Under the pieces are notes generated by a model that was given only the letters and a program-made list of their open reading frames with translations, had not been told where the DNA came from and did no database searches. This document shows positions 1 through 64,000 of a stretch of DNA of 64,000 nt, piece after piece. The stretch comes from Tridacna crocea (lineage: Eukaryota > Mollusca > Bivalvia > Cardiida > Cardiidae), in contig OX031057.1 of NCBI GenBank assembly GCA_943736015.1, forward strand, positions 42,246,501 to 42,310,500, written 5' to 3'. Both the position numbers and the translations under genes were made by a program. The first letter of the stretch is position 1; each line of letters begins with the position of its first letter.

Positions 1-130
1 ATCATTAAAGATCCGTAAGATCTGTTTTGTATAACAACCGATGGAATCATGAGGTATCCTCGTCCTTTGACATGAAGAGAATTGATAAATATAGCAAAAC
101 GTTTCGATTCAGGTCAGCCTGCTCGTACTC
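1..130. repeat. family M fragment at window edge
   Basis: The stretch with 'caaccgatggaatcatgagg', 'tcctttgacat' and 'aggtcagcctgc' matches the family M sequences at 13.8-13.9 kb and 33.4-33.6 kb. The left end is cut by the window. No ORF is credible. From 131 to 316 I see nothing recognisable. Confidence 0.4.
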
Positions 131-316
131 TTCTGTCTAATCTTGATCGATACCTTCTGCAGATGCATGAAACCTACTTTTCTCAGTGCAAGGCTCATTA
201 ACATGATGACCTTATTGGCAAAACGTTGAACCTTATCCTGCTATATAACTAAAATTAAATTTTTGATTCGATAATAATTACCCAAATATTGCTGTTTCAA
301 ACTTAGGTTTTGGGGA

Positions 317-382
317 AGGACGGTGTAGATCAAAGATCAGACTGCAAGTTCATTGCAGTCTGATCTTGATCTACACCGTCCG
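317..382. repeat. family B core palindrome
   Basis: An inverted repeat reads GGACGGTGTAGATC, then the GATCAGACTGCA arm, a short loop, and the reverse complement ending CTACACCGTCC. It is the hairpin core of family B. The TTAA-bounded outer arms are not recognisable here. Confidence 0.65.
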
Positions 383-423
383 CAAAATGTCAGCTTGTCT
401 CGCTTAGTATGGAAAGGGTTAAA

Positions 424-582
424 TGGCTTGCAACACGTGAAAAGGGGCATTCGGATAAATCGTCGTCTCGCATCAGCCTGTGCAGTCCGCGCAGGCTAAT
501 CCGAGACGGAACTTTCCGACTACATTAGATTTTGTGTTACAGTAGACTTGTGCTAAACAGAATATTGCATAAAAACGGAAAA
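424..582 (+). mobile_element. family C element, right-truncated
   Basis: It starts GCTTGCAACACGTGAAAAGG and contains the first hairpin (ATCAGCCTGTGCAG / CTGCGC-type arms) and the spacer 'acagtagacttgtgc'. It stops before the second hairpin and terminal repeat that complete copies carry, for example 46150-46412. Confidence 0.7.
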
Positions 583-752
583 TGTTCTTTCACATAACTA
601 TCCCGACATTTGAAGCACATTTAATTTTTCGTTTGCAATTTCTTTTCATTTGGAGAAATCTGGGATTTCATCGTCTGGTCATGACCCGACCGGTTTTAGC
701 AAAGTTGTCAAGTAATAGGGAATTAATGTTATTTTCTAAATTAAGACGGCAA

Positions 753-983
753 TTAACCCTTTCCCAAACAATTCCTGGTTTTTACAGGTCAGGAATAGAA
801 GCCTTTTGAAAACATTGTGGGAAAATGAGAAAATGCTGGTAAATGCATTTTCTCCTTTTCCCACATTTTTTTTTTCAACCCTATCATATAGAAAAATCAT
901 CTTTTTAGCAACTGTTAATTTGTCATCTGCAAAATGCTTTCAATTTGGTCTGGCCCAAAATTTGCCGTTTGGGAAAGGGTTAA
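753..983 (+). mobile_element. family A MITE, full length
   Basis: Begins TTAACCCTTTCCCAAAC, ends with the inverted GTTTGGGAAAGGGTTAA, with TTAA at both ends. The central palindrome is damaged: the usual CTGGTAACCAGC centre reads CTGGTAAATGC, so part of one arm has been lost. Orientation + is defined by the TCCTGGTTTTTAC side lying left. Confidence 0.85.
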
Positions 984-1084
984 GAACCATTAATGAATTT
1001 ATTATTTTGAAATAGATATCCAAACGGTTGTCATCAGTATGTAGATGGTCAATGAAAAAATCTGTTAACAGAACTGAACTTCTG

Positions 1085-1313
1085 TTATCCCATTACCACA
1101 CAATCCCTACTTTTAACGCCCCTGAGAAAGAAGCCTTTTGAAAACACTGTGGGAAAAGGAGAAAATGCTGGTAACCAGCATTTTCTCCTTTTCCCACAGT
1201 GTTTTCTACCCTTCCCAGAACAAATTTTAATTTTTCAGGCCTCTTTATTTTGTTGTCTGTAAATGCTTTCAATTTGGACCAGTCTAAAATTTTCTCGTGT
1301 GGTAAAGAGTTAT
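1085..1313 (+). mobile_element. family A MITE, full length
   Basis: The termini are slightly worn (TTAT at each end in place of TTAA). The core palindrome is intact, and the arm variant CACTGTG is matched by CACAGTG on the other arm, so the two arms differ from the family consensus in a paired way. Confidence 0.85.
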
Positions 1314-1501
1314 AGGCCCTATTACTGTTATCACACGTTTGTCCAATCATTTAGCGCATTCCATTCTATTTATCACAACTCAGAAATAAAGACTCAGTAT
1401 ATTTATCATATATTTGTATTTCCTCTTGTTTTGTAAAATTTGTATCTAATACTGATGAATAAAATATGTTTAAACTAAAACTAAATGTTTACTTGCGTAA
1501 G

Positions 1502-1650
1502 CCACAGCTTTCCTTCCAAGTCAATGGCCTCTTTTCTCACATTAATCAGAGGTGAGAAGCGAAATATTGTCTGAAGGAAAGTCTGGCGCAAACGGATATC
1601 GAACCTGCAATCACCAGGTCACGAGTCAGATATGTTAAAAACTGGGCTTA
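1502..1650 (-). mobile_element. tRNA-derived SINE (family S), truncated
   Basis: On the minus strand a tRNA-like B box, with 'gatatcgaacctgc' on the plus strand, sits beside 'aaccaccaggtca'-like sequence, followed by the same body as the copy at 24611-24852 (gaggtgagaagcgaaat). Body and head are diverged and the 3' part is missing. Confidence 0.55.
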
Positions 1651-1654
1651 CCGG

Positions 1655-1855
1655 TAGGGCTGTCCAAAGTGGAAACATTTGAAGAAGACAAAAAACAGCT
1701 CGAATGATGATGATTTCTGTCTTTGATAGAATAGAAAACATTGTGGGAAAAGGAGAAAATGCTGATTACCAGCATTTTCTCCTTTTTCCACGAGTTTTTC
1801 AAAAGGCTTCTTTTTCAGGATTCTTAAAACATGGAATAGTGTGGTTAAGGGTTAA
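1655..1855 (-). mobile_element. family A MITE, worn left arm
   Basis: The right side is good, from the core palindrome through AGGCTTC to a terminal TTAA after GTTAAGG. The left side is diverged and abuts the SINE remnant. The centre reads CTGATTACCAG, a single arm mismatch. Confidence 0.7.
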
Positions 1856-2460
1856 GCAAGTATTTGTGAGTGCTTTTAGGTGGTTGCTAAATACAGGTTC
1901 GATTTATCAGTAAAAGTTTATACAACGCCTACACTTGTAAAGACCCCCGTGACACCAAACCAGGTCTACGAAAGCCTTGCCCCGTCCTGACATGATCGCA
2001 AAACGGGTTAGGGTCGGGTTTGAACGTGTAATTTTGGCCTGATAATGCCTGAAGCCCCTTCCTCACCAAACCTGTCCTTAGAAATTAGAAAATCTCACAC
2101 CAATCAACAGAATCGTAAAACGGGCTGCGGTCGTGATAAGACGTGTAATTTCGGTCTTTAAAATACAAACACATAGCCAATTGATGCTAGATTGCACTGC
2201 GTCTCTAATAGGATCGAAGTACGACAGCTCCGTTTAGAGAACGTCCACCCCGTTTTAAGTACGTTGAGCACCCTTCTCGTCCTAACCCACAAAATAAGTT
2301 CGTAAACAGATCGTAAAAATTTGCTAGTACGTCCACTCCGTCTGAACACAGTTTAGGCCCGTTTGGCAAAAATTTTCGGAACGGAGTGAGAACGATTTTG
2401 GTGTGACGGGGATATAACGTAGGTTTTGATCGGTCATGTTTTTGACAGCACAAACAACAT
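1856..2460. other. no gene; diverged two-unit tandem repeat
   Basis: Two diverged units about 115 bp apart, near 1990-2040 and 2105-2157, share 'atcgcaaaacggg' / 'atcgtaaaacggg' and 'acgtgtaatttcggtct'. The remainder is rich in CGTTTT/ACCCG-like words on both strands. Short ORFs here overlap in several frames and look like chance. Confidence 0.4.
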
Positions 2461-3100
2461 TAAATGCTGCGTAATGCTGACGCACATGTTGGCGTTGACA
2501 TTAAGCCTTTTACCAAACAATTCTTTATATTAGTTTTACAGGAAAGTAGGCTGTGGAAAATATCGTCGGAAATGGAGAAATTGTTTGCAACTAAAAGCGC
2601 CAACTTATGTAACGTTTTGGGATTCAAGCGTTTCCATTACTTTTCATTTAGGATCTCGCTGTGCTGGTCACGATCCTATCACGCTGTTGTCGGGCATCTA
2701 CGCGCTCGAGGTTTCTCCAAGACGCTTCCGCTGCGCTTCTTCCACGGCATTTCAGTCTTACAGTGTTGCTGCTGCGACCTTGCTACGACCTATGGGCAGG
2801 AGCTGCGCTTTTGTTGCGATTTCGAAGTATTTCTACTCAAAATCTAACTGCTTTTGCAGCAACTGACTATCCGACTAGAAATAGATCAGAATTGCAACAA
2901 TAGCTGTGCTCCAGCTTGTGATTATGAACAATAGATTGATAGAGTTCGGTGTTGCTTTCGTTACGATGCACTGCACTTGCGCTACGTTATTGGTTATTAT
3001 GCGGCTATGATACTGCTGCGTGAATGAATTTCTTGCTATGCGCCGTGAAGTTGCGATCATGAAGCTTCCGATTCGCTTCTACAACGATCAATGCATGGTT
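2461..3100. other. no recognised feature
   Basis: Three overlapping ORFs of 80-127 codons occupy 2464-2903 in different frames. None has a family signature, a splice context or low-complexity bias that would single it out. I see no repeat boundary. Confidence 0.3.
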
Positions 3101-3289
3101 CGTATTCACCAACCATTCTTAAGAGGATTTTTTGTCTTGTTCTTCAAGATTTTCTAACTGTGAAAGTAACAGAACTTCTGATTGGCTAAACCATTCGGTT
3201 TAGCCAATCAGAAGTTCTGTTACTTTCACATTGATAAAATTCTGAAGAACAAGCCTAAGAATGTTCTTAAGAATGGTTGGTAAATACGG
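3101..3289. mobile_element. family D MITE, full length
   Basis: The ends CGTATTCACCAACCATTCTT and its inverse (AAGAATGGTTGG, then AAATACG) bound a foldback. The two arms meet at GGCTAAACC/GGTTTAGCC and share AATCAGAAGTTCTGTTACTT. There are short asymmetric internal differences. It is the best example of the uninterrupted family and contains a single TTAA near its right end. Confidence 0.85.
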
Positions 3290-4743
3290 ACTCAATGCGT
3301 CTCTACTGCGCTGTAGCCGCGATATAAGTGGATCTTCATTTTGTCATTATCAGTCTTGTCCTGTATAGCTGCGTTTGCCTTTCATGCTTGCAGAATAATC
3401 TTAGCTATCTGTGCGTCATAAAACAACATTCATTCCATTACTTTTCCGCTTTCAAGCCAAAAGAACTTTGAATCGCAATACGTTTAGTTTAACCGTTGGC
3501 CAGAAGTGCTCCTATAATTTCTGTAGCTGTGTAACTCCTTGGCAGGTAACAAGATAAAATCGACCCTCTTTTTCGTCTGAGAGTTAATTTCCGTTGCAAT
3601 TATATATGATATTTTGGTCAAAGGATAGCTTTAGGTACAGGACAGTGTACATGTAGTTGGACGATCATACTGCACAATCTGTGTCGTCTGATCTCGATCG
3701 ACATTGTATGCAAATACTATTTAAGCCAGGGACAGGGTGAAGGGCTTATCATTTTGTTTTTCCGGGTTTTTGTACCTTTGCATTGCTGAAGAGGTGAAGC
3801 TTAAATTTTCAAATCAAAGCGTTGAGAACGCTGATGTGGTATTTGTCAAGGAAGCCATTGTGTGGAATTTATAATTTGAAAAAAAAAAGAGAAAGAGAAA
3901 TATCATTCAAAGATAAACTTTAAAATCAACTTCCTATGCAAACTATTGCATCTTTTTTGTTAAAGGGAGAGTACTGGTACATAAGTTTACATTAACTGTG
4001 TGTTGGTGGTCTCATTTTGATCCTTTAGGAGGAGTCAGGAGTAAGTTTCTTTACGGTAGAATGCATGATGGGTAGAGAGAGAGATACCATGCAAATACAT
4101 TAAATTAAGTTAAGTTTATACCTGAAAATTATGAGTTTGAGATACCTTTGACCTTCAGGATCTAATTATCAACATTACAGTTAAGTTTTCCACCTGTAAA
4201 TATTCATGCACATTCAAATGGAGTAGCGTGCAATCATGAGACAAAGAAGCCCAAGGACGAGCTTGTTTTGAAACGAACAAGCCCGCAACCAAAGTGGTCT
4301 ATAGACACATTTTGCGTATATCATTGCGCCAATAGAAGGCTATGACGGGTGGAGCTGTTTTGAATCAAAACGAATTATTTACACGATCAATGTGCCATTA
4401 CAAATTATACATCTGAGTGCCATCGAAAAGCTCATTTGTCTGAGAAAAGTTGAGTTTATTTTGGTTTATATCCTTCGGTTTTGCACAAGATACGATACAT
4501 TATCATTGTCTTCGACAAATACAAAAAAAAACCGCGAAAATGGCCAAATGTTGGGTCCCGTAGTTCCGATATCAGTCAACACAGTTTACGCCGCCTGACT
4601 TAAATCTACACTATCTACAAAAGAAACATAAAGTGAAGTCAGCGCTTAAAAGAGATCTTTTAAAAAAAGTAAACCTAACTTACTTTTTACCTGATCATTT
4701 TAGTATTATCAGTTTCTCAATACTTTTACAATTCATTGTTGCC
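3290..4743. other. no gene; degenerate family B core
   Basis: A worn family B palindrome lies at about 3635-3715 (GGACAGTGTACATG then GTCTGATCTCGATCGACATT). A poly-A tract is near 3881. The rest shows no recognised protein, RNA or repeat boundary. Confidence 0.35.
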
Positions 4744-4953
4744 ATAACTCATTATCAAACGACAATATTTTAGGCTTGTCCAAATCAAAAGCATTTGCAG
4801 ACAACAGAATGAAAGTGACTGGAAATTTGAAATTTGTTCTGGGAGAGGTAGAAAACACTGTGGGGAAAGGAAAAAATGCTGGTTACCAGCATTTTCTCCT
4901 TTTCCCACAATGTTTTCTAAAGGCTTCTTTGTCAGGGTCGTATCCCAAAATGA
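4744..4953 (-). mobile_element. family A MITE, right end lost
   Basis: The left end is recognisable (AACTCATTATCAAACGAC, then TTTAGGCTTGTCCAAATC). The core palindrome has a few arm mismatches (GGGGAAAGGAAAAAATGC against GCATTTTCTCC). Similarity stops after CAGGGTCGT, so the right terminus is missing. Confidence 0.75.
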
Positions 4954-5047
4954 AGCATGTCATAAAATTTGAAAGGAGATAGAGTCCTAACGTGGCAGTA
5001 TCAAAGCTCTCATTGATCATTATGTTTTTATGGGCCTATAGCATTTA

Positions 5048-5259
5048 GGATTTTCGACTGGTCCAAATTGAAAGCATTTGCAGACAACAACAACAAAAAA
5101 TGTGACTAAAGAATTGAAATTTGTTTTAGGACGGGAAGAAAACATTGTGGGAAAAAGAGAAAATGCTGGTCCCCAGCATTTTCTCCTTTTCCCACAATGT
5201 TTTCAAAAGGCTTCTTTCACACGGGTGTTAAAAGTCGGGATTGTGAGGTAAAGGGTTAA
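5048..5259 (-). mobile_element. family A MITE, left end lost
   Basis: It runs from GACTGGTCCAAATTG through the core to a perfect GGTAAAGGGTTAA terminus. The palindrome centre is CTGGTCCCCAGC, an asymmetric change from CTGGTTACCAGC. An A-rich expansion lies in the left arm. Confidence 0.75.
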
Positions 5260-5489
5260 GAAAGGGTATTCAGGGCTCCAGATAAGGGTTAAAAAAGTTC
5301 AGGGCTATAAAAATTTTTTTTTTCTTCACGGTTGCAAGGAAAGCTGTTGTTTGGGGAAGGGATTATTGCGGGTGTTCAGATTTTAGTAAAAGTTCTGATT
5401 TGCAATGCTAGATAATATGTATTTATATTATATGATCAATTGTTTATTCAAAAGATACTTTGTAAAATAAGATGTGTTCTGTAAAAAGG

Positions 5490-5710
5490 GGATTAAATAC
5501 GCCTGCAAAGAGTTTGCTATGGTATTAACTTTTTGCTATAATCATGGCAATGTTCTACATGTCCAAGGACCATTCTATCTCATGTTCAGGAGGGTTGTCA
5601 GAAAAACTGGATTCTATAGGTTCGAAATTATGTGGTGACTTACTTGGCATCAGTTAGATCCACCATTAAACTGCCTTTTACCAGAGCATAGCTCAAAATG
5701 TTGTGTGCTG
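5490..5710. repeat. family M copy
   Basis: GGGATTAAATACGCCTGCAA at the left, 'tgtccaaggaccattcta' in the middle and 'tttaccagagcatagctcaa' at the right follow the same order as in other M copies (26.6, 47.2, 54.4 and 57.2 kb). The hairpin segment is reduced here. Confidence 0.5.
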
Positions 5711-5738
5711 TCAGAGTAGTATGGAGTCTCGTAGCGCC

Positions 5739-5957
5739 TTAACTCTTTACCAGACCGCAGAATTTTAGCCTTCTCCAGATTGAAAGCAACAAATTAACTG
5801 CTGCTCAAATGTTTAAATTCTTGTTTGATAGGATTGAAAATATTGTGGGAAAATGAGAAAATGCTGGTTATCAGCATTTTCTCCTTTTCCAACAATGTTT
5901 TCAAAAGGATTCTCCTCCGAGGTCGTTAAAACCCAGGGTTGTTTGGGAAAACCTTAA
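5739..5957 (-). mobile_element. family A MITE, full length
   Basis: TTAACTCTTTACCAGAC at the left; the right end reads GTTTGGGAAAACCTTAA, so both ends have TTAA. The core has a mismatch (GGGAAAATGAG against CTCCTTTTCC). Its right half was later duplicated to give the next feature. Confidence 0.8.
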
Positions 5958-6118
5958 GTCTAAATGACAAAAGTTAGACTTGTTTGATAGGGTAGAAAAC
6001 ATTGTGGGAAAAGGAGAAAATGCTGGTTACCAGCATTTTCTCCTTTTCCAACAATGTTTTCAAAATGATGCTTTTCCAAGGTCGTTTTAAAACCCGGGTT
6101 TGTATGGTAAAATGTTAA
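5958..6118 (-). mobile_element. family A half-element from tandem duplication
   Basis: A 24-bp linker (gtctaaatgacaaaag, then ttagactt) is followed directly by CTTGTTTGATAG and the core plus right end of family A, without a left arm. The same linker recurs after its TTAA at 6115. This is the expected product of a tandem duplication of about 160 bp of the previous copy with its flank. Confidence 0.75.
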
Positions 6119-6355
6119 GTCTAAATGACAAAAGTTAGACTTAACGAAATTGAAGGTATTTATAGGAGACAAAATATATGTGGCTTAAAAGCTAAAATTC
6201 TTTTTAGTGAAGGGTAAAGAATATTGTGGAAAGGGGGGAAATGCGAATTTCCACTTCATTTTGCTTATCTTTTTCCACGTTGTTACGATATTGTTTTTCA
6301 GAAGCCGCCTTTTCTCGGGGTCGTTAAAACTCGCGATTGTTTGATATTGGTTTAA
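6119..6355 (-). mobile_element. degenerate family A MITE
   Basis: Family order is kept (linker, worn left arm, AGGGTAAAGAATATTGTGG, AGCCGCC, GGGGTCGTTAAAAC, terminal TTTAA). The central arms have diverged strongly (GGGGGGAAATGCG against CTTATCTTTTTCC). It looks older than its two neighbours. Confidence 0.6.
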
Positions 6356-6649
6356 AATGACACACTAACCTTTTAATGTTTTCCTACAAAAGTCAATATA
6401 TTAACATGTTTGTAGCTACATACTGATTTCAAATACTTTTAGGCAAATATTTACCTTAGTTTATATCAAAAGCTGACGAAAAAACACTGAAAAACAGGAA
6501 ATCCATTCTTTTAAAACTAAGAATATTTCCCTGTTACAATGGTCTAAAGCGAGTTGGCTTTTTTGTTTTGCCTTTAGGGTTCTAAGCGCGACCAACTGAC
6601 CTTTTGCAGACAACGTCCGATTCGGACATATTATTCGCCAGTATAATAA

Positions 6650-6912
6650 TGGTGTGCAACACGCGAAAAGGGACATTCGGACATCTGCGTAAAGTGTCGT
6701 CTCGGATCAGCCTGGGCTGTCCGCACAGGCTAATCCGAAATGATACTTACCGTTCTAATGTGATTTTCTGTTTCGCAAAAGTCTACTGCAGGACAATATC
6801 TAATGTAGTCGTAAAGTGCCGTCTCGGATTAGCCTGCGCGGACTGCGCAGGCTAATCCGGGACGACACTTTACGCAAATGTCCGAATGCACCTTTTCGCG
6901 TATTGCACTCCA
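6650..6912. mobile_element. family C element, full length
   Basis: Terminal inverted repeats TGGTGTGCAACACGCGAAAA and GCACTCCA bracket two hairpins built on ATTAGCCTGCGC-type arms. They are separated by 'gcaaaagtctactgcagg'. The second hairpin is nearly perfect (AAGTGCCGTCTCGGATTAGC against its inverse). Confidence 0.85.
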
Positions 6913-7069
6913 TATAACTTTGAAATAACAATATTTAGAATTTCACTATCGAACTGAAAAATTCAACTCAGTTATTTTGTGGGGTAAGGGTTAACTATTT
7001 TTAACTATTTAGATGAAGAGATGAGTTTGAATATTTTAAGTACACGGATTCTATGTGCCAAGAAGTACT

Positions 7070-7299
7070 TTAGCCCTTACCCAAACAAGCCCTTGGTTTT
7101 TACGTGTCTGCAGTACAAGTCTTTTGAAAACACTGTGGGAAAAGGAGAAATTGCTCGTAACGAGCAATTTCTCCTTTTTCCCACAGTGTTTTCTATCCTT
7201 TAGGGAAACTTTCTTCCATTTTTATTAAATTTAAATTTGTCTTCTGCAAACTCTTTCAGTTTGGAAGATTCTAAAATTTGTTGTTTGGGAAAGGGTTAA
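7070..7299 (+). mobile_element. family A MITE with re-paired palindrome arms
   Basis: The TTAGCCCTTACCCAAAC end is worn at the first base; the right end is TTTGGGAAAGGGTTAA. The core differs from consensus in both arms at once: CACTGTG pairs with CACAGTG, and GAAATTGCTCG pairs with CGAGCAATTTC. Palindromy is therefore preserved despite several changes. Confidence 0.85.
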
Positions 7300-7420
7300 T
7301 TCGACCCAGGTCACCCTACACAGCCTGACTTGGGCCGAAACGTTTTGCTTTTGGTTAAATTTCTGCGTGTTAAAGTACCATTCTACCCTATACTTTGGTC
7401 TGTCGTTAGACAAAATGCAT

Positions 7421-7648
7421 TTAACCCATCACCACACGATCCCTACTTTTGACGCCCTTAAGAAAGAAGCCTTTTGAAAACACTATGGGTAAAGGAGAAA
7501 ATGCTGGTAACTAGCATTTTCTCCTTTTCCCACAGTGTTATCTACCCTTCCCAAAACAAATTTATATTTTTGGTAACCTTTATTTTGTCATCTGCAAATG
7601 CTTTCAATTTGGACCAGTCTAAAATTTTCTCGTATGGTAAAGAGTTAA
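7421..7648 (+). mobile_element. family A MITE, full length
   Basis: TTAACCCATCACCACAC at the left, GGTAAAGAGTTAA at the right, TTAA on both ends. It belongs to the 'CACACGATCCCTACTTTTGA' sub-lineage, also seen at 1085, 18964, 22539 and 38612. A few unpaired arm changes occur in the core. Confidence 0.85.
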
Positions 7649-7891
7649 TGGATTTATAATTATGTGAAAAAAATTGCTCGGTTAAATTCAACACGAAGAT
7701 ACATTAAACTCCCTTTTGCCAGAGCACTGTTTACAACTAATTCACGAATGACTGACAGCGTCGAGCTACCTCGATGGTCTTTGACAATAATGCATCATAT
7801 ATAAAATATACAGAAAGTAGGTCCTGGCAAGCGGAATGTCATGGTAGTGCTCGGCTACGAATCATTCGAATTTTGTTAGTGCGCATTTACT

Positions 7892-8228
7892 CCATTACCT
7901 CCCGCTAGATGGCATTCTACAAATACTCATCTATCTAATATGGGCATCCTAGGTACACAGGACCGGACCACATTTCTACGCGACAACCGTTTTTGAATTT
8001 CAAACTAAAATAAATGTTAACCAATAAAACGCTATCTGGCGCGATTCACTCAGCTATGATCAGCAGGTCAGGGAAATCTGGAGCTAAAACAGGCCTGATA
8101 TTTCCTCAAACATATTGATTAAAGCCATTTTCTCCATTGTTGCTTTATAGCGCGTATTATTACAGTCTCCCCGATATCGGGGAGTGTGATGCGTCATATG
8201 AAACAGGTCGAATCTTCGAAGAATATGA
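7892..8228 (+). repeat. family F dispersed repeat, copy 1
   Basis: It starts CCTCCCGCTAGATGGCATTC and ends GGTCGAATCTTCGAAGAATA. The same sequence in the same orientation occurs at 11100 and 41472. A small hairpin CCCCGATATCGGGG lies near the right end. There is no coding potential; the element class is not recognised. Confidence 0.75.
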
Positions 8229-8318
8229 ATGAAATGAGTATCTTTATTGACTTATAGATGTTGTACATAGTCAGTTACAACCAAATTAATTTCAAAATGC
8301 CCCACGTGATACAATTCT

Positions 8319-8378
8319 CTCTCTTTCTCTCTATCTCTCTTTCTCTCTCATCCTCTCTCATTCTCATTTTCTGTCACT
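8319..8378. repeat. TC-rich microsatellite
   Basis: An imperfect CT/CTTT tract (tctctctctttctctctatc and so on). The flanking 8229-8685 holds no recognisable gene or element. Confidence 0.8.
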
Positions 8379-8685
8379 GTTCTTTCGCTCTCAAAATTAC
8401 ATAATATGACAAGCGCAGACAACGGCATATACTCTTCTTTTTATCTGAAGACATAAATTCTAGACTTGGTGGCAAAACGAAAAGTCGACAGAAAAAGAAG
8501 TCATATATGTTATAATGTACAAGTTTGGTAGGACTTGCCTTTGCAAATATTTAGGCTAGGGAGGAGCATTTTTGACAAAAGCGCATTTATAATCAAAGGA
8601 CTTAAAGTTATGAAAAGCGGATTTGAGTGGTATTGGTCAACAACACGTAAGAACGAGAAATATTTGGGCCCTGGCCAACAAGTGT

Positions 8686-8914
8686 TTAATCCTCTCCTAG
8701 TTAAGCTCTGGTTTTTTACGGCTCTTAGGTTAAAGTCGTTTTAGAAAACTGTGGTAAAAGGAGAACATGCTCGTAACGAGCATTTTCTCCTGTTTCCACT
8801 GTGTTTGCTTCCCTTACGGTAAAAAATACCACCTGTTTAGCAACTCTAAATTTGTCGTCCGCAAAATCTTTCAATTCCAGCTGGCCAAAATTACCTCTTC
8901 TAGTAAAGAGTTAA
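8686..8914 (+). mobile_element. family A MITE, full length
   Basis: TTAATCCTCTCCTAGTTAAG at the left and GTAAAGAGTTAA at the right, with TTAA at both ends. The palindrome centre is GCTCGTAACGAGC. This is the paired variant also present at 7070-7299, so the two copies may share a sub-lineage. Confidence 0.8.
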
Positions 8915-9228
8915 TGCATGTCCCTGATCCTTGGCCAACTAGATTTTAGCAGTTATGACCCATAGAATTACATCACCGAAAAGCATTCAAATGTCGTGTA
9001 ACATTATAACCTTTTCGGTGAAATCCACACAATTATGTTCTGACTCTTCTTCGCCTTATAATGGAATGTACCGAAAAACTTCATTTACTAGTAACTGACT
9101 TGTTACCGTGAACTGTTGAAGCAAATATTGTTTGTCTGAATATCCTTAGTTGTGATTATCATAGTGTCCGAAAAATCTTTCCTACTGTCCCTGTTTTCAT
9201 TTACGTTTTGCTGGTGGAGGGTGGCAAA

Positions 9229-9334
9229 TGTAACGCGCTATTTGGTTGGTGCTTATAGAACTTCAGCTAATGATTACGCGTAATCATTTGTTGCAGTTTG
9301 CTCTAAAAGCACAAATCAAATAGCGGGTTACAAA
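9229..9334. mobile_element. small palindromic element, unclassified
   Basis: Inverted ends (GTAACGCGCTATTTGGTT with AATCAAATAGCGGGTTAC) flank GTGCTTATAG/CTAAAAGCAC arms. A perfect 20-bp palindrome, AATGATTACGCGTAATCATT, sits exactly at the centre (9269-9288). No second copy was seen in the window. Confidence 0.6.
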
Positions 9335-9520
9335 TTTCGACTGGATCAAACAAGAATGAAAATAGCAAATCAGTGATTCAGTGTCACCCTGGCCTTCTAT
9401 AGCAAAGATGCTTCTGTGGGGTTGAAATGTACTGCTGAAACGAAACTTTTAAACCGATAGTAAAACCCAAAGTGTTGATATTTCAAAGGTAATGTCTTGG
9501 TGAAAATTATTATGTCATTA

Positions 9521-9598
9521 TCGGACAATGTAGATGAAAGATCAGACTGCACGTTCTGTGCAGTTTGGTCTTGATCTACATGGTCCGCAAAACGCCAT
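9521..9598. repeat. family B core
   Basis: GGACAATGTAGATGAAAGATC, in part, pairs with CTTGATCTACATGGTCCGC across a short loop at CACGTTCTGTG. The outer arms are not identified. From 8915 to 9228 and from 9599 to 9932 I see no gene. Confidence 0.6.
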
Positions 9599-9932
9599 GC
9601 ATATTTGATGGTTCTTGATTCCGTTCAGAATGATCACAGCGAGCAAATTTTTTATACATGTAAACCCGATAAAAAACCGGTGACGACAGTTTTCTGCAGG
9701 AAAATACAGTTTGTACAAAAATGGGCAAGTGCCTTTTGACTTAATACAAACATGTATCATAAATGTCACTTGGAGTTTGTCTCTTGTCACAGTCGCCCCT
9801 CAAAACGAACAATGCTTTCAGGCCAAGTGTTCTATTATTAATATAACTTCTAAATCTGGTGTCCGTTGGGACCCATGACATAGTATATATCACAATTTAT
9901 TACGATATTGAATTAGAGTGGCCGGTATACTC

Positions 9933-10075
9933 TTAATCCTTTCCCAAAAAAGTTCCATATTTTCATGCCCTGTAGCAAGACGGCTTTTAAAAACATTGTT
10001 GGAAAACAAGAAAATGCTGGCAAGAAGCATTTTCTACTTTTCCCACATTGTTTTCTACTTTTTCATCGTTTGGTA
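9933..10075 (+). mobile_element. family A MITE, right arm deleted
   Basis: TTAATCCTTTCCCAAAAAAG left end and complete core (GCTGGCAAGAAGC centre, arms partly decayed). The right arm then jumps from TTTTCTACTTTT to CATCGTTTGGTATTTTA, losing most of the arm. Confidence 0.7.
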
Positions 10076-10631
10076 TTTTACCATGCACGTCTCTGAGAAT
10101 CATGGACCTAGGCTTGTGTGAAACCATTCAAAGGCATGGTTGAGTGATCTGTAGCCGTCGTTTAACTTAAAGCATTGCTGAAGGAAGCATAGACGCCTGA
10201 TTGGCACAAAATTACTTAGCCAGACAGCTCACACGAATATTGGAAAAAAGGGACATCTTTGAACATGATATCTACGCTAGGCTGTTTTAGTTACATAAAG
10301 ACTAGAAAATGTCGCCCATTGAAATCCGAGGCCTACAAGTATTAATAAGAAAATCAAAGTACCGATGTTGTCGGTTTGCTGTTTGTGCTGCACAGTACGT
10401 ATTTTGATCTCTTTGTATTATGAAAGTTCACGAGTACAATATAACCGTCTAATCACTTTAATATCTCGTGTTTCGTGCCGTTAAATGTACCTCAATCAAA
10501 GTTTAGAATTAATATATTCATAAATCATTTCCCAAGGTATTTAATACACGAAATGCTCAAACTGAAGGTATTTGCACGGTAAAATACTCGGAACGAACAT
10601 GCATTGTTAACCGCCACGCTTATTAAGCGGC

Positions 10632-10806
10632 AGAGCTCCAGATAAGAGGGAGTGATGGTATTCTAAATCCATTATTTCTTCTCCAAACCCTATGTGATGG
10701 GTACTCATTAGAATCGTCTAATGAGTACCCACAACATAGGATTTAGTGAAGATCAGTTGATATTTTCAATTCTGAAATCAAAACCACTCCATCTATCTGG
10801 AGCTCT
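10632..10806. mobile_element. family G MITE, copy 1
   Basis: Termini AGAGCTCCAGATA and TATCTGGAGCTCT are inverted repeats. The centre is a hairpin GGGTACTCATTAGA/TCTAATGAGTACCC with a 4-base loop. A second copy lies at 44377-44560. No convincing target duplication is visible. The preceding 10076-10631 holds nothing recognised. Confidence 0.75.
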
Positions 10807-11099
10807 GAAGCTCTTTACGATACCATTGCAATCACAATGTATGCTCCTATACGAGGAAAACCTATGTTTGTTTACATTGCGGAAACATTGCAGTGACCAG
10901 TTTCTTCTCTTTTTTTCCACAATAATGTATATCATTTAAAGGAAAAGATGTTTTGTCAATGTTTAACTGTTTCATGAGTAAAATTATAAAGTAGACAAAG
11001 GAAATATGATTCAGAATACATTATACGTGCTTTCAAACTGATGAATTTACCTGTATACATTGGAACTACTTTTTTTCGAGCTTCTTCACTAATCATCAT

Positions 11100-11460
11100 C
11101 CATTATCTTCCGCTAGATGGCATTCTATAAATACTCATCTATCTGATATGGGCATCCTGGGTACAGAGCCGAACCACTTTCCTACGCGACAACCGTTACT
11201 ATGAACCTAAAACAAAAAAAGATGTTTACCCAATAAAACGCTACCTCGTGCAATTCACTCAACTATGATCACCAGTTTAGAGAAATCTGTTGCTAAAGCA
11301 AGTCTCATTTCTCCTCAAACGTATTGATACGTAATTTTAAGCTATTTTCAACATTGCTACTTTATAGAGCGTAATATTATGTACAGTCAGCCCGCTTTCG
11401 AGGCTAGTAGTGATGCGTCATATAAGACAGTCGAATCTTCGAAGAATATGACATGCGCAG
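11100..11460 (+). repeat. family F dispersed repeat, copy 2
   Basis: Same order of blocks as at 7892-8228: CGCTAGATGGCATTC, ACGCGACAACCGTT, CCAATAAAACGCTA, GATGCGTCATAT, GTCGAATCTTCGAAGAATA. It continues a little further (ATGCGCAGACA), matching the extension seen in copy 3. The 10807-11099 gap holds nothing recognised. Confidence 0.75.
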
Positions 11461-11699
11461 ACATTGGATCAGCATCTTACGCCAATTTTAACAAAAATGG
11501 CTGCGCTCATGAATGGATGGATCTTAGTTTATAAGATTAAAAAACAAGTTATGGTCCATTAAAAGACATTTAAGCTTTTCAGAAAATCCCTCTTTTTTCA
11601 CATTTCCTACCACTTCTCTGCATGATTGGCCTTATGCTGTTTGAATAGCACACAAAGTAATCGATAGTGGTCTTTCTTTCACCGGCGTTTATGTCGCCA

Positions 11700-11880
11700 T
11701 TTTGAGTTCTGGTCATATGACGAAAGTATTACGTAGTTACGGAGTACTTTCTGAGCCCTCTACAAAGGTGAATGTGAATGGTGCGGAGTGCAAGAGAGTG
11801 CCCTTTGGCAAGGACATAAACAACCTCGATGAAGTTATTCACACTTGTCTTTCTGTCGGTGAAAACATACAATATACGGA
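11700..11880 (+). repeat. short dispersed repeat with conserved open frame
   Basis: The block ACATAAACAACCTCGATGAA, continuing into GTTATTCACAC and GTCTTTCTGTC, recurs at 30933-30990 in the same reading frame (NNLDEVIH in both). A 62-codon ORF spans it here. I do not recognise the peptide; it may be a remnant of a retroelement or just an unclassified repeat. Confidence 0.3.
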
Positions 11881-11917
11881 TAGCCATTAATATGCCTTTC
11901 AAAACAGTGTGTCTCAA

Positions 11918-12090
11918 CGATTTGGAGGAAGAAGGTTTCTTAAAACTTTGATGGAAAAGGGGGAGGTATAAGTAGTCAACATTTTCTCCCATTTCAACGA
12001 TGCCTTTCACCTTTTCCAAAACACTTCCAAACATTTGAGACACGTTGTTATTTGTTATCTGCACATATTTTGAATTTCATTCAATTCTGT
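11918..12090 (+). mobile_element. degenerate family A MITE
   Basis: GAAGAAGGTTTCTTAAAAC, GGAAAAGGGGGAGG, ATTTTCTCCCATTTCAAC and the late 'gttatctgcacatattttgaatttc' follow family A order. Pairing in the core is mostly lost. It lies directly left of an intact copy. Confidence 0.45.
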
Positions 12091-12108
12091 TTTTTTTTTT
12101 ATCTTCTT

Positions 12109-12330
12109 TTAACTCTTTACCTCGACGAAATTTTAGACTGGTCCAAATTGAAAGCATTCGCAGACGATAAAAGTGACTGAAAATTCGAAATTTCTTTTGT
12201 GAAGGTTAGAAAACATTGTGGGAAAAGGAGAAAATGCTGGTTACCAGCATTTTCTCCCTTTCCCACAATGTTTTCTCTAGGCTTCTTACTCAGGAGCGTC
12301 AAAAGTAGGGATTGTTTGGTAATGGGTCAA
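12109..12330 (-). mobile_element. family A MITE, full length
   Basis: TTAACTCTTTACCTCGACG left; GGTAATGGGTCAA right, so the right TTAA has one change. Core GAAAACATTGTGGG to CCCACAATGTTTTC is complete with centre CTGGTTACCAG and one arm difference (CTCCCTTTCC). Confidence 0.85.
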
Positions 12331-12562
12331 AAGGGCTCAGCTGATTTGTTTTCAGTGGGATAATCTTTTGTCACAATGTTTACAAAACATGACCAGTGGG
12401 AGACAAATCTATTGCATACTGTGTACAATTTCTCGATTATGGTAATAAACTGAAGTTACGAAACACGTATCAGCACGTACCTGAGCGATACATGGCTGGA
12501 AGTAGTGAAGAGACGTCTCGAGCCTTGGGCAATCTGAGATAACCTTATAATAAAAACATCCT

Positions 12563-13010
12563 TTAACCCTTTACCTCACAATGACGAGTTTTAACACCCC
12601 TAAGAAGTAGTAGTAAATAGTTTATTATAGTGACATATGTACAGAATAATATACAAAAAAAAAATTGACAAAATTTATAACAAACATACACCCGGCCCCA
12701 TGGGCCTATAAGTCACTGTCAGTTTTAGAATCTTCACTAATATTAACTCACATGCTGGATAACTGGTCAAATTTATAAAGCAAAATCATAGACTTAAAGA
12801 TGTTAGCAATAGGTGGATTTTCTTCGCTTCTCTAATGCATTAACAATAAATTTTGCAAGTGAGCGAAGAAATAAGCATTTTCTCCTTTTCTCACAATGTT
12901 TCCTACCTCAGTAAAGAACAATTACACCATTTGAACAGCATTGAATTTTTTGTCTGCAAATGCTTTCAATTTTGACAAGGCTGAAATTTTGTTTTTGTGT
13001 AAAGAGGTTA
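12563..13010 (+). mobile_element. family A MITE interrupted by foreign insert
   Basis: The left arm TTAACCCTTTACCTCACAAT runs to CCCCTAAGAAG. Family A resumes only at AGCATTTTCTCC (about 12873) and continues through TCTGCAAATGCTTTCAATTT to AAAGAGGTTAT. The left half of the palindrome is missing, replaced by about 267 bp (12606-12872). Confidence 0.7.
12606..12872 (-). mobile_element. probable 3' end of a non-LTR retroelement
   Basis: On the minus strand the segment ends with an AATAAA signal, then CTATTTACTACTACTTC. That is a short tail-like end of the kind seen on transcribed retroelements. The other side shows no terminal repeat. There is no coding sequence left, so class assignment is inference from the tail only. 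Confidence 0.35.
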
Positions 13011-13013
13011 TAC

Positions 13014-13200
13014 ATACCAAGTGACATAATTTTAGGCCTGTTCAAATTTGAAGCAATCACAGACAATAAAATAAATTTTCTCCAAATTTCGAAATTTGTT
13101 CTTTATAACGGTAGGAAATATTGTGGGAAAAGGAGAAAATGCTGGTTACCAGCATTTTCTCCTTTTCTCACAATGTTTCCAAAAGGAGTCCTCCTAGACC
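13014..13200 (-). mobile_element. family A MITE, worn ends
   Basis: TTTTAGGCCTGTTCAAATTT left arm; core with good pairing (GTGGGAAAAGGAGAAAATGC against CTCCTTTTCTCACAATG); right side stops at AAAAGGAGTCC. Sits head-on to the next copy. Confidence 0.7.
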
Positions 13201-13416
13201 CTTTACTGCATAGTTCCATTTTTTTGCGATCCTATGGGGAAACACTTTCAAAAACAGTTTGAAAAAAGGAGAAAATGGTTGTAACCAGTATTTTCTCCTT
13301 TTCCCACGCTGTTTTCTACCTTACGAAAGACAGAAATAATCGTTTTAGCTACATTTGACATCTGCAAATGCTTTCAATTTGGTCCAGACAAAGTTTGTCG
13401 TATGGATAAGAGCTAA
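13198..13416 (+). mobile_element. family A MITE, worn
   Basis: CCCTTTACTGCATAG left, core centre GGTTGTAACCAGTATT with unpaired changes, right arm ATCTGCAAATGCTTTCAATT then GTCGTATGGATAAGAGCTAA. This is the third copy in 850 bp. A further family A end (GGTAAAGGGTAAA) lies at 13440-13455. Confidence 0.7.
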
Positions 13417-13564
13417 AATAATTTTCAACACTGGACTTTGTGGGTAAAGGGTAAATGCTAATTAAAGGGACGGACATGTTATTACACAAATTGATATTAA
13501 ATATATGCTCTAAACTGCAATATTGAGTCACTTGTCTACAAACAAAAGCTCACGATATGCTAGC

Positions 13565-13768
13565 TATGAATGAATGAATGAGTAATGAATGAATGAATGA
13601 ATGAATGAATGAGTAATGAATGGATGAATGAATGAATGAATGAGTAATGAATGAATGAATGAATGAGTAATGAATGGATGAATGAATGAATGAATGAATG
13701 AGTAATGAATGTATGAATGAATGAATGAATGAATGAATGAATGTATAAATGAATGAATGAATGAATTT
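13565..13768. repeat. ATGA tetranucleotide microsatellite
   Basis: About 50 units of ATGA/GAAT. Imperfect units are themselves periodic: 'gagtaatgaatg' recurs four times and 'ggatg' twice, indicating recent expansion of a longer unit. Confidence 0.95.
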
Positions 13769-13795
13769 ATTTTAGGACATCAAACATTCTCTGAC

Positions 13796-13935
13796 ACAAG
13801 GGGGCTTAATGCGTTCCGGTTATGCATGATACCAAGAAAGTCATTACATAATTACGGATCAACAAAATCCCTTTTGTTTTAAAACCGACTGGATCATGAG
13901 GTTGAATCGTCCTTTGACATACAAAAAATGACAAA
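13796..13935. repeat. family M fragment
   Basis: AGGGGGCTTAATGCGTTCC followed by 'catgataccaagaaagtcat', 'aaaaccgactggatcatgag' and 'tcctttgacat' matches 33425-33560 in order. The internal hairpin part is absent. Confidence 0.5.
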
Positions 13936-14013
13936 TAACGTTCAGCAGCTGAAGTACATGTATCAGTGACTGAACAATAGTGAACATGTAATTTGCCTAG
14001 TCTAATGACTTAA

Positions 14014-14243
14014 TTGAACCCTTTACCAAACAATCCTTGGTTTTTACGACCCTGAGATTGAAGCCTTTTGAAAACATCGTAGGAAAAGGAGAAAATGCTG
14101 GTAACCAGCATTTTCTCCGTTTCCTACAATGTTTTCTACCCTGCTGAAAACAAATTTTAATTTTTGAGTTACGTTTATTCTATTGACTGGAAGTGTTTCC
14201 AATGTGGACAAGTCTACAAATTTGTCGTTTGGTAAAGAGTTAT
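14014..14243 (+). mobile_element. family A MITE with paired arm changes
   Basis: TTGAACCCTTTACCAAAC left and GGTAAAGAGTTAT right, one base off TTAA at each end. The core carries GTAGGAAAAGG and, on the opposite arm, TTTCCTAC, a paired change from GTGGG/CCCAC. GAGAAAATGC against GCATTTTCTC is intact. Confidence 0.85.
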
Positions 14244-14506
14244 ATTATTGAAATGATAAAAATCGACTGTATAACTTAAATGATTGAATTGATTTAAATC
14301 GACCAAATAGATTATTGAATGATTACACGGCATAATGAAAGTTTAATAAACAATTTTTTATGCCTAGTTCATGGCCTCTAATTGACCCTCTAGCGAGAGA
14401 TCAAGATTGCTAGTATCACCTCTGTACATCTGAATATTACCCTATGGCCTGACTACTGTCGTTTTATCCCATTTCAAGGCCGCGAGTAGCAATACAAGCA
14501 TATGCT

Positions 14507-14575
14507 GGCGGCGTAGATCAAGATCAGACTACGCAGAACGTTCAATTTGATCTTGATCTAAGGCCGTCTGACATC
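14507..14575. repeat. family B core
   Basis: GGCGTAGATCAAGATCAGAC and TTTGATCTTGATCTAAGGCC form the two arms around ACGCAGAACGT. The outer arms are not preserved. The 14244-14506 stretch shows nothing. Confidence 0.6.
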
Positions 14576-14595
14576 AATTTTTTATGTGTCAGTGG

Positions 14596-15081
14596 TTAAC
14601 TCTTTACCAAACGCCAAAAGTTTGGACTAGTCCAAACTGAAAACATTTGCAGACGACAATATAAACGTGACTCAAAAAATGAAATTTGACAGAAGAGAAG
14701 AAAATATTGTGGGAAAAGGAGATAATGCTGGTTTACCAGCATTTTCTACTTCTCCCAGAAAAGGCTTCTTTCACAGGGTTGTAAAAGACCATCCTCGGAT
14801 ACCCCGGGGTCTCCCTATTTGCTACGCTACATCGACCCCTGGGACAATTGACTAATAAAACTTTGAATCAGCCGCCGAAAATCGATACGAAACGTCATAG
14901 CGTACAGTCCACTCGCCCATCACAAAATGATGATGGAACCAATGAAAAGCCAGCATTCGGCCAGCGGTAAAGCGAGGGAAATTCAATTAATTGTCCCAGG
15001 GGTCGATGTAGCGTAGCAAATAGGGAGACCCCGGGGTATCCGAGGATGGTAAAAAACAGTGATTGTTTGGTAAAGGATTAA
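14596..15081 (-). mobile_element. family A MITE hosting a family H insertion
   Basis: TTAACTCTTTACCAAACGCC left; GGTAAAGGATTAA right, TTAA at both ends. The core is shortened on its right arm (TACTTCTCCCAGAAAAGG). The right arm is split by the 259-bp family H element; removing it together with one 9-bp duplication restores the family A order. Confidence 0.85.
14790..15048 (-). mobile_element. family H MITE nested in family A
   Basis: Terminal inverted repeats CATCCTCGGATACCCCGGGG and the exact inverse at the right, continuing inward as TCTCCCTATTTGCTACGC, in part. Flanks GTAAAAGAC (left) and GTAAAAAAC (right) look like a 9-bp target duplication with one change, or an 8-bp one with an indel. 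A second copy lies at 57997-58359 in the opposite orientation. Confidence 0.85.
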
Positions 15082-15236
15082 TTGAAAAAATATCCTTTTG
15101 TGTCGACGCTTTCCAAAGAGTTTCACTGAAATCAAGGAATAAAACAAACAAACTGAGAGATCTCCGGATTTGATGAAAGAAATATTACGGTGTTAGCAGT
15201 TTTATCACAATATAACGAAAGAAGACAAATTATTAT

Positions 15237-15465
15237 TTAACCCTTTCCCAAACGGCAAATTTTGGACCAGACCAAATTGGAAGCAATTTGCACGTGACAA
15301 ATTCACAGTTGCTAAAAAGATGGTTCTTCTATATGACAGGGTAGAAAACATTGTGGGAAAAGGAGAAAATGCTGGTTACCAGCATTTTCTCCTTTTCCCA
15401 CAATGTTTTCAAAAGGCTTCCATTCCTGACCCGTAAAAACCAGGGATTGTTTGGGAAAGGGTTAA
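15237..15465 (-). mobile_element. family A MITE, archetype copy
   Basis: TTAACCCTTTCCCAAACGGC left and TTTGGGAAAGGGTTAA right, TTAA at both ends. The core at 15344-15410 is a perfect palindrome: two 33-bp arms (GAAAACATTGTGGGAAAAGG and onwards) around one unpaired T. This is the best reference for the family. Confidence 0.92.
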
Positions 15466-15680
15466 ATATTTTCTTTCCTCAAAACTAGAACGAAAACAGC
15501 ACGACAGCATATTTATGGTTATTTCGAAAAAAGTTATTGGTCTGATCAATTAGATTAAAAATCCATTTCAAAAATATTTTATTCATCTCTTCTCCTCTTC
15601 ATAAACTTACTTGGGTAAGAAGACACAGACGATAGACAACAAAATAGCAATGGGCAAAAGTAATACAAAACACCTGGCTC

Positions 15681-15818
15681 TGTATTCACCAACCATTCTT
15701 AAGAACATTCTTAGTCTTGTTCTTCGGAACTTTGTCAGTGTGAAAGTAACAGAACTTCTGACTGGCTAAACAATTTGGTTTAGCCAATCAGAAGTCATCA
15801 GAATGATTGGTGAATAGG
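15681..15818. mobile_element. family D MITE, internally deleted
   Basis: TGTATTCACCAACCATTCTT left; GAATGATTGGTGAATAGGG right. The left arm is complete to GGCTAAACAATTTGGTTTAG. The right arm is cut from GAAGTCATCAGAATG onward, about 50 bp shorter than the copy at 3101. Confidence 0.75.
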
Positions 15819-15860
15819 GACCTGGTCTGCTGCTCAATCTTTTCGTCGATCGAGATTTCT

Positions 15861-15905
15861 CCGAGTCGTTCTGTGCAGTCTTATCTTGATCTACACTGTC
15901 CACAA
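15861..15905. repeat. family B core, half
   Basis: Only one arm remains: GTTCTGTGCAGTCTTATC then TTGATCTACACTGTCCAC. It directly precedes an intact family A copy. Confidence 0.5.
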
Positions 15906-15919
15906 AAAGTCTTTGAGTC

Positions 15920-16144
15920 TTAACCCTTTACTGAACGAAAAAATTATAGACTGGTGTAAATTGGAAGCACTTGCAGATGACAAAATTAACTCAGAAAAGA
16001 GAACTTTATACCCAGCAGGGTAGAAAACGTTGTGGTAAAAGCAGGAAATGCTGGTTACAAGCATTTTCGCATTTTCCCATAATGTTTTTGAAAGGCCTCT
16101 ATGACAGAGTCGCAAAAGTAAGGGATTTTTTGGTAAAGGGTTAA
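15920..16144 (-). mobile_element. family A MITE, full length
   Basis: TTAACCCTTTACTGAACG left and GGTAAAGGGTTAA right, TTAA both ends. The core arms carry several unpaired changes (GGTAAAAGCAGGAAATGC, GCATTTTCGCATTTTCCC) and the centre is CTGGTTACAAGC. Confidence 0.8.
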
Positions 16145-16247
16145 CAGCCCTAGAGGTAAACGTGTATTTTTATGTGATCGAAGGAAAGTGCATACTAGTA
16201 TATTATCGAATTTGATATCTATGTTTATTTTAAGCGTAGCTAAATTT

Positions 16248-16335
16248 GGTTTACTCTTTCTTAAACACGACCCTGTTTTTTTACGAACCAGAAAAGCAAT
16301 ACTTATGAAAACATCATGGGAAAAGGAGAAAATTT
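16248..16335 (+). mobile_element. family A left half
   Basis: TTTACTCTTTCTTAAACACG, CCTGTTTTTTTACGA, then GAAAACATCATGGGAAAAGG and GAGAAAAT, after which similarity stops mid-palindrome. A break at the palindrome centre is the pattern expected if the hairpin was cut or mis-replicated. Confidence 0.55.
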
Positions 16336-16384
16336 CGCCTCTTCTTCTTCAAATACAGCATCCATCATTTGAGGTACAGTTAGG

Positions 16385-16610
16385 CCCGGCCAGGTAGGTC
16401 AGTCGTTAGCGTATCTGGTTCTTGACCTGGTGGGTGCCAGCTCGAAACTCGGTTGAGACAAAGTTTCTTCCCGGCGGTTTTTCGCCTCTCACCTCAGATG
16501 CATGTAAAATAAATGTAGTCGGTGGTTTGGAAAGAGCATTGTGTTAGTGCTTGTGTGAGAAAGACAAGAAACACACATGTAGGTGCATTGATATAACCTA
16601 TAAGCTCTTA
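16385..16610 (+). mobile_element. tRNA-derived SINE (family S)
   Basis: The head has tRNA-like order: GTCAGTCGTTAGCGT (A-box region) and CCAGCTCGAAACTCGG (B-box region). The body, TTCTTCCCGGCGG, TTTCGCCTCTCACCTC, TCGGTGGTTTGGAAAG, TTGTGTTAGTGC, GTGAGAAAGACAAGAAAC, matches the reverse complement of 24611-24852 block by block. Confidence 0.7.
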
Positions 16611-16844
16611 AAATAGCGTTAGATTTTTTATTCATGGAAATTGATGCAAGGTCAATATTTTGGTCCGTAAATATTTTAGATATAGATAAGTTGTTTGTCT
16701 AGTGAAGAGTGCATTTGAGTCACGGTCTGGGGGATACGTCATATTAGTGATATTTTTTAAAAAAATTTTGCTATACATCCGTAAAATGACTGACTCAAAT
16801 GTACTTAAACGTGAATAATGATTATAATTATATGCTTTGTTTTT

Positions 16845-17775
16845 AGCTCACCTGAGCACAAGGTACTCAAGGGGAGCTCTTAGGATCACTTTGTATCCGT
16901 CTTGCGTCGTCCCGTCGTGCGGGGTCAACAATTATTCAAACATTTTCTCCTCCTAAATCGCTTGGCCAGTTTGGACCAACTTGGCTGGAATGTTCTTTGG
17001 GAGGTCCTCTTTAAAACTTGTTAACAGAATTTGATTCCACCAAAAACTCTTTGCACTGTATGGACTTAAATGAATTCTTCGAAAGTCTTCTTCTCTTAAG
17101 CCGCTCGTCAGATTTTGAAACGTTTTCACAGAAATGTTCTTTATACCCCTCTTTTTAGCTTAGCTGTTTTCGACATCGCCCTGTTGTCGTCATCTGCGTT
17201 GTTGTTGTTGTGCAAAACTTTTGACATTTTGTTTTATCTCGGCTTCCACTCAACATATGTACTTAAAACTTGGAATAATTATAAACTAATAAAAACAACA
17301 TCCTATTCAACAAGGATATGTAAATCTAAAATTATTTTGTCCAAATTGTGCCCCTTTTGCGACTTTGAATTTCAACTTACTCTTTAGGAACCGCCCGGAC
17401 CATTGGCACCCCATGCGGTGCTCTTGTTCGGCTTAATATATTTTAGCCATTATCGGGTTTGTGGTCTTGTTCAAGAAATGGTCCTAGGGTGACCTATCAC
17501 AAAATTTATTTGCAGAGTTCTTATTCATCGAATATTTTAAACCTTTGCGGCTTTGTGCTCTTGTTCAAGAAAAGTTCTTTTTGTGACCTATCCCAAAATT
17601 TATTTGCAGAATTCTGATTTGTCATAAACATGCCTGTGGTGATGATTGTAAGGGTGGTGACAGATTTTGAAATTATTTTTAAAGCTGACATTTTCACAGT
17701 TGCTTGGCAAAACAATGATTTTCTTTCCTAAATTTCAATACTTAAGAAAATCTGCTTGAAGTCCTCTCAAAAAGT
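16845..17775 (+). repeat. molluscan AGCTCACCTGAGCAC repeat element
   Basis: It starts TTAGCTCACCTGAGCACAAG, followed by GATCACTTTGTATCCGTC, GTCGTCCCGTCGTGC and 'gaccaacttggctggaatg'. I know this motif order as a repeat common in mollusc genomes. Two diverged units of about 94 bp follow at 17440-17620 (TTGTTCAAGAAA, GTGACCTATC, AAAATTTATTTGCAGA). The 90-codon ORF at 17115-17387 lies inside and has no recognisable domain. Confidence 0.55.
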
Positions 17776-17918
17776 CATCTTGGCCCCCCTTTTTTAAATA
17801 GTAATTCATATATAAGAGTATGCTTATCTTTTTAATTAAGAAAATGTTGTTATAATTTGGGCATTCAGAAAAGATGCTGCATAATTTTGTTCTATTTGCA
17901 TTTTCTGCAGATCAGTGT

Positions 17919-18153
17919 TTAACACTTTACCAAACAATAATTGGTTTTCACAACCCTTACAAATCAGGGAATTTGAAAAGACTGCAGGGAAAAGGAAAAA
18001 ATGCTGCTAACCAGCATTTTTTCCGTTCACCACAATGTTTTTTTACCTTTGAACAGACAAATCTTTACATTTGACCAATCTTTCATATTTCTTCTATAAT
18101 TGCTTGTACTTTGGACCAGTCTACAACTTTTACGTCTGCTGTAAAGGCATAAA
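17919..18153 (+). mobile_element. family A MITE, worn
   Basis: TTAACACTTTACCAAAC left. Core GCAGGGAAAAGGAAAAAATG with TTTTTTCCGTTCACCAC on the other arm, a mixture of paired and unpaired changes. Right end TGCTGTAAAGGCATAA has lost the TTAA. Confidence 0.75.
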
Positions 18154-18180
18154 TACTGCCATTTCAAACTTATTTCTTGT

Positions 18181-18197
18181 GGGGGGGGGGGGGGGGG
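18181..18197. repeat. G17 homopolymer
   Basis: Seventeen G residues in a row, flanked by TTGT and AAAGAA. It could form G-rich secondary structure; assembled length is uncertain for such runs. Confidence 0.9.
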
Positions 18198-18324
18198 AAA
18201 GAATCTCCTTATAAATCTGACTGCACGTTCTGTGTTGTGTCCATTTCAAAAAGATACTTTTCAACAGAAATTGTTGTTTCTTTATCAGAGCCATTTCAAC
18301 AAGAAACTGTATTGCAAGGAAAGC

Positions 18325-18385
18325 CTCTTTGCTAAACGACAAGATTATAGACTGGTTCAAATTGAAAGCATTAGCAGACGACAAA
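18325..18385 (-). mobile_element. family A left-arm fragment
   Basis: GCTAAACGACAAGATTATAG, then ACTGGTTCAAATTGAAAGC and AGCAGACGACAAA, is a family A arm in minus orientation. It stops where the next element begins with TTAA, so the next element appears to have inserted into this one. Confidence 0.6.
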
Positions 18386-18614
18386 TTAACTCTTTCCCAA
18401 ACAATCCCTGGTTTTTACGGGTCAGGGATAGAAGCCTTTTGAAAACATTGTGGGAAAGGAGAAAATGCTGGTAACCAGCATTTTCTCCTTTTTCCTACAA
18501 CGTTTTCTACCCAATCATATAGAAAAATTATCTTTGTAGCAACTGTTAATTTGCCATCTGCAAATTGCTTTCAATTTCGTCTGGTCCAAATTTTGCTGTT
18601 TGGGAAAGGGTTAA
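18386..18614 (+). mobile_element. family A MITE, full length
   Basis: TTAACTCTTTCCCAAAC left and TTTGGGAAAGGGTTAA right with TTAA at both ends. The arms are nearly perfect; one arm has GTGGGAAAGG and the other CCTTTTTCCTAC, so the copy has begun to decay. Confidence 0.88.
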
Positions 18615-18775
18615 ATGTGGCTGGAATGATAAAATTTGTATTTGAAAGACTAGAAAACATAGTGGGAAAAGGAAAAAAATGCTGGTTACCAGCATTTTCT
18701 CCTTTTTCCACCATGTTTTCGAAAGTCTTCCTTTTCAGGGTAGTTAAAACTCGTGATTGTATTGCTAAAGATTAA
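18615..18775 (-). mobile_element. family A half-element abutting an intact copy
   Basis: After the TTAA of the previous copy and a short linker, the sequence enters at ATAAAATTTGTATTTGAAAG and runs through the core (CATAGTGGGAAAAGG, CTCCTTTTTCCACCATG) to a terminal TTAA. The left arm is missing, as in the half-element at 5958-6118. Confidence 0.7.
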
Positions 18776-18963
18776 AAGGTAAAATCATAGGATTCTATAG
18801 AATCATAATATACCAATGCAGCAGCATACCCAGGTGACCATGGCAACATGTCCAAAGAATAGAGAACTCTTTAAAAGCTGTATAAAGAATAATTCGCGCC
18901 TATTCGGAGGACATTAACGCTTTACCAGACAACCACGTTTCAGACTACCCCCCAACCTGCTGT

Positions 18964-19188
18964 TTAACCCATTACTACACAATCCCTACTTTTGACGCCC
19001 CCTTAGAAAGAAGCCTTTTGAAAACACTGTAGGAAAAGGAGAAAATGCTGGTAACCAGCATTTTCTCCTTTTCCCACATTGTTTTCTACACATCCCAAAT
19101 TACAATTTTTCAGTCACCTTTATTTTGTCGTCTGCAAATGATTTGAATTTGAACCAGTCTAAGATATTGTCGTGTGGTAAAAGGTTGA
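18964..19188 (+). mobile_element. family A MITE, full length
   Basis: TTAACCCATTACTACACAAT left and GGTAAAAGGTTGA right (last base pair changed from TTAA). The core has full-length arms with single differences (GTAGGAAAAGG against CCTTTTCCCAC). Confidence 0.85.
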
Positions 19189-19289
19189 CTGTGATTAAAC
19201 GTTCCTGTTTATAGTAAAAACAAAAACCAATCATTGCTAGTTCAGAGGCATTTATATGTCCCCGGAAGAGCGAGCACATAGTCGTCGCT

Positions 19290-19365
19290 TCATTCTTCCT
19301 TGCTTCCTTCCTTGCTTCCTTGCTTGCTTGCTTCCTTGCTTCCTTCCTTCCTTCCTCTGTCCGTC
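19290..19365. repeat. CTTC/CTTG microsatellite
   Basis: Alternating CTTC and CTTG units (cttccttgcttccttccttg and so on). On the minus strand it reads as a long KEARKEA-like repeat peptide, which is an artefact of the tetranucleotide. Confidence 0.85.
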
Positions 19366-19685
19366 CGAAGCCATTTCTCCACAACCCCTTTAACAAATTA
19401 GATGGAACTTCATATATGAACTCTTTAGGATATTACGCCGATGTATTTGAACCAGTTTTCCAATTTGACGCTGTGTCATGGAAAAAGGGGAGTTTCTTGT
19501 AAAATTCCAATTTTTACTAATACATGTATCTTCTTCCTACAGTTTTCATCAAAATTTCACCCCCACCCTTTTTCTCTAGTGACCAACCATTTACAGACAG
19601 CTTTCACTTTCCTAAAAAGAGACCTGTTCGGGAGCATAACCCATCTACGAGGGCTCTGGTTTAGGGAAAGCTACATCCTTAAGTA

Positions 19686-19755
19686 GGTCATTGTAGATTA
19701 TAGATTAGACTGTACGTTTGGCGCTGTCTGATCTTCATCAATACTGTCTGCGATA
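19686..19755. repeat. family B core, diverged
   Basis: TCATTGTAGATTATAGATTA pairs loosely with TGATCTTCATCAATACTGTC around GTACGTTTGGCGC. From 19366 to 19685 and from 19756 to 20065 I see only a family A arm fragment at 19916-19985. Confidence 0.45.
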
Positions 19756-20065
19756 GGTCATTGAGTCACGATTTGCAGCCTTAGCGTTAGAAGGGCTAAC
19801 AGTTTACAAATAATTCTGCACGAACCAATGTTCTTTGTCCTTAGAGGAACGGATGGTGTATGCTTCGATCAGACTACATGTCGATGTTATATTGTTTATA
19901 CTGTGATAATAGTTACCAAATTACCAAACCTCAAAATTTTCGACTTGTCCACATCAAAAGTGTTAGCAGATGACGAAATTAACGTTTCAAATGTAAGACA
20001 TTACATTGACACCTGTCTAAATTCTAAGCTGGAGGAGAATGCAAAATTAGCCCAAAGGCTACTAA

Positions 20066-20245
20066 GTGCGACTCAATGACCATTTGCGGACAGTGTAGAT
20101 TAAGATCAAACTACACAGAATGTGCTGTCTGATCTTGGATCTACACTGTCCGATAAGAATACACCCCCATATACATTCGAAGTACCAAAATATGGGGGTT
20201 TTACTATGGACTTTGAAAGTTTTAATTTTGTTATTTAGCAGGACA
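20066..20245. mobile_element. family B MITE, partial
   Basis: The core GGACAGTGTAGATTAAGATC with GATCTTGGATCTACACTGTCC is good. The right arm (ACCAAAATATGGGGGTTTTA, then GAAAGTTTTAATTTTGTTAT, in part, and TTTAGCAGGA) is the same as in the intact copy at 59084-59296. The left terminus is unclear. Confidence 0.65.
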
Positions 20246-20416
20246 AGACTTATGTGTATCTGAAACTTCTGGCGTTTGTCTTTAAAAATGCAGAAAACAT
20301 AGTAGGACACGAAGAGAGAGCTTGTTACCAGCTTTTTCTCTATTTCCCTTTGATAGTTTCTAGTGTCTTCTTTGTCCTGATCGTTAGATGTCAGATTGTC
20401 TGCCAACGGGTTATTT
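20246..20416 (-). mobile_element. degenerate family A MITE
   Basis: GCAGAAAACATAGTAGGAC, GTTACCAGC, TTTTTCTCTATTTCCC, CCTGATCGTTAGATG and a final GGGTTATTTAA keep the family order. Arm pairing is poor. Confidence 0.5.
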
Positions 20417-20565
20417 AATGGCTTTTTCGATATTCGGATACAAAAGAAGCGATGATTACGTGAGGGAGCACAATGTTTGAAACAATAGCCTTTCAGTGCG
20501 TACTTTTATATTCTGATGTAGATCTGATAGATATACTGTTTATTAACACTTTTAGTCTGCTTAAT

Positions 20566-20723
20566 GTGACTCAATGTACTTTTGCAGACAATGTAGACCA
20601 AGATCAGACTTGACAGAACGTGCCGTCTGATCTTGGATCTACTTTGTCTGATATACTGGATATTTGTGGTTTTACGATAGGATGGAAATTTTCAGTAACT
20701 GATTTATCAAGGCTTTTTTTTTT
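20566..20723. mobile_element. family B MITE, partial
   Basis: TTGCAGACAATGTAGACC, then AAGATCAGACTTGAC with GTCTGATCTTGGATCTAC. The right arm (GATATTTGTGGTTTTACGAT) breaks at a T-run before the next family A copy. Confidence 0.6.
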
Positions 20724-20847
20724 TTAACCCTTTGCCAAACTGAATTTTAAAAGCGCCGAGAAAGAAGGAAATAGTTGGAATAGAAGAAAATGTTGGTTAA
20801 CAACAATTTTCCTTTTTCCAGTATTTTTCTATGTCCGGTTAAGACTT
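20724..20847 (+). mobile_element. family A MITE, right arm lost
   Basis: TTAACCCTTTGCCAAAC left arm, a worn core (GAAGAAAATGTTGGTTAAC, AACAATTTTCCTTTTTCC). It is cut at TCTATGTCCGG, where the next family A copy starts at its own TTAA. Confidence 0.65.
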
Positions 20848-21074
20848 TTAACTCTACCAAACGACAAAATTCTGGACTGGTCAAAATCTGAAAGCATTTT
20901 CAGACGACAAAGATAATACAGCTCATATGATCATGTCTGTCTTTGACTGGGAAGAAAACATTGAGGGAGAAGGAGAAAATGCTGGTTACCAGCATTTTCT
21001 CCTTCTCCCTCAATGTTTTCAAAAGGCTTCTTTCCCAGGGCCGTTGCAACTCGGGACTGTGTATTAAAGGGAAA
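20848..21074 (-). mobile_element. family A MITE with paired arm changes
   Basis: TTAACTCTACCAAACGAC left. The core has GAGGGAGAAGG matched by CCTTCTCCCTC, replacing GTGGGAAAAGG/CCTTTTCCCAC at three paired positions, so the 33-bp palindrome remains perfect. Right end GTATTAAAGGGAAA is worn. Confidence 0.85.
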
Positions 21075-21433
21075 CAAAGCACATTGGTAGATCATCTACC
21101 AGCTGTTGTAGGGCAGATAGTCAGTTTGACATTCTCTGCATGTCATCCACTTATTGTATACAGAAGATTTATGGGTTTCTTCCGAATGACCCACTTAAGT
21201 CATTCCTTTTTGCAGACGACATTTTTGCGTCTTGCGGCAGATCATTTTCAAACGTGGCACACAGCAACACACAAATTTCCTAATTATTCAACTTTCAAAA
21301 CAGTGCTGTTTGTAGCAGTGCTAAGGTTCTTTTGTTTTCAGACTTTTATATCAAATTGTTATAGTATGCTTCTATGGAACTACTTTCATCCCGAATGGAC
21401 ACTTTTTTTTTTCAGGTAAACACTTCTAAGTTC

Positions 21434-21491
21434 AGCCGGTTTTATGACGTCATATGGGCATTAGCCGGTTTTATGACGTCATATGGGCATT
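21434..21491. repeat. 29-bp tandem duplication with TGACGTCA
   Basis: Two identical 29-bp units in direct repeat, each starting AGCCGGTTTTATGACGTCAT. Each carries the palindrome TGACGTCA (21445-21452 and 21474-21481), which is the consensus CRE/ATF site. No gene start is evident nearby, so regulatory use is unproven. Confidence 0.85.
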
Positions 21492-22065
21492 ATGTGGTCT
21501 CATTTGTTCAAGCATTGTGTTTATGTCTGTTTTTCTTTTTAACCATTTTACCAATACAGAAATCCCATAGAAATACGACATCTAAAGCAAAGATGACGGT
21601 CGTAATGCCAAGGGTGTTTTCTGTTTTTTTTTTTAAGATTTAAAATCAAACTATTATGGTTATATATGGAGGCCTCTTTTGCACTTTTTCGCCGCAGAGG
21701 GACATTGTAGACAAGTACTTTTTTCTAGGTTTAATCTGTTTTGTGATGTCATAGGAGCACCGTGAGGAGTGTTTTCTTTAAGCACTGTATTTTCCAGACC
21801 ACCCCACAGTCAAACACTGTTGAACATGGTAAAACTAAGATAGTTTTATTTTCAGATATGAAATCAAATAGTTACAGAGAGTTTCTTTGGAACTATTTAT
21901 CATCCTGGATGTAGACTATTGATAAAGCAGAGTGACGTTCCCGATCGTGAATATTTCAAGACATATTTGTCATTATGACCTGTAAATCTTGAGACAAGGT
22001 GTTAAAAAGAAACAAAAATTCGTTGGCTTTTGAGATAAGATTTTATCTAAGCACGCCAGACTTGC

Positions 22066-22294
22066 TTAACCCTTTCCCAAACAATCCCTGGTTTTTACGG
22101 ATCTGGAATAGTAGCCTTTTGAAAACATTGTGGGAAAAGGAGAAAATGCTGGTAACCAGCATTTTCTCCTTTTCCCACAATGTTTTCTACTCTATCATAG
22201 ACAGAAATAATCTTTTCAGCAAGAGTTGAATTGTCGTCTGCAAATGCTTTCAGTTTGGTCAAGTCCAAAAGTTTATCGTTTGGGAAAGGGTTAA
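22066..22294 (+). mobile_element. family A MITE, near-perfect copy
   Basis: TTAACCCTTTCCCAAAC left, TTTGGGAAAGGGTTAA right, TTAA at both ends. The core 22121-22187 is a perfect 33+1+33 palindrome with centre A, the reverse complement of the archetype at 15344-15410. It is probably among the youngest copies. Confidence 0.92.
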
Positions 22295-22316
22295 GGTCTT
22301 CGACCTCTAACTTAGT

Positions 22317-22508
22317 AAATATAGTGTATCATCGACGTTTCAGAAAAGGCTATTCGGTCAGTCTCGGCAGCTTCCGTCTTTAAATATGAGAGTAAGGGAC
22401 TGTAGAGTAACTCGCTCATCGATAAATATCGTGTACCATCGACGTTTTCGTGAGGGCTGTTTGGCCACAATCGGCAGCTTACGTCTTTTAATGTGAGAGT
22501 AAGGGGCC
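22317..22508. repeat. 107-bp tandem repeat, two units
   Basis: Units start at 22317 and 22424 (AAATATAGTGTATCATCGACG, in part, against AAATATCGTGTACCATCGAC). They share CGGCAGCTTMCGTCTTT and ATGAGAGTAAGGG-type blocks. About 85% identical by eye. Confidence 0.7.
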
Positions 22509-22538
22509 GTAGAACTTAGTTACATTTGTCAAGACCCC

Positions 22539-22770
22539 TTATCCTATCACCACACAATCCCTACTTTTGACGCCCCTGAGAAAGAAGCCTTTTGAAAACA
22601 CTATGGGAAAAGGAGAAAATGCTGGTAACCAGCATTTTCTCCTTTTCCATGCACTGTGTTTTCTACCCTTCCCAGAATAAATTTCTATTTTTTAATCACC
22701 TTTATTTTGTCGTCTGCAAATGCCTCGAATTTGGACCAGTCTAAAATTTTCTCGTGTGGTAAAGAGTTAA
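22539..22770 (+). mobile_element. family A MITE, full length
   Basis: TTATCCTATCACCACACAAT left (one base off TTAA), GGTAAAGAGTTAA right. The core has an insertion in one arm (CCATGCACTGTG). It belongs to the CACACAATCCC sub-lineage. From 22771 to 23228 I see no feature; the ORF there starts inside this element. Confidence 0.85.
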
Positions 22771-23228
22771 ACTACTGTCAGATTTGTTTTAGTGCATTGT
22801 ATGATATGCACCGTTTAATCTTGATATACACAGTATGTGCATGCAACGCGACCAAAATCCTCAACCGGAATTTCGAGAAAAAGATTATGAGGAAAAAAGG
22901 TGTGTTTATAGCATGGTATGATATAATATTGACCAAATCAGATAGTGCTTACTTGCAAAATATGACAGCAACCTTGCGTGTGAGCGTTCGGTTCATATAA
23001 TGTTAAAAGCTTATGACAGGAAAAGACGCCGACATGTGAACACGTTCTTCGCATTATTCTTGATTATGATTAAACGTAACCGCATTTCATAACGAACTTC
23101 ATTTGTCATCATTAGATATCAACCGGGAAGAAATTATTGTCAGATATGTTTAACAAGTTGATAGATTGAAGATGGGATCAGGAGTATCATTCAAAAACTA
23201 TTTATTTCAAAATTTCCATCGTTAAGTA

Positions 23229-23488
23229 GACTGTAACACACGAAAAGGGTTATTCAGGCATTTGCGTAAAGCGACGTCTCGGATCAGCCTGCGCAGTCCG
23301 CGCAGGCTGATCCGAGACGACACTGTACGACAACATTAGATTTTGTGCTACAGGAGACTTGTGCAAAACAGAATATTATATAAAAACGGAAAAAGACGTT
23401 TCGGATTAGCCTGCCTGGACTGCGCAGGCTGATCCGAGACGACACTATACGCAAATGTCCGAATATCCCTTTTCGGGTGTTGCAGGCA
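23229..23488. mobile_element. family C element, full length
   Basis: CTGTAACACACGAAAAGGGT left and CCCTTTTCGGGTGTTGCAGG right. Two hairpins (TCAGCCTGCGCAGTCCGCGC with its inverse, and ATTAGCCTGCCTGG with CTGCGCAGGCTGAT) flank 'tacaggagacttgtgcaaaa'. Confidence 0.8.
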
Positions 23489-24610
23489 ATATTATCTCGA
23501 GCTTTTTCGATGGTTAGAAATTAGCTTCTTTGAAACCCAAAAGTATTATTATCTGGTTTCCTGGAATCAACATGCGGACACTGAAAATCAAAGATCAGAC
23601 TGCTGTCTGCATACAATTAGCCTATGGATAGAATAGGTCGATGTTTATATAGACGGTGTGTTTCACGACCATTTCGGTTCTAGATAGAAAGTTAAATCAA
23701 AACGCAGAAAAAAACAACCGAGAGTTCGATTTTCTTTTAACTGAACGGAATTTGATTATTTCATGCCAATGAAACGGTAATTTTAAAATAAAAAAAATGA
23801 AGTCAAAGTTTTTGCACACTGAATAAGATAGAACCCTACATTGCAAAGGTGAACGAATAAAAATGAAACACGTCATGTCGTGACACACGCTTTACCATCT
23901 CCATAAAAGGAAAGTAAGTCGACATCAAAAAATGAAGTATTGCAGGATTAATCCGGTCCTGATAACCGCCTCCATGATCATGCAAATTAAAAAATTTTTA
24001 TTTCCACCAAAGGCAGGAAAGATTTACTTTTCATCGCGTTAGTATATTTTGTCGACCGTTACGTTCCCTGCACTTCCGGTTGAGCAGTGGAACAGGCTAA
24101 CATCTGAAGAAAGTATACCGAGGAATGGAGGGCGTCTACTGAACTGAATTTCAATGGCTGATATCGAGCGACAAAATCAGTGCTAGAAGAAATAATAAGT
24201 AACCTTTATGCACATGATTTCGACTGTAACCATACAAAACTGTGGAAAATTCAGGTCACGTTTCTCTCTAATTCAGTGTTGTAATGTAAAGCGCTGGGTT
24301 GTTTGGTAAAAGAGTGAGATAGAATAAAGTTACTTTGCCAAAATGTGACTAACATCGACAAAAATGTCGACCAGCTGTCCAGAGGCCGAATGAAATCGAT
24401 ATATATTTTCTGCGTGCCGTAACTTATACTGCACAAATGGTAATGTAATTAAGGTATTGCATTTCCTTGTCCACCGAGAACCGCCAGTTTCTTTGTACAT
24501 TTCATTACATCGTCTTAAGATCGTATAGATTACCACTTTTTTTTTTGTACAGTAGCTTTTGGAGACGTCTATACAGACGGACGATTACCGTTTTTCGGAC
24601 AGACAGTTGT
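23489..24610. other. no recognised feature
   Basis: Short ORFs only (up to 68 codons, two overlapping frames at 24251-24536). No repeat boundaries or splice-like exons stand out. A lone family B arm (GATCAGACTGC) lies at about 23590. Confidence 0.3.
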
Positions 24611-24852
24611 TGTATTGGGGTTTCAACAGCTAAGGTCATATCATGGCGGTCGGTGACGCACATGTGTTTCCTGGCTTTCTCACACCAGTGCTAACACAAC
24701 TTTCTTCCCAAAGCCACCGACAACTTTTCTCAAATGCTTCAGCAGAGGTGAAAGGCGAAATACGCCGGAAAGAAAGTTCGCCTCAACCGGGTATCGAACT
24801 CACAACCACCAGGTCATGAGTCCGACACTCTCACCACTGAGCCATCCAGGCG
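24611..24852 (-). mobile_element. tRNA-derived SINE (family S), best copy
   Basis: Read on the minus strand from 24852: GGATGGCTCAGTGGTGAGAG (A-box region), then TGGTTGTGAGTTCGATACCC (B box GAGTTCGATACCC). Next comes a body with TTTCCGGCGTATTTCGCC, TCACCTCTGCTG, GTTGTGTTAGCACTGG and GTGTGAGAAAGCCAGGAAAC, ending near CAACAGC/GTTTCAACAG. Pol III promoter boxes are intact. Confidence 0.75.
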
Positions 24853-24935
24853 AACTCGGACAGACAGACAGAAGGACGGTAGGGCGGGCGAATGGACAGA
24901 CAGAGCGGGGAGACGGACGGACAGACAGACAATGC
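24853..24935. repeat. GACA/GGAC-rich microsatellite
   Basis: Degenerate GACA and GGAC units (ggacagacagacagaaggac and so on) sit at the head end of the SINE. Position next to a SINE head is unusual; expanded tails are normally at the 3' end. Confidence 0.75.
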
Positions 24936-25277
24936 TCATTACGTAGGATTTCTTGTTGAACAATGGTTTCAAAAGTAGCTACGTGCAGAACGGTTTTAAT
25001 GTCATCAATATGTGATTTCGTTCTCTTGTCCCTACAAGGAGTGATGACATTCCCTCAGTAATAGAACTTTTTCGAAACGTTATACGGATTCCAAGGACAG
25101 TAACCAGAGGGTTTGTTATAATGAAGAATTGAACGATAAGAAAATGAATGTCAGAGGGCACAGAATAATAAACATACACACTGTATAAAACGACTGCTGA
25201 TAGCATTTAGCTGTATTTAAAAACACCCAACACCGAATAATTATTCTTTTTCATCAAATTAGGAAAATGACCACCGG

Positions 25278-25468
25278 AAAGGGTAAAAACATCGTAGGAA
25301 AAGGAGAAAGTGCTGGTTACCAGCAGTTTATTCTTTTCCCACAATGTTTTCTACCAGTCACATAACAAATTTCAAATTTCCAGTCACTTTTATATGGTGG
25401 TCTGCCTGCAAAAGCTTTTGATTTGGATTTGGAGAAAGCTAAAATTTTGTCGTTTGGTAATGAGTTAA
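25278..25468 (+). mobile_element. family A MITE, left arm lost
   Basis: Enters at AAAGGGTAAAAACATCGTAG, runs through a slightly worn core (GCTGGTTACCAGCAGTTTATTC) and ends GTTTGGTAATGAGTTAA. From 24936 to 25277 no gene is recognised. Confidence 0.7.
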
Positions 25469-25484
25469 CCACTCAGAATATTAG

Positions 25485-25640
25485 CCGAGTGCGGTTCCAC
25501 TATCGGTAAAGTACTGGGCTTATAATCTGCGGTCATGGGTTCGATTTTCCAGCGGGACTAAATTCTTTTCTATGAATGGGAAATAGTCATTACAGAACGG
25601 AATAGAACATTTCCAATGACTTGAACTATATGTTCATCGT
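25485..25640 (+). mobile_element. tRNA-derived SINE-like repeat, second type
   Basis: TTAGCCGAGTGCGGTTCC fits a tRNA A box and GTCATGGGTTCGATTTTCC a B box, 50 bp apart, as in a tRNA gene. The molecule has no clean cloverleaf and runs on into non-tRNA sequence, so it is a tRNA-derived repeat or pseudogene. Its body differs from family S. Confidence 0.5.
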
Positions 25641-25769
25641 CATTACAAAGCTTAATACAAATATAAGAATAGCATGTACACACATGTAACATGTTGAATA
25701 AATGATATATAATACATTTGGGGAATTCATGCTTTGAAGAAGTAATATAATTGTGTCACAATGTTCAGC

Positions 25770-25840
25770 CTGTTTAGATCAAGACCAACAAACAGCTGAG
25801 TATATATAGTTCATCTTGATCTATGCATTCCGATAATGCC
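25770..25840. repeat. family B core, diverged
   Basis: TAGATCAAGACCAACAAAC and TTCATCTTGATCTATGC form weak arms. Between 25841 and 26375 another weak arm (GTCTGATTTTGATC) occurs near 26228; otherwise nothing is recognised. Confidence 0.35.
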
Positions 25841-26375
25841 ATGGTTACTTGTATGGTGCGACAACAGGATTCGTTTCTCTGCCACTGTCTAACATTAACA
25901 CTGAAATATTGTTGAAAACGCCGTTAAATACTTGGTAATCAAACCAAGGAATTTTGATTCTAAGGACTCTAGACCTAAACGGCGACGATGAAAGGAAAGA
26001 ACGGTAAAAAATTTGTTTTTAGCCTATTACTGTTCTACCGTAATAGAATACGAATTTGTACGGATTCTTTTACCCTTGTATAGCGTCAAAACCGAAAACA
26101 ATGGCCCTTGCCGAACGTGCTGTCTGATCTGTGGTCTTTGACGACTGCTTGTTTAGTTAAGCTGGTAGAATAAAAAATCTTTTCTGAAATTCGGTGATTG
26201 TACTTTTATGCGTCGTTCTATGCAGTCTGATTTTGATCTTAGCTATCCACAAAAGTGCATTGGTAGCTTAACACTTCCGCTTCTAAATGAATAGAATGAA
26301 GATTTCCAGCCAGGAGTATATACCGAAATATTGCAATAACAAAGTTCTTGTTGCTTGAAGGAAAAATCGCACCTT

Positions 26376-26440
26376 ACAGGATCCAAGGTCAGACTGCACG
26401 TTCTATGTAGTATGATCTTGATCTACACTGTCCGCAAAAG
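26376..26440. repeat. family B core
   Basis: GGATCCAAGGTCAGACTGCAC and GTATGATCTTGATCTACACT, in part, surround GTTCTATG. The left GTGTAGATC arm is partly lost. Confidence 0.5.
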
Positions 26441-26639
26441 AGTAATAAGTTTCACTTTGCTGTCGAAGAGTTAAGGGTTATGAAATATCCAGAGGGTCTG
26501 ATATAACGAACATGAACTAATTGAATCACCCAGTATCGTAAACCCATTTGTAGAGAGAGAAAAAAACATCCTTTATGTGCTCGTTGTGGCATCAATATCT
26601 TACAAGCGAGTGAATGAATTTCTGTATTTCAGTCATGCT

Positions 26640-27022
26640 CTGGCAAAAGGGGGTTTGCTACATTTGCAAAAAGTATCGACCCATGTCAGCCTGCGCAGGC
26701 TGACAGGGGCCGAAACTTTTTGTTATCTTTAAAATTCTCGGCAGTGTCTACATGATGATTCACTTCGTTTTTAGACAAAATGGATTTTATGGTTGGTTGT
26801 ATCGGGGTTTAACGCCACTTTAACAGCTAAGGTCATATCATGGCGGTCGGTGACGCACACGTGTTTCCTGGCTGTCTCACACCGGTACTAACACAACTTT
26901 CTTTCCAAAGCCACCGACTACTTTTCTCACATGCTTCAGCAGAGGGGATTTTATGGATCCATAATTATGTGATGACTTGCTTCGTTCATACATTGCCGGT
27001 ATACCCATTTAACAAGCTGTAG
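26640..27022. repeat. family M copy interrupted by a SINE
   Basis: CTGGCAAAAGGGGGTTTGC, a hairpin ATGTCAGCCTGCGCAGGC, TTTTTGTTATCTTTAAAATT, and after the SINE ATCCATAATTATGTGATGAC then CTTGCTTCG follow family M order. The insert at 26793-26945 splits it with a target duplication. Confidence 0.7.
26793..26945 (-). mobile_element. 5'-truncated SINE (family S) with target duplication
   Basis: Identical in order to the 3' body of 24611-24852 (ATCATGGCGGTCGGTGACGC, ACACAACTTTCTTTCC, TTCAGCAGAGG) but lacking the tRNA head. It is flanked by the 11-bp direct repeat GGATTTTATGG at 26782-26792 and 26946-26956. This is the signature of target-primed reverse transcription. Confidence 0.85.
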
Positions 27023-27030
27023 GAAGGATT

Positions 27031-27180
27031 CATATGTGACCCGTCACGCAACAAAGGGACCTTCTGGGAACTGCGAAAAATATCAACCCTGGTCAGACTG
27101 CGCAATTGCGCAGTCTGACCAGGGTTGACACTTTTTGCTTTTATGATAATTTTTTTGTATGAAAAGTGGTCATTCTACCT
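27031..27180. repeat. family L element, partial
   Basis: TATGTGACCCGTCACGCAAC and GGACCTTCTGGGAACTGCG match the left end of the element at 57846. They are followed by a near-perfect hairpin: AACCCTGGTCAGACTGCGCA with its inverse. The right terminus is not found. Confidence 0.6.
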
Positions 27181-27324
27181 TACTATACAATTATTTTTGA
27201 ACTATCAACTTCAATTGCACTGTCGTTGATTTGTTTCCATCTAAATGATGTACGGAATTCCCAGATTGTCCCTTTTCGCGTGACCGATCATTTATTTGAA
27301 ATCCCGGACATAGTAAGTACACAA

Positions 27325-27556
27325 TTTACCCTCTACCACACAATCTCGACCCTCCCCCCTCCCGGAAAAATGCCTTTGAAAATAAAACTTTGTTAAAATA
27401 GGAGTTAATACTAAAAATAAGTGTGTTCTCCTCTTCCCACAGCATTTTCTACGCTTTCATAGACAAAATTCATTGCTCCAGCTCAACCATGATTGTCTGC
27501 CTGTAAATAGTTTTAATATCGAAAAGTTCAAAATGTTGTCATCTGGTAGACTAAAG
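27325..27556 (+). mobile_element. degenerate family A MITE
   Basis: ACCCTCTACCACACAATC, TGCCTTTGAAAATAAAAC, GTGTTCTCCTCTTCCCAC, ATTTTCTACGCTTTCATAG and ATGTTGTCATCTGGTAGA keep family order. The core palindrome has lost its first arm. Confidence 0.5.
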
Positions 27557-29651
27557 GACACAAGATTGACTTTTTTTAAAGCTACAATGTTTCCGACGAT
27601 GTATTGTCTGGGAAATCATCCAGTGCCTTGGGAAGAAAACTGTGTGAAGTGCTGAAAAAGAACCGTATGGGAAATATGGGTGGGTGCACTGGCCACAGCT
27701 ATAAAACTGAAAAAAGAATCGAAGATGACGTTGAAATATAATATGATGTACTCAACGATTGAAACAACGCTTTCAGTAATGGTGTACTTGTCCCGAGCAA
27801 TTTCTCGTTTTTCCTGCAGTGTTTTAAATAGTGGACAGCAGCAACATGATATTAGTAGTCAATATGCGGTATTGGTAATATCAAGATACACAAAGCCAAA
27901 CGCTGTAATAATGTAACAAAGAACAAAAGTCATCAATCAAACGCGCTCTGAAGAAGTCTATTTGGGAGAGTGTCAAAGTCTTTACAGGCGCTATCTAACA
28001 CTGTGTCGTGTAATCAACCATAGATCAATGGGAAATTCTGTAATACTGACTTGCACGCTATGTCTTGTCCCTTACAGCGTTAAATATTACGACAGACATG
28101 TTTTTTTCCAGAAGGATGGTGCATTTAGTGCTATTGCGCTGTTGATTTAAGTACAGTACGTCACGGTGCTCAAAATTCATATAAGCTGTGGGAACACAGT
28201 TTGGACCGTAAAAAATAATCTATTTATGGACTGTAGTAGAGATGGAGAAACCAAATTCCAGAAAATATCGTTGTCGCCAAGACCAGATGCAGTTTGACTC
28301 CAGAACCAAATGAACCTAGCTGTAAATGCCCGGTAAAATGCATCCAGTGCCCTTTCAGCTGTCTCATTGCTAGTAGTTCCTTACAAAACATATCTGCACC
28401 AAATCTGGGCAATAGCATGCCAAACTTAAACTATTTTTAAAGAATCGATCGGACTACTTTCCTTTGTGAAAACTGTATGTATTCTTGTGATTGACTCCAA
28501 AAGACGAGTGATCAGTTACTTCATATTGCCTTATTAAATGAATATCGAATAACAAAATTTAGATTTGTTCAAAATCGAAACACTTGCAGATAACATAATG
28601 AATTGTCTTTGCTGAGATAGAAAATACCGTGGCATATCCGCAATCTAGTGAGAGATCTGACTGTTAGTTGATCAACTTTCTGAAACCATGCATATGTTAA
28701 TATCTAAACACTGCTAACCAAGTTTTGTCTGTGAAATTATCTTTCGTAATAGATAATTGTGACGAAGCTACAAATTTTACCATCTTCAGCTTGAACACAA
28801 AACCATTACATGCAAGTTTCTTTAGTTCTACTTTTCATCCGTGAAGTAGGCCTACACAAAGAAGCGAATAGACTTCATATAAATATCAATACAAATGTAC
28901 ATTATAGACCTCTGTATTAACAAGTTATGAACTATATTTCTTGAGATACATTTTAGTGGTGTATAGAATCTGATATTGATTGGCTTTTGAGATTTAATCT
29001 TATCAATTAAAAGTGTCGAGAAAAAGTGCTGATCCCAAACGTAAGTAAGATAAGAAAACCTGTTGTGGCTGTATAACTTTGTAAACAAAGGAAGCTATGT
29101 AATGCATTACAATTCCCACTTAGATAAAGTTGAAGCGGTGCAGAGTAGATCCGAAAATTCCATATGTAAAGCTTTTGATTGTAAACTGTAAAGGAAATGA
29201 CAAATTAGTTGAGATCCAACCAGTTATACCGGGGTGGTCGCATTCAACGCCCATTTCAAATATTGTTCCGATTGTATTTTTGTCCAATACTAGCAATTTG
29301 ATTTGCCGAGACAGAACGTCTCAGCCAATCAAATTACTAGGGTTGTATTTGAGAATTATAGTGAATTAGTGGTAGGTGCGTACGGTCCAAGTCTCTTTCC
29401 GAGAAAATATCGGTCCTTATTTCGGGTGATGGAGAGCTGTTTTACATTTGGAAACCTCATAGAACAATTACTGTCTTTGTTTATTAATAGCACACCAGAA
29501 TATTATCGATGGCATGATGACCTTATGGCGTGTTGAGTGCTTATCGTGGCATATCTGTTTCCAGAAAATGGATTACAGGCATCAACATCATAATCGCCTG
29601 ATATAGTACTTGTATTCTGATGGCTTTTGAATGTCGCATTTAGTAAACTGG
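27557..29651. other. 2.1-kb stretch without recognised gene
   Basis: Scattered 60-80 codon ORFs on both strands, none with a motif. A worn family A arm lies at 28545-28635 (AACAAAATTTAGATTTG, ACTTGCAGATAAC). A small inverted repeat TTTGATTTGCCGAGAC/GTCTCAGCCAATCAAA is centred near 29316. This is one of the least repeat-dense parts of the window. Confidence 0.35.
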
Positions 29652-30009
29652 GGGCCCGTATTCACCAACCATTCTTGATAATATTCTCAGTTTATATTCT
29701 TATTGGTTTATCCAATCAGAAGTGGTGTTACTTACAAATGTAGAAAATTCTGGATAATAAGACAACGAATGTTCTTAACCCTTTTAGTGCTGGAACCAAT
29801 TAACTTGTTTTTGTTGACAGTGTAGATCAAGATCAGACTGCACAGAACGTGCAGTCTGATCTTGGATCTACACTGTCCACTATTTTGTTTCATATTCTGG
29901 CCCAAAAAACCTTGGTACATCAATATTTCAGATGTTTTTCCTTTTTGAAAATGTCTCTTGTACTAATTCAGCACTTTAAGGGTGAAGAAGGGTTGGTGAA
30001 TACGGGCCC
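29652..30009. mobile_element. family D MITE hosting a family B insertion
   Basis: Ends GGGCCCGTATTCACCAACC and GGTTGGTGAATACGGGCCC are exact inverted repeats 358 bp apart. Removing 29774-29986 leaves a normal family D element whose right arm reads GTTC, TTAA-like, GAAGGGTTGG. The D termini are long and perfect, so both insertions are fairly recent. Confidence 0.88.
29774..29986. mobile_element. family B MITE nested in family D
   Basis: TTAACCCTTTTAGTGCTGG left and CAGCACTTTAAGGGTGAA right, 213 bp. The core at 29816-29879 pairs GACAGTGTAGATCAAGATC with GATCTTGGATCTACACTGTC around GAAC. It occupies exactly the position of the single TTAA found in uninterrupted family D copies (GTTCTTAAGAATGG at 3101-3289), so TTAA is the duplicated target. 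Confidence 0.88.
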
Positions 30010-30179
30010 TAGAGTGTACAGAAGCAGTTGTTAGACATGTAACCAGCAGTTTCTCTTTCTCTCATATGATGTATCTTCTCTAGCCATTCATACCACATAG
30101 CGACGTTATACCTAACAGTTCGATACCAGACAACATTACACCCTCGTCCAAATTCAAATTATTTGTAGGGCCAAATAAA

Positions 30180-30390
30180 GAACTGTCTTTGAAAGGAAGA
30201 ATAAAATTTTTAAAAAGATGAAACACATTTTACCACAACTTTTCCAAAACCTTTTTTACCCAGAGTTGTTAAACCTCCAGTTTGTTTGCAGAAAGGTTAG
30301 CAGGACGACGCACCGAATTCGATTTCTCATCTGCAAATGCTTTAATTGGAACCAGTCTTAAATTTTGTCGTCAGGTAAAGAGTGAACAGC
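30180..30390 (+). mobile_element. degenerate family A MITE
   Basis: Only the right arm is clear: TTCTCATCTGCAAATGCTTT, AATTGGAACCAGTCTTAAAT, in part, and TTGTCGTCAGGTAAAGAGTG. Upstream a worn core half (TTACCACAACTTTTCC) is visible. Confidence 0.5.
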
Positions 30391-30451
30391 AAATGTAATT
30401 AATGTATAGTAAACCCGTAAAAATCGTTCTTGCATGCAGCCTATACATTTG

Positions 30452-30698
30452 GCCTGCAACGCGCGAAAAGAGACATTCGGATATTTGCTTAAAGTGTCGT
30501 CTGGGATCAAACTGCGTAGTCCGCACTTGTAGGCTAATCCGAAACGACACTTTACGTTTTTTTTGTGTGTGTAATTTCCTGTTTTGCGCAAGTCTACTGT
30601 AGCACAAAATCTAATGTAGTCGTAAAGTGCCATCTTGGCTTAGCCTCCGAGACGACACTTTCCGCAAATGTCCGAATGCCCTTTTTCGCTTGTTGCAT
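30452..30698. mobile_element. family C element, second hairpin collapsed
   Basis: GCCTGCAACGCGCGAAAAG left and CCTTTTTCGCTTGTTGCA right. The first hairpin is intact; the second is reduced to CTTGGCTTAGCCTCCGAGACG with most of the loop side deleted. Deletion at a hairpin centre is typical of replication slippage. Confidence 0.75.
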
Positions 30699-30899
30699 AA
30701 TTGCCAGTAGTGGCGCCGTGATGTGGGTGGTTCAAAAGTTCGACCAGCTATAATTCAGAACGTATAACCTTAGATTTAGGTGGCTGACTCTCTACCCCGC
30801 TCGTCACAACTCGGCCGATTCCGTACCTACATCTACCCTCGTCCGTATTACGGTCCTTTCCACTTCAACTGAGAATTACGTGGTTCTGTATATATATAT

Positions 30900-30990
30900 A
30901 GTGCTCCACTGACAGTCGTTTAGCAACGACGCAAACAACCTCGATGAAGTTATTCACATCTGTCTATTTGTCAGTGAAAAATTCAATCGG
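30900..30990 (+). repeat. short dispersed repeat, second copy
   Basis: ACGCAAACAACCTCGATGAA, GTTATTCACATCTGTC and GTCAGTGAAAAATTC match 11810-11866. The two share the same open frame. Nothing else is recognised in 30699-31159. Confidence 0.35.
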
Positions 30991-31159
30991 AATTGATAAA
31001 GCACGCTAAAACTGAATGTATGAACTGTTTGTCAACTGAAATATGGTTAGAAAGATGTTGATAGAAAATTGAAACTCAAGTTTTCCTTTGTAAGAGGAGC
31101 ATTAAAATTTTCTGAGCGGTAAACCGGTGTATTTTCGGGCGATGAATGTATCAATTTGC

Positions 31160-31625
31160 TACATATCATTATTTCATGCTTTCCGGTAGGATATCGAGAA
31201 ATAGAAGTGAAAATATCTTTCGATCTTACACTAGTACCGCCAGTGAAAATACCGATTTTCACGCTCTTGTTGCCTAGGTAAATTGCGCATGCCTCACAAC
31301 CAGATGGGAAATATGACGTCATATACCTTACATTTCTTGCGCTTGACGTAATATCGTTGCTATGCGGGAGGGGTACGCCACGGGTAATAACGGAAAAGAA
31401 CTGTACTAGATTTTAATAAAGCTCCTCCCAGAAAGGGTTAAAAGCATGAAATAAATAGAATATTTGTTTTTTTCGGTGAAAGATCGAAATTTATTTCATC
31501 TCGTGAACACCATCGGTAATATTTTCACATGTGGCGCAGCCACACGTGAAAATATTACCGATGGTGTTCACGAGATGAAATAAATTTCGATCTTTCACCG
31601 AAAAAAATAAACATCCTCTATATCC
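31160..31625 (+). mobile_element. family E foldback element
   Basis: It starts TTATTTCATGCTTTCCGGTA. The right third is a hairpin of about 140 bp (31467-31607): TTTCGGTGAAAGATCG to ATTTTCAC pairs almost perfectly with its inverse around GTGGCGCAGCCAC. It contains a TGACGTCA site at 31314-31321. It is the single-copy version of the array at 51893-52790. Confidence 0.8.
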
Positions 31626-32210
31626 TCCAGTAACAGCCAAGGGATATGATGACTCCCATCACACGAGGTATGCCGAATGTCTCTACCCCTAAGCCACTGT
31701 CATCTACATGGACGATGAAAGTGAAAATCAAATCTCACAGGAGATACTGTCTAACCTTAGAACAGGGTCCTGTAGTTTCTGAGAAGTTCTGCCCCGACAG
31801 GCCTGAACTGAAATTGGATGAAATACCCATTTCATAGATTATAATGGTAATGATTGATAAATCTGTAACGAGAAAAATGGCATGCCTTCTGTTTGATTGA
31901 TCGACGGAATGGACCATTGAAATTGCGATGATTACATGGCCTCTTACGGTCTTGAATTACGAAAGGAATCCAATTTACCACACGGCATACTCTTTATATT
32001 TGCACGAAATGTTTTATAGCAACCTTCTTATTTTGAGATAGCTTTAGAAATGAAAAATATACAAGAAAATATTGATGCATAACATCGTTGGCGCCGCAAA
32101 TCAGTTGCTTCTGAAATAGCGAACATTACAGCGGGTTAATTTTTTACGCCAAGGGCATTACATGAACAAAGTTCGTACAGGTCTGCATGGTGATGCTACA
32201 TCTAAAATAT
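31626..32210. other. no recognised feature
   Basis: Two opposite-strand ORFs of 60-63 codons overlap and neither resembles a protein family. No repeat boundary is seen. Confidence 0.3.
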
Positions 32211-32440
32211 TTAACCCTTTCCCAAACGACAAACTTTTGGACTAGACCAAATTGAAAGCATTTGTAGACGACAATTCAGCTCTTGCTGAAAAGATTATTT
32301 CTGTCTATGATAGGGTAGAAAACATTGTGGGAAAAGGAGAAAATGCTGGTTATCAGCATTTTCTCCTTTTCCCACAATGTTTTCAAAAGGCTACTTTTCC
32401 AGACCCGTAAAAAACCAGGGATTGTTTGGGAAAGGGTTAA
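32211..32440 (-). mobile_element. family A MITE, near-perfect copy
   Basis: TTAACCCTTTCCCAAACGAC left and GTTTGGGAAAGGGTTAA right, TTAA at both ends. The core has 33-bp arms with a single mismatch at the centre (CTGGTTATCAGC). Confidence 0.92.
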
Positions 32441-32512
32441 ACACTGGGCCACCTGCTTTTGGACAAACATATTTTTAATCCCGAGTATTAACAGTCAGGA
32501 ATCAATTTAAAC

Positions 32513-32615
32513 ACAATGTGGAAGACGGAGAAAATCAGTGTAACCAAATATGAATTGTCGTTTAAAAATGCTCTCAAAAGTCTAAAATTATGTTGTTTGG
32601 TAAAGGGTTTAAGTC
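32513..32615 (-). mobile_element. family A remnant
   Basis: ACAATGTGGAAGACGGAGAA, ATCAGTGTAACC and GTTGTTTGGTAAAGGGTTTA survive with the second core arm lost. It lies just right of an intact copy. Confidence 0.45.
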
Positions 32616-32869
32616 TCGGAGAGAGTCGTAGTTTTGCAAGATGATTTATGAAGAACACAGCGAAAATGCCGTGAAATGAATTGAGAAGTCCTAAACAAAT
32701 TTTCAAATGCAAATTAAAACTTAAGAAAGAAAGAACCAATAATGGTAAGACACAGTCATAGCCATTCTTCGGCGAAATTTAACAGAATTTCAATTGGGAC
32801 TTTGTTCAAAAGCAATTGTCATTCGACCAACAACACAATTTTTTTTTAAACTATGTTCCAAATTACGAA

Positions 32870-33030
32870 ATTGATTTCGAAGACTGGGAATGAAATGGCC
32901 TAAGTGGGTGCGAAATGATCCAATTGAGTAAACGAAATGAACAAAATTAAAAGTAAGGGTGGGTACGAAATGACCAAAATTGTACGAAAAAACCTAGGTA
33001 CGAAATGACTTAGTTACGAAATGACTGGCA
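32870..33030. repeat. degenerate TACGAAATGAC short tandem repeat
   Basis: The word TACGAAATGAC or close variants (TGCGAAATGATCC, AACGAAATGAAC, GGTACGAAATGACC, TTACGAAATGACTGG) recurs at 15-40 bp spacing. It may be an old satellite. Confidence 0.6.
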
Positions 33031-33162
33031 GCCGAGTAAACAATATGGCTGACTCTGTAGGTACTTTTCAAAAGCGAATAGATAAGTGCCGCCGCCAATA
33101 TGGCACCACAGTGAAAAAGAGCGTGCTCGAGGACTTTTTGTAAATAGCGTTGATAAAGACCT

Positions 33163-33302
33163 GGGCCCGTATTCACCAACCATTCTTGAGAATATTCTTA
33201 TCTTATGTTCCACGGTTTTCTAAATTTATAAGTAATACAAATTCTGATTGGCTAAACTAAATGACAAAGAACGTTCTTAAGAATGGTTGGTGAATACGGG
33301 CC
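33163..33302. mobile_element. family D MITE, internally deleted
   Basis: GGGCCCGTATTCACCAACC left and GGTTGGTGAATACGGGCC right are perfect inverted ends. The right arm retains GTTCTTAAGAATGG with its TTAA. The inner arms are cut to one copy of TTCTGATTGGCTAAAC. Confidence 0.85.
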
Positions 33303-33424
33303 AAGACTTCATAGAATATGCATTCAGATATTTGATCTAGACTATCCGATCGGGAAAAAAACAATAGATCAATAAATAAATAGATAAACAGGTAGATTGA
33401 TAAATAAATGAGCCCTACTCTGGC

Positions 33425-33640
33425 AAAAATAGGCTTAATGCACGTCATGTATGATGTATTATACCAAGTATGACATCACATAATAAAGGACCAATAAAAT
33501 CTATTTTCTCATACAACCGACTTTATAAAAAGGTTGAACTATCCTTTGACAATTTGAAAATAGCAAAAAAGTTTGGTCCATGTCAACTTGTGCGGACTGC
33601 GCAGGCTGCTATGGGTCGATAATTTTCGCAAATGCATTTA
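33425..33640. repeat. family M copy
   Basis: AGGCTTAATGCACGTCATG, 'accaagtatgacatcaca', 'acaaccgactttataaaaag', 'tcctttgaca' and hairpin GGTCCATGTCAACTTGTGCG with GCGCAGGCTGCTATGGG. This is the longer version of the family. Confidence 0.55.
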
Positions 33641-33761
33641 GCCCACTTTATCACAGAGGATTTTGGTCAATCCATGGTATTATGTAGCGTACAATCTTGC
33701 GAACTAAGTCCGTAACAAAGAAACAAATGAATATGTGCATAGCTGAAATACAAACCGCCTC

Positions 33762-33860
33762 TGGCGGGATTCGAACCCAGGACAGGTAAATTAAATATCC
33801 TCGTTTTTCGAGGTTTGAAAGACCAACACCATAACTGAGCAAAAGAGATATCTCTCTAAC
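33762..33860 (-). other. tRNA-like sequence, probably tRNA-derived repeat
   Basis: Minus strand: GCTCAGTTATGGTGTTGG (A-box region), a short extra helix CTCGAAAAACGAG, then CTGGGTTCGAATCCCGCC, which is a perfect B box, then AGAGGCGG. The acceptor stem does not pair with the 5' side as a functional tRNA would. A tRNA-derived SINE or pseudogene is more likely than a live gene. Confidence 0.45.
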
Positions 33861-33934
33861 GCAGTTGTTAGGTATTGTATTTAAATCGGGACGAAGCATA
33901 GATGCATGAAAGAGAGGTCTCCAGTAACAACAAT

Positions 33935-33985
33935 GTCTATCAAGGATCTGGCTGCACCTTCTGTGCAGTCTTATCTTCATCTTTG
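33935..33985. repeat. family B core, diverged
   Basis: AAGGATCTGGCTGCACC and GTGCAGTCTTATCTTCATC make a weak version of the family B hairpin. Confidence 0.35.
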
Positions 33986-34049
33986 CTATCTGCTGAAGGT
34001 ATTAAGATCACCAATGGCAATGAATGAGTTGAAAACTCCTATCTTGTGT

Positions 34050-34215
34050 GGACTCCTTCGTGGCTCAATGATAAAGTATCGGACTCAACATTTGAAGGCT
34101 CTGGGTTCCAGCTTCACTGGAAGCATCGTATGTTTCATGGAAGTGACCTTCGGAAGACATTTCAGAATCCTAGACTGGTCACGGCTGGTGTTAAACCCGC
34201 AACCTAAAGGAATAA
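34050..34215 (+). other. tRNA-like repeat, degenerate
   Basis: GTGGCTCAATGATAAAGT then GGCTCTGGGTTCCAGCTTC keep A-box and B-box like spacing. The following AACCCGCAACCTAAAGG resembles the opposite end of such repeats. It has no coding content. Confidence 0.3.
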
Positions 34216-35480
34216 GCGAGCTGTCGCCGTGACATGGCTGAAACAATGTTGAAAGAGACTTGAAACACTGCATAATCAATAAATTCTTCGAAAACACTCG
34301 AGCCAATAAACTGTCTTTGTCTGAAGAAATCGTAATAACGGTCTGGAAGACATGTTAAAGTCGGATAAGCACCGTTAATCCGCTATAATTGAAAAGCATA
34401 GCTTCTAGGAAGCGAATGCTGTCTCCGATTGGGTCTAAATTGCCAGATTTGTCATTGTCATTTACAGAGATGTGAGAAATCCCAGGACACTGTATCGCCT
34501 AGTCCGAACACATTCTCGGAAACGATTTTGTTGACACTAATGAAAAGTCGCGTACCCGAGGGCCCTTTTTGTCTTTTCATATATGTTCTTCATGTAGTTT
34601 GCTATCATTGCTATTTGCTATTTGACGCCTTATCAAAACAATGTCGAGCTTTCATGGGTGTATACAAAAAGGTCGTTTGATAACGTTGTAGGAAAAAAGA
34701 TCCAAAATATTTTGAATCATTTCAAGGAAAAATATCATTGAAGCTACATAGAATTTGTTCCCTGAAAATGATTTCAACTTGGATGAATCTTAAGTTTTGT
34801 AGTCTTGCAACATTATTTTAGTTATATCACTACGGCCAAGGCATCTACTCAAGCTTTCCTTGCACTTCTTTTTACCAGTAATTCGCTCAGTGTTCTTTCC
34901 AAGATACTAGTTGCTTATCGACATAACCGTCGTCGAACCAATTGTTTAGTGATGAGAGAAAAATAAATGCTTTCCGCAATGGCTATGGTCACTCTTTGAA
35001 GTTCTGTACGCTACCGACAGAGCTACCGGTGTTTTCTTTCTTTTGGCTTTGTGGCCGTCTAAGGTATTGCTGGAAAAAAAAAACGTTGAGCATCATAACA
35101 TGAAATCAAACACCAGAGAGTGTACTAAACGCATGAAAGTCAATATATCTCAATACATCTCATAAATGCTTACTGAAAATGTTCTTTATGTGAAGTGTTT
35201 CACGGTGGAAAATATCCGACACCAAGTGGATACCGGATAGTGAAAGTCATTTACTCTCTGTCAGGCGACAAAACATTATTAACGTCGTCTATATTCGGAG
35301 ACTACATGTAAGTTTTGTCGGTCTTAAATAAAGAGAATACAAGAAGTTTGTAAACGAAAAGGATAAATAACATTCGTGTGAAAAAGAGGCCAATTCTACC
35401 CAAAACAACTACATTTATGTCAATTTTCGGAAAAAGTTTTCGATAATTAATAGTCATGGTTCTATAAGATGGTAGCGCGT
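34216..35480. other. no recognised gene
   Basis: A worn family A remnant lies at about 34665-34810 (GTTGTAGGAAAAAAG; GATTTCAACTTGGATGAATC). The rest carries one 83-codon ORF without motifs (34429-34680). Confidence 0.3.
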
Positions 35481-35710
35481 GATGAATGGTCTTAGTGAAG
35501 TGCCGTCGGAAACCAGAAAGATTGAGAACTGGTGACGTAATATGTCGTCAGTCAGTGCTCCTTCATAATATAGACCCGGGTTTAGGTAATATCGAATCTC
35601 ATTTAGTCAGAATATGACAACGCAGTTATATAGAAGACAGATTTACCTGCGTCCTGCGATGATGTGTTTTTCCAACAATGTTCACAAAAGTCTTTGTCCT
35701 TATGGTATGG
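35481..35710 (+). repeat. block P, copy 1 of a local duplication
   Basis: 'agtgaagtgccgtcggaaac', 'gattgagaactggtgacgta', 'atatagacccgggttta', 'cctgcgatgatgtgttt' and 'tctttgtccttatgg' match 37618-38015 in order, at roughly 75-80% by eye. Confidence 0.6.
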
Positions 35711-35712
35711 GT

Positions 35713-35944
35713 TTAACCCTTTACTAAACAATTATTCCTGGTCTTTACGAGTCTGAGATAGAAGCCATATGAAAACATTCTGGGAAAAGAAGAAAATGCT
35801 GGTAACCGGCATTTTCTCCTTTTCCCACAATGTTTTCTGCCCTGCTGGACACAAATTTTTATATTTGAATTATGTTTATTTTGTCGTCTGCAATTGCTTT
35901 GATTTTAGACCAGTCTAAAATTTTGTCGTTTGGTAAAGAGTTAA
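35713..35944 (+). mobile_element. family A MITE, full length
   Basis: TTAACCCTTTACTAAACAAT left and GGTAAAGAGTTAA right, TTAA both ends. Core centre CTGGTAACCGGC has one mismatch and the arms carry a few unpaired changes (CATTCTGGGAAAAGAAG). Confidence 0.88.
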
Positions 35945-35947
35945 ATG

Positions 35948-36190
35948 AAATGTCTTCGGAAAGAAGATAGAATGAGATTCGGGAACGTTATATTTCGTTA
36001 ATCTATATTATTGTAACGTGATAACATAGTTTCGGGTTTAAGTAATATCAAACTTCATTCAGGCAGTTCTAACATGATGTCGCGGTTCTATCGTCACGTT
36101 ACTTCGAAAACCTCGAAACTACAGCTTGTTACAAACTGTGGTTACGAGGTTTTCGAAGTAAACTGACGATACAGGTTGCTGCGATCATGT
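35948..36190 (+). repeat. block P, third copy, with inverted repeat
   Basis: 'aatgtcttcggaaagaag', 'gtttcgggtttaagtaatat' and 'aacttcattcaggcag' repeat block P. Within it 36091-36172 is an inverted repeat (CGTTACTTCGAAAACCTCG with CGAGGTTTTCGAAGTAAACT, in part) around an ACAGCTTGTTACAAACTGT loop region; the palindrome seems inserted into the block. Confidence 0.55.
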
Positions 36191-36639
36191 TTTTTGATGT
36201 ATTTATTTACCATTATCCCGCTGAATTTAAAGAAAATGAAACTTCCAAATGAGCTTTATTGTACTACTTTAACCGAGCAACTGTTTCCATCTTTTCCTTC
36301 TGAGAATTATCATTAATTTTACAAATCTAAAACCACTATATTCTCATTAGAAAGGGAGATAACAATTACCTCCCTTTTCAGAAAACTAACATTTAAGTAT
36401 CAACAGATACTTTCAATACAGGTATATCTAAGGAACTTCTGGTCGGTTAGAAGTGTGCAAAAATATTTTGCCTATATAAATCAATTAATGAGATTTTCTA
36501 TTCTATTTAGCACTAGAACCGTTAGGATGGTAATACCTTAATTTACGAATATTTACGAATATTCTATGAACGGTTTCCAACTTGTCTTCTCGGCCGACGC
36601 TTAAGGTGTTTAATTTTATTGTTTTGTTAAAAAAAAAGA

Positions 36640-36940
36640 ATTATTGGAAGAACTTTGACAAAGGCATTATACATCAAGAAAGCGAATCAAACATAAGCAG
36701 ACGAAATACGCCAATAAATGTAAGGAAAAAATCCAAAAAATCTTTAAGAGCATAAAAACGAGTTCGGGAAGATTTTGGCATTAAACATCAAGAAATCGAA
36801 TCAAACATTAGCAGACGGATAGATAACAAAAAAAAAATCACAATATCTTAAGGAGCATAAAACGGGCTCCGCGAAGATTCCATACTGGGAAATAAGTCTG
36901 GCATCACGTGACTATTAGACTTCAGAACAAGAGAAAGCAA
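36640..36940 (+). repeat. block Q, copy 1 (two 114-bp units)
   Basis: Units start at 36664 and 36778 (GCATTATACATCAAGAAAGC; GCATTAAACATCAAGAAATC) and share 'aatcaaacat', 'gcagacg' and 'gagcataaaa'. The same block ending 'ttcagaacaagagaaagc' recurs at 38150-38344. From 36191 to 36639 nothing is recognised apart from a small inverted repeat GGGAGATAAC/GTTACCTCCC-like at 36356. Confidence 0.6.
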
Positions 36941-37144
36941 TTAACTCTCTGACAGACAACAAAATTTTAGACTCGTCGATATATAAAGCATTTGCAGACG
37001 ACAAGGTAAACACGACTCATATAATGGATTTGTCTCTGAGAATGGGCATGGGACAAAGGAAAAGGTGCTAGTTATGAGGCATTATTCTTGTCTTTTTTCC
37101 CATATGTTCTCAAAAATATTCGTTCTTATAACAGGGGTACAACC
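36941..37144 (-). mobile_element. family A MITE at the end of block Q
   Basis: TTAACTCTCTGACAGACAAC left, worn core (ATGGGACAAAGGAAAAGGTG). It sits at the same position relative to block Q as the copy at 38345, so the insertion predates the block duplication. From 37145 to 37617 no gene is recognised. Confidence 0.65.
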
Positions 37145-37617
37145 CACGTCATAGCATACGTCATCGGATACATGTTATATCCGCCATTTTCGTTTTAAAA
37201 AGTTACGTTTTTCAGCTTGTACATTATTGTTATTGAAGATCTGTCCAAACAAAGCAGTGCATATGGTAGCTGACAACTTTCTTCGTTAGTATACATTAAT
37301 ATTTTTCTCATAAGTTCGTAGATTTTGCAATTACCTCCCCACAATTTTTCAAGCCGGTGACACATGAGCGATCTAAAAATAGATGTCGTATTCAATGCCA
37401 TTAAGAATATTTGTGTTGAAGTGTTTAGAGCTACAACGTTGTTTCATGGCATTTTGATTTCACGAATAGGACAAATATTTTTACCGTCACCAGATGAAGT
37501 AGGTATTCTAAGTAAATTTTAGATACATGTATCTTTTTAAAGTAATTAATCTGCACTTTGCGCACAAATGGCGGCTAATCCGACACCTCTGCTATGACGT
37601 AGGTTGTCACCCTTGTA

Positions 37618-38015
37618 TAAAGGGTCTTTATGAAGTGTCGCTGGAAACAAGACAGATTGAGTACCAGTTACGTAATACGTCTTTCAACCGAATTGTTGTA
37701 TAATATATACCCGAGTTCAGAGTTGGTATTCAACAACCATTCTTAAGAACGTTCTTTGTCTTATTCTCCAGACTTCTCTACAATTGTAAGTAACACAACT
37801 TCTGATTGGCTAAACCATTCGGTTTAGCCAATCAGAAGTTGTGTTACTTATAAATATAGAAAACCTTGGGGAATAAGACCAAGAATGATTTCAAGAATGG
37901 TTGGTGAATACGGACCCAGATGATATGAAACTTCACTCAGGCAGGACATGATAATTATATAGTAACCTACGATGATGTCTTTCCTGCAACGTTTCAGAAA
38001 CCTTCGTCCTGTATG
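37618..38015 (+). repeat. block P, copy 2, split by family D
   Basis: 'aagggtctttatgaagtg', 'gattgagtaccagttacg' and 'atatatacccgagttc' lie left of the family D insert. 'gatatgaaacttcactcagg', 'cctacgatgatgtctttcc' and 'ccttcgtcctgtatgg' lie right of it. Confidence 0.6.
37724..37916. mobile_element. family D MITE, full length
   Basis: GGTATTCAACAACCATTCTT left and AAGAATGGTTGGTGAATACG right. The arms meet at GGCTAAACC/GGTTTAGCC with the shared AATCAGAAGTTGTGTTACTT. Inserted after the P block was duplicated, since copies 1 and 3 lack it. Confidence 0.85.
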
Positions 38016-38149
38016 GTCCTGAACTGTGTGTTTGATAGTGGGTTGTACTGGTTTTTATTGTTGCTTACCTGTATTTGACAAGAAAATTTCCCCCAGCTGT
38101 CTGTTAAACCGACGTCAAAGGTGATACATTTTTTTTTCATATGTTCTTC

Positions 38150-38344
38150 ATATTCTTCGGCAAGTACTGAAGAAATACAATTGAATCAGTTTCGAAATCA
38201 AATTAAACATTAGTGGACATGATACGCCAATAAAAATGCACAAACTATTTGAAAGAATGAAAACGGGCTTCACGTTTCCTCACTGGAAATAAAAATCTGG
38301 AACCATCCAGTACCGGTAATTAGTCCTCAGAACAAGATAAAGCT
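38150..38344 (+). repeat. block Q, copy 2
   Basis: 'atcaaattaaacattag', 'gatacgccaataaaaatg', 'gaaaacgggcttcac', 'ctcactggaaataa' and 'cctcagaacaagataaagc' follow block Q of 36640-36940 in order. Confidence 0.6.
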
Positions 38345-38475
38345 GCTAACTATTTGCAAGACCAAAATATTTAGACTTGTCTAAACTGAATGCATTTTCA
38401 GAGAATATAAAAAATATCGTGGGAAAAGGATAAAGTAGTACTGATCGGTAATTCTTTTTAGGTCAAAGTTGAAAG
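38345..38475 (-). mobile_element. family A remnant at the end of block Q
   Basis: CTAACTATTTGCAAGACC (terminus worn from TTAACT), AATATTTAGACTTGTCTAAA, in part, ATCGTGGGAAAAGGATAAAG, then decay. Same insertion point as 36941. Confidence 0.55.
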
Positions 38476-38611
38476 CTTTTTACCTTCGCCATTAGGATTA
38501 CTAAACTCTGCGTTGCAAGCACACCTGGATACGACACGCAAGGATGTCAATAACTCTGACACGCTCCTATGGTGGTATTGCCGTGACTTTGGTCGTGACG
38601 ACCCTTTTTAT

Positions 38612-38837
38612 TTAACATATTACTACACAATCCCTACTTTTGACGACCGTGAGAAAGAAACCTTTGGAAAACATTGTGGTAAAAGGAGAAAATGCTGGTA
38701 ACCAGCATTTTCTCCATTTCCAACAATGTTTTTTACCCTTCCAAAACCCAACTTCAGTTTTTCGGTCACTTTTATTTTGTCGCCTGCAAATGCTTTGGAT
38801 TTGGGCAAGCCTAAAATATTGTTTGGTAATGAATTTA
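38612..38837 (+). mobile_element. family A MITE, full length
   Basis: TTAACATATTACTACACAAT left, GTTTGGTAATGAATTTA right. The core is nearly perfect with centre CTGGTAACCAGC. It is of the CACAATCCCTACTTTTGA sub-lineage. Confidence 0.85.
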
Positions 38838-40336
38838 GGAATAGTCTGGGGGTTGCTCTGATATACATTGTGCTCCAAACTTGCTGTCAGAGTTATTCAC
38901 AATTTCGCATATTGTATGAAGATGTGTGCTTGCAATGCGGAAGTGCACATTTGGAGCATATCATAGAACAAAGATATAACAAAGACTGCTGGACATTTAT
39001 AACTGAAACTTGACGGACACATCAGGAATAGACTAATGTTCATTTGTACCAAATATGGTTGGATTGCAGAAAGGATTGTGAAATTTATTAACGATTCCAA
39101 TGCTGGCATTGTTTTCTTTGCGGGTAGGGGGAGGGTGGTCACCCTGTATATCTATCTCAAAAATGTGTTGTCTTTCAGGATAAGATTGTATTACCTATTC
39201 ATTACAAACACGTAGACAAAGATTCCGTGACTTACCTATATATTTTGAAAAATCAGACAGGATGTAACTATTCTGTCACAGAGAGCTATGATATATTGCA
39301 GTTACCAAACACATAACTCCCACGTCGCTGTACATTTAATCAGTTCAAAATTTAAACTAATGGAAGAAAAATGCATCGTTGTTTTCAAATTTCAGCTTGC
39401 TTAGGTCCAATTTAATCCAGCTAAATGTGTAGTCTGGTATTTGGTAATGAAGTCTGATCTTTGAGTTAAAATATTCAGTTTAAAGACAGCACATGAACAG
39501 ACATCTGTTTTTTGGAGTAGTGTGTAAATCAAAAAGAAATTGTTACATTTTGTACATAAAATACCGAACAAGGCTCTTCGCTATTAATTGTAACGTTAAG
39601 TGTGCTACAAATGTTCACGCCAGTGGACGTATTCACTGCTTGACTTCGGCATCAGATTTCTATTTTGTTCAGAACTCTTTCAAACACTAATTAGATATTT
39701 TGCCGTTAATAATCCTTTCTTTTTGCAATTTATTTATTAATTCTAGAAACCTTTTAAACAGTATGTTTAGATTTTATAAGTTTAGTTTGAATATAAAAAC
39801 TTTTTAAGCCCGCCTTCAGTTTTGTTGCCGTTGTTGTTTTGCTTAAAGATCATTTAACTTAATGTTCATTGGAAAAAAGAACTGAAAGGTAATTTGAAAT
39901 CAGTTAGAGGTCATATATCATTTTAAGCAACACAATATCTAATAAAATTCTTGGCAGGTCCAAAATTGCGCTAAAAATCGCTACAGTGTGATCTTGGTAT
40001 ACATTTAAAAAAAAAATACATAAACTTTTGCAGCCTGCACTAGTAATTTCATTATGGTACAGAACTACTTTGTTTGCCCTAATACTGAAACGAATCGTTT
40101 TTATTGGCATAGACAGCATAAACTTATACAGAAACATTTTATTGCATGAATAGATCTAAGGGTATCATCACAAGGTAACAACGAAATCCTCTATCTACAC
40201 AACTTTTCAATTTGTTCTATCGTATAGGAATATCGCATAGTGAGCTCAGATTTATTTTTCCCCCTAATGACGTCACATCCAATTATCTTGCTGATTTCTC
40301 GTACAATTTAGCCCAACGTGTTAGACCAATACTGAA
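38838..40336. other. 1.5-kb stretch without recognised gene
   Basis: ORFs of 65-95 codons occur on both strands (the longest begins inside the family A copy). None shows a domain or a convincing exon context. A lone weak family A arm occurs near 39395-39440. Confidence 0.3.
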
Positions 40337-40546
40337 TTAACTCTTTCACTGCCAAGCGCTATATAAACAGCTTTTACGAACGGTTCGAATCAAGATCAGA
40401 ATGTACAGAACATGCAGTCTGATCTTTGACTCACACCTTACGAGACCTGATGCTTTATCATGATCGAAATCACATTCAAGTGCTGTGAAAATCTACTTTA
40501 ATGATTTTTTAAAAAAATCGAATCTTGTTGGCAGCGAGAAGATTAA
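40337..40546. mobile_element. family B MITE, full length
   Basis: TTAACTCTTTCACTGCCAAG left and TTGGCAGCGAGAAGATTAA right: inverted ends and TTAA at both edges, 210 bp. The core ATCAAGATCAGAATGTACAG with ACATGCAGTCTGATCTTTGA is partly decayed. Confidence 0.8.
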
Positions 40547-40647
40547 AGAGAGGGGTTATTAATGATTTGCCTAAAGATAACATTTGCCAGCACCGAAGTA
40601 TCTAAGTGGCAACGTGATGTTTTTCCGCACAAAGACAATATTTCTAG

Positions 40648-40874
40648 TTAACTCAGTACCAAACGACAGCAATTTAGGCTTGTCTAAATCGAAAGCATTT
40701 CCAGACTACAAAATAAAAGTGACTGAAATTTTTAATTTGTTTGGTGAACGGTAGAAAACATTGTGGGAAAAGGAAAATATTCTGGTTACTAGCATTTTCT
40801 CCTGTTCCACAATGTTTTCCAAATGCTTCTTTCTCAGGGTCGTCAAAAGTAGGGATTATGTGGTAATGGGTTAA
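40648..40874 (-). mobile_element. family A MITE, full length
   Basis: TTAACTCAGTACCAAACGAC left and GGTAATGGGTTAA right, TTAA at both ends. The core has scattered unpaired changes (GGAAAATATTCTGG; CTCCTGTTCC). Confidence 0.85.
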
Positions 40875-41012
40875 GTAACCCTGTGTTCAAAACACACTTT
40901 TAGGTACTTTTGATAGCAACTGTTTACAAATTAAAGTAAAATTGGAACCAACGTACTGTCCTAACTTTTATTTTACTCGGAAATTTTAAGAATTTTACAG
41001 TATATTACAGCA

Positions 41013-41077
41013 GTGTTGGACCGAACTATGGGGTACAACCCCATAGTTCGGTCAACCCCATAGTTCGGTCCAACACA
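41013..41077. repeat. foldback of ACCGAACTATGGGGT units
   Basis: GTGTTGGACCGAACTATGGG runs into a GTACAA spacer and then two inverted units of CCCCATAGTTCGGTC, ending CCAACAC. The element is three copies of one 15-20 bp word, one in forward and two in reverse orientation, bounded by GTGTTGG/CCAACAC. Confidence 0.75.
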
Positions 41078-41471
41078 GCATCACTTAAACTGCTGATTAT
41101 TTTCATTATCGACATTAAAACAATAAAAGTTATTCAGTAGTTAAATCTATATAGTTTGTAAAGGACTGAAAAATTGTTTTTGTATAAAAAAAAAAAGTCA
41201 AAACTGTGTGAGTCATGCTTTTGCAATATCATCTCTTTGTGTTTTATTATACCACGCAAGGCATCATGTCATTCATAAAATCTTTTTTGTCTAACAATCA
41301 ACTCAATCATAAGGTAAATTAGTCCTTACAGCCTCAGAAAATTGATCATTAGAATTTCGTCAAAGAATACCACCATTTCGCCGTGCTATCTTTAAGTACA
41401 AAGAGCACGTGATTGGTCAAACTTGTTTTGAGAAAAGCGAACATTAATATATTATTTGAAGAACAAATGGC

Positions 41472-41803
41472 GTCATCTCCTCGTTAGATTGCATTCTTCA
41501 AATATAAATCTATCTAATTTGGGCATTTTAGATGCAGAACCGGACTACGTTTCTATGCGACAACAATTACTTTGAATTTCGAACTAAAATACACGCTTAC
41601 TCAATAAAACGCTTCCTGGTGCGATTCATTCAGCTATGATCAGCTAGCATATAACATTATGCACTAGCTGTTTATTAAAACAGCCCTAAAGCCTTGGGTT
41701 ATAGCTTAGGTTTAAGCCCTACTTTCCCCTAAAATATTGGATCGGCGATGCGTCATTGCAGACAGATCGAATCTTCGAACAAAATGGCAGTGCAGACAAC
41801 GGA
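41472..41803 (+). repeat. family F dispersed repeat, copy 3
   Basis: 'cctcgttagattgcattctt', 'ctatgcgacaacaattact', 'tcaataaaacgctt', 'gatgcgtcattgcagac' and 'atcgaatcttcgaa' match copies 1 and 2. It differs by an insert around 41645-41720 and by the ending 'aaatggcagtgcagacaac'. Confidence 0.65.
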
Positions 41804-41853
41804 ACAATTTAGCGTTTTCTCCTTTGAGGTCACAAAACGTTTTACATTTATAT

Positions 41854-41943
41854 GACAATAAAATTCGTTGTGGCTATGACTATATTTCACAGAAACAAGA
41901 GGGGTTAAATATAGTCATAGCTACAACGAATTTTATTATGTGA
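41854..41943. repeat. foldback with 33-bp arms
   Basis: ACAATAAAATTCGTTGTGGC on the left and GCTACAACGAATTTTATTAT on the right are arms of about 33 bp, joined by a 20-base loop near 'cacagaaacaagagggg'. The arms are almost identical, so the inversion is recent. It adjoins the family F end. Confidence 0.75.
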
Positions 41944-42183
41944 TAAAATGAGTTCTTACCAAAAACCTAATCAGTTCACAAGCAAAGGGTGATGGTTTAT
42001 AAGGAATCGATAAGGTACTCAAACAAAGGTCTTCTCAGATAAGGAAATAGAGGTGATTTATATGTTGATGTCCACATTCGCAATCCTTAAAATTAAGGTC
42101 TAAGTTTAAGGCTCAAACAAAGCAAGTTGATCGATCTGTGAAACGCAACACATTAATTCTACCTTTGAGCGAATGAAATGGCT

Positions 42184-42372
42184 TAGAATATGCGAAAAAG
42201 GGGCATTCGGACCTAAAGTTGCGTAAAGTGTCGTCTCGAATCAGCCTGCGCAGTCCGCACAAGCTAATCCGAGATGACAGTTCACGACTACATGGGATGT
42301 TGTGCTATACAGTAGACTTGACCAAACACAAAAAGTACATAAAAACTCAAAGTATCGCTCGGATTGGCCTGG
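42184..42372. mobile_element. family C element, truncated
   Basis: AATATGCGAAAAAGGGGCAT left, then one hairpin (TCAGCCTGCGCAGTCC with AAGCTAATCCGAGATGAC), then 'acagtagacttgaccaaaca'. It ends at GATTGGCCTGGCAATC in the second hairpin. From 42373 to 42956 nothing is recognised. Confidence 0.7.
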
Positions 42373-42956
42373 CAATCACCAAATCGTGTCTCAAGTTCGC
42401 CGCCCCTGCATCATAATACTTCTGGGAAACCCCCTCCCCTCTCTCGGCATTCGTGCATGAGGTTATACCTTCGTTATAACATTTTAGAGCAATTTCTTTA
42501 GGCAAGCTATGCGCCTGACTGTCTTTTCTTCCTAAAATTATATTGAGATGAGTAGAAATTAATAAACCGAGCCCTTTATGACCAACAAGTACAAGAAAGT
42601 CATGTTAGGTAGAAAAAGGTCAAAAGAGGTGGCCACACATGTCGCAAACATCTTGAGAATCATAACGATATTGATTTGTATTGTTAGGTAATTGACCTAC
42701 TCAACGAAAACCGGTTACTATATATTGACTGTGCCGTTGTATGGCGTTAAACGCATGCTGTATGAAAGTGTTCTCAGTACTTAAGAGTTTATACTGATGG
42801 AGAAAATATCATTTCGGGCGATTTTGCGACAAATATGGGATTAAGAAATGCAAGACTGACAACAGTTAGTGTTGACCAATCGTTTATGTTTCGATTAGGT
42901 ACTGACTCAGCACAATGCTGAGGTAAAGTTTATATAGAGAGTTTCGTCAAAGGCTC

Positions 42957-43158
42957 ATATTCAGTAACCATTCTTACAATTTTTCCTCTTCTAACCCTCG
43001 AGATATTTCTAACTTTTAAATACTTCTATGAATTTTTAAGCTATCATTTATAGGCGAAAGAAAATGGCTTAACCTTTAAGCCAAATTATCTTTCTTCTCT
43101 AAATCTAGAGTAAACTAAAACTACAACAAGTAAGAATGTTGGGTGAATATCGGCCTAG
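42957..43158. mobile_element. family D MITE, degenerate
   Basis: GGCTCATATTCAGTAACCAT left and TAAGAATGTTGGGTGAATAT right, with an inner GAAAATGGCTTAACC/AAGCCAAATTATC remnant of the GGCTAAACC centre. Confidence 0.55.
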
Positions 43159-43332
43159 GCTTTAGATAGGGTAAAAACACAATTTTATTTCATATTAGTT
43201 TGAGGCATATGTGGGGTGAGATTAGATATGCAAAGATTCAAACTGTTCAATAGTTCGAGAAATATTCTGATAAAAACAGCCGTAGAATGCCGACAAGTAG
43301 TTTCTTAATGCTCAGCTAATTTTCTTTCTGTT

Positions 43333-43536
43333 TTAACTCTTTACCAAACGACAAAACTGTACACCAGTCCAGACGACAACATAAGTATGGCTCAAGGATT
43401 GAAAGTTGTCTTTGGAAGGGTAGAAAACTTTGTTGGAAAAGGAGAAAATGCTGGTTACCAGCATTTTCTCCTTTTCCTACAATGTTTTCAAAAGATTTTC
43501 TTCTCAGGGTCGTTAAAGAGTGTGGCAAAGAGTTAA
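43333..43536 (-). mobile_element. family A MITE, internally shortened
   Basis: TTAACTCTTTACCAAACGAC left and GGCAAAGAGTTAA right, TTAA both ends. The core has a mixed change (TTGTTGGAAAAGG with CCTTTTCCTACAA). The arms are about 25 bp shorter than the archetype. Confidence 0.85.
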
Positions 43537-43727
43537 TCTATAAATTTTTATATGTTTTTCGGTTTCTGCGAATGAAGAAATGTTGTAATAGGCGTTAGCA
43601 TTCACAAATGTTAAACAAGTATGTTTGGATAGAGTAATATAGAGTATAGAATAATAAGTCGAAAGAAGTCAGGAAGGTCAGTGCTTTGATGTCGTGGATA
43701 TTACCTTGGTTATGCGGCATACGCACG

Positions 43728-43921
43728 TTAACCCTTAGGCTTTTAAGTCTGACTCATTGACCTTTTGTGGACAGTGTAGATCAAGATCAGCTTCTTCTTG
43801 TATGTACACTGTCCGATAAGGCGATTTCTTTTCACCATTTTTTAATAGCATTTTTCGTTTGTTTTTTTTTTACTATGGGATTGACAGGTTAACTTATTTA
43901 ATTTAGTAGGATAAGGGTTAA
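43728..43921. mobile_element. family B MITE, full length
   Basis: TTAACCCTTAGGCTTTTAAG left and AGTAGGATAAGGGTTAA right, TTAA at both edges. The core hairpin has lost part of one arm (GATCAAGATCAGCTTCTTC against ATGTACACTGTCC), explaining the 194-bp length. Confidence 0.82.
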
Positions 43922-44376
43922 CATCTGCACCGGAAATGTCATGTCAATCAAACCTTGTAACTTAGTAACCTCGGTACAATAATTGCACCTGAATTTACCA
44001 CGTCATTTTAGATATACTCGTACCTGAAAGCTCTCCCAATTCAAATGGAAGTTCAACCAAGAACTAAATAAAATTCTTAACCGTGCATTCAGGTTATCGG
44101 AGAAAGCACTCGAAAGTCAAGAGCATATAAAATATAATCCATCATTTTACGACTAAAAATGGACCACTTTTCTTTTTCTCTCTTTTTCTGGCAATCTTTT
44201 CAACCCTTTGAAAGGTGATTAATATCAATAAAGCAAAATTTAGCTTTTCGCCTGCAGAACTTAATAGATAAAATGATAATAATAATTTTCTTAGAATTCT
44301 GGAACTAAAAGAATCTAGGTACAGGCTATCTTTATACTTTTTAACCTTTTCGCTTCCAATTGTATTAATTCTTTTC

Positions 44377-44560
44377 AGAGCTCCAGATAAGACGGATTGA
44401 TGGTGTTCTAAATCCATTATTTCTCTTCCAAACCCTATGTTGAGGGTACTCATTAGAATCGTCTCATCGAGACGATTCTGATGCGTGCCCATTACATCGC
44501 GTTTAGTGGAGAATCACTTTTTTTCCAAATCAAAATCACTTCTTCTTTCTGTAGCTCTAT
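44377..44560. mobile_element. family G MITE, copy 2
   Basis: AGAGCTCCAGATAAGACGG left and TTTCTGTAGCTCT right. The centre hairpin GAATCGTCTCATCGAGACGATTC, in part, has been extended compared with copy 1 at 10632. From 43922 to 44376 no gene is recognised. Confidence 0.7.
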
Positions 44561-45589
44561 TTTTTGTTATACCAAGTCTAAATGTAGCTTTGCTCAGAAA
44601 CAGAAGATGAATATTTGTCATAGTTTAACATAAGGTAGCGAATAGTGAAGCTGGTAGCTCTATGCAATCTTTTCTATATCTACGCGACCTGCAAAAGCCA
44701 TTAAAATTCGTCGTTAGCCATAAGAAGGTTGAATCATTGCAGATCGAGCATTGTACAAGTCTTTCATTGAAGCTTGGTCTCGATCTTCATTTTTCCCAAT
44801 GGTTTGACGACATTTTCCCTTCTCTCCGTAATATTTATATCTCACAGAATGCTGGCAGCATAACAAATTAACAAACAAAAATAACTAGTTCAGGTGACAA
44901 CAGTCGTTCTGGTCTTGTGATATTACTTCAGTTCCCATAATGTCTAGCCAGTCCATTATCTGACAGACCTAATTTAGACTAACTGAAAACTAGTACATAT
45001 TTCCCAAAGGGGTGAACTTTCCAAGGAAATGGAAATACTTTTATGTAATGATAGAATGGTACCGAAAACTTTGTGGGAATAGGTGAAATTATGCGAAAGA
45101 AAATAACCCTGTTTTACAAAACTGTTGCTAGAAAGTGTCCTCTTCTTAAAACAAAAAAAAAAAAAAATCGGATAATGATTGCATAACAAAAGGGTTTATA
45201 TAAATATCAAATGTAATACTTTGCAGACTCCCATTGGAATCTAATTAGGAAACTTTGGCTTCTGGAACACATAAATAATCTAATAATCTTTTCATGTTCA
45301 TCAGAATATTTTTTATATGTCTGTGCGGCAGAAATTTAGACCCCTCATTAGGATGATTTACAGAGCAGTTAGGATTTTTCCATTTACCAAGATAGATTCT
45401 TTATTCTATCCAAAATCCAAAACATATGACTTTTGCTATAATCATGTATTTGGGAGCTTTTAAAATTAGCAAGTTAAAATGAGCTAAGCACTGTTTTTCG
45501 ATTATTTTCTCATCTCGTTTTCCTTACCATTGGACACAGTCCCGTCCTGCAGCCTAAGAGGTCCCGAATGTCAATTATTGTTAGCTATG
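44561..45589. other. no recognised gene
   Basis: A 69-codon ORF at 44662-44871 is leucine-rich in a spaced fashion (ESLQIEHC, SLRNIYI), loosely like a leucine-rich repeat, but it is short and isolated. A very worn family A remnant may lie at about 44965-45150. Confidence 0.25.
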
Positions 45590-45720
45590 CTCTGTGAGGA
45601 ATATGATAATTGCATCTGCAAAGAGTATTTCAGCCTGCGCTAATGGTCGATTTTTTGCATATCAACGGACATCCTACCTCCATTTTCAGTCGATTGGCAG
45701 ACAAAATGGATTATAATATT
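45590..45720. repeat. family M fragment
   Basis: TTGCATCTGCAAAGAGTATT, TCAGCCTGCGC, then 'ggacatcctacctccatttt' and 'gattggcagacaaaatgga' follow family M. It is cut at its right end by the family C element starting at 45722. Confidence 0.5.
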
Positions 45721-45721
45721 G

Positions 45722-45982
45722 GCGAGCAACACGCGAAAAGGGGCATTCGGACATTTGCGTAAAGTGACGTTTCGGATCAGCCTGCGCAGTCCGCGCAGGC
45801 TAATCGGAAACGACACTTTCCGTTTTTATGCAATTTTCTATTTTGCGCAAGTGTACTGTAGCACAAAATCTAATGCAATCTTAAAGTGCCGTCTTGGATT
45901 AGCCTGCGCGGACTGCGCAGGCTGATCCGAGACGACACTTCACCCAAATGTCCGAATATCCCTTTTCCCATGTTGCAAGCCA
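45722..45982. mobile_element. family C element, full length
   Basis: GCGAGCAACACGCGAAAAGG left and CCTTTTCCCATGTTGCAAGC right. Both hairpins are present (TCAGCCTGCGCAGTCCGCGC; ATTAGCCTGCGCGGACTGCG with its inverse). Confidence 0.85.
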
Positions 45983-46149
45983 ATTATAGACCCATAATTA
46001 ACTGATGACTTACGTGGTATCATGTACCATGGAGATGCCAGAATGCAGCTTATTTGTTTTACATTCTTATCATTTCTTTGACAATGAAATACATGATTTA
46101 CTGAGTGTCACTCCCTTCCATTGCATTACCAGATATGCGTTTTCCTATA

Positions 46150-46412
46150 TGGAGTGCAACACGCGAAAAGGTGCACTCGGACATTTGCGTAAAGTGTCGT
46201 CCCGGATTAGCCTGCGCAGTCCGCGCAGGCTAATCCGAGACGGCACTTTACGACTACATGAGATTTCGTGCTACAGTAGACTTGCGTAAAACAGAAAATC
46301 ACATAAAATCGAAAAGTGTCGTTTCGGATTAGCCTGTGCGGACTGGGCAGGCGGATCCGAGACGACACTTCACGCAAATGTCCGAATGACCCTTTTCGCG
46401 TGTTGCACTCCA
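46150..46412. mobile_element. family C element, archetype copy
   Basis: TGGAGTGCAACACGCGAAAA and its inverse ending TTGCACTCCA are perfect 15+ bp ends. Two hairpins flank 'acagtagacttgcgtaaaac'. A 68-codon frame is open on each strand, the same peptide seen in other copies, because of the repeat's composition and symmetry. Confidence 0.88.
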
Positions 46413-48453
46413 TATGGCATGCTAGGTAGAGTAATATCTCTAATTACCAGTCTGTCAAAATGTCACTAGTATGGGAATGACTAAATGACAAGTAGCACTC
46501 CTTACTTTGATATGTTGCATGTAACCTTGAGATCTGTATTATCGTCATTACGTTGAACATGTTATTGCTGTCAACGTCAAGCTTGCTTCGTATTAGAAGT
46601 AGAAAAAATCGTATTACACTTAATTATAACTAGATAAAGATCGGGAAATCTGGTTTACGGAAGAATTCAGGACTCTAAGTTAGCAACAGTTTGTTGAGGG
46701 ACGTTTGAACTTGCAGTAAATTAAGTTAAGCTTGTCGATAAACTTGCATGTCCTTCAGCTGATTTAGAAGACATTGAAAATGGGAACTAGGGCACCTACA
46801 TGTAGTGCATGCTTACAAAATGGTGTGCGCAAAGCATAAGTACTTAAATAGCGCTGAAAGGCTTAGACACGAAGAATCGTTGCTTGGCTTCATTACCATT
46901 CTCTGCAAATTAAGGAATACCAAAGAGAAACTACAGACGATGACTTACCTGAACAGACAAAGACTGAAAAACAATAATTTATACATGTAAGATTTAAGAG
47001 CGACATTATACTAACAACTGTCGCTGTTTAATTTTTTTAGACAGAAATTTAGACTTATCCTAATGGAAAGCATCTGCAGACGACAAATCAAACAAGGCTT
47101 AAAAGTTGTACTTCGTTCGAGGAAGTGTACAAAACCTTTCGTCTCACCGATGATTCTTTTGATAGTGATGCAAAAGTATAATGAGACATACTTTTGACTA
47201 TCGCCCTCTTTTATGTAAGTCCAAGGACCAGTCTACCTCATGACTTAGTCGGTTTTAAAGCAATTGCCATTATGGATCCATAATTATGCGATAGCTCGGG
47301 TGGTTTCAAGCAGTACGAAGATGCATTTAGTCCCTTTTGCCAGAGGATGGCTCTTTATGTAGTTCACCAATCAGAGGTATTGAAACACATTCCATCTATG
47401 TTCCACGTACGTCGCAACCCTGTAAGGTGTACATAGATTACTTATTCATTTTCTCTTGTTGAATGAAAGTTCTACTTTATTGTATCACAGAAATGCTTTC
47501 AAAGGCCGAACGTTATCTGAAAACTCTACCAATGGAACCACGGAGTCATGGACAATATCTGCAAGAATGCTATATTCATCGTATCATATAGCAAATTGAT
47601 ATCAATCTGTAGTGATATGAAAGTTGATATCCCATAGAAAATGCACGATATATATCCTTAACGTTCTTTTAATTGATACTTGTATGTTTTTTGAGCAAGT
47701 GATATTCATTATATATTTCTGATAAAAAAACTTGTATCATTTACATGTACCGAAAAATATGTATGATGTCAAAGAATGAGTCAAAGAACTTACGTAATTA
47801 AGAGAGTAGATTATGATCAAATTCTGCACCATCATCTCACTTTAGAAATGGAATATCGTTATTTTCACATATAAAGTGGCAATATACCGACAGCGTAGCA
47901 GTGTATTCTTCGGATAATGAATTTATTACAGATTCTAGAGAGAAATATTAACTAGAACCATTTGTATACGCTACAGATTTTAACGCATACTACTTATATC
48001 TACAATGACATCGAAATGTATTAATCGCATAGTATTATGATTATAAAAAAAAGATATGAATCTAAAGTCAAGTTCTATGTAAATCTCGTGTTTTTGTTGA
48101 ACTAATCATCAATGAAGGCAAAACGAGATAGATTTACGGAAGTGGATCAAGGACGATAGTGTCAGTCTGAGGATGTCATAGAAAATTAAGAGCGGTTACG
48201 TTTGCAATCAAATTAGCCTAGTTATCAAGTTGATTTCCCAGAGACCTATATATCAGACGTTTGTCAACAAAAGAAGTAGAACGTTGACTGATTGCAAACG
48301 TCTGCTGAGTTTTCTTCATCCGATAAAATTCTTAACTCTTTACAAAACAATACCACGACAAAGGCCTATGGAGTACATCCCATACTGGTACTGCCACAGA
48401 TATAAATATACAGTATACATTAAGACGCAGGTGAACGTACAGTGCTACGTTGT
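46413..48453. other. 2-kb stretch: old repeat remnants, no gene
   Basis: A family A arm remnant is at 47028-47130 (AGACTTATCCTAATGG, AGCATCTGCAGACGACAA). A family M fragment is at 47205-47370 ('tatggatccataattatgcg'). A stray family A terminus is at 48331 (TTAACTCTTTACAAAAC). No credible exon. Confidence 0.35.
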
Positions 48454-48675
48454 TTAACTCATCACCAAACGGCAATATTTTAGGCTTATCCAAAGTATTT
48501 TCAGACCACAAAATAAGAGTGACTGAAAATTTGAAATTTGTTTTGTGAGGGGTAGAAAACAATGTGGGAAAAAGGAGAAAATGCTGGTTACCAGCATTTT
48601 CTCCTTTTCCCACAATGTTTTCTAAAGGCTCCTTTCTCAGGATTGTCAAAAGTAGGGATTGTGGTGACTGGTTAA
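48454..48675 (-). mobile_element. family A MITE, full length
   Basis: TTAACTCATCACCAAACGGC left and GTGGTGACTGGTTAA right, TTAA at both ends. The core is almost perfect except one arm has an extra A (GGGAAAAAGG) and ACAATG in place of ACATTG. Confidence 0.88.
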
Positions 48676-50638
48676 TTTGTGTTGCTCTTGCTTTGTAGTG
48701 GAATGGTAAGATTCAAAATCAGACGGCCCGTATTGTGCAGTCTGATTATGATATCATGCGCCCATAGAAGTAAGTAAAGCCAATTTTGGACACCCCAATG
48801 CGACTTGTGTTTTAATATTTCTAGTTTCATACACACGCATAGACATTTTTGACTGACAGAACCTAGAGGAGATAAATAACTTTAAGGTGTAGGCTTGTGA
48901 GAGCATTTTCGGAAAAAAAGGCACTGCTAACATGCATGACTTGTACCGTTAAGGCCGTTGGCGCATTATAAAAATAGATAGTTCCAAATTGTTGCATAGA
49001 TGTCGATGAAATACACATATTAGTTGGAAAGATTTAACAGTGACTGATTCATCTTTTTGGGTCACCATCTATGCAAGGTGTGACCGCAGCTTAAAGTACT
49101 GGGCAGGTACAAACACAACGTTTACATGTAGTTTAACGCAGAATTTTGACTGTTTTTACCCTAAGTGCGTACTCATGAATTAGTTCATACGTTTAACGTA
49201 GTTAATGGTAGTAAGGTATAGTGATACCCAAATTAACCCTAGCCACTCTGCACACAGTTGAATATAGTTAACCGTGCTTCAACGTAGTTCAACCGGCTTA
49301 CAGTTTTTATATTTCCTTTTACTGCCTTTTACTCCAACCTTGTTGACCTTAGTAACTCTACGACCGAAAGACTGCATTTGAAATGAACTACGCACAACTA
49401 CGTGCATGACTGTAAATGTGACCATGGCTTTCAACAAAAGTTTTCAGGTAATGCACGAGGTTATTTAGCCATTCCTTCACCAGGTAAGCAAATTTAGAAG
49501 AATCGAAACTCATTCATATAAAAGGATAACCAAGTTGTCGTTTATGGTAACTAGAGGTCTGTAGCTTTTTCAACAAATCATTATTAGAAAATTTATAGAT
49601 CTAGATCTAGTTGCTTGCCTAAAATTGTTTTAATCCATGTTGAAATAAAAATATGACAAATGCCTATCGAATTGACATCATCACAAAACTACATATTTTT
49701 CCAAGGTTTCAGTGAAGTCAGTTCTCAAATTCGTCAGTTCTCATTGGATTGTGGCACTCAATAGGGGAATTTTATGTCGTCAGCGAACTCAATACGCATT
49801 GGAATGGTAAAACTTTGCAGTAAAATAAAATTGTTGTACGTTCAGGTGCTCGGGGAATTGAAAACTTAATCACGGCTGTGGCGATTTATTGCGCCACCTC
49901 GTCTTCGGCTCGGGCGACATGAGTTGCCACAGGCGTGAACAAGTTTCCAAGTCCCCAGCGACTTGACTGGACAACTAATAAAGTCAGTCGTCTAGATTAT
50001 TCCAATATAACAAAGATATGTTCAGTCACCTTCCGCAGTTCTTTATAAGCAGGTAATTAGCGAGTTGAGCGAGAAATAAACCGTGTAAAAACAGCCGGCT
50101 CTTTTTGGTTTTGCAGTTACTCCTCGATTTAAGACGGAAATAAAATTCAGTGCCAAAGAATTTCAATATTCGCCCTTTTCTCCTCTAATGTGATTTAGAA
50201 TAAAAGATCAGTTTTGTCATTGAATATCGCATTAATCTCATTGTAATCGCTACTTGAGGTCTAAAATATCGATTCTTATCAAGAAAAAGCCATTATAATA
50301 CAATCAAAACGTCTCCTAGCTCTGTCGTATTATTTCATTGAGATCATCAATGTCGAATAAACCGAGGACTTCACGGTGTCTCAGATGTGTTATTATTGCT
50401 GGAAACGCCGTTACTGGAAACTCCGTTATTTGCAAAGTAATGCCTTTGCTTTGTTGTTGAGATTGTATCATCATTGTGAGAATGTTCAATGAATCGTCTG
50501 CTTACAACAAATTTCAATGAAAATATAGAACGAATTCTTTTCGCTGTTCCGAACGTGTAGTCGGAACGTGTTCTAGGTAAATGGAGTATTTCGGAACACT
50601 GTGCTATGTTCTTCAGCACATGTTCTGACTGCTCTTAT
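48676..50638. other. 2-kb stretch without recognised gene
   Basis: A weak family B core lies at 48710-48765 (AAAATCAGACGGCCCG; GTGCAGTCTGATTATGATA). A motif 'taacgtagtt/caacgtagttcaacc' recurs loosely at 49125-49285. The longest ORF (82 codons, minus, 50371-50619) has no domain. Confidence 0.3.
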
Positions 50639-50865
50639 TTAACTCTTTACCAAACTACAAAATTTAGACTGGTCCAAATTGAAAGCACTTGACAAACGAC
50701 GAAATATACGTGACTTAAATTTAAAATTTGGGTCCAGCAGGGTAAAATACATTGTGGGAAAAGGAGATAATCCTGGTTACCAGCATCATCTCCTTTTCCC
50801 ACAATGTTTTCAAAGGCTTCTATCTCAGGGTCGTAAAAACCAGGATTTGTTTGGTAAAGGGTTAA
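50639..50865 (-). mobile_element. family A MITE, full length
   Basis: TTAACTCTTTACCAAACTAC left and GGTAAAGGGTTAA right, TTAA at both ends. The core has unpaired changes near the centre (GATAATCCTGG; CCAGCATCATC). From 50866 to 51163 there is only a 63-codon ORF without recognisable function. Confidence 0.88.
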
Positions 50866-51163
50866 TCGAGGTGTAGCGCACCTAATGAAGGGTTGTTAGG
50901 TGATACGAGATGGCTGCAAGACGGACAATTCTTCATGGCGAAGCTGCAGTTGTCTTTTTTTACGACATGAACGCGATAAATAAGATCATTGTAGGCTCGT
51001 CAGTGTCAACCTCTACTCCTTCTCCGCCGCTAACCATATCCTTCGCTGGCCTGCAAAAGCCATCATGGCAATGTACATGTATTCATTTCGGTATTGATTA
51101 GAACAATGTTCCGAAAATGCCCCAGTTCAGAACATAATTCCAGAACAGTGCATGAAATATCCG

Positions 51164-51290
51164 TTGAACTCTTTACCAACTGGTAAAATCCTGGACATGT
51201 TCAAATTGAATACAAATTGTACTTGAAAATCAAAACTTGTTTTGAAAAGGACAGAAAATATTTTGGAGAACGGTAGAAAATAGTGTTTAC
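51164..51290 (-). mobile_element. degenerate family A left half
   Basis: TTGAACTCTTTACCAACTGG and TGGACATGTTCAAATTGAA, then AGGACAGAAAATATTTTGG; decay follows. Confidence 0.5.
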
Positions 51291-51408
51291 CAGGGAAAAT
51301 GGCATAATGCAGAAAGTAATGTGGTAAATTACAAACAGCATAGGAAAGTTTACCAGTTTATAACTAGAATTTGTGTGGGATGTTTCAGTCGTTCGAGTAT
51401 GAAAAAAT

Positions 51409-51664
51409 AATACTTTTAACTAGTGGTCCTTTACTTCTTAGAGCGACCAGAAATCAATACTTTTAACTAGTGGTCCTTTGTTAGAACCACTTTTGACATA
51501 AAATCCAGTTTTGAAATAAAAATTTCGACCTCGCTGTAATCCTTTAATATTCATCCATCTACGGAAATTTTATTTCAAAACTGGATTTTATTTCAAAAGT
51601 GGTTCTAACAGTCCTTTTCTGCTTAGAGCGACCAGAAATCAATACTTTTAACTAAGGGTCCTTT
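51409..51664 (+). repeat. 47-bp tandem repeat split by family J
   Basis: Units start at AATACTTTTAACTAGTGG (51409), 51456 and AATACTTTTAACTAAGGG (51641), with 'cttagagcgaccagaaatc' at each unit end. Spacing is 47 bp, then 185 bp, which equals 47 plus the 130-bp insert plus 8 bp. Confidence 0.85.
51480..51609. mobile_element. family J MITE, 130 bp
   Basis: GTTAGAACCACTTTTGA left and TCAAAAGTGGTTCTAAC right. The arms extend as AAAATCCAGTTTTGAAAT with ATTTCAAAACTGGATTTTAT. Flanks GGTCCTTT (51472-51479) and AGTCCTTT (51610-51617) are an 8-bp target duplication with one change. 8-bp duplications are typical of hAT elements, although these termini are not a hAT hallmark I recognise. Confidence 0.85.
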
Positions 51665-51717
51665 ACCAGAAATCAAGAAGAAAATCTTTGTAGACTTTAA
51701 TTCGAGCAATAAGGGAC

Positions 51718-51850
51718 CTATGAAATGCAGACAAATGTCAATATGTTTTGTGATCTATTTATGATTACTCCCTGATTTGTAGAAAGAGGTTCAATGCACC
51801 TGCAAATAGTACCGAGGAGGTCAGCCTGTGCAGTTACTTTTTGCTTATTG
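51718..51850. repeat. family M fragment
   Basis: GGTTCAATGCACCTGCAAAT, AGTACCGAGGAGGTCAGCCT, in part, GTGCAG and ACTTTTTGCTTATTGTC keep M order, with one hairpin arm deleted. Confidence 0.45.
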
Positions 51851-51892
51851 TCAGTTTTCCGTTGGTCAAAGAAGCAGTCTAGTACTCGTATA

Positions 51893-52790
51893 TTATTTCA
51901 TGCTTTCCGGTAGGATATCGAGAAATAGCAGTGAAAATATTTTTCGATCTTACACTGGTACCACCAGTGAAAATAACGATTTTCACGTTCTTGTTGCCTA
52001 GGTAAATTGCTCGTGCCTGACAACCAGATGGGAAATATGACGTTTTATTTCATGCTTTCCGGTGGGATATCGAGAAATAGCAGTGAAAATATTTTTCGAT
52101 CTTACACCAGTGAAAATACCGATTTTCACGTTCTTGTTGCCTAGGTAAATTGCGCGTGCCTAACAACCAGATGGGAAATATGACGTCATATACCTTACAT
52201 TTCTCGCGCTTGACGTCACGTTGCTATGCGGGAGGGGTACGCCACGGGGAATGAGGGAAAAGAATTGTACTGAATTTTGATAAAGCTCCTCCCAGAAAGG
52301 GTTAAAAGCATAAAATAAATAGAATATTTGTTTTTTTTCGGTGTAAGATCGAAATTTATTTCATCTCGTGAACACCATCGGTAATATTTTCACTCGTGGC
52401 TGCGCCACTCGTGAAAATATTACCGATGGTGTCCACTCGATGAAATAAATTTCGATCTTACACCGAAAAAAACAAATATCCTCTATATATACCTTACATT
52501 TCTCGCGCTTGACGTAACGTTGCTATGCGGGAGGGGTACGCCACGGGGAATAAAGGAAAAGAACTGTCCTGAATTTTGATAAAGCTCCTCCCAGAAAGGG
52601 CAAAAAGCATGAAATAAATAGAATATTTGTTCTGTAAAGATCGTCGAAATTTATTTCATCTCGTGAACAACATCGGCCATATTTTCAATCGTGGCTGCGC
52701 CACTTGTGAAAATATTACCGATGGTGTTCACTCGATGAAATAAATTTCGATCTTTCACCGAAAAAAAACCCCAAATATCCCCTATATGCA
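51893..52790 (+). mobile_element. family E tandem array, about three units
   Basis: Starts TTATTTCATGCTTTCCGGTA at 51893, again at about 52045. The downstream part (TACCTTACATTTCTCGCG, GTTGCTATGCGGGAGGGG) occurs twice, about 300 bp apart, each followed by the long hairpin (GTGAACACCATCGGTAATAT with its inverse). The hairpin loop (GTGGCTGCGCCAC) varies between units while the arms stay paired. Confidence 0.8.
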
Positions 52791-53097
52791 TCACGGAGAC
52801 GCATTTACCCACTTTTTGCAAGAATACCACTGATATGTAATTCTAACAATAATTGGCGCAGCCATTTGCCCTTTCTCAATCTGGTACTGGGAAAAAAACA
52901 AACTGAGCTAAAACATAATTTTTTTTTGACATAACGGAGAGTGTCTGTGGCATTTCATTTATGACGTCAACTTGGGGAAATATCAACTTCAAAGCTAGCA
53001 CAAAAGCGTTTATCTGAACAATATAACAAACATCATTCTTTTCTTACAAAAATGTGCAACATTTTTCTGGTAGGTTCTTTTTAACAGCATGTCAGAC

Positions 53098-53277
53098 AAT
53101 GAAATAAAGATATTTATGTTCTTCTATGACGTCATAACAACACAGTAAACAAGGTGTGTGCTGTACAACTCTTTCCTAGACGTTATACAATGAAATAAAG
53201 ATACGTATGTTCCTCTATGACGTCATTGCAACACAGTAAACAAGGTGTTTTGACTGTTGTAACTACATGTATTTTCT
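53098..53277. repeat. 90-bp tandem repeat, each with TGACGTCA
   Basis: Units begin CAATGAAATAAAGATA at 53098 and 53188 and share CTATGACGTCAT, AACACAGTAAACAAGGTGT. TGACGTCA sites lie at about 53128 and 53218. The 52791-53097 stretch is plain AT-rich DNA with another TGACGTCA-containing word near 52961. Confidence 0.8.
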
Positions 53278-53308
53278 ATATGTCAAAGTTGTAGACCGGT
53301 CCTCTTTT

Positions 53309-53534
53309 GAGCCCTTTTAAAAAATCACTAGTTTTTTACGACCCTGAGAAAGAGGCCTTTTGAAAACATTGTGGGAAAAGGAGAAAATGCTGATAATCAG
53401 CAGTTTCTCCTTTTCCCGCAACGAATTCTACGCTTGTGCAACAAATTTCCATTTTACTGTTACGTTCATTTTGTTGTTTGCAAGTACTTTCAATTAGGAC
53501 CTATCTGAAATTATGTCGTTTGCTGAAGAGTTAA
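53309..53534 (+). mobile_element. family A MITE, left TTAA lost
   Basis: The left end is CCCTTTTAAAAAATCACTAG; the right end GTTTGCTGAAGAGTTAA. Core centre CTGATAATCAG carries a paired change from CTGGTAACCAG. The outer right arm is decayed (CCCGCAACGAATTC). Confidence 0.75.
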
Positions 53535-53717
53535 GCAGATGACAATCCAAATTTGTATCAAATGATATGATTGCGCGAACCACACTTTCGCGTTAAAGAT
53601 TCTAGTAAATTTTCGTCGAGCATGGTCTCGAAAAAAAATCTGACATACATTTTACATGTACAATAACAAATAAGAAGAAAACAAACGAGTCATGCTATGT
53701 GAAAAAGGGGATAAATG

Positions 53718-53805
53718 CATTCGGTTTAGCCAATCAGAAGTTGTGTTACTTACAAGTTTAGAAACCGTGGAGAATAAGGCTAAGAATATTTTCGAGAAAG
53801 GTTGG
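53718..53805. mobile_element. family D right half
   Basis: ATTCGGTTTAGCCAATCAGA, AGTTGTGTTACTTAC, AGAATAAGGCTAAGAATATT and AAAGGTTGGCG are the right arm of family D. The 85-codon ORF at 53692-53949 crosses it and is not credited as a gene. Confidence 0.65.
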
Positions 53806-54356
53806 CGTATGCTAGCCCAGGTGAGCTTTGAAGATGAGCCCACGTGGTCAGTGTGTAGAACATTCATATTAACAGAAGAGGGGGAAAAAAAAGACCTGAA
53901 AAGACATACTGCAACAAAATTTTCCGCACATATTCTTTCGGTCAAGTGAAATAAGACCAAAACAAATTGACCATGCATTCCTTGTACAAAAAGACCGTGA
54001 AATTGTCTTCTTCCGATCGAGAAAAAAGTTCCATCCACTTCCTGGCGATTTCAATTATTTTTTGCCATCTCTATCTTAATTTAGAATCCCTTCAAACGCA
54101 AGGTTTTAATTTTCTTCTCCAGTATACGAACGGCAGTTAGAATGGCGGTTTCCTGGCATTCTCTGTCTACGCGCCGTCACATCCAATTATCTTTTAGATT
54201 GTCGGGCAATTTGGTCTGTCGTATAAAAAAGAATACCGGTATTAACCTAGCTATAACAAATGACCTTACCATGAAATCAAGATCGGTCCTACCCTTGTCC
54301 TCTTAAATGCAAGTCTAAGTGCGTCTATTTCCTATGAAAATTATAGTCACAGTCTT

Positions 54357-54610
54357 TAAAAAAGGGGACTGAATACATCTGCAAAAAGTATCGACCCATG
54401 TCAGCCTGCGCAGTCCGCGCAGGCTGACATGGGCCGAAACTTTTTGCCATCTTTAGATTTTCTGCATTTCAGAGGACTAATCTGCAGGCTGAATCAGTCG
54501 GCTGTGACGTAAAATGGGTTTTAGGGGTTTCATACCTAGATGACTAGCATGGTTTAATGTATTACGGAGATGCAATAAGCCCCCTTTTTACCAGATCTAG
54601 GCTCATTTAG
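54357..54610. repeat. family M copy, best hairpin
   Basis: 'aaaaaggggactgaatacat', ATCTGCAAAAAGTATCGACC, then CATGTCAGCCTGCGCAG with CGCGCAGGCTGACATG as a near-perfect hairpin. It ends with GCAATAAGCCCCCTTTTTAC, in part. The inverted edges (AAAAGGGG / CCCCCTTTTT) suggest the family is itself a terminal-inverted-repeat element. Confidence 0.7.
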
Positions 54611-54612
54611 AC

Positions 54613-54790
54613 CAGGATTCCTCTTCAACAACAAGTCTTAATGGCATTTTTAGTCTAACGCTCAAAAATTTCCAAATTTAGAAATTAAAACAATTAGCGA
54701 TAGCCAACAAGAAATTATGTAACTATGTACATATAGAAGGAAGACTATGTAATCTATGCTAAGTAGTATATGGTTGGTGATTCGGACTTA
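54613..54790. mobile_element. degenerate family D element
   Basis: 'aaacaattagcgatagcc', 'attatgtaactatgtac' and 'atatggttggtgattcgg' retain the D order in the right half. The left half is barely recognisable. Confidence 0.35.
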
Positions 54791-54804
54791 GAGATCATAG
54801 TTAA

Positions 54805-54955
54805 CACTGAACAGCAATTCTGATTCACTCCTAATTCTAAATACTGTGCCTTGGCATCTGATAGTCTAAGACGTTTTTCAGCCTATCAGATGGGGAATCT
54901 AAGTGTTTAGAATTAGAAATAAATTCAGAATGAGTGACAATAATTGCTTTCGGAT
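54805..54955. mobile_element. foldback element, single copy
   Basis: Inverted arms: GCAATTCTGATTCACTCC, TAATTCTAAATAC and GGCATCTGATAG on the left; CTATCAGATGGGG, GTGTTTAGAATTAG and ATTCAGAATGAGTGAC on the right. Family not recognised. From 54956 to 55538 no gene is recognised. Confidence 0.6.
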
Positions 54956-55538
54956 TCGTAATTAGGAGGATTAATGGCAAATTGTTTTTCATTGTATCAT
55001 TGTAGATCATCATTCATATCAGATATATTACACTTTTGCAGATTTATTGTATACAAAGTACGCGTGTATGCTTTATGTCCCCGCAGCATTTGAGCAAGAT
55101 CTTTAAGAATATGTGAAAGCTAGCGAATCCATGGTACCAAAAAGGCATCCTTTTTCATTCTGCCACATGTTCGTTCAAAATGTCATGTCATCGTTTAATG
55201 GCAGGTACAAAAGTTGCTTGCAGTTTAAGTATACGTTCATTACGAGACTGTATAAGACCATGACTGACAAAAGTACGAAATGAAGCTTAAGCGCAATTAG
55301 GTCAAAAAGGGTCATATTGTCCAGAGAGAGTTCCAGTAAATTTAGGTACTTAGTAAATGGAAATTGAATTACATCTAGACGAAAAGAGCAGCGCACACTC
55401 TAAAGAAAATGTAAAACAGGAAGTTGTCACACGCTAGTACAATGAGCAACAAAGCACGTAGATAGGATGAAGTCGCTGGAAACGTTTCTTTGCATTCTGT
55501 TTTTCTTAAACGTCATACGAGCATTTTGTCTCATCATA

Positions 55539-55715
55539 TGGAATGCAACTCGCGAAAAAGGGACATTTGCGTAAAGTGTCGTCTCGGATCAGCCTGCGCA
55601 GTCCGCTCAGGCTAATTCTAGACAGCACTTCACGACTACATTATATTTTGAGCTACAGTAGACTTTCGCAATTTTAACAGAAAAATAAATAAAAAACCGA
55701 AACGACACTTAATGA
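55539..55715. mobile_element. family C element, truncated
   Basis: TGGAATGCAACTCGCGAAAA left, first hairpin (TCAGCCTGCGCAGTCCGCTC) and spacer 'acagtagactttcgca', then lost after AACCGAAACGACACTTAA. Confidence 0.7.
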
Positions 55716-57219
55716 AAATAGGTGCTGGATAACTCAGACGCTGTTGAACTGATTCCGCCGTATTACAGGATAAGTTTGCTTGACGGACCTTGGAGGTTGC
55801 AAGTTATTGACCGTGTTTCTCTCTTCATGTCGATGTTTTTCCAACTGGCTGAAGAATATATACTATCATGTTCTTGAACTTTTTCTTTTTTTTTCCATTT
55901 TCTCCAAACCTCTAGCTGCTACTCCGCATGGACAGAATGTTCAGTAATGGGGATGGAATGGACCCTGTCGTAATGACAACCAACAATCCTCGGAAAACAT
56001 TTTACGGGGCTTGGAATAGAGCCTACTTCCATTGGATTACAAGCCTGTAAGGTATTATGTAAGCTGCCGGACCCGGCCCCTATAAATTCTAAATCATCAG
56101 TGTCAAAAGAAAAAGGGTACAGGAATGCACTCGTGTGTCGACCCAACGGAAGTGTTTGACACCAATTGAAATGTTGACCATGAGACGAATGCAATACAAT
56201 TTACCTTTAAAATTGACTGCATGCATTTTATGGACCTCAGCACCTTCCTGCACTCTTTGTTTTGTCTGTGCATGCCATATTCTTCGAAGAATCGACCTGT
56301 CTGCTATGTCTGTCATGACGCCGGTATACGTTGGAAAACTAGGTCTTACGAGTATATCGAAGAACTCTATTAGCCTATTACCCAAGCATGTAGGGGCTGT
56401 TTAAGTAAATGGTCAGTGCATAGCTTGCATGCTAGCCAATCATAGCTGTATTTGTAGAATGCAATGTAGCTGGAGAAAATGGCTCTCTGCTCTGTGGTGT
56501 AAAATCGCCGTCACCTCAGTGCATTTTACGCACTTTGGTGCTCTTTTTACACACTTTGGTGCTCGATTTAAATTTCTCTTTTATATTAAACACCACTGTA
56601 GGGTCAACATCAAAGTGTGCTCTTTTTATATCGTCTAACATCCGAACGATAACATTATAATTTACTCAACGAGAGCGACATTGATTCGGGCTCTGAGATT
56701 ATCACTGTAATTGCCCAAGGTCTTTCAATGAAACCGATTATTTTGCCTCGTTATCGACCACCTTACAAATCACATGCTTGGGATAACCCTTATGAGATCC
56801 AAGCGTATCTGGAATAGCTTTTTCCGGGCAATGTAGATTCACGATCAGTTTGTGCAGAAAGTGCAGTCCGATTCTGGCTTTACAGCGTGTGGTTTTTCCT
56901 GCTATCATAACCACAATAGTCTTGGAACTTTAGTATCAAGCTGGTTTTGCTGACTTGAATGAAAATGTTTCATCAGAATGTAAAAAATCGAAGCTGAATC
57001 TGTCATTTTACAGCAAGGCAGCGCTAGGGCTAGAGTAGATACGAACTTTATTTTGTTAGTTACAACCGAAGAAATGACTGTATTTGTTTCTAAAAGTTCC
57101 TTGTCCTTAAATGGAGATACAATACATTAATACATTGCAAGACGAGATGATCGTAAAGACCAAGAACAGACTGACTTATTGGCGGATCGTTTTCTACACT
57201 TTTCGCAAAACACATAAGA
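55716..57219. other. 1.5-kb stretch; possible exon, otherwise no gene
   Basis: A pyrimidine-rich tract ending in CTCTAG at 55911-55915 is followed by a 44-codon open frame to a TAA at about 56047. I do not recognise the peptide. Overlapping ORFs of 89-98 codons on both strands at 55919-56404 lack motifs. A family B core lies at 56826-56880 (CAATGTAGATTCACGATCAG; GTGCAGTCCGATTCTGG). Confidence 0.25.
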
Positions 57220-57690
57220 GCTTTGCTCTGTGAAAAGGGGGCTTAATGCATCTGTTAACCCTTTACCAAACGACCAAATTTAAGACTGGTCCAAATTTAA
57301 AGCACTAGTAGATGACAAAATCAACTTAACTCAAAGATTGGAATTTGTTTCCAACAGGGAAGAAAACATGGTGGGAAAAGGAGAAAATGCTGGTAAGCAG
57401 CATTTTCTCCTTTTCCCACACTGTTTTCAAAAGGCTTCTATCTCAGGGTCGTAAAAACTAGGGATTGTTTGGTAAAGAGTTAAAGTATTGGCACATGTCA
57501 GCTTTCAGGATCCGCACAGACTGACAAGGGTAGAAAAAATTTTGCATTTTTTATTTTTTCTGCATGTCCAAGGACGATTCTACGTCCAGATCTACTCGAT
57601 TGTTGGGATAAATGGATTTTTATGGATCCATAATCATGTAATAACTTGCTTGGTCAAATGAATCGTTAAATGCAGTTGTGCCCGACCATA
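57220..57690. repeat. family M copy split by family A
   Basis: 'tgaaaagggggcttaatgca' and TCTG precede the family A insert; AGTATTGGCACATGTCAGC follows it, exactly as the continuous M copies read. It ends with 'ttttatggatccataatcat' and 'aacttgcttgg'. Confidence 0.65.
57255..57483 (-). mobile_element. family A MITE nested in family M
   Basis: TTAACCCTTTACCAAACGAC left and GGTAAAGAGTTAA right, TTAA at both ends. The core is 33-bp arms with centre CTGGTAAGCAGC and one outer mismatch (CATGGTG/CACTG). Host flanks join across a single TTAA if the insert and one TTAA are removed. Confidence 0.9.
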
Positions 57691-57845
57691 GCTAACGAAG
57701 GGTAGAAAGTGGATATTCAGATTCTGGTCCTTTATTTTGGACAACGTAAACTATTTATAACAACATTGACTTTTGCATGTTTATGAACAACAGATATGCG
57801 CCATGCTCAGGCAGATGGGTGAGGCTTTGCACCTAGTAGGTCATC

Positions 57846-58381
57846 ATATGTGACCTGTCACGCAAAAAGGGACCTTCTGGGAACTGCCAAAAGTGTCAAA
57901 TTATGACCACTTTTCATGCAGAAAACGTTATTAAGGTGAAAAGTTTGACCCTGGTCAGCCTGCGAAATTTGCAGTTTCTGGATGGTCCGTTTTTGTCATC
58001 CTCGGATACCCAGGGGCCTCCCTATTTGCTACGCTACATCGACCCCTGGGACAATTAGTTGAATTTCCTTCGCTTTACCGCTGGCCGAATGCTGGCTTTT
58101 CATTGGTTCCATCATCATTTTGTGGTGGGCGAGTGTACTGTACGCTATGACGTTTCGTATCGATTTTCGGCGGCTCGCTTTACCGCTGGCCGAATGCTGG
58201 CTTTTCATTGGTTCTATCATCATTTTGTGATGGGCGAGTGGACTATACGCTATGACGTTTCGTATCGATTTTCGGCGGCTGATTCAAAGTTTTATTAGTC
58301 AATTGTCCCAGGGTCGATGTAGCGTAGCAAATAGGGAGACCCTGGGGTATCCGAGGATGGTTTTTGTGTGATGGGTCACAT
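57846..58381. mobile_element. family L element hosting family H
   Basis: ATATGTGACCTGTCACGC left and GTGTGATGGGTCACATAT right are inverted ends. Inside are 'gggaccttctgggaactgc' and AAGTTTGACCCTGGTCAGCC as at 27031. The family H insert occupies 57997-58359. Confidence 0.7.
57997..58359 (+). mobile_element. family H MITE with 105-bp internal duplication
   Basis: CATCCTCGGATACCCAGGGG left and CCCTGGGGTATCCGAGGATG right, flanked by a perfect 8-bp duplication GTTTTTGT (57989-57996, 58360-58367). Compared with 14790-15048 it has two tandem 105-bp units (58071-58175 and 58176-58280), each starting CGCTTTACCGCTGGCCGAAT. Because 105 is a multiple of 3, a short ORF repeats its peptide; no protein is implied. 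Confidence 0.9.
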
Positions 58382-58439
58382 ATCTATTTGTACGACTCAT
58401 TTTTTTGTTGCCTGGTTAAGAATTGCATCACTACAGTAA

Positions 58440-58645
58440 CAACATATCCGTAAAGTGTCGTTTTGGATCAGTCCGCGCAGGATTAAACGCAGCGACACTT
58501 TTTACTGCCATATACTTGCGCAAAATAGAAAATTATGTACATGAAAACGGAAGGTGTCGTTTCGGATTAGTCTGCGCGGACTGTTCAGACTGGTCTTGGA
58601 CGACATTTTCTGCAAATTTCCGAATGACCTTTTCACATGTGATTG
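58440..58645. mobile_element. family C element, worn
   Basis: TCCGTAAAGTGTCGTTTTGG, a collapsed first hairpin (TCAGTCCGCGCAGGATTA), 'acttgcgcaaaatagaaaat', the second hairpin (ATTAGTCTGCGCGGACTG) and GAATGACCTTTTCACATGTG. The left terminus is missing. From 58646 to 59083 nothing is recognised. Confidence 0.65.
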
Positions 58646-59083
58646 TCTAAATAGTAATTTTGAGAAACATCCACATGCTTTGTTGTTGTGTCAGCCTCAC
58701 CACAGCAAATAGGCCAGTTTGACAAAAAAATATCCACAAAAAAAAAAATAATCCAGCAGGCGTCAATGAACTTGCTTTTGGACACTCTATAATGATCTGA
58801 GAGAAGACTGAGCTGGACGTGGAATCTGACCTTAGAATTACCCTGTCGGAAAATTTGTGAGAAAACTCTTTGAAAATAGCATTGTAGTACATGTATCGTC
58901 GTATTTTATCGTTGATTGCAGACAATTATCTTTTTTCACAGACTGGTAGTTAGAGCTCTAAATGAGTCATTATAGCAGTTGTATCGGAATGTTAAATAGA
59001 TGTAAGCACTGTGTGATCGAAACTGGCGAATAAAATCACACCATAGAAATGACTGAGGTAGCATGGGATCTTTTCCTTGCTTG

Positions 59084-59296
59084 TTAAACCTTAGGCTGCT
59101 AAGCGCGGATTACTGACCTTTTGCGGACAGTGTAGATCAAGATCAGACTGCACAGAACGTGCAGTCTGATATTGAATCTACACTGTCCGAATAGGAAATA
59201 TTGTTTCTGAAAAAAAAGTCTTGGAAATGGCAAAATATGGATTTTTACTATCAATTTGAAAGTTTAATTTCATTTATTTAGTAGGAAAAGGGTTAA
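59084..59296. mobile_element. family B MITE, archetype copy
   Basis: TTAAACCTTAGGCTGCTAAG left and AGTAGGAAAAGGGTTAA right, TTAA at both edges, 213 bp, the same length as the nested copy at 29774. The core GGACAGTGTAGATCAAGATC pairs with its inverse ending CTACACTGTCC around GAAC. Confidence 0.88.
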
Positions 59297-59328
59297 TATA
59301 AATGAAGTTGAGCGGGAGAAGGGAGGGA

Positions 59329-59342
59329 GGGGGGGGGGGGGG
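59329..59342. repeat. G14 homopolymer
   Basis: A run of 14 G after a GGGA/GGAG tract. Length in the assembly should be treated as approximate. Confidence 0.85.
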
Positions 59343-59467
59343 TTGTAGGTAAAACTATGGATTTCATAGTCGAAGTATTTGGAGACGCCCATCATGAGAC
59401 AAGTGAACCCAAGACATGACCTGTTGCCCTCATATACCTCAATTACCGTCCAACCCTTAACCATTAA

Positions 59468-59730
59468 TGGAGTGCAACACGCGAAAAGGGTCATTCGGAC
59501 ATTTGCGTAAAGTCTCGTCTCTGATCAGCGTATGCAGTCCACACAGGCTAATCCGAAACGACACTTTCCGATTTTATGTGATTTTCTGTTTTACGCAAGT
59601 CTACTGTAGCACAAAATCTAATGTAGTCGTAAAGTGCCGTCTCGGATTAGCCTGCGCGGAATGCGCAGGCTAATCCGAGACGACACTTTACGCAAATGTC
59701 CGAATGCACCTTTTCGCGTGTTGCGCTCCA
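59468..59730. mobile_element. family C element, full length
   Basis: TGGAGTGCAACACGCGAAAA left and CGTGTTGCGCTCCA right. The second hairpin (GTCTCGGATTAGCCTGCGCG with its inverse) is nearly perfect; the first has decayed (TGATCAGCGTATGCAG). Same internal spacer 'tctactgtagcacaaaatct'. Confidence 0.87.
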
Positions 59731-60012
59731 TTTAATCCTGAGTGTAACAGACCCCTATACGAGGAGGCTTTTGTAAAAGAAATAGGTAAAAGAAAGAAAA
59801 TGCGTCTTTTCTCAAAAAGTTTTTAAAGCAATTTTAACAACAACAAAAACTCATCATTTGAGCTGCTAGCGCATTTAATATAAACTTTGTAAGTGCTTTT
59901 CGATTTGGATTTGGAAGTGTCTAAAATTATGTCGTATGAATCGGCCAGAAACACACTTATCAAGCAATGCTACTGACATCAAGGTATATTTTTGTCATTT
60001 TTATTCCTTCAG

Positions 60013-60203
60013 ATCAAAGTTCTGGTACCACTACTCCAGCGTCCAGTACTGGAACCAGGGAGTTCACTTACTCATTTCCGTCGGCACCAAACATAGCTGA
60101 CGTCACAGTGACAGCTGTGCCTCATGGTAACAGACAGCGAAGGGCTTCCATGCAGGACGCGATTGATTTTAGAAAAATTGATTCGAAATTATATGACAGA
60201 AGG
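60013..60203 (+). CDS. synaptotagmin-family gene, linker exon
   Basis: The exon starts after the acceptor TTATTCCTTCAG and ends at AGAAGG before the donor GTAGGT. It begins with two bases of a split codon and ends in phase 0, which fits the next exon at 62709. The 63 full codons are Ser/Thr/Pro-rich at first (SSGTTTPASSTGT), then carry a basic RQRRASM stretch that looks like a basophilic kinase site, and end DFRKIDSKLYDRR. The last part resembles the short linker motif before C2A in the SYT3/6/9/10 group. The protein acts in vesicle trafficking if it follows the family. The transmembrane exon is not in the window, and the left splice partner is unknown. No EST-like evidence is available, so boundaries rest on splice signals, phase and the adjacent C2A exon. 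Confidence 0.7.
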
Positions 60204-60303
60204 GTAGGTAAAGTTGCAAGGAATTTGCATACATTCATTATTCTAGTAAGGATTCATACATTTATACATAAAAAAATGAAATTGTGGCAAAAAGAGAAAT
60301 TCG

Positions 60304-60557
60304 AGGGGTGAATGTGAAACTATTCCATCTGTGTTTTTGAAAATTTTTCACGTGAGGGAAAAACACTTCTCATTTCTCTGAAAAGATTTGTTGAACCACC
60401 TTTTAAAGATAAGTTGTGTTGGATTGGGTAAATGAATTCAACACAACAGATCTAAAAAAGTTGGTGTAACAATGTTTTTTCAAAGAAATGAAAAGTTTTT
60501 TTCCCTCACCTGTAAAAGTTTTCAAAATGCAGATGGAATACTTTCGCATTCACCCCT
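60304..60557. mobile_element. family K MITE in the intron
   Basis: AGGGGTGAATGTGAAACTAT left and TACTTTCGCATTCACCCCT right are inverted ends, with further arms CCATCTGTGTTTTTGAAAAT/TTTTCAAAATGCAGATGG and GTGAGGGAAAAACACTTC/TTTTTTTCCCTCAC. 254 bp, no second copy in the window. Confidence 0.75.
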
Positions 60558-62425
60558 AAAATTACTCGTCGTGCTTTCACATGTATTTTAGCACGTACCT
60601 CATTCTTATAACTAAGCGCACATCTAAGCATTCACAGCTATAATATGTGCTTGCTCAGCATATTTTTACACTAAACCAATCAGAAATTCTTCAGGTTTTT
60701 TGTTATATAAAGGTGTATGTGACCATTATATCAAAAGCGTGAAAATTGAAATAGTGAAAATTAAAAAAAAAATGGTTATTTAATAGATGTAAGCAACCTG
60801 TGATCGAAACTGTTGTATGTGACCATTATATCAAAAGCCTGCCATAAATAGTAAAAGAATGGTTATTTCAAAACCCTGTTTCAACGTAGTTTTCCACAAT
60901 TTCATACAAAACCAAACATATTTTGTTATCATAGTACGTCGTTTAAAAGAAAAACAGGAATTCCCATCAAAGTGTCATATGTTCAATTACCGTATGTTTG
61001 AATTACCCATATTTCTCTATACTCTGGAATCGCAATTTGACAATAAATTCCCGCGAGTTGGCATTGAAATTTCCAATTTTTCAAAATCGTTTAGCGGGAA
61101 AAAAGCTGTTGCTTTGAGGTATGGCATTGACAGACATACGGTAGCTTCACTTGTCATTTAGAATCCCCCCTAGCACTTGATAAATTTTCAAGTTTAACAA
61201 TTTGCTGACAGGTACTCGGGATGTTGTCAAAATTGATATGTAACATTGACAAGAGGAATTGAGACTTTTCATCTATCTCAAAGGATCAGAAATTCTTCTG
61301 TGAAACTAATTATTGGTTTGGATCAGAATTTTGAATTTAAATAGTCTCTGTATGGCATTAAAAACGACACACTACCGTACAAACACGACAAATACTATAG
61401 TTTTCTATGATTTACTCTATCCATCTATTTGAACATCCAATAGATGCATGATTTCTTACAGGGGTTTGCGTTTGCTTATTTTGATTCAAAAGCTATGTAC
61501 AACAGACTGTTTTATGGAATCCAGAAAAGTCTACCTTATATTGTTTTTCTTCGTTTACTTTTATAAATTTTCACCATACGTTTATACCGCAGGTTCTGTA
61601 ACAAATTCACACGTTGCTATTGATTTAAAGTTTGATATTATTGCGGTCAAACTACTTTATATATGTCGTCCTGACTGTATTATGAGCGACAATGGTTAAC
61701 GGGTAACAGGCTTTCGTCCGGAAAGGCTGCTCTACTGTAACATGCTGACCCAGTGTTTGCCACCGCAATCGCTAGTGCGGATAGACGGAACAGAATGGCA
61801 TCAATATATTGACATTATTCTAGAAATATGTGGTTTAATTTAGGCTTCTAAAATAAATGTTTTGTCATATAGATTTGCCAAAGGTTATAATTTCCACAAT
61901 CATGGGCTCCTCTCTCCGGATTGAGTTAACGCTGGCACTTTCTTATTGATAACCCCTCGTCAAGTCTCTATAAACAATGAAGTTACATGGTCGATGAACT
62001 TGCTTAAACGTGCACGAGTTATGCGATACTTTTGATTGTTAAACGCAAAAAGTAATCTTCATTTTCCAAACAACCATGGAATTTTAAAGCTTTGGATATA
62101 ACCTTGAGAAAATACTGGTAACCAGCATTTTCTTCAGGTCATATAAGCTTTTCTGCCATTTTAAAAGCAACTATAGAATCACGGATTTTATCCATATTCT
62201 TAGATTTTTAATCTAGTTAGCAGCAGATTTATTTTAGGATGTTATTGGTTGATCCGCGCAATACTCTTCCTCAAATCACTGTTTGCTTTTCCACATAAAC
62301 ATCGTCGAAACACTGATTACAGGTAAGAGAGGAATCAACCATGTCGCAATGACAATTATAAATTCTCGGAAAGAACAGGGCCTAACTAAGGAATGGAACA
62401 AGGCATCCCCTGGTTGAAAGTCCTT

Positions 62426-62613
62426 GGTCTGTAATCACCAACTGTTCTGAAGAACAGCCTCTTTCTTATTCCCATTAATCTTCTAAATTTTAAAGTAACT
62501 CTACTTCAGATTGGCTGAACCGAATGGTCTAGCCAATCTGAAGTAGAGTTACTTTTTATATTTAGAATAAGACAAAGAATGAAAGACTAAGAATGGTTAT
62601 TGAATACGGACCC
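62426..62613. mobile_element. family D MITE, full length, intronic
   Basis: GGTCTGTAATCACCAACTGT left and AAGAATGGTTATTGAATACG right. The arms meet at GGCTGAACC/GGTCTAGCC and share AGATTGGCT / AGCCAATCT with CTACTTC / GAAGTAG. It ends about 95 bp upstream of the C2A exon acceptor. Confidence 0.82.
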
Positions 62614-62708
62614 TGTATGCTATTGACTTGGCCACCGACACGGCGATCTGAAAATACGAAGCATTTCTAAAACAAAGTGTCAGGATGTTTTACTTTTTTT
62701 TTTTCCAG

Positions 62709-63149
62709 CTCCTGCAGAGACAACAGTCCGTAGCAAGCATAGAAGAAGAACATTTAGGGAGTATTCATTTTAGCCTAGATTTTAGCACTGATACCAACTT
62801 GCTCACAGTTCATCTTATCGAAGCGGAAAATCTCGTGTCGCGAGACTTTAGTGGGACGGCTGACCCTTATTGCAAACTCTGTTTATTGCCATGTAGACGA
62901 ACATATTTACAGAGTAAAGTGCACAGAAAGACAACTAATCCGGTGTTTGACGAGGAGTTTATTTTTGAAATTCCGGAAGCGGAAGCTCTTTCTGATCAGA
63001 CGCTTGAAATACTTGTCTATGACTATGATCAGTTTTCCCGCCATGAGTGTATCGGTCAGGTCAAAGTACCTTTAGTGAATGTGGATTTGAAACAGCAGCA
63101 GACTTTGTGGAAACCGATTACTCACACAGAGGAGAAAAAGACCAAAGAT
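62709..63149 (+). CDS. synaptotagmin-family gene, C2A exon
   Basis: 147 codons between a T-rich acceptor (TTTTTTCCAG) and a consensus donor AAAGAT/GTAAGT; phase 0 at both ends. Residues 16-137 form a C2 domain: LGSIHFSLDF first strand, LTVHLIEAENL, first calcium loop SRDFSGTADPY (D46, D52), LLP, KVHRKTTNPVFDE, FEIP, then loop 3 VYDYDQFSRHECIG (D105, D107) and LVNVDL, LWKPI. Four of the five usual C2A calcium ligands of SYT1 are present; the fifth position (D238 in SYT1) is Glu113. This is a type I C2 module that binds phospholipid in calcium-triggered membrane fusion. Similarity of VHRKTTNPVFDE recalls SYT3/6/9/10, and FSRHE with FEIP recalls SYT15/17, so the paralogue is not settled. C2B should follow downstream, outside the window. 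Confidence 0.9.
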
Positions 63150-63181
63150 GTAAGTAAACATTTTTACTAGCTCGAGTTCAA

Positions 63182-63300
63182 TGGGCTTGTACTCACGAGT
63201 ATTCTGGAACCATTATGGTTGAGCCAATCAGAAATTGCGTTACTATAAATTTTAGAAAGCTGCTGAGAATGGCGAAGAATATAACTGCAAATGGTTGGAA
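63182..63300. mobile_element. family D element, worn, in the next intron
   Basis: GGGCTTGTACTCACGAGTAT, GGTTGAGCCAATCAGAAAT, GCGTTACTATAAATTTTAGA, in part, and GCAAATGGTTGG keep D order. It starts about 30 bp after the C2A donor. Confidence 0.5.
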
Positions 63301-63529
63301 AATAATAGAAAGGATAAAAAATTACATGTAGTTTGAAATACAGTCTTTCTTGTGTAAGTCAGCTAATTGATGGGCGTAAGCTACTGTTGCAGTTCAGGCA
63401 TACACAGAACCGAATCAACTGTCATGACCTTCGGTTAATGGGGTCTCTTTTAGAACATTCTCTATATAGGCATGCGCCTACTAGACTTAAATTGATGTAC
63501 GAATGGGTTCCTACTTGAACTTTCAGTTT

Positions 63530-63630
63530 TGAATTAAATGCTAGTAGGTATATGTTTGTAGACGACAACTGAAATCTTGCTGAAACGATGTTTTCTGTCT
63601 TTGATAGATGTAAACATTATTGGGGACATA
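63530..63630 (-). mobile_element. family A left-arm fragment
   Basis: TTAAATGCTAGTAGG, GTTTGTAGACGACAACTG and ATGTTTTCTGTCTTTGATAG match the left arm of the minus-oriented copy at 32211. The core is lost (ATGTAAACATTATTGGGG). Confidence 0.5.
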
Positions 63631-63662
63631 GCAAAATTAGCTGCTTACCTGTACTTTCTCCA

Positions 63663-63976
63663 ATGGGCGGATCCAGAGGGGGGGACCGGGGGTCCGTACC
63701 CCCCCCCCCCCCTCCCCTGGAATTTTGGCAAAAATGCGGTTACCGGATTCATGAAATGGTAATGGTTTGATATTGCACGGCATTTATGTAAAATACAGTC
63801 ATAAATTTAAAAAAGGGGTTTCTAAATGTGGAGACTTCCTCATAGTTAGAACTGGAAATGTTGACTTTTCTTGTAAACGGCTTACATCCACTGAAATCCG
63901 GAAACCAAAGTATCATATATAATAAGACGAGTGCGTTTTCGGTGGGACCCCCCTGAAAAAGGTATCTTGATCTGCG
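63663..63976. repeat. GGCGGATCCAGA-type repeat with poly-C
   Basis: It starts GGGCGGATCCAGAGGGGGGG, has GGGGGTCCGTACC and a C14 run (63699-63712), and ends GGGACCCCCCTGAAAAAGG with TATCTTGATCTGCGC. The ends are imperfect inverted repeats (GGCGGATCCAGA / TATCTTGATCTGC). Repeats with this terminus are widespread in invertebrate genomes to my knowledge; exact family not determined. Confidence 0.55.
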
Positions 63977-64000
63977 CTTGTCTCCTATGCTCACAATGTT

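Follow-up and report, generated by a model that had tools for sequence, protein, structure and literature searches.

In the published account of MER85/PGBD3, the transposase binds a 16 bp internal palindrome, and the piggyBac element of T. ni is described as carrying an internal repeat (PMC3459987). Conversion of a quasi-palindrome to a palindrome is reported in rad27-delta yeast, one example having 16 bp arms and a 1 bp spacer (PMC5677150), and quasi-palindrome template switching is reported in the S. cerevisiae lineage (PMC8604942). For the stems of RNA genes, where template switching has been proposed, multiple compensated changes were enriched over simulation in the results given, whereas single ones were not (PMC8794818).

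Dozens of copies of a short repeat, here called family A, lie in a 64 kb stretch of the Tridacna crocea genome (hereafter the window; G000:C2:42246501-42310500, in a genome of 1,048,827,098 bp and 31 contigs). A sequence-only reading had drawn attention to palindromes in these copies whose two arms carried changes at mirror positions, and had proposed that either the hairpin is under selection or one arm is used as template to rewrite the other. Family A resembles MER85/PGBD3, as portrayed in the account of that element, in its TTAA target, short inverted ends, non-autonomous nature and internal palindrome (PMC3459987), and piggyBac-type transposase genes are also found in the T. crocea genome (118 matches to PF13843, several with long open frames). 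However, the MER85 palindrome is 16 bp long and sits beside one end, whereas that of family A spans 67 bp, is near-perfect and lies near the middle, and the copy number of family A is far above the 889 MER85s given there (PMC3459987). Family A also recalls quasi-palindrome correction as outlined in the reports above, in which the arms of a near-perfect inverted repeat come to match more closely, at times through several changes together (PMC5677150, PMC8604942, PMC8794818); unlike those systems, it presents standing variation among many copies of one element rather than a time series with a parental state. The palindromic MITEs and IESs described from Blepharisma are comparable in being abundant, non-autonomous and in some cases palindromic, but are of another superfamily (Pogo/Tigger for BogoMITE) and another biology (PMC9942856). 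A limited literature search turned up nothing published on mirrored changes in the palindromes of MITEs, which is weak evidence of absence.

An abundant TTAA-flanked element with a palindromic core

Family A is a non-autonomous, TTAA-flanked DNA element of about 230 bp, a piggyBac-like MITE. Its 5' end starts with TTAACCCTTT and its 3' end closes with AAAGGGTTAA, short inverted ends of the form CCCTTT/AAAGGG; the termini of piggyBac-type MITEs are short inverted repeats beginning CCC(T), and TTAA is the habitual target of piggyBac-type elements. In the subfamily A1 element at 22067-22293 (forward strand), which has a perfect consensus palindrome and TTAA at both ends, the terminal inverted repeats matched over 17 bp, in keeping with the ends of a piggyBac-type MITE, and the ends of subfamily A3 fit as well. 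Near the middle lies a 67 bp palindrome of 33 mirror pairs around a 1 nt centre, reading GAAAACATTGTGGGAAAAGGAGAAAATGCTGGT A ACCAGCATTTTCTCCTTTTCCCACAATGTTTTC in element orientation; pairs are numbered from 1 (outermost) to 33 (innermost).

A TTAA target-site duplication was seen as TTAA on both sides of 74 of the 97 copies with complete ends. When the two flanks of a copy were joined, 15 of 72 gave matches spanning the junction, with three clear cases. The elements at L024:8935-9161 and L027:6014-6240 occupy the same site of another repeat, whose uninterrupted counterpart, with a single TTAA, is found at L014:5785-5908 and in further copies in L008 and L027. Within the window, the element at 18387-18613 (forward strand) is nested inside a second family A copy, inserted at the latter's TTAA, its joined flanks matching uninterrupted family A across one TTAA. 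Four of five abutting pairs of family A elements share one TTAA, two of those four being duplicates of each other. Elements in opposite orientation with one TTAA in common abut at L013:6371-6822, L013:7225-7675 and L026:84-528, the two L013 pairs being the mutual duplicates.

An nhmmer model of family A (227 positions) gave 292 placements in 364 kb, and outside the window the family covered 40,317 of 300,000 sampled bases (about 13%). The exact core 62-mer with consensus arms occurs 31,189 times genome-wide. The family is thus short, high-copy and presumably non-coding, as MITEs are, and with a model of 227 positions the element is too short to encode a transposase. Four of the piggyBac-type transposase matches share the same 624-aa open frame with near-equal scores (G000:C10:28376412, C18:30428954, C3:66851558 and C4:69349889), as expected of recent activity. 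Family A also recurs, with identical copies, in a manner resembling tandem arrays at L016:921-9486 (spacing of about 2.1 kb) and L017:709-9048 (3.27 kb).

Paired differences mark inherited families

From the 364 kb we took 206 copies with a core and set aside 11 that matched another copy of their own stretch at 95% identity or more, leaving 195, which a first labelling by core states divided into A1 (158 copies), A3 (16), A2 (15) and A4 (6). Relative to A1, the consensus core of A2 is changed at pair 8, that of A4 at pairs 8, 26 and 31, and that of A3 at pairs 14, 21, 26 and 31, in every case on both sides. Those of A1, A2 and A4 are perfect palindromes, as is the A2 element at 1087-1312 (forward strand) with its CACTGTG/CACAGTG pairing, and that of A3 has one split pair, pair 13, which is G.C in 7 of 16 copies and G.T in another 7. 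The flanks of A3 are quite different from those of the other families; its architecture is alike.

A FastTree phylogeny was built from the flanks without the core for 147 of the 195 copies, the other 48 having fewer than 120 flank letters; several of its deeper nodes are poorly supported (0.1 to 0.7). Ten A3 copies form one clade on this tree (support 1.0), and A4 is nested among A1. The family A element at 7069-7299 (forward strand; nhmmer match 7072-7298, with TTAG-CCCTT on the left and AAAGGG-TTAA on the right), whose palindrome had been quoted as 7128-7193, belongs to A4 and falls within a clade of six copies (support 0.86), joined by the element at 8688-8913 as sister (seven copies, support 0.91). 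Four of its five clade-mates have pairs 26 and 31 both paired, and the fifth has pair 26 and half of pair 31. The sister element (forward strand) has the A4 states at pairs 8 and 31, not that at pair 26, together with seven one-sided changes. Pair 8 requires eight changes for 17 copies, which implies either poor resolution of the tree at this point or repeated origin of the state. Since the changes at pairs 8, 26 and 31 are common, in whole or in part, to a flank-tree clade, the copy at 7128-7193 inherited its paired changes, which mark the A4 family. An origin at the 7128 locus itself was ruled out on the same ground. For this locus, inheritance together with the preponderance of one-sided changes described below largely answers to what the sequence-only reading had said would refute it.

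The four pairings on which the sequence-only reading rested all exist, and the palindromes are real, but its list of paired changes was selective and left off unpaired changes in the same copies. At the A4 element, the left arm (7126-7158, 33 nt, forward strand) carries the A4 haplotype CACTGTG...AAATTGCTCG and does pair as CACTGTG/CACAGTG, although the core, which spans 7126-7193, is not a fully intact palindrome because the right arm (7160-7193, 34 nt, forward strand) has one T more than the left (five T against four A). The core at 14070-14136 (forward strand) is changed on both sides at pair 12 (G.C to A.T, the GTAGG/CCTAC pairing), but is mismatched through one-sided changes at pairs 9 and 18; that at 53362-53428 (forward strand) is changed on both sides at pair 32 (CTGAT/ATCAG), but has one-sided changes at five further pairs. 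Only the core at 20954-21020, in the reverse-strand element at 20852-21071, was just as described: a perfect 67 bp palindrome with pairs 11 and 16 changed on both sides, both changes private, and no unpaired change.

Over the 195 copies, 5064 pair cells were intact, 936 changed on one side, 160 changed on both sides with complementarity kept, and 70 changed on both sides without it. The 160 paired cells compare with 45.6 expected from shuffling (sd 6.3, maximum 65 in 500 shuffles), a null that ignores relatedness; 90 of them belong to five change types, chiefly those marking A2, A3 and A4. On the flank tree these five types account for 66 cells with a minimum of 18 origins. In contrast, one-sided changes needed at least 574 origins for 586 cells, and the remaining paired changes (32 cells, 32 origins) and both-sided non-matching changes (38 cells, 38 origins) were all private. 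As one-sided changes are private on the tree, copies decay freely after insertion, in place, without upkeep and mostly one-sidedly.

Among 153 low-divergence copies there were 486 one-sided and 27 paired changes, so individual copies are not being maintained intact where they lie. The suggestion that the hairpin is preserved in genomic copies does not hold, as one-sided changes were not strongly depleted (486 against 526 under the null, sd 9), and the deficit of 8% stems from the small paired excess. One-sided states even recur within families, with A.C at pair 10 in 4 of 15 A2 copies, A.C at pair 12 in 5 of 15, and G.T at pair 13 in 7 of 16 A3 copies, which means that any correction is slow. 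On the flank tree, over copies of all families, the pair 10 state showed no sharing by descent (7 cells, 7 origins), and slight sharing was seen for A.C at pair 12 (15 cells, 12 origins) and G.T at pair 13 (11 cells, 8 origins).

A small excess of private paired changes

Private paired changes exceeded expectation under two nulls, neither of which removes small hidden subfamilies within A1. The 145 copies whose cores diverge by no more than 15% were scored against family consensus, giving 437 one-sided cells and 36 double cells, the latter including 22 paired-complementary ones; permuting right arms within blocks of similarly diverged copies gave 12.0 paired cells (sd 3.0, maximum 21 in 300). 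In the 153 copies with no more than 10 changed sites, for which copy L015/6862 was relabelled from A3 to A4 because its flanks group with A4, the 27 paired changes compare with 10.9 (sd 3.2, maximum 23 in 2000) under a parametric null that keeps site and base rates. Both comparisons thus show an excess of changes that match the opposite arm, as expected of template switching. Though real, the excess is small, amounting to about 16 of the 531 changed pairs (3%). A cruder count of co-change at mirror positions that ignored complementarity gave 59 against 50.9 (sd 5.2) in 119 A1 copies, indicating that the signal sits in complementarity and is small, and mirrored positions in the flanks showed no co-change (326 against 325.3, sd 9.6). 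Sliding the pairs in the 145 copies lowered the paired count from 22 at offset 0 to between 2 and 9 at offsets 1-4; the permutation and parametric nulls are fairer, since slid pairs are non-complementary in the consensus.

Two copies carried two private paired changes and nothing else, where 0.004 would be expected per sample: the core at 20954-21020 and L019/7815-7938, which is changed at pairs 6 and 8. A genome-wide search with the 24-mer of the 20954-21020 core found 53 arm matches, with both arms present at that locus only and 51 other arm places; scaling up the 55 consensus arms seen in 300 kb gives an expectation of about 0.007 loci with it in both arms. One arm of this haplotype with a consensus partner arm was found as six exact 49-mers, counting the T centre only.

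For the L019 double change, exact 62-mers numbered 31,189 with consensus arms, 45 with the left arm only changed, 31 with the right arm only changed and 7 with both changed, the last against 0.045 expected (p 2.8e-13 if copies are independent). Given the left-arm double change, the right arm was consensus in 45 copies and carried both changes in 7, while 3 copies were changed there at pair 8 alone and 3 at pair 6 alone (odds ratio 35, p 4e-5). The seven both-arm copies may be one amplified event rather than seven, and the probability of a single chance origin followed by amplification is about 0.04. What may be several mirrored changes made together is seen in the 7 both-arm copies against 3 and 3 partial ones, although the 7 may share a common descent, and in the two double-paired copies. 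Because left-only and right-only copies occur in similar numbers (45 and 31) and 1304 copies are a single mismatch off, many of the one-sided doubles could have arisen by independent mutation; they serve here only as a denominator. On these grounds, the idea that one-sided double haplotypes are inherited one-sided subfamilies later corrected at single loci was dropped.

Possible origins of the paired changes

We lean, with a little better than even confidence, towards quasi-palindrome template switching, probably together with preferential amplification of symmetric cores, as the explanation of the paired differences between families. With its near-perfect 33 bp stem and 1 nt centre, the core would, by its architecture, be a good substrate for template switching. 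The hairpin would fold during replication or repair and one arm might occasionally be copied over the other, removing the mismatch through what we infer to be quasi-palindrome template switching, whereby one-sided changes would become paired ones. Elements with a symmetric core may be preferentially amplified, which would probably aid this step, and in a lineage that stays active for long, mismatches would be resolved in one direction or the other. Such copying in active lineages would account for old differences being paired and young ones not, and the turning of one-sided into paired changes for family consensus cores that are set apart almost entirely by paired changes. That one arm is, on rare occasions, rewritten from the other is supported, not proven: the earlier proposal that one arm serves as template finds support, as a rare process, in the 27 paired changes against 10.9, the two double-paired copies and the 7 both-arm copies against 0.045, and does not extend to the 7128 locus, where the changes are inherited. 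The lack of enrichment for single compensated changes in RNA-gene stems, in the comparison presented there, counts against arm-copying (PMC8794818), and arm-copying alone does not predict the bias towards complement swaps (GC/CG, AT/TA) in four of the five main paired types against 3 of 32 other paired cells, which is unexplained. More tentatively, and with considerable doubt, new families might arise when a mismatch spreads between the arms in one step in an active copy, restoring a perfect palindrome that amplifies. If so, the genome would be a natural template-switching assay, its replicate hairpins numbering in the tens of thousands or more. Were arm-copying the source of the paired changes, covariation in a hairpin could not on its own be taken to show that structure is under selection, and with tens of thousands of copies of one palindrome to draw on, one could determine directly how fast, and in which direction, template switching proceeds in a large eukaryotic genome.

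The main rival is selection on transposing elements, which may act alongside arm-copying and may be the reason for the almost exclusively paired differences between families. The core would be a two-fold symmetric site for a transposase or host factor, with half-sites that would have to change together in transposing elements while dead copies decay freely; we regard this as unlikely, though it has several results on its side. Family consensus cores are perfect (A1, A2, A4) or have one split pair (A3) while copies decay one-sidedly, and the core diverges less than the flanks both from consensus (9.3% against 20-21%, 84 copies) and between members of the 48 closest pairs (8.4% against 13.9%). 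Pair strength is kept in four of the five main paired types, and the account of MER85/PGBD3 and T. ni describes internal palindromes that piggyBac-type transposases bind or need (PMC3459987). However, selection leaves the private double paired changes unexplained, and the one-sided states that recur in A2 and A3, in part through shared descent, point to some tolerance of asymmetry, an argument weakened because the sharing is slight at pairs 12 and 13 and absent at pair 10. A half-site of 33 bp is also long for a dyad binding site. If selection is the source, the symmetric core of 67 bp would represent a type of internal site new to piggyBac-like MITEs.

That shared descent and chance suffice, every paired change being inherited or coincidental given many copies and few amplified families, seems to us improbable. 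Five types do make up 90 of the 160 paired cells, the changes at 7128 are inherited, and the L019 double change could have arisen once by chance and then been amplified (p about 0.04), but several independent unlikely origins would be required, for the five main types and for two double-paired copies among 195 (0.004 expected), and the both-arm haplotype at 20954 is unique. Exchange between elements by gene conversion or recombination, moving whole cores among families, is very improbable. It would fit the presence of the pair 31 and pair 26 states in both A3 and A4, the latter nested among A1, and transfer of an inner core would carry both arms together; against it, the element at 8688-8913, with the A4 states at pairs 8 and 31 and not at pair 26, fits stepwise change, and the genome-wide 24-mer search found no donor with the 20954 haplotype in both arms. 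We give scarcely any credence to the hairpin being kept because it acts as RNA, as a small-RNA precursor: a transcript would be a near-perfect stem, and in five copies the strand, when folded with DNA parameters, gave energies of -25.3 to -37.5 kcal/mol, but copies decay one-sidedly.

Other repeats

A second palindromic family, B (GCGTAAAGTG...), shows a family-wise pattern like that of family A. With 57 of its 62 copies used, there were 272 one-sided and 82 paired cells, and 55 of the 82 fell at a cluster of five neighbouring columns, 14, 16, 18, 19 and 20. In the window, family B (GCGTAAAGTGTCGTCTCGGATCAGCCTGCGC...) lies at 451-539, 6679-6895, 23256-23472, 45749-46395, 54379-54467, 55561-55655 and 59497-59713. 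Near-perfect foldback repeats with arms of 68-69 nt and a 3 nt spacer were seen three times in the 364 kb, at 31467-31607 in the window, L023:5952-6092 and L011:2923-3061, and a long ATGA-type microsatellite array occupies 13560-13770 of the window.
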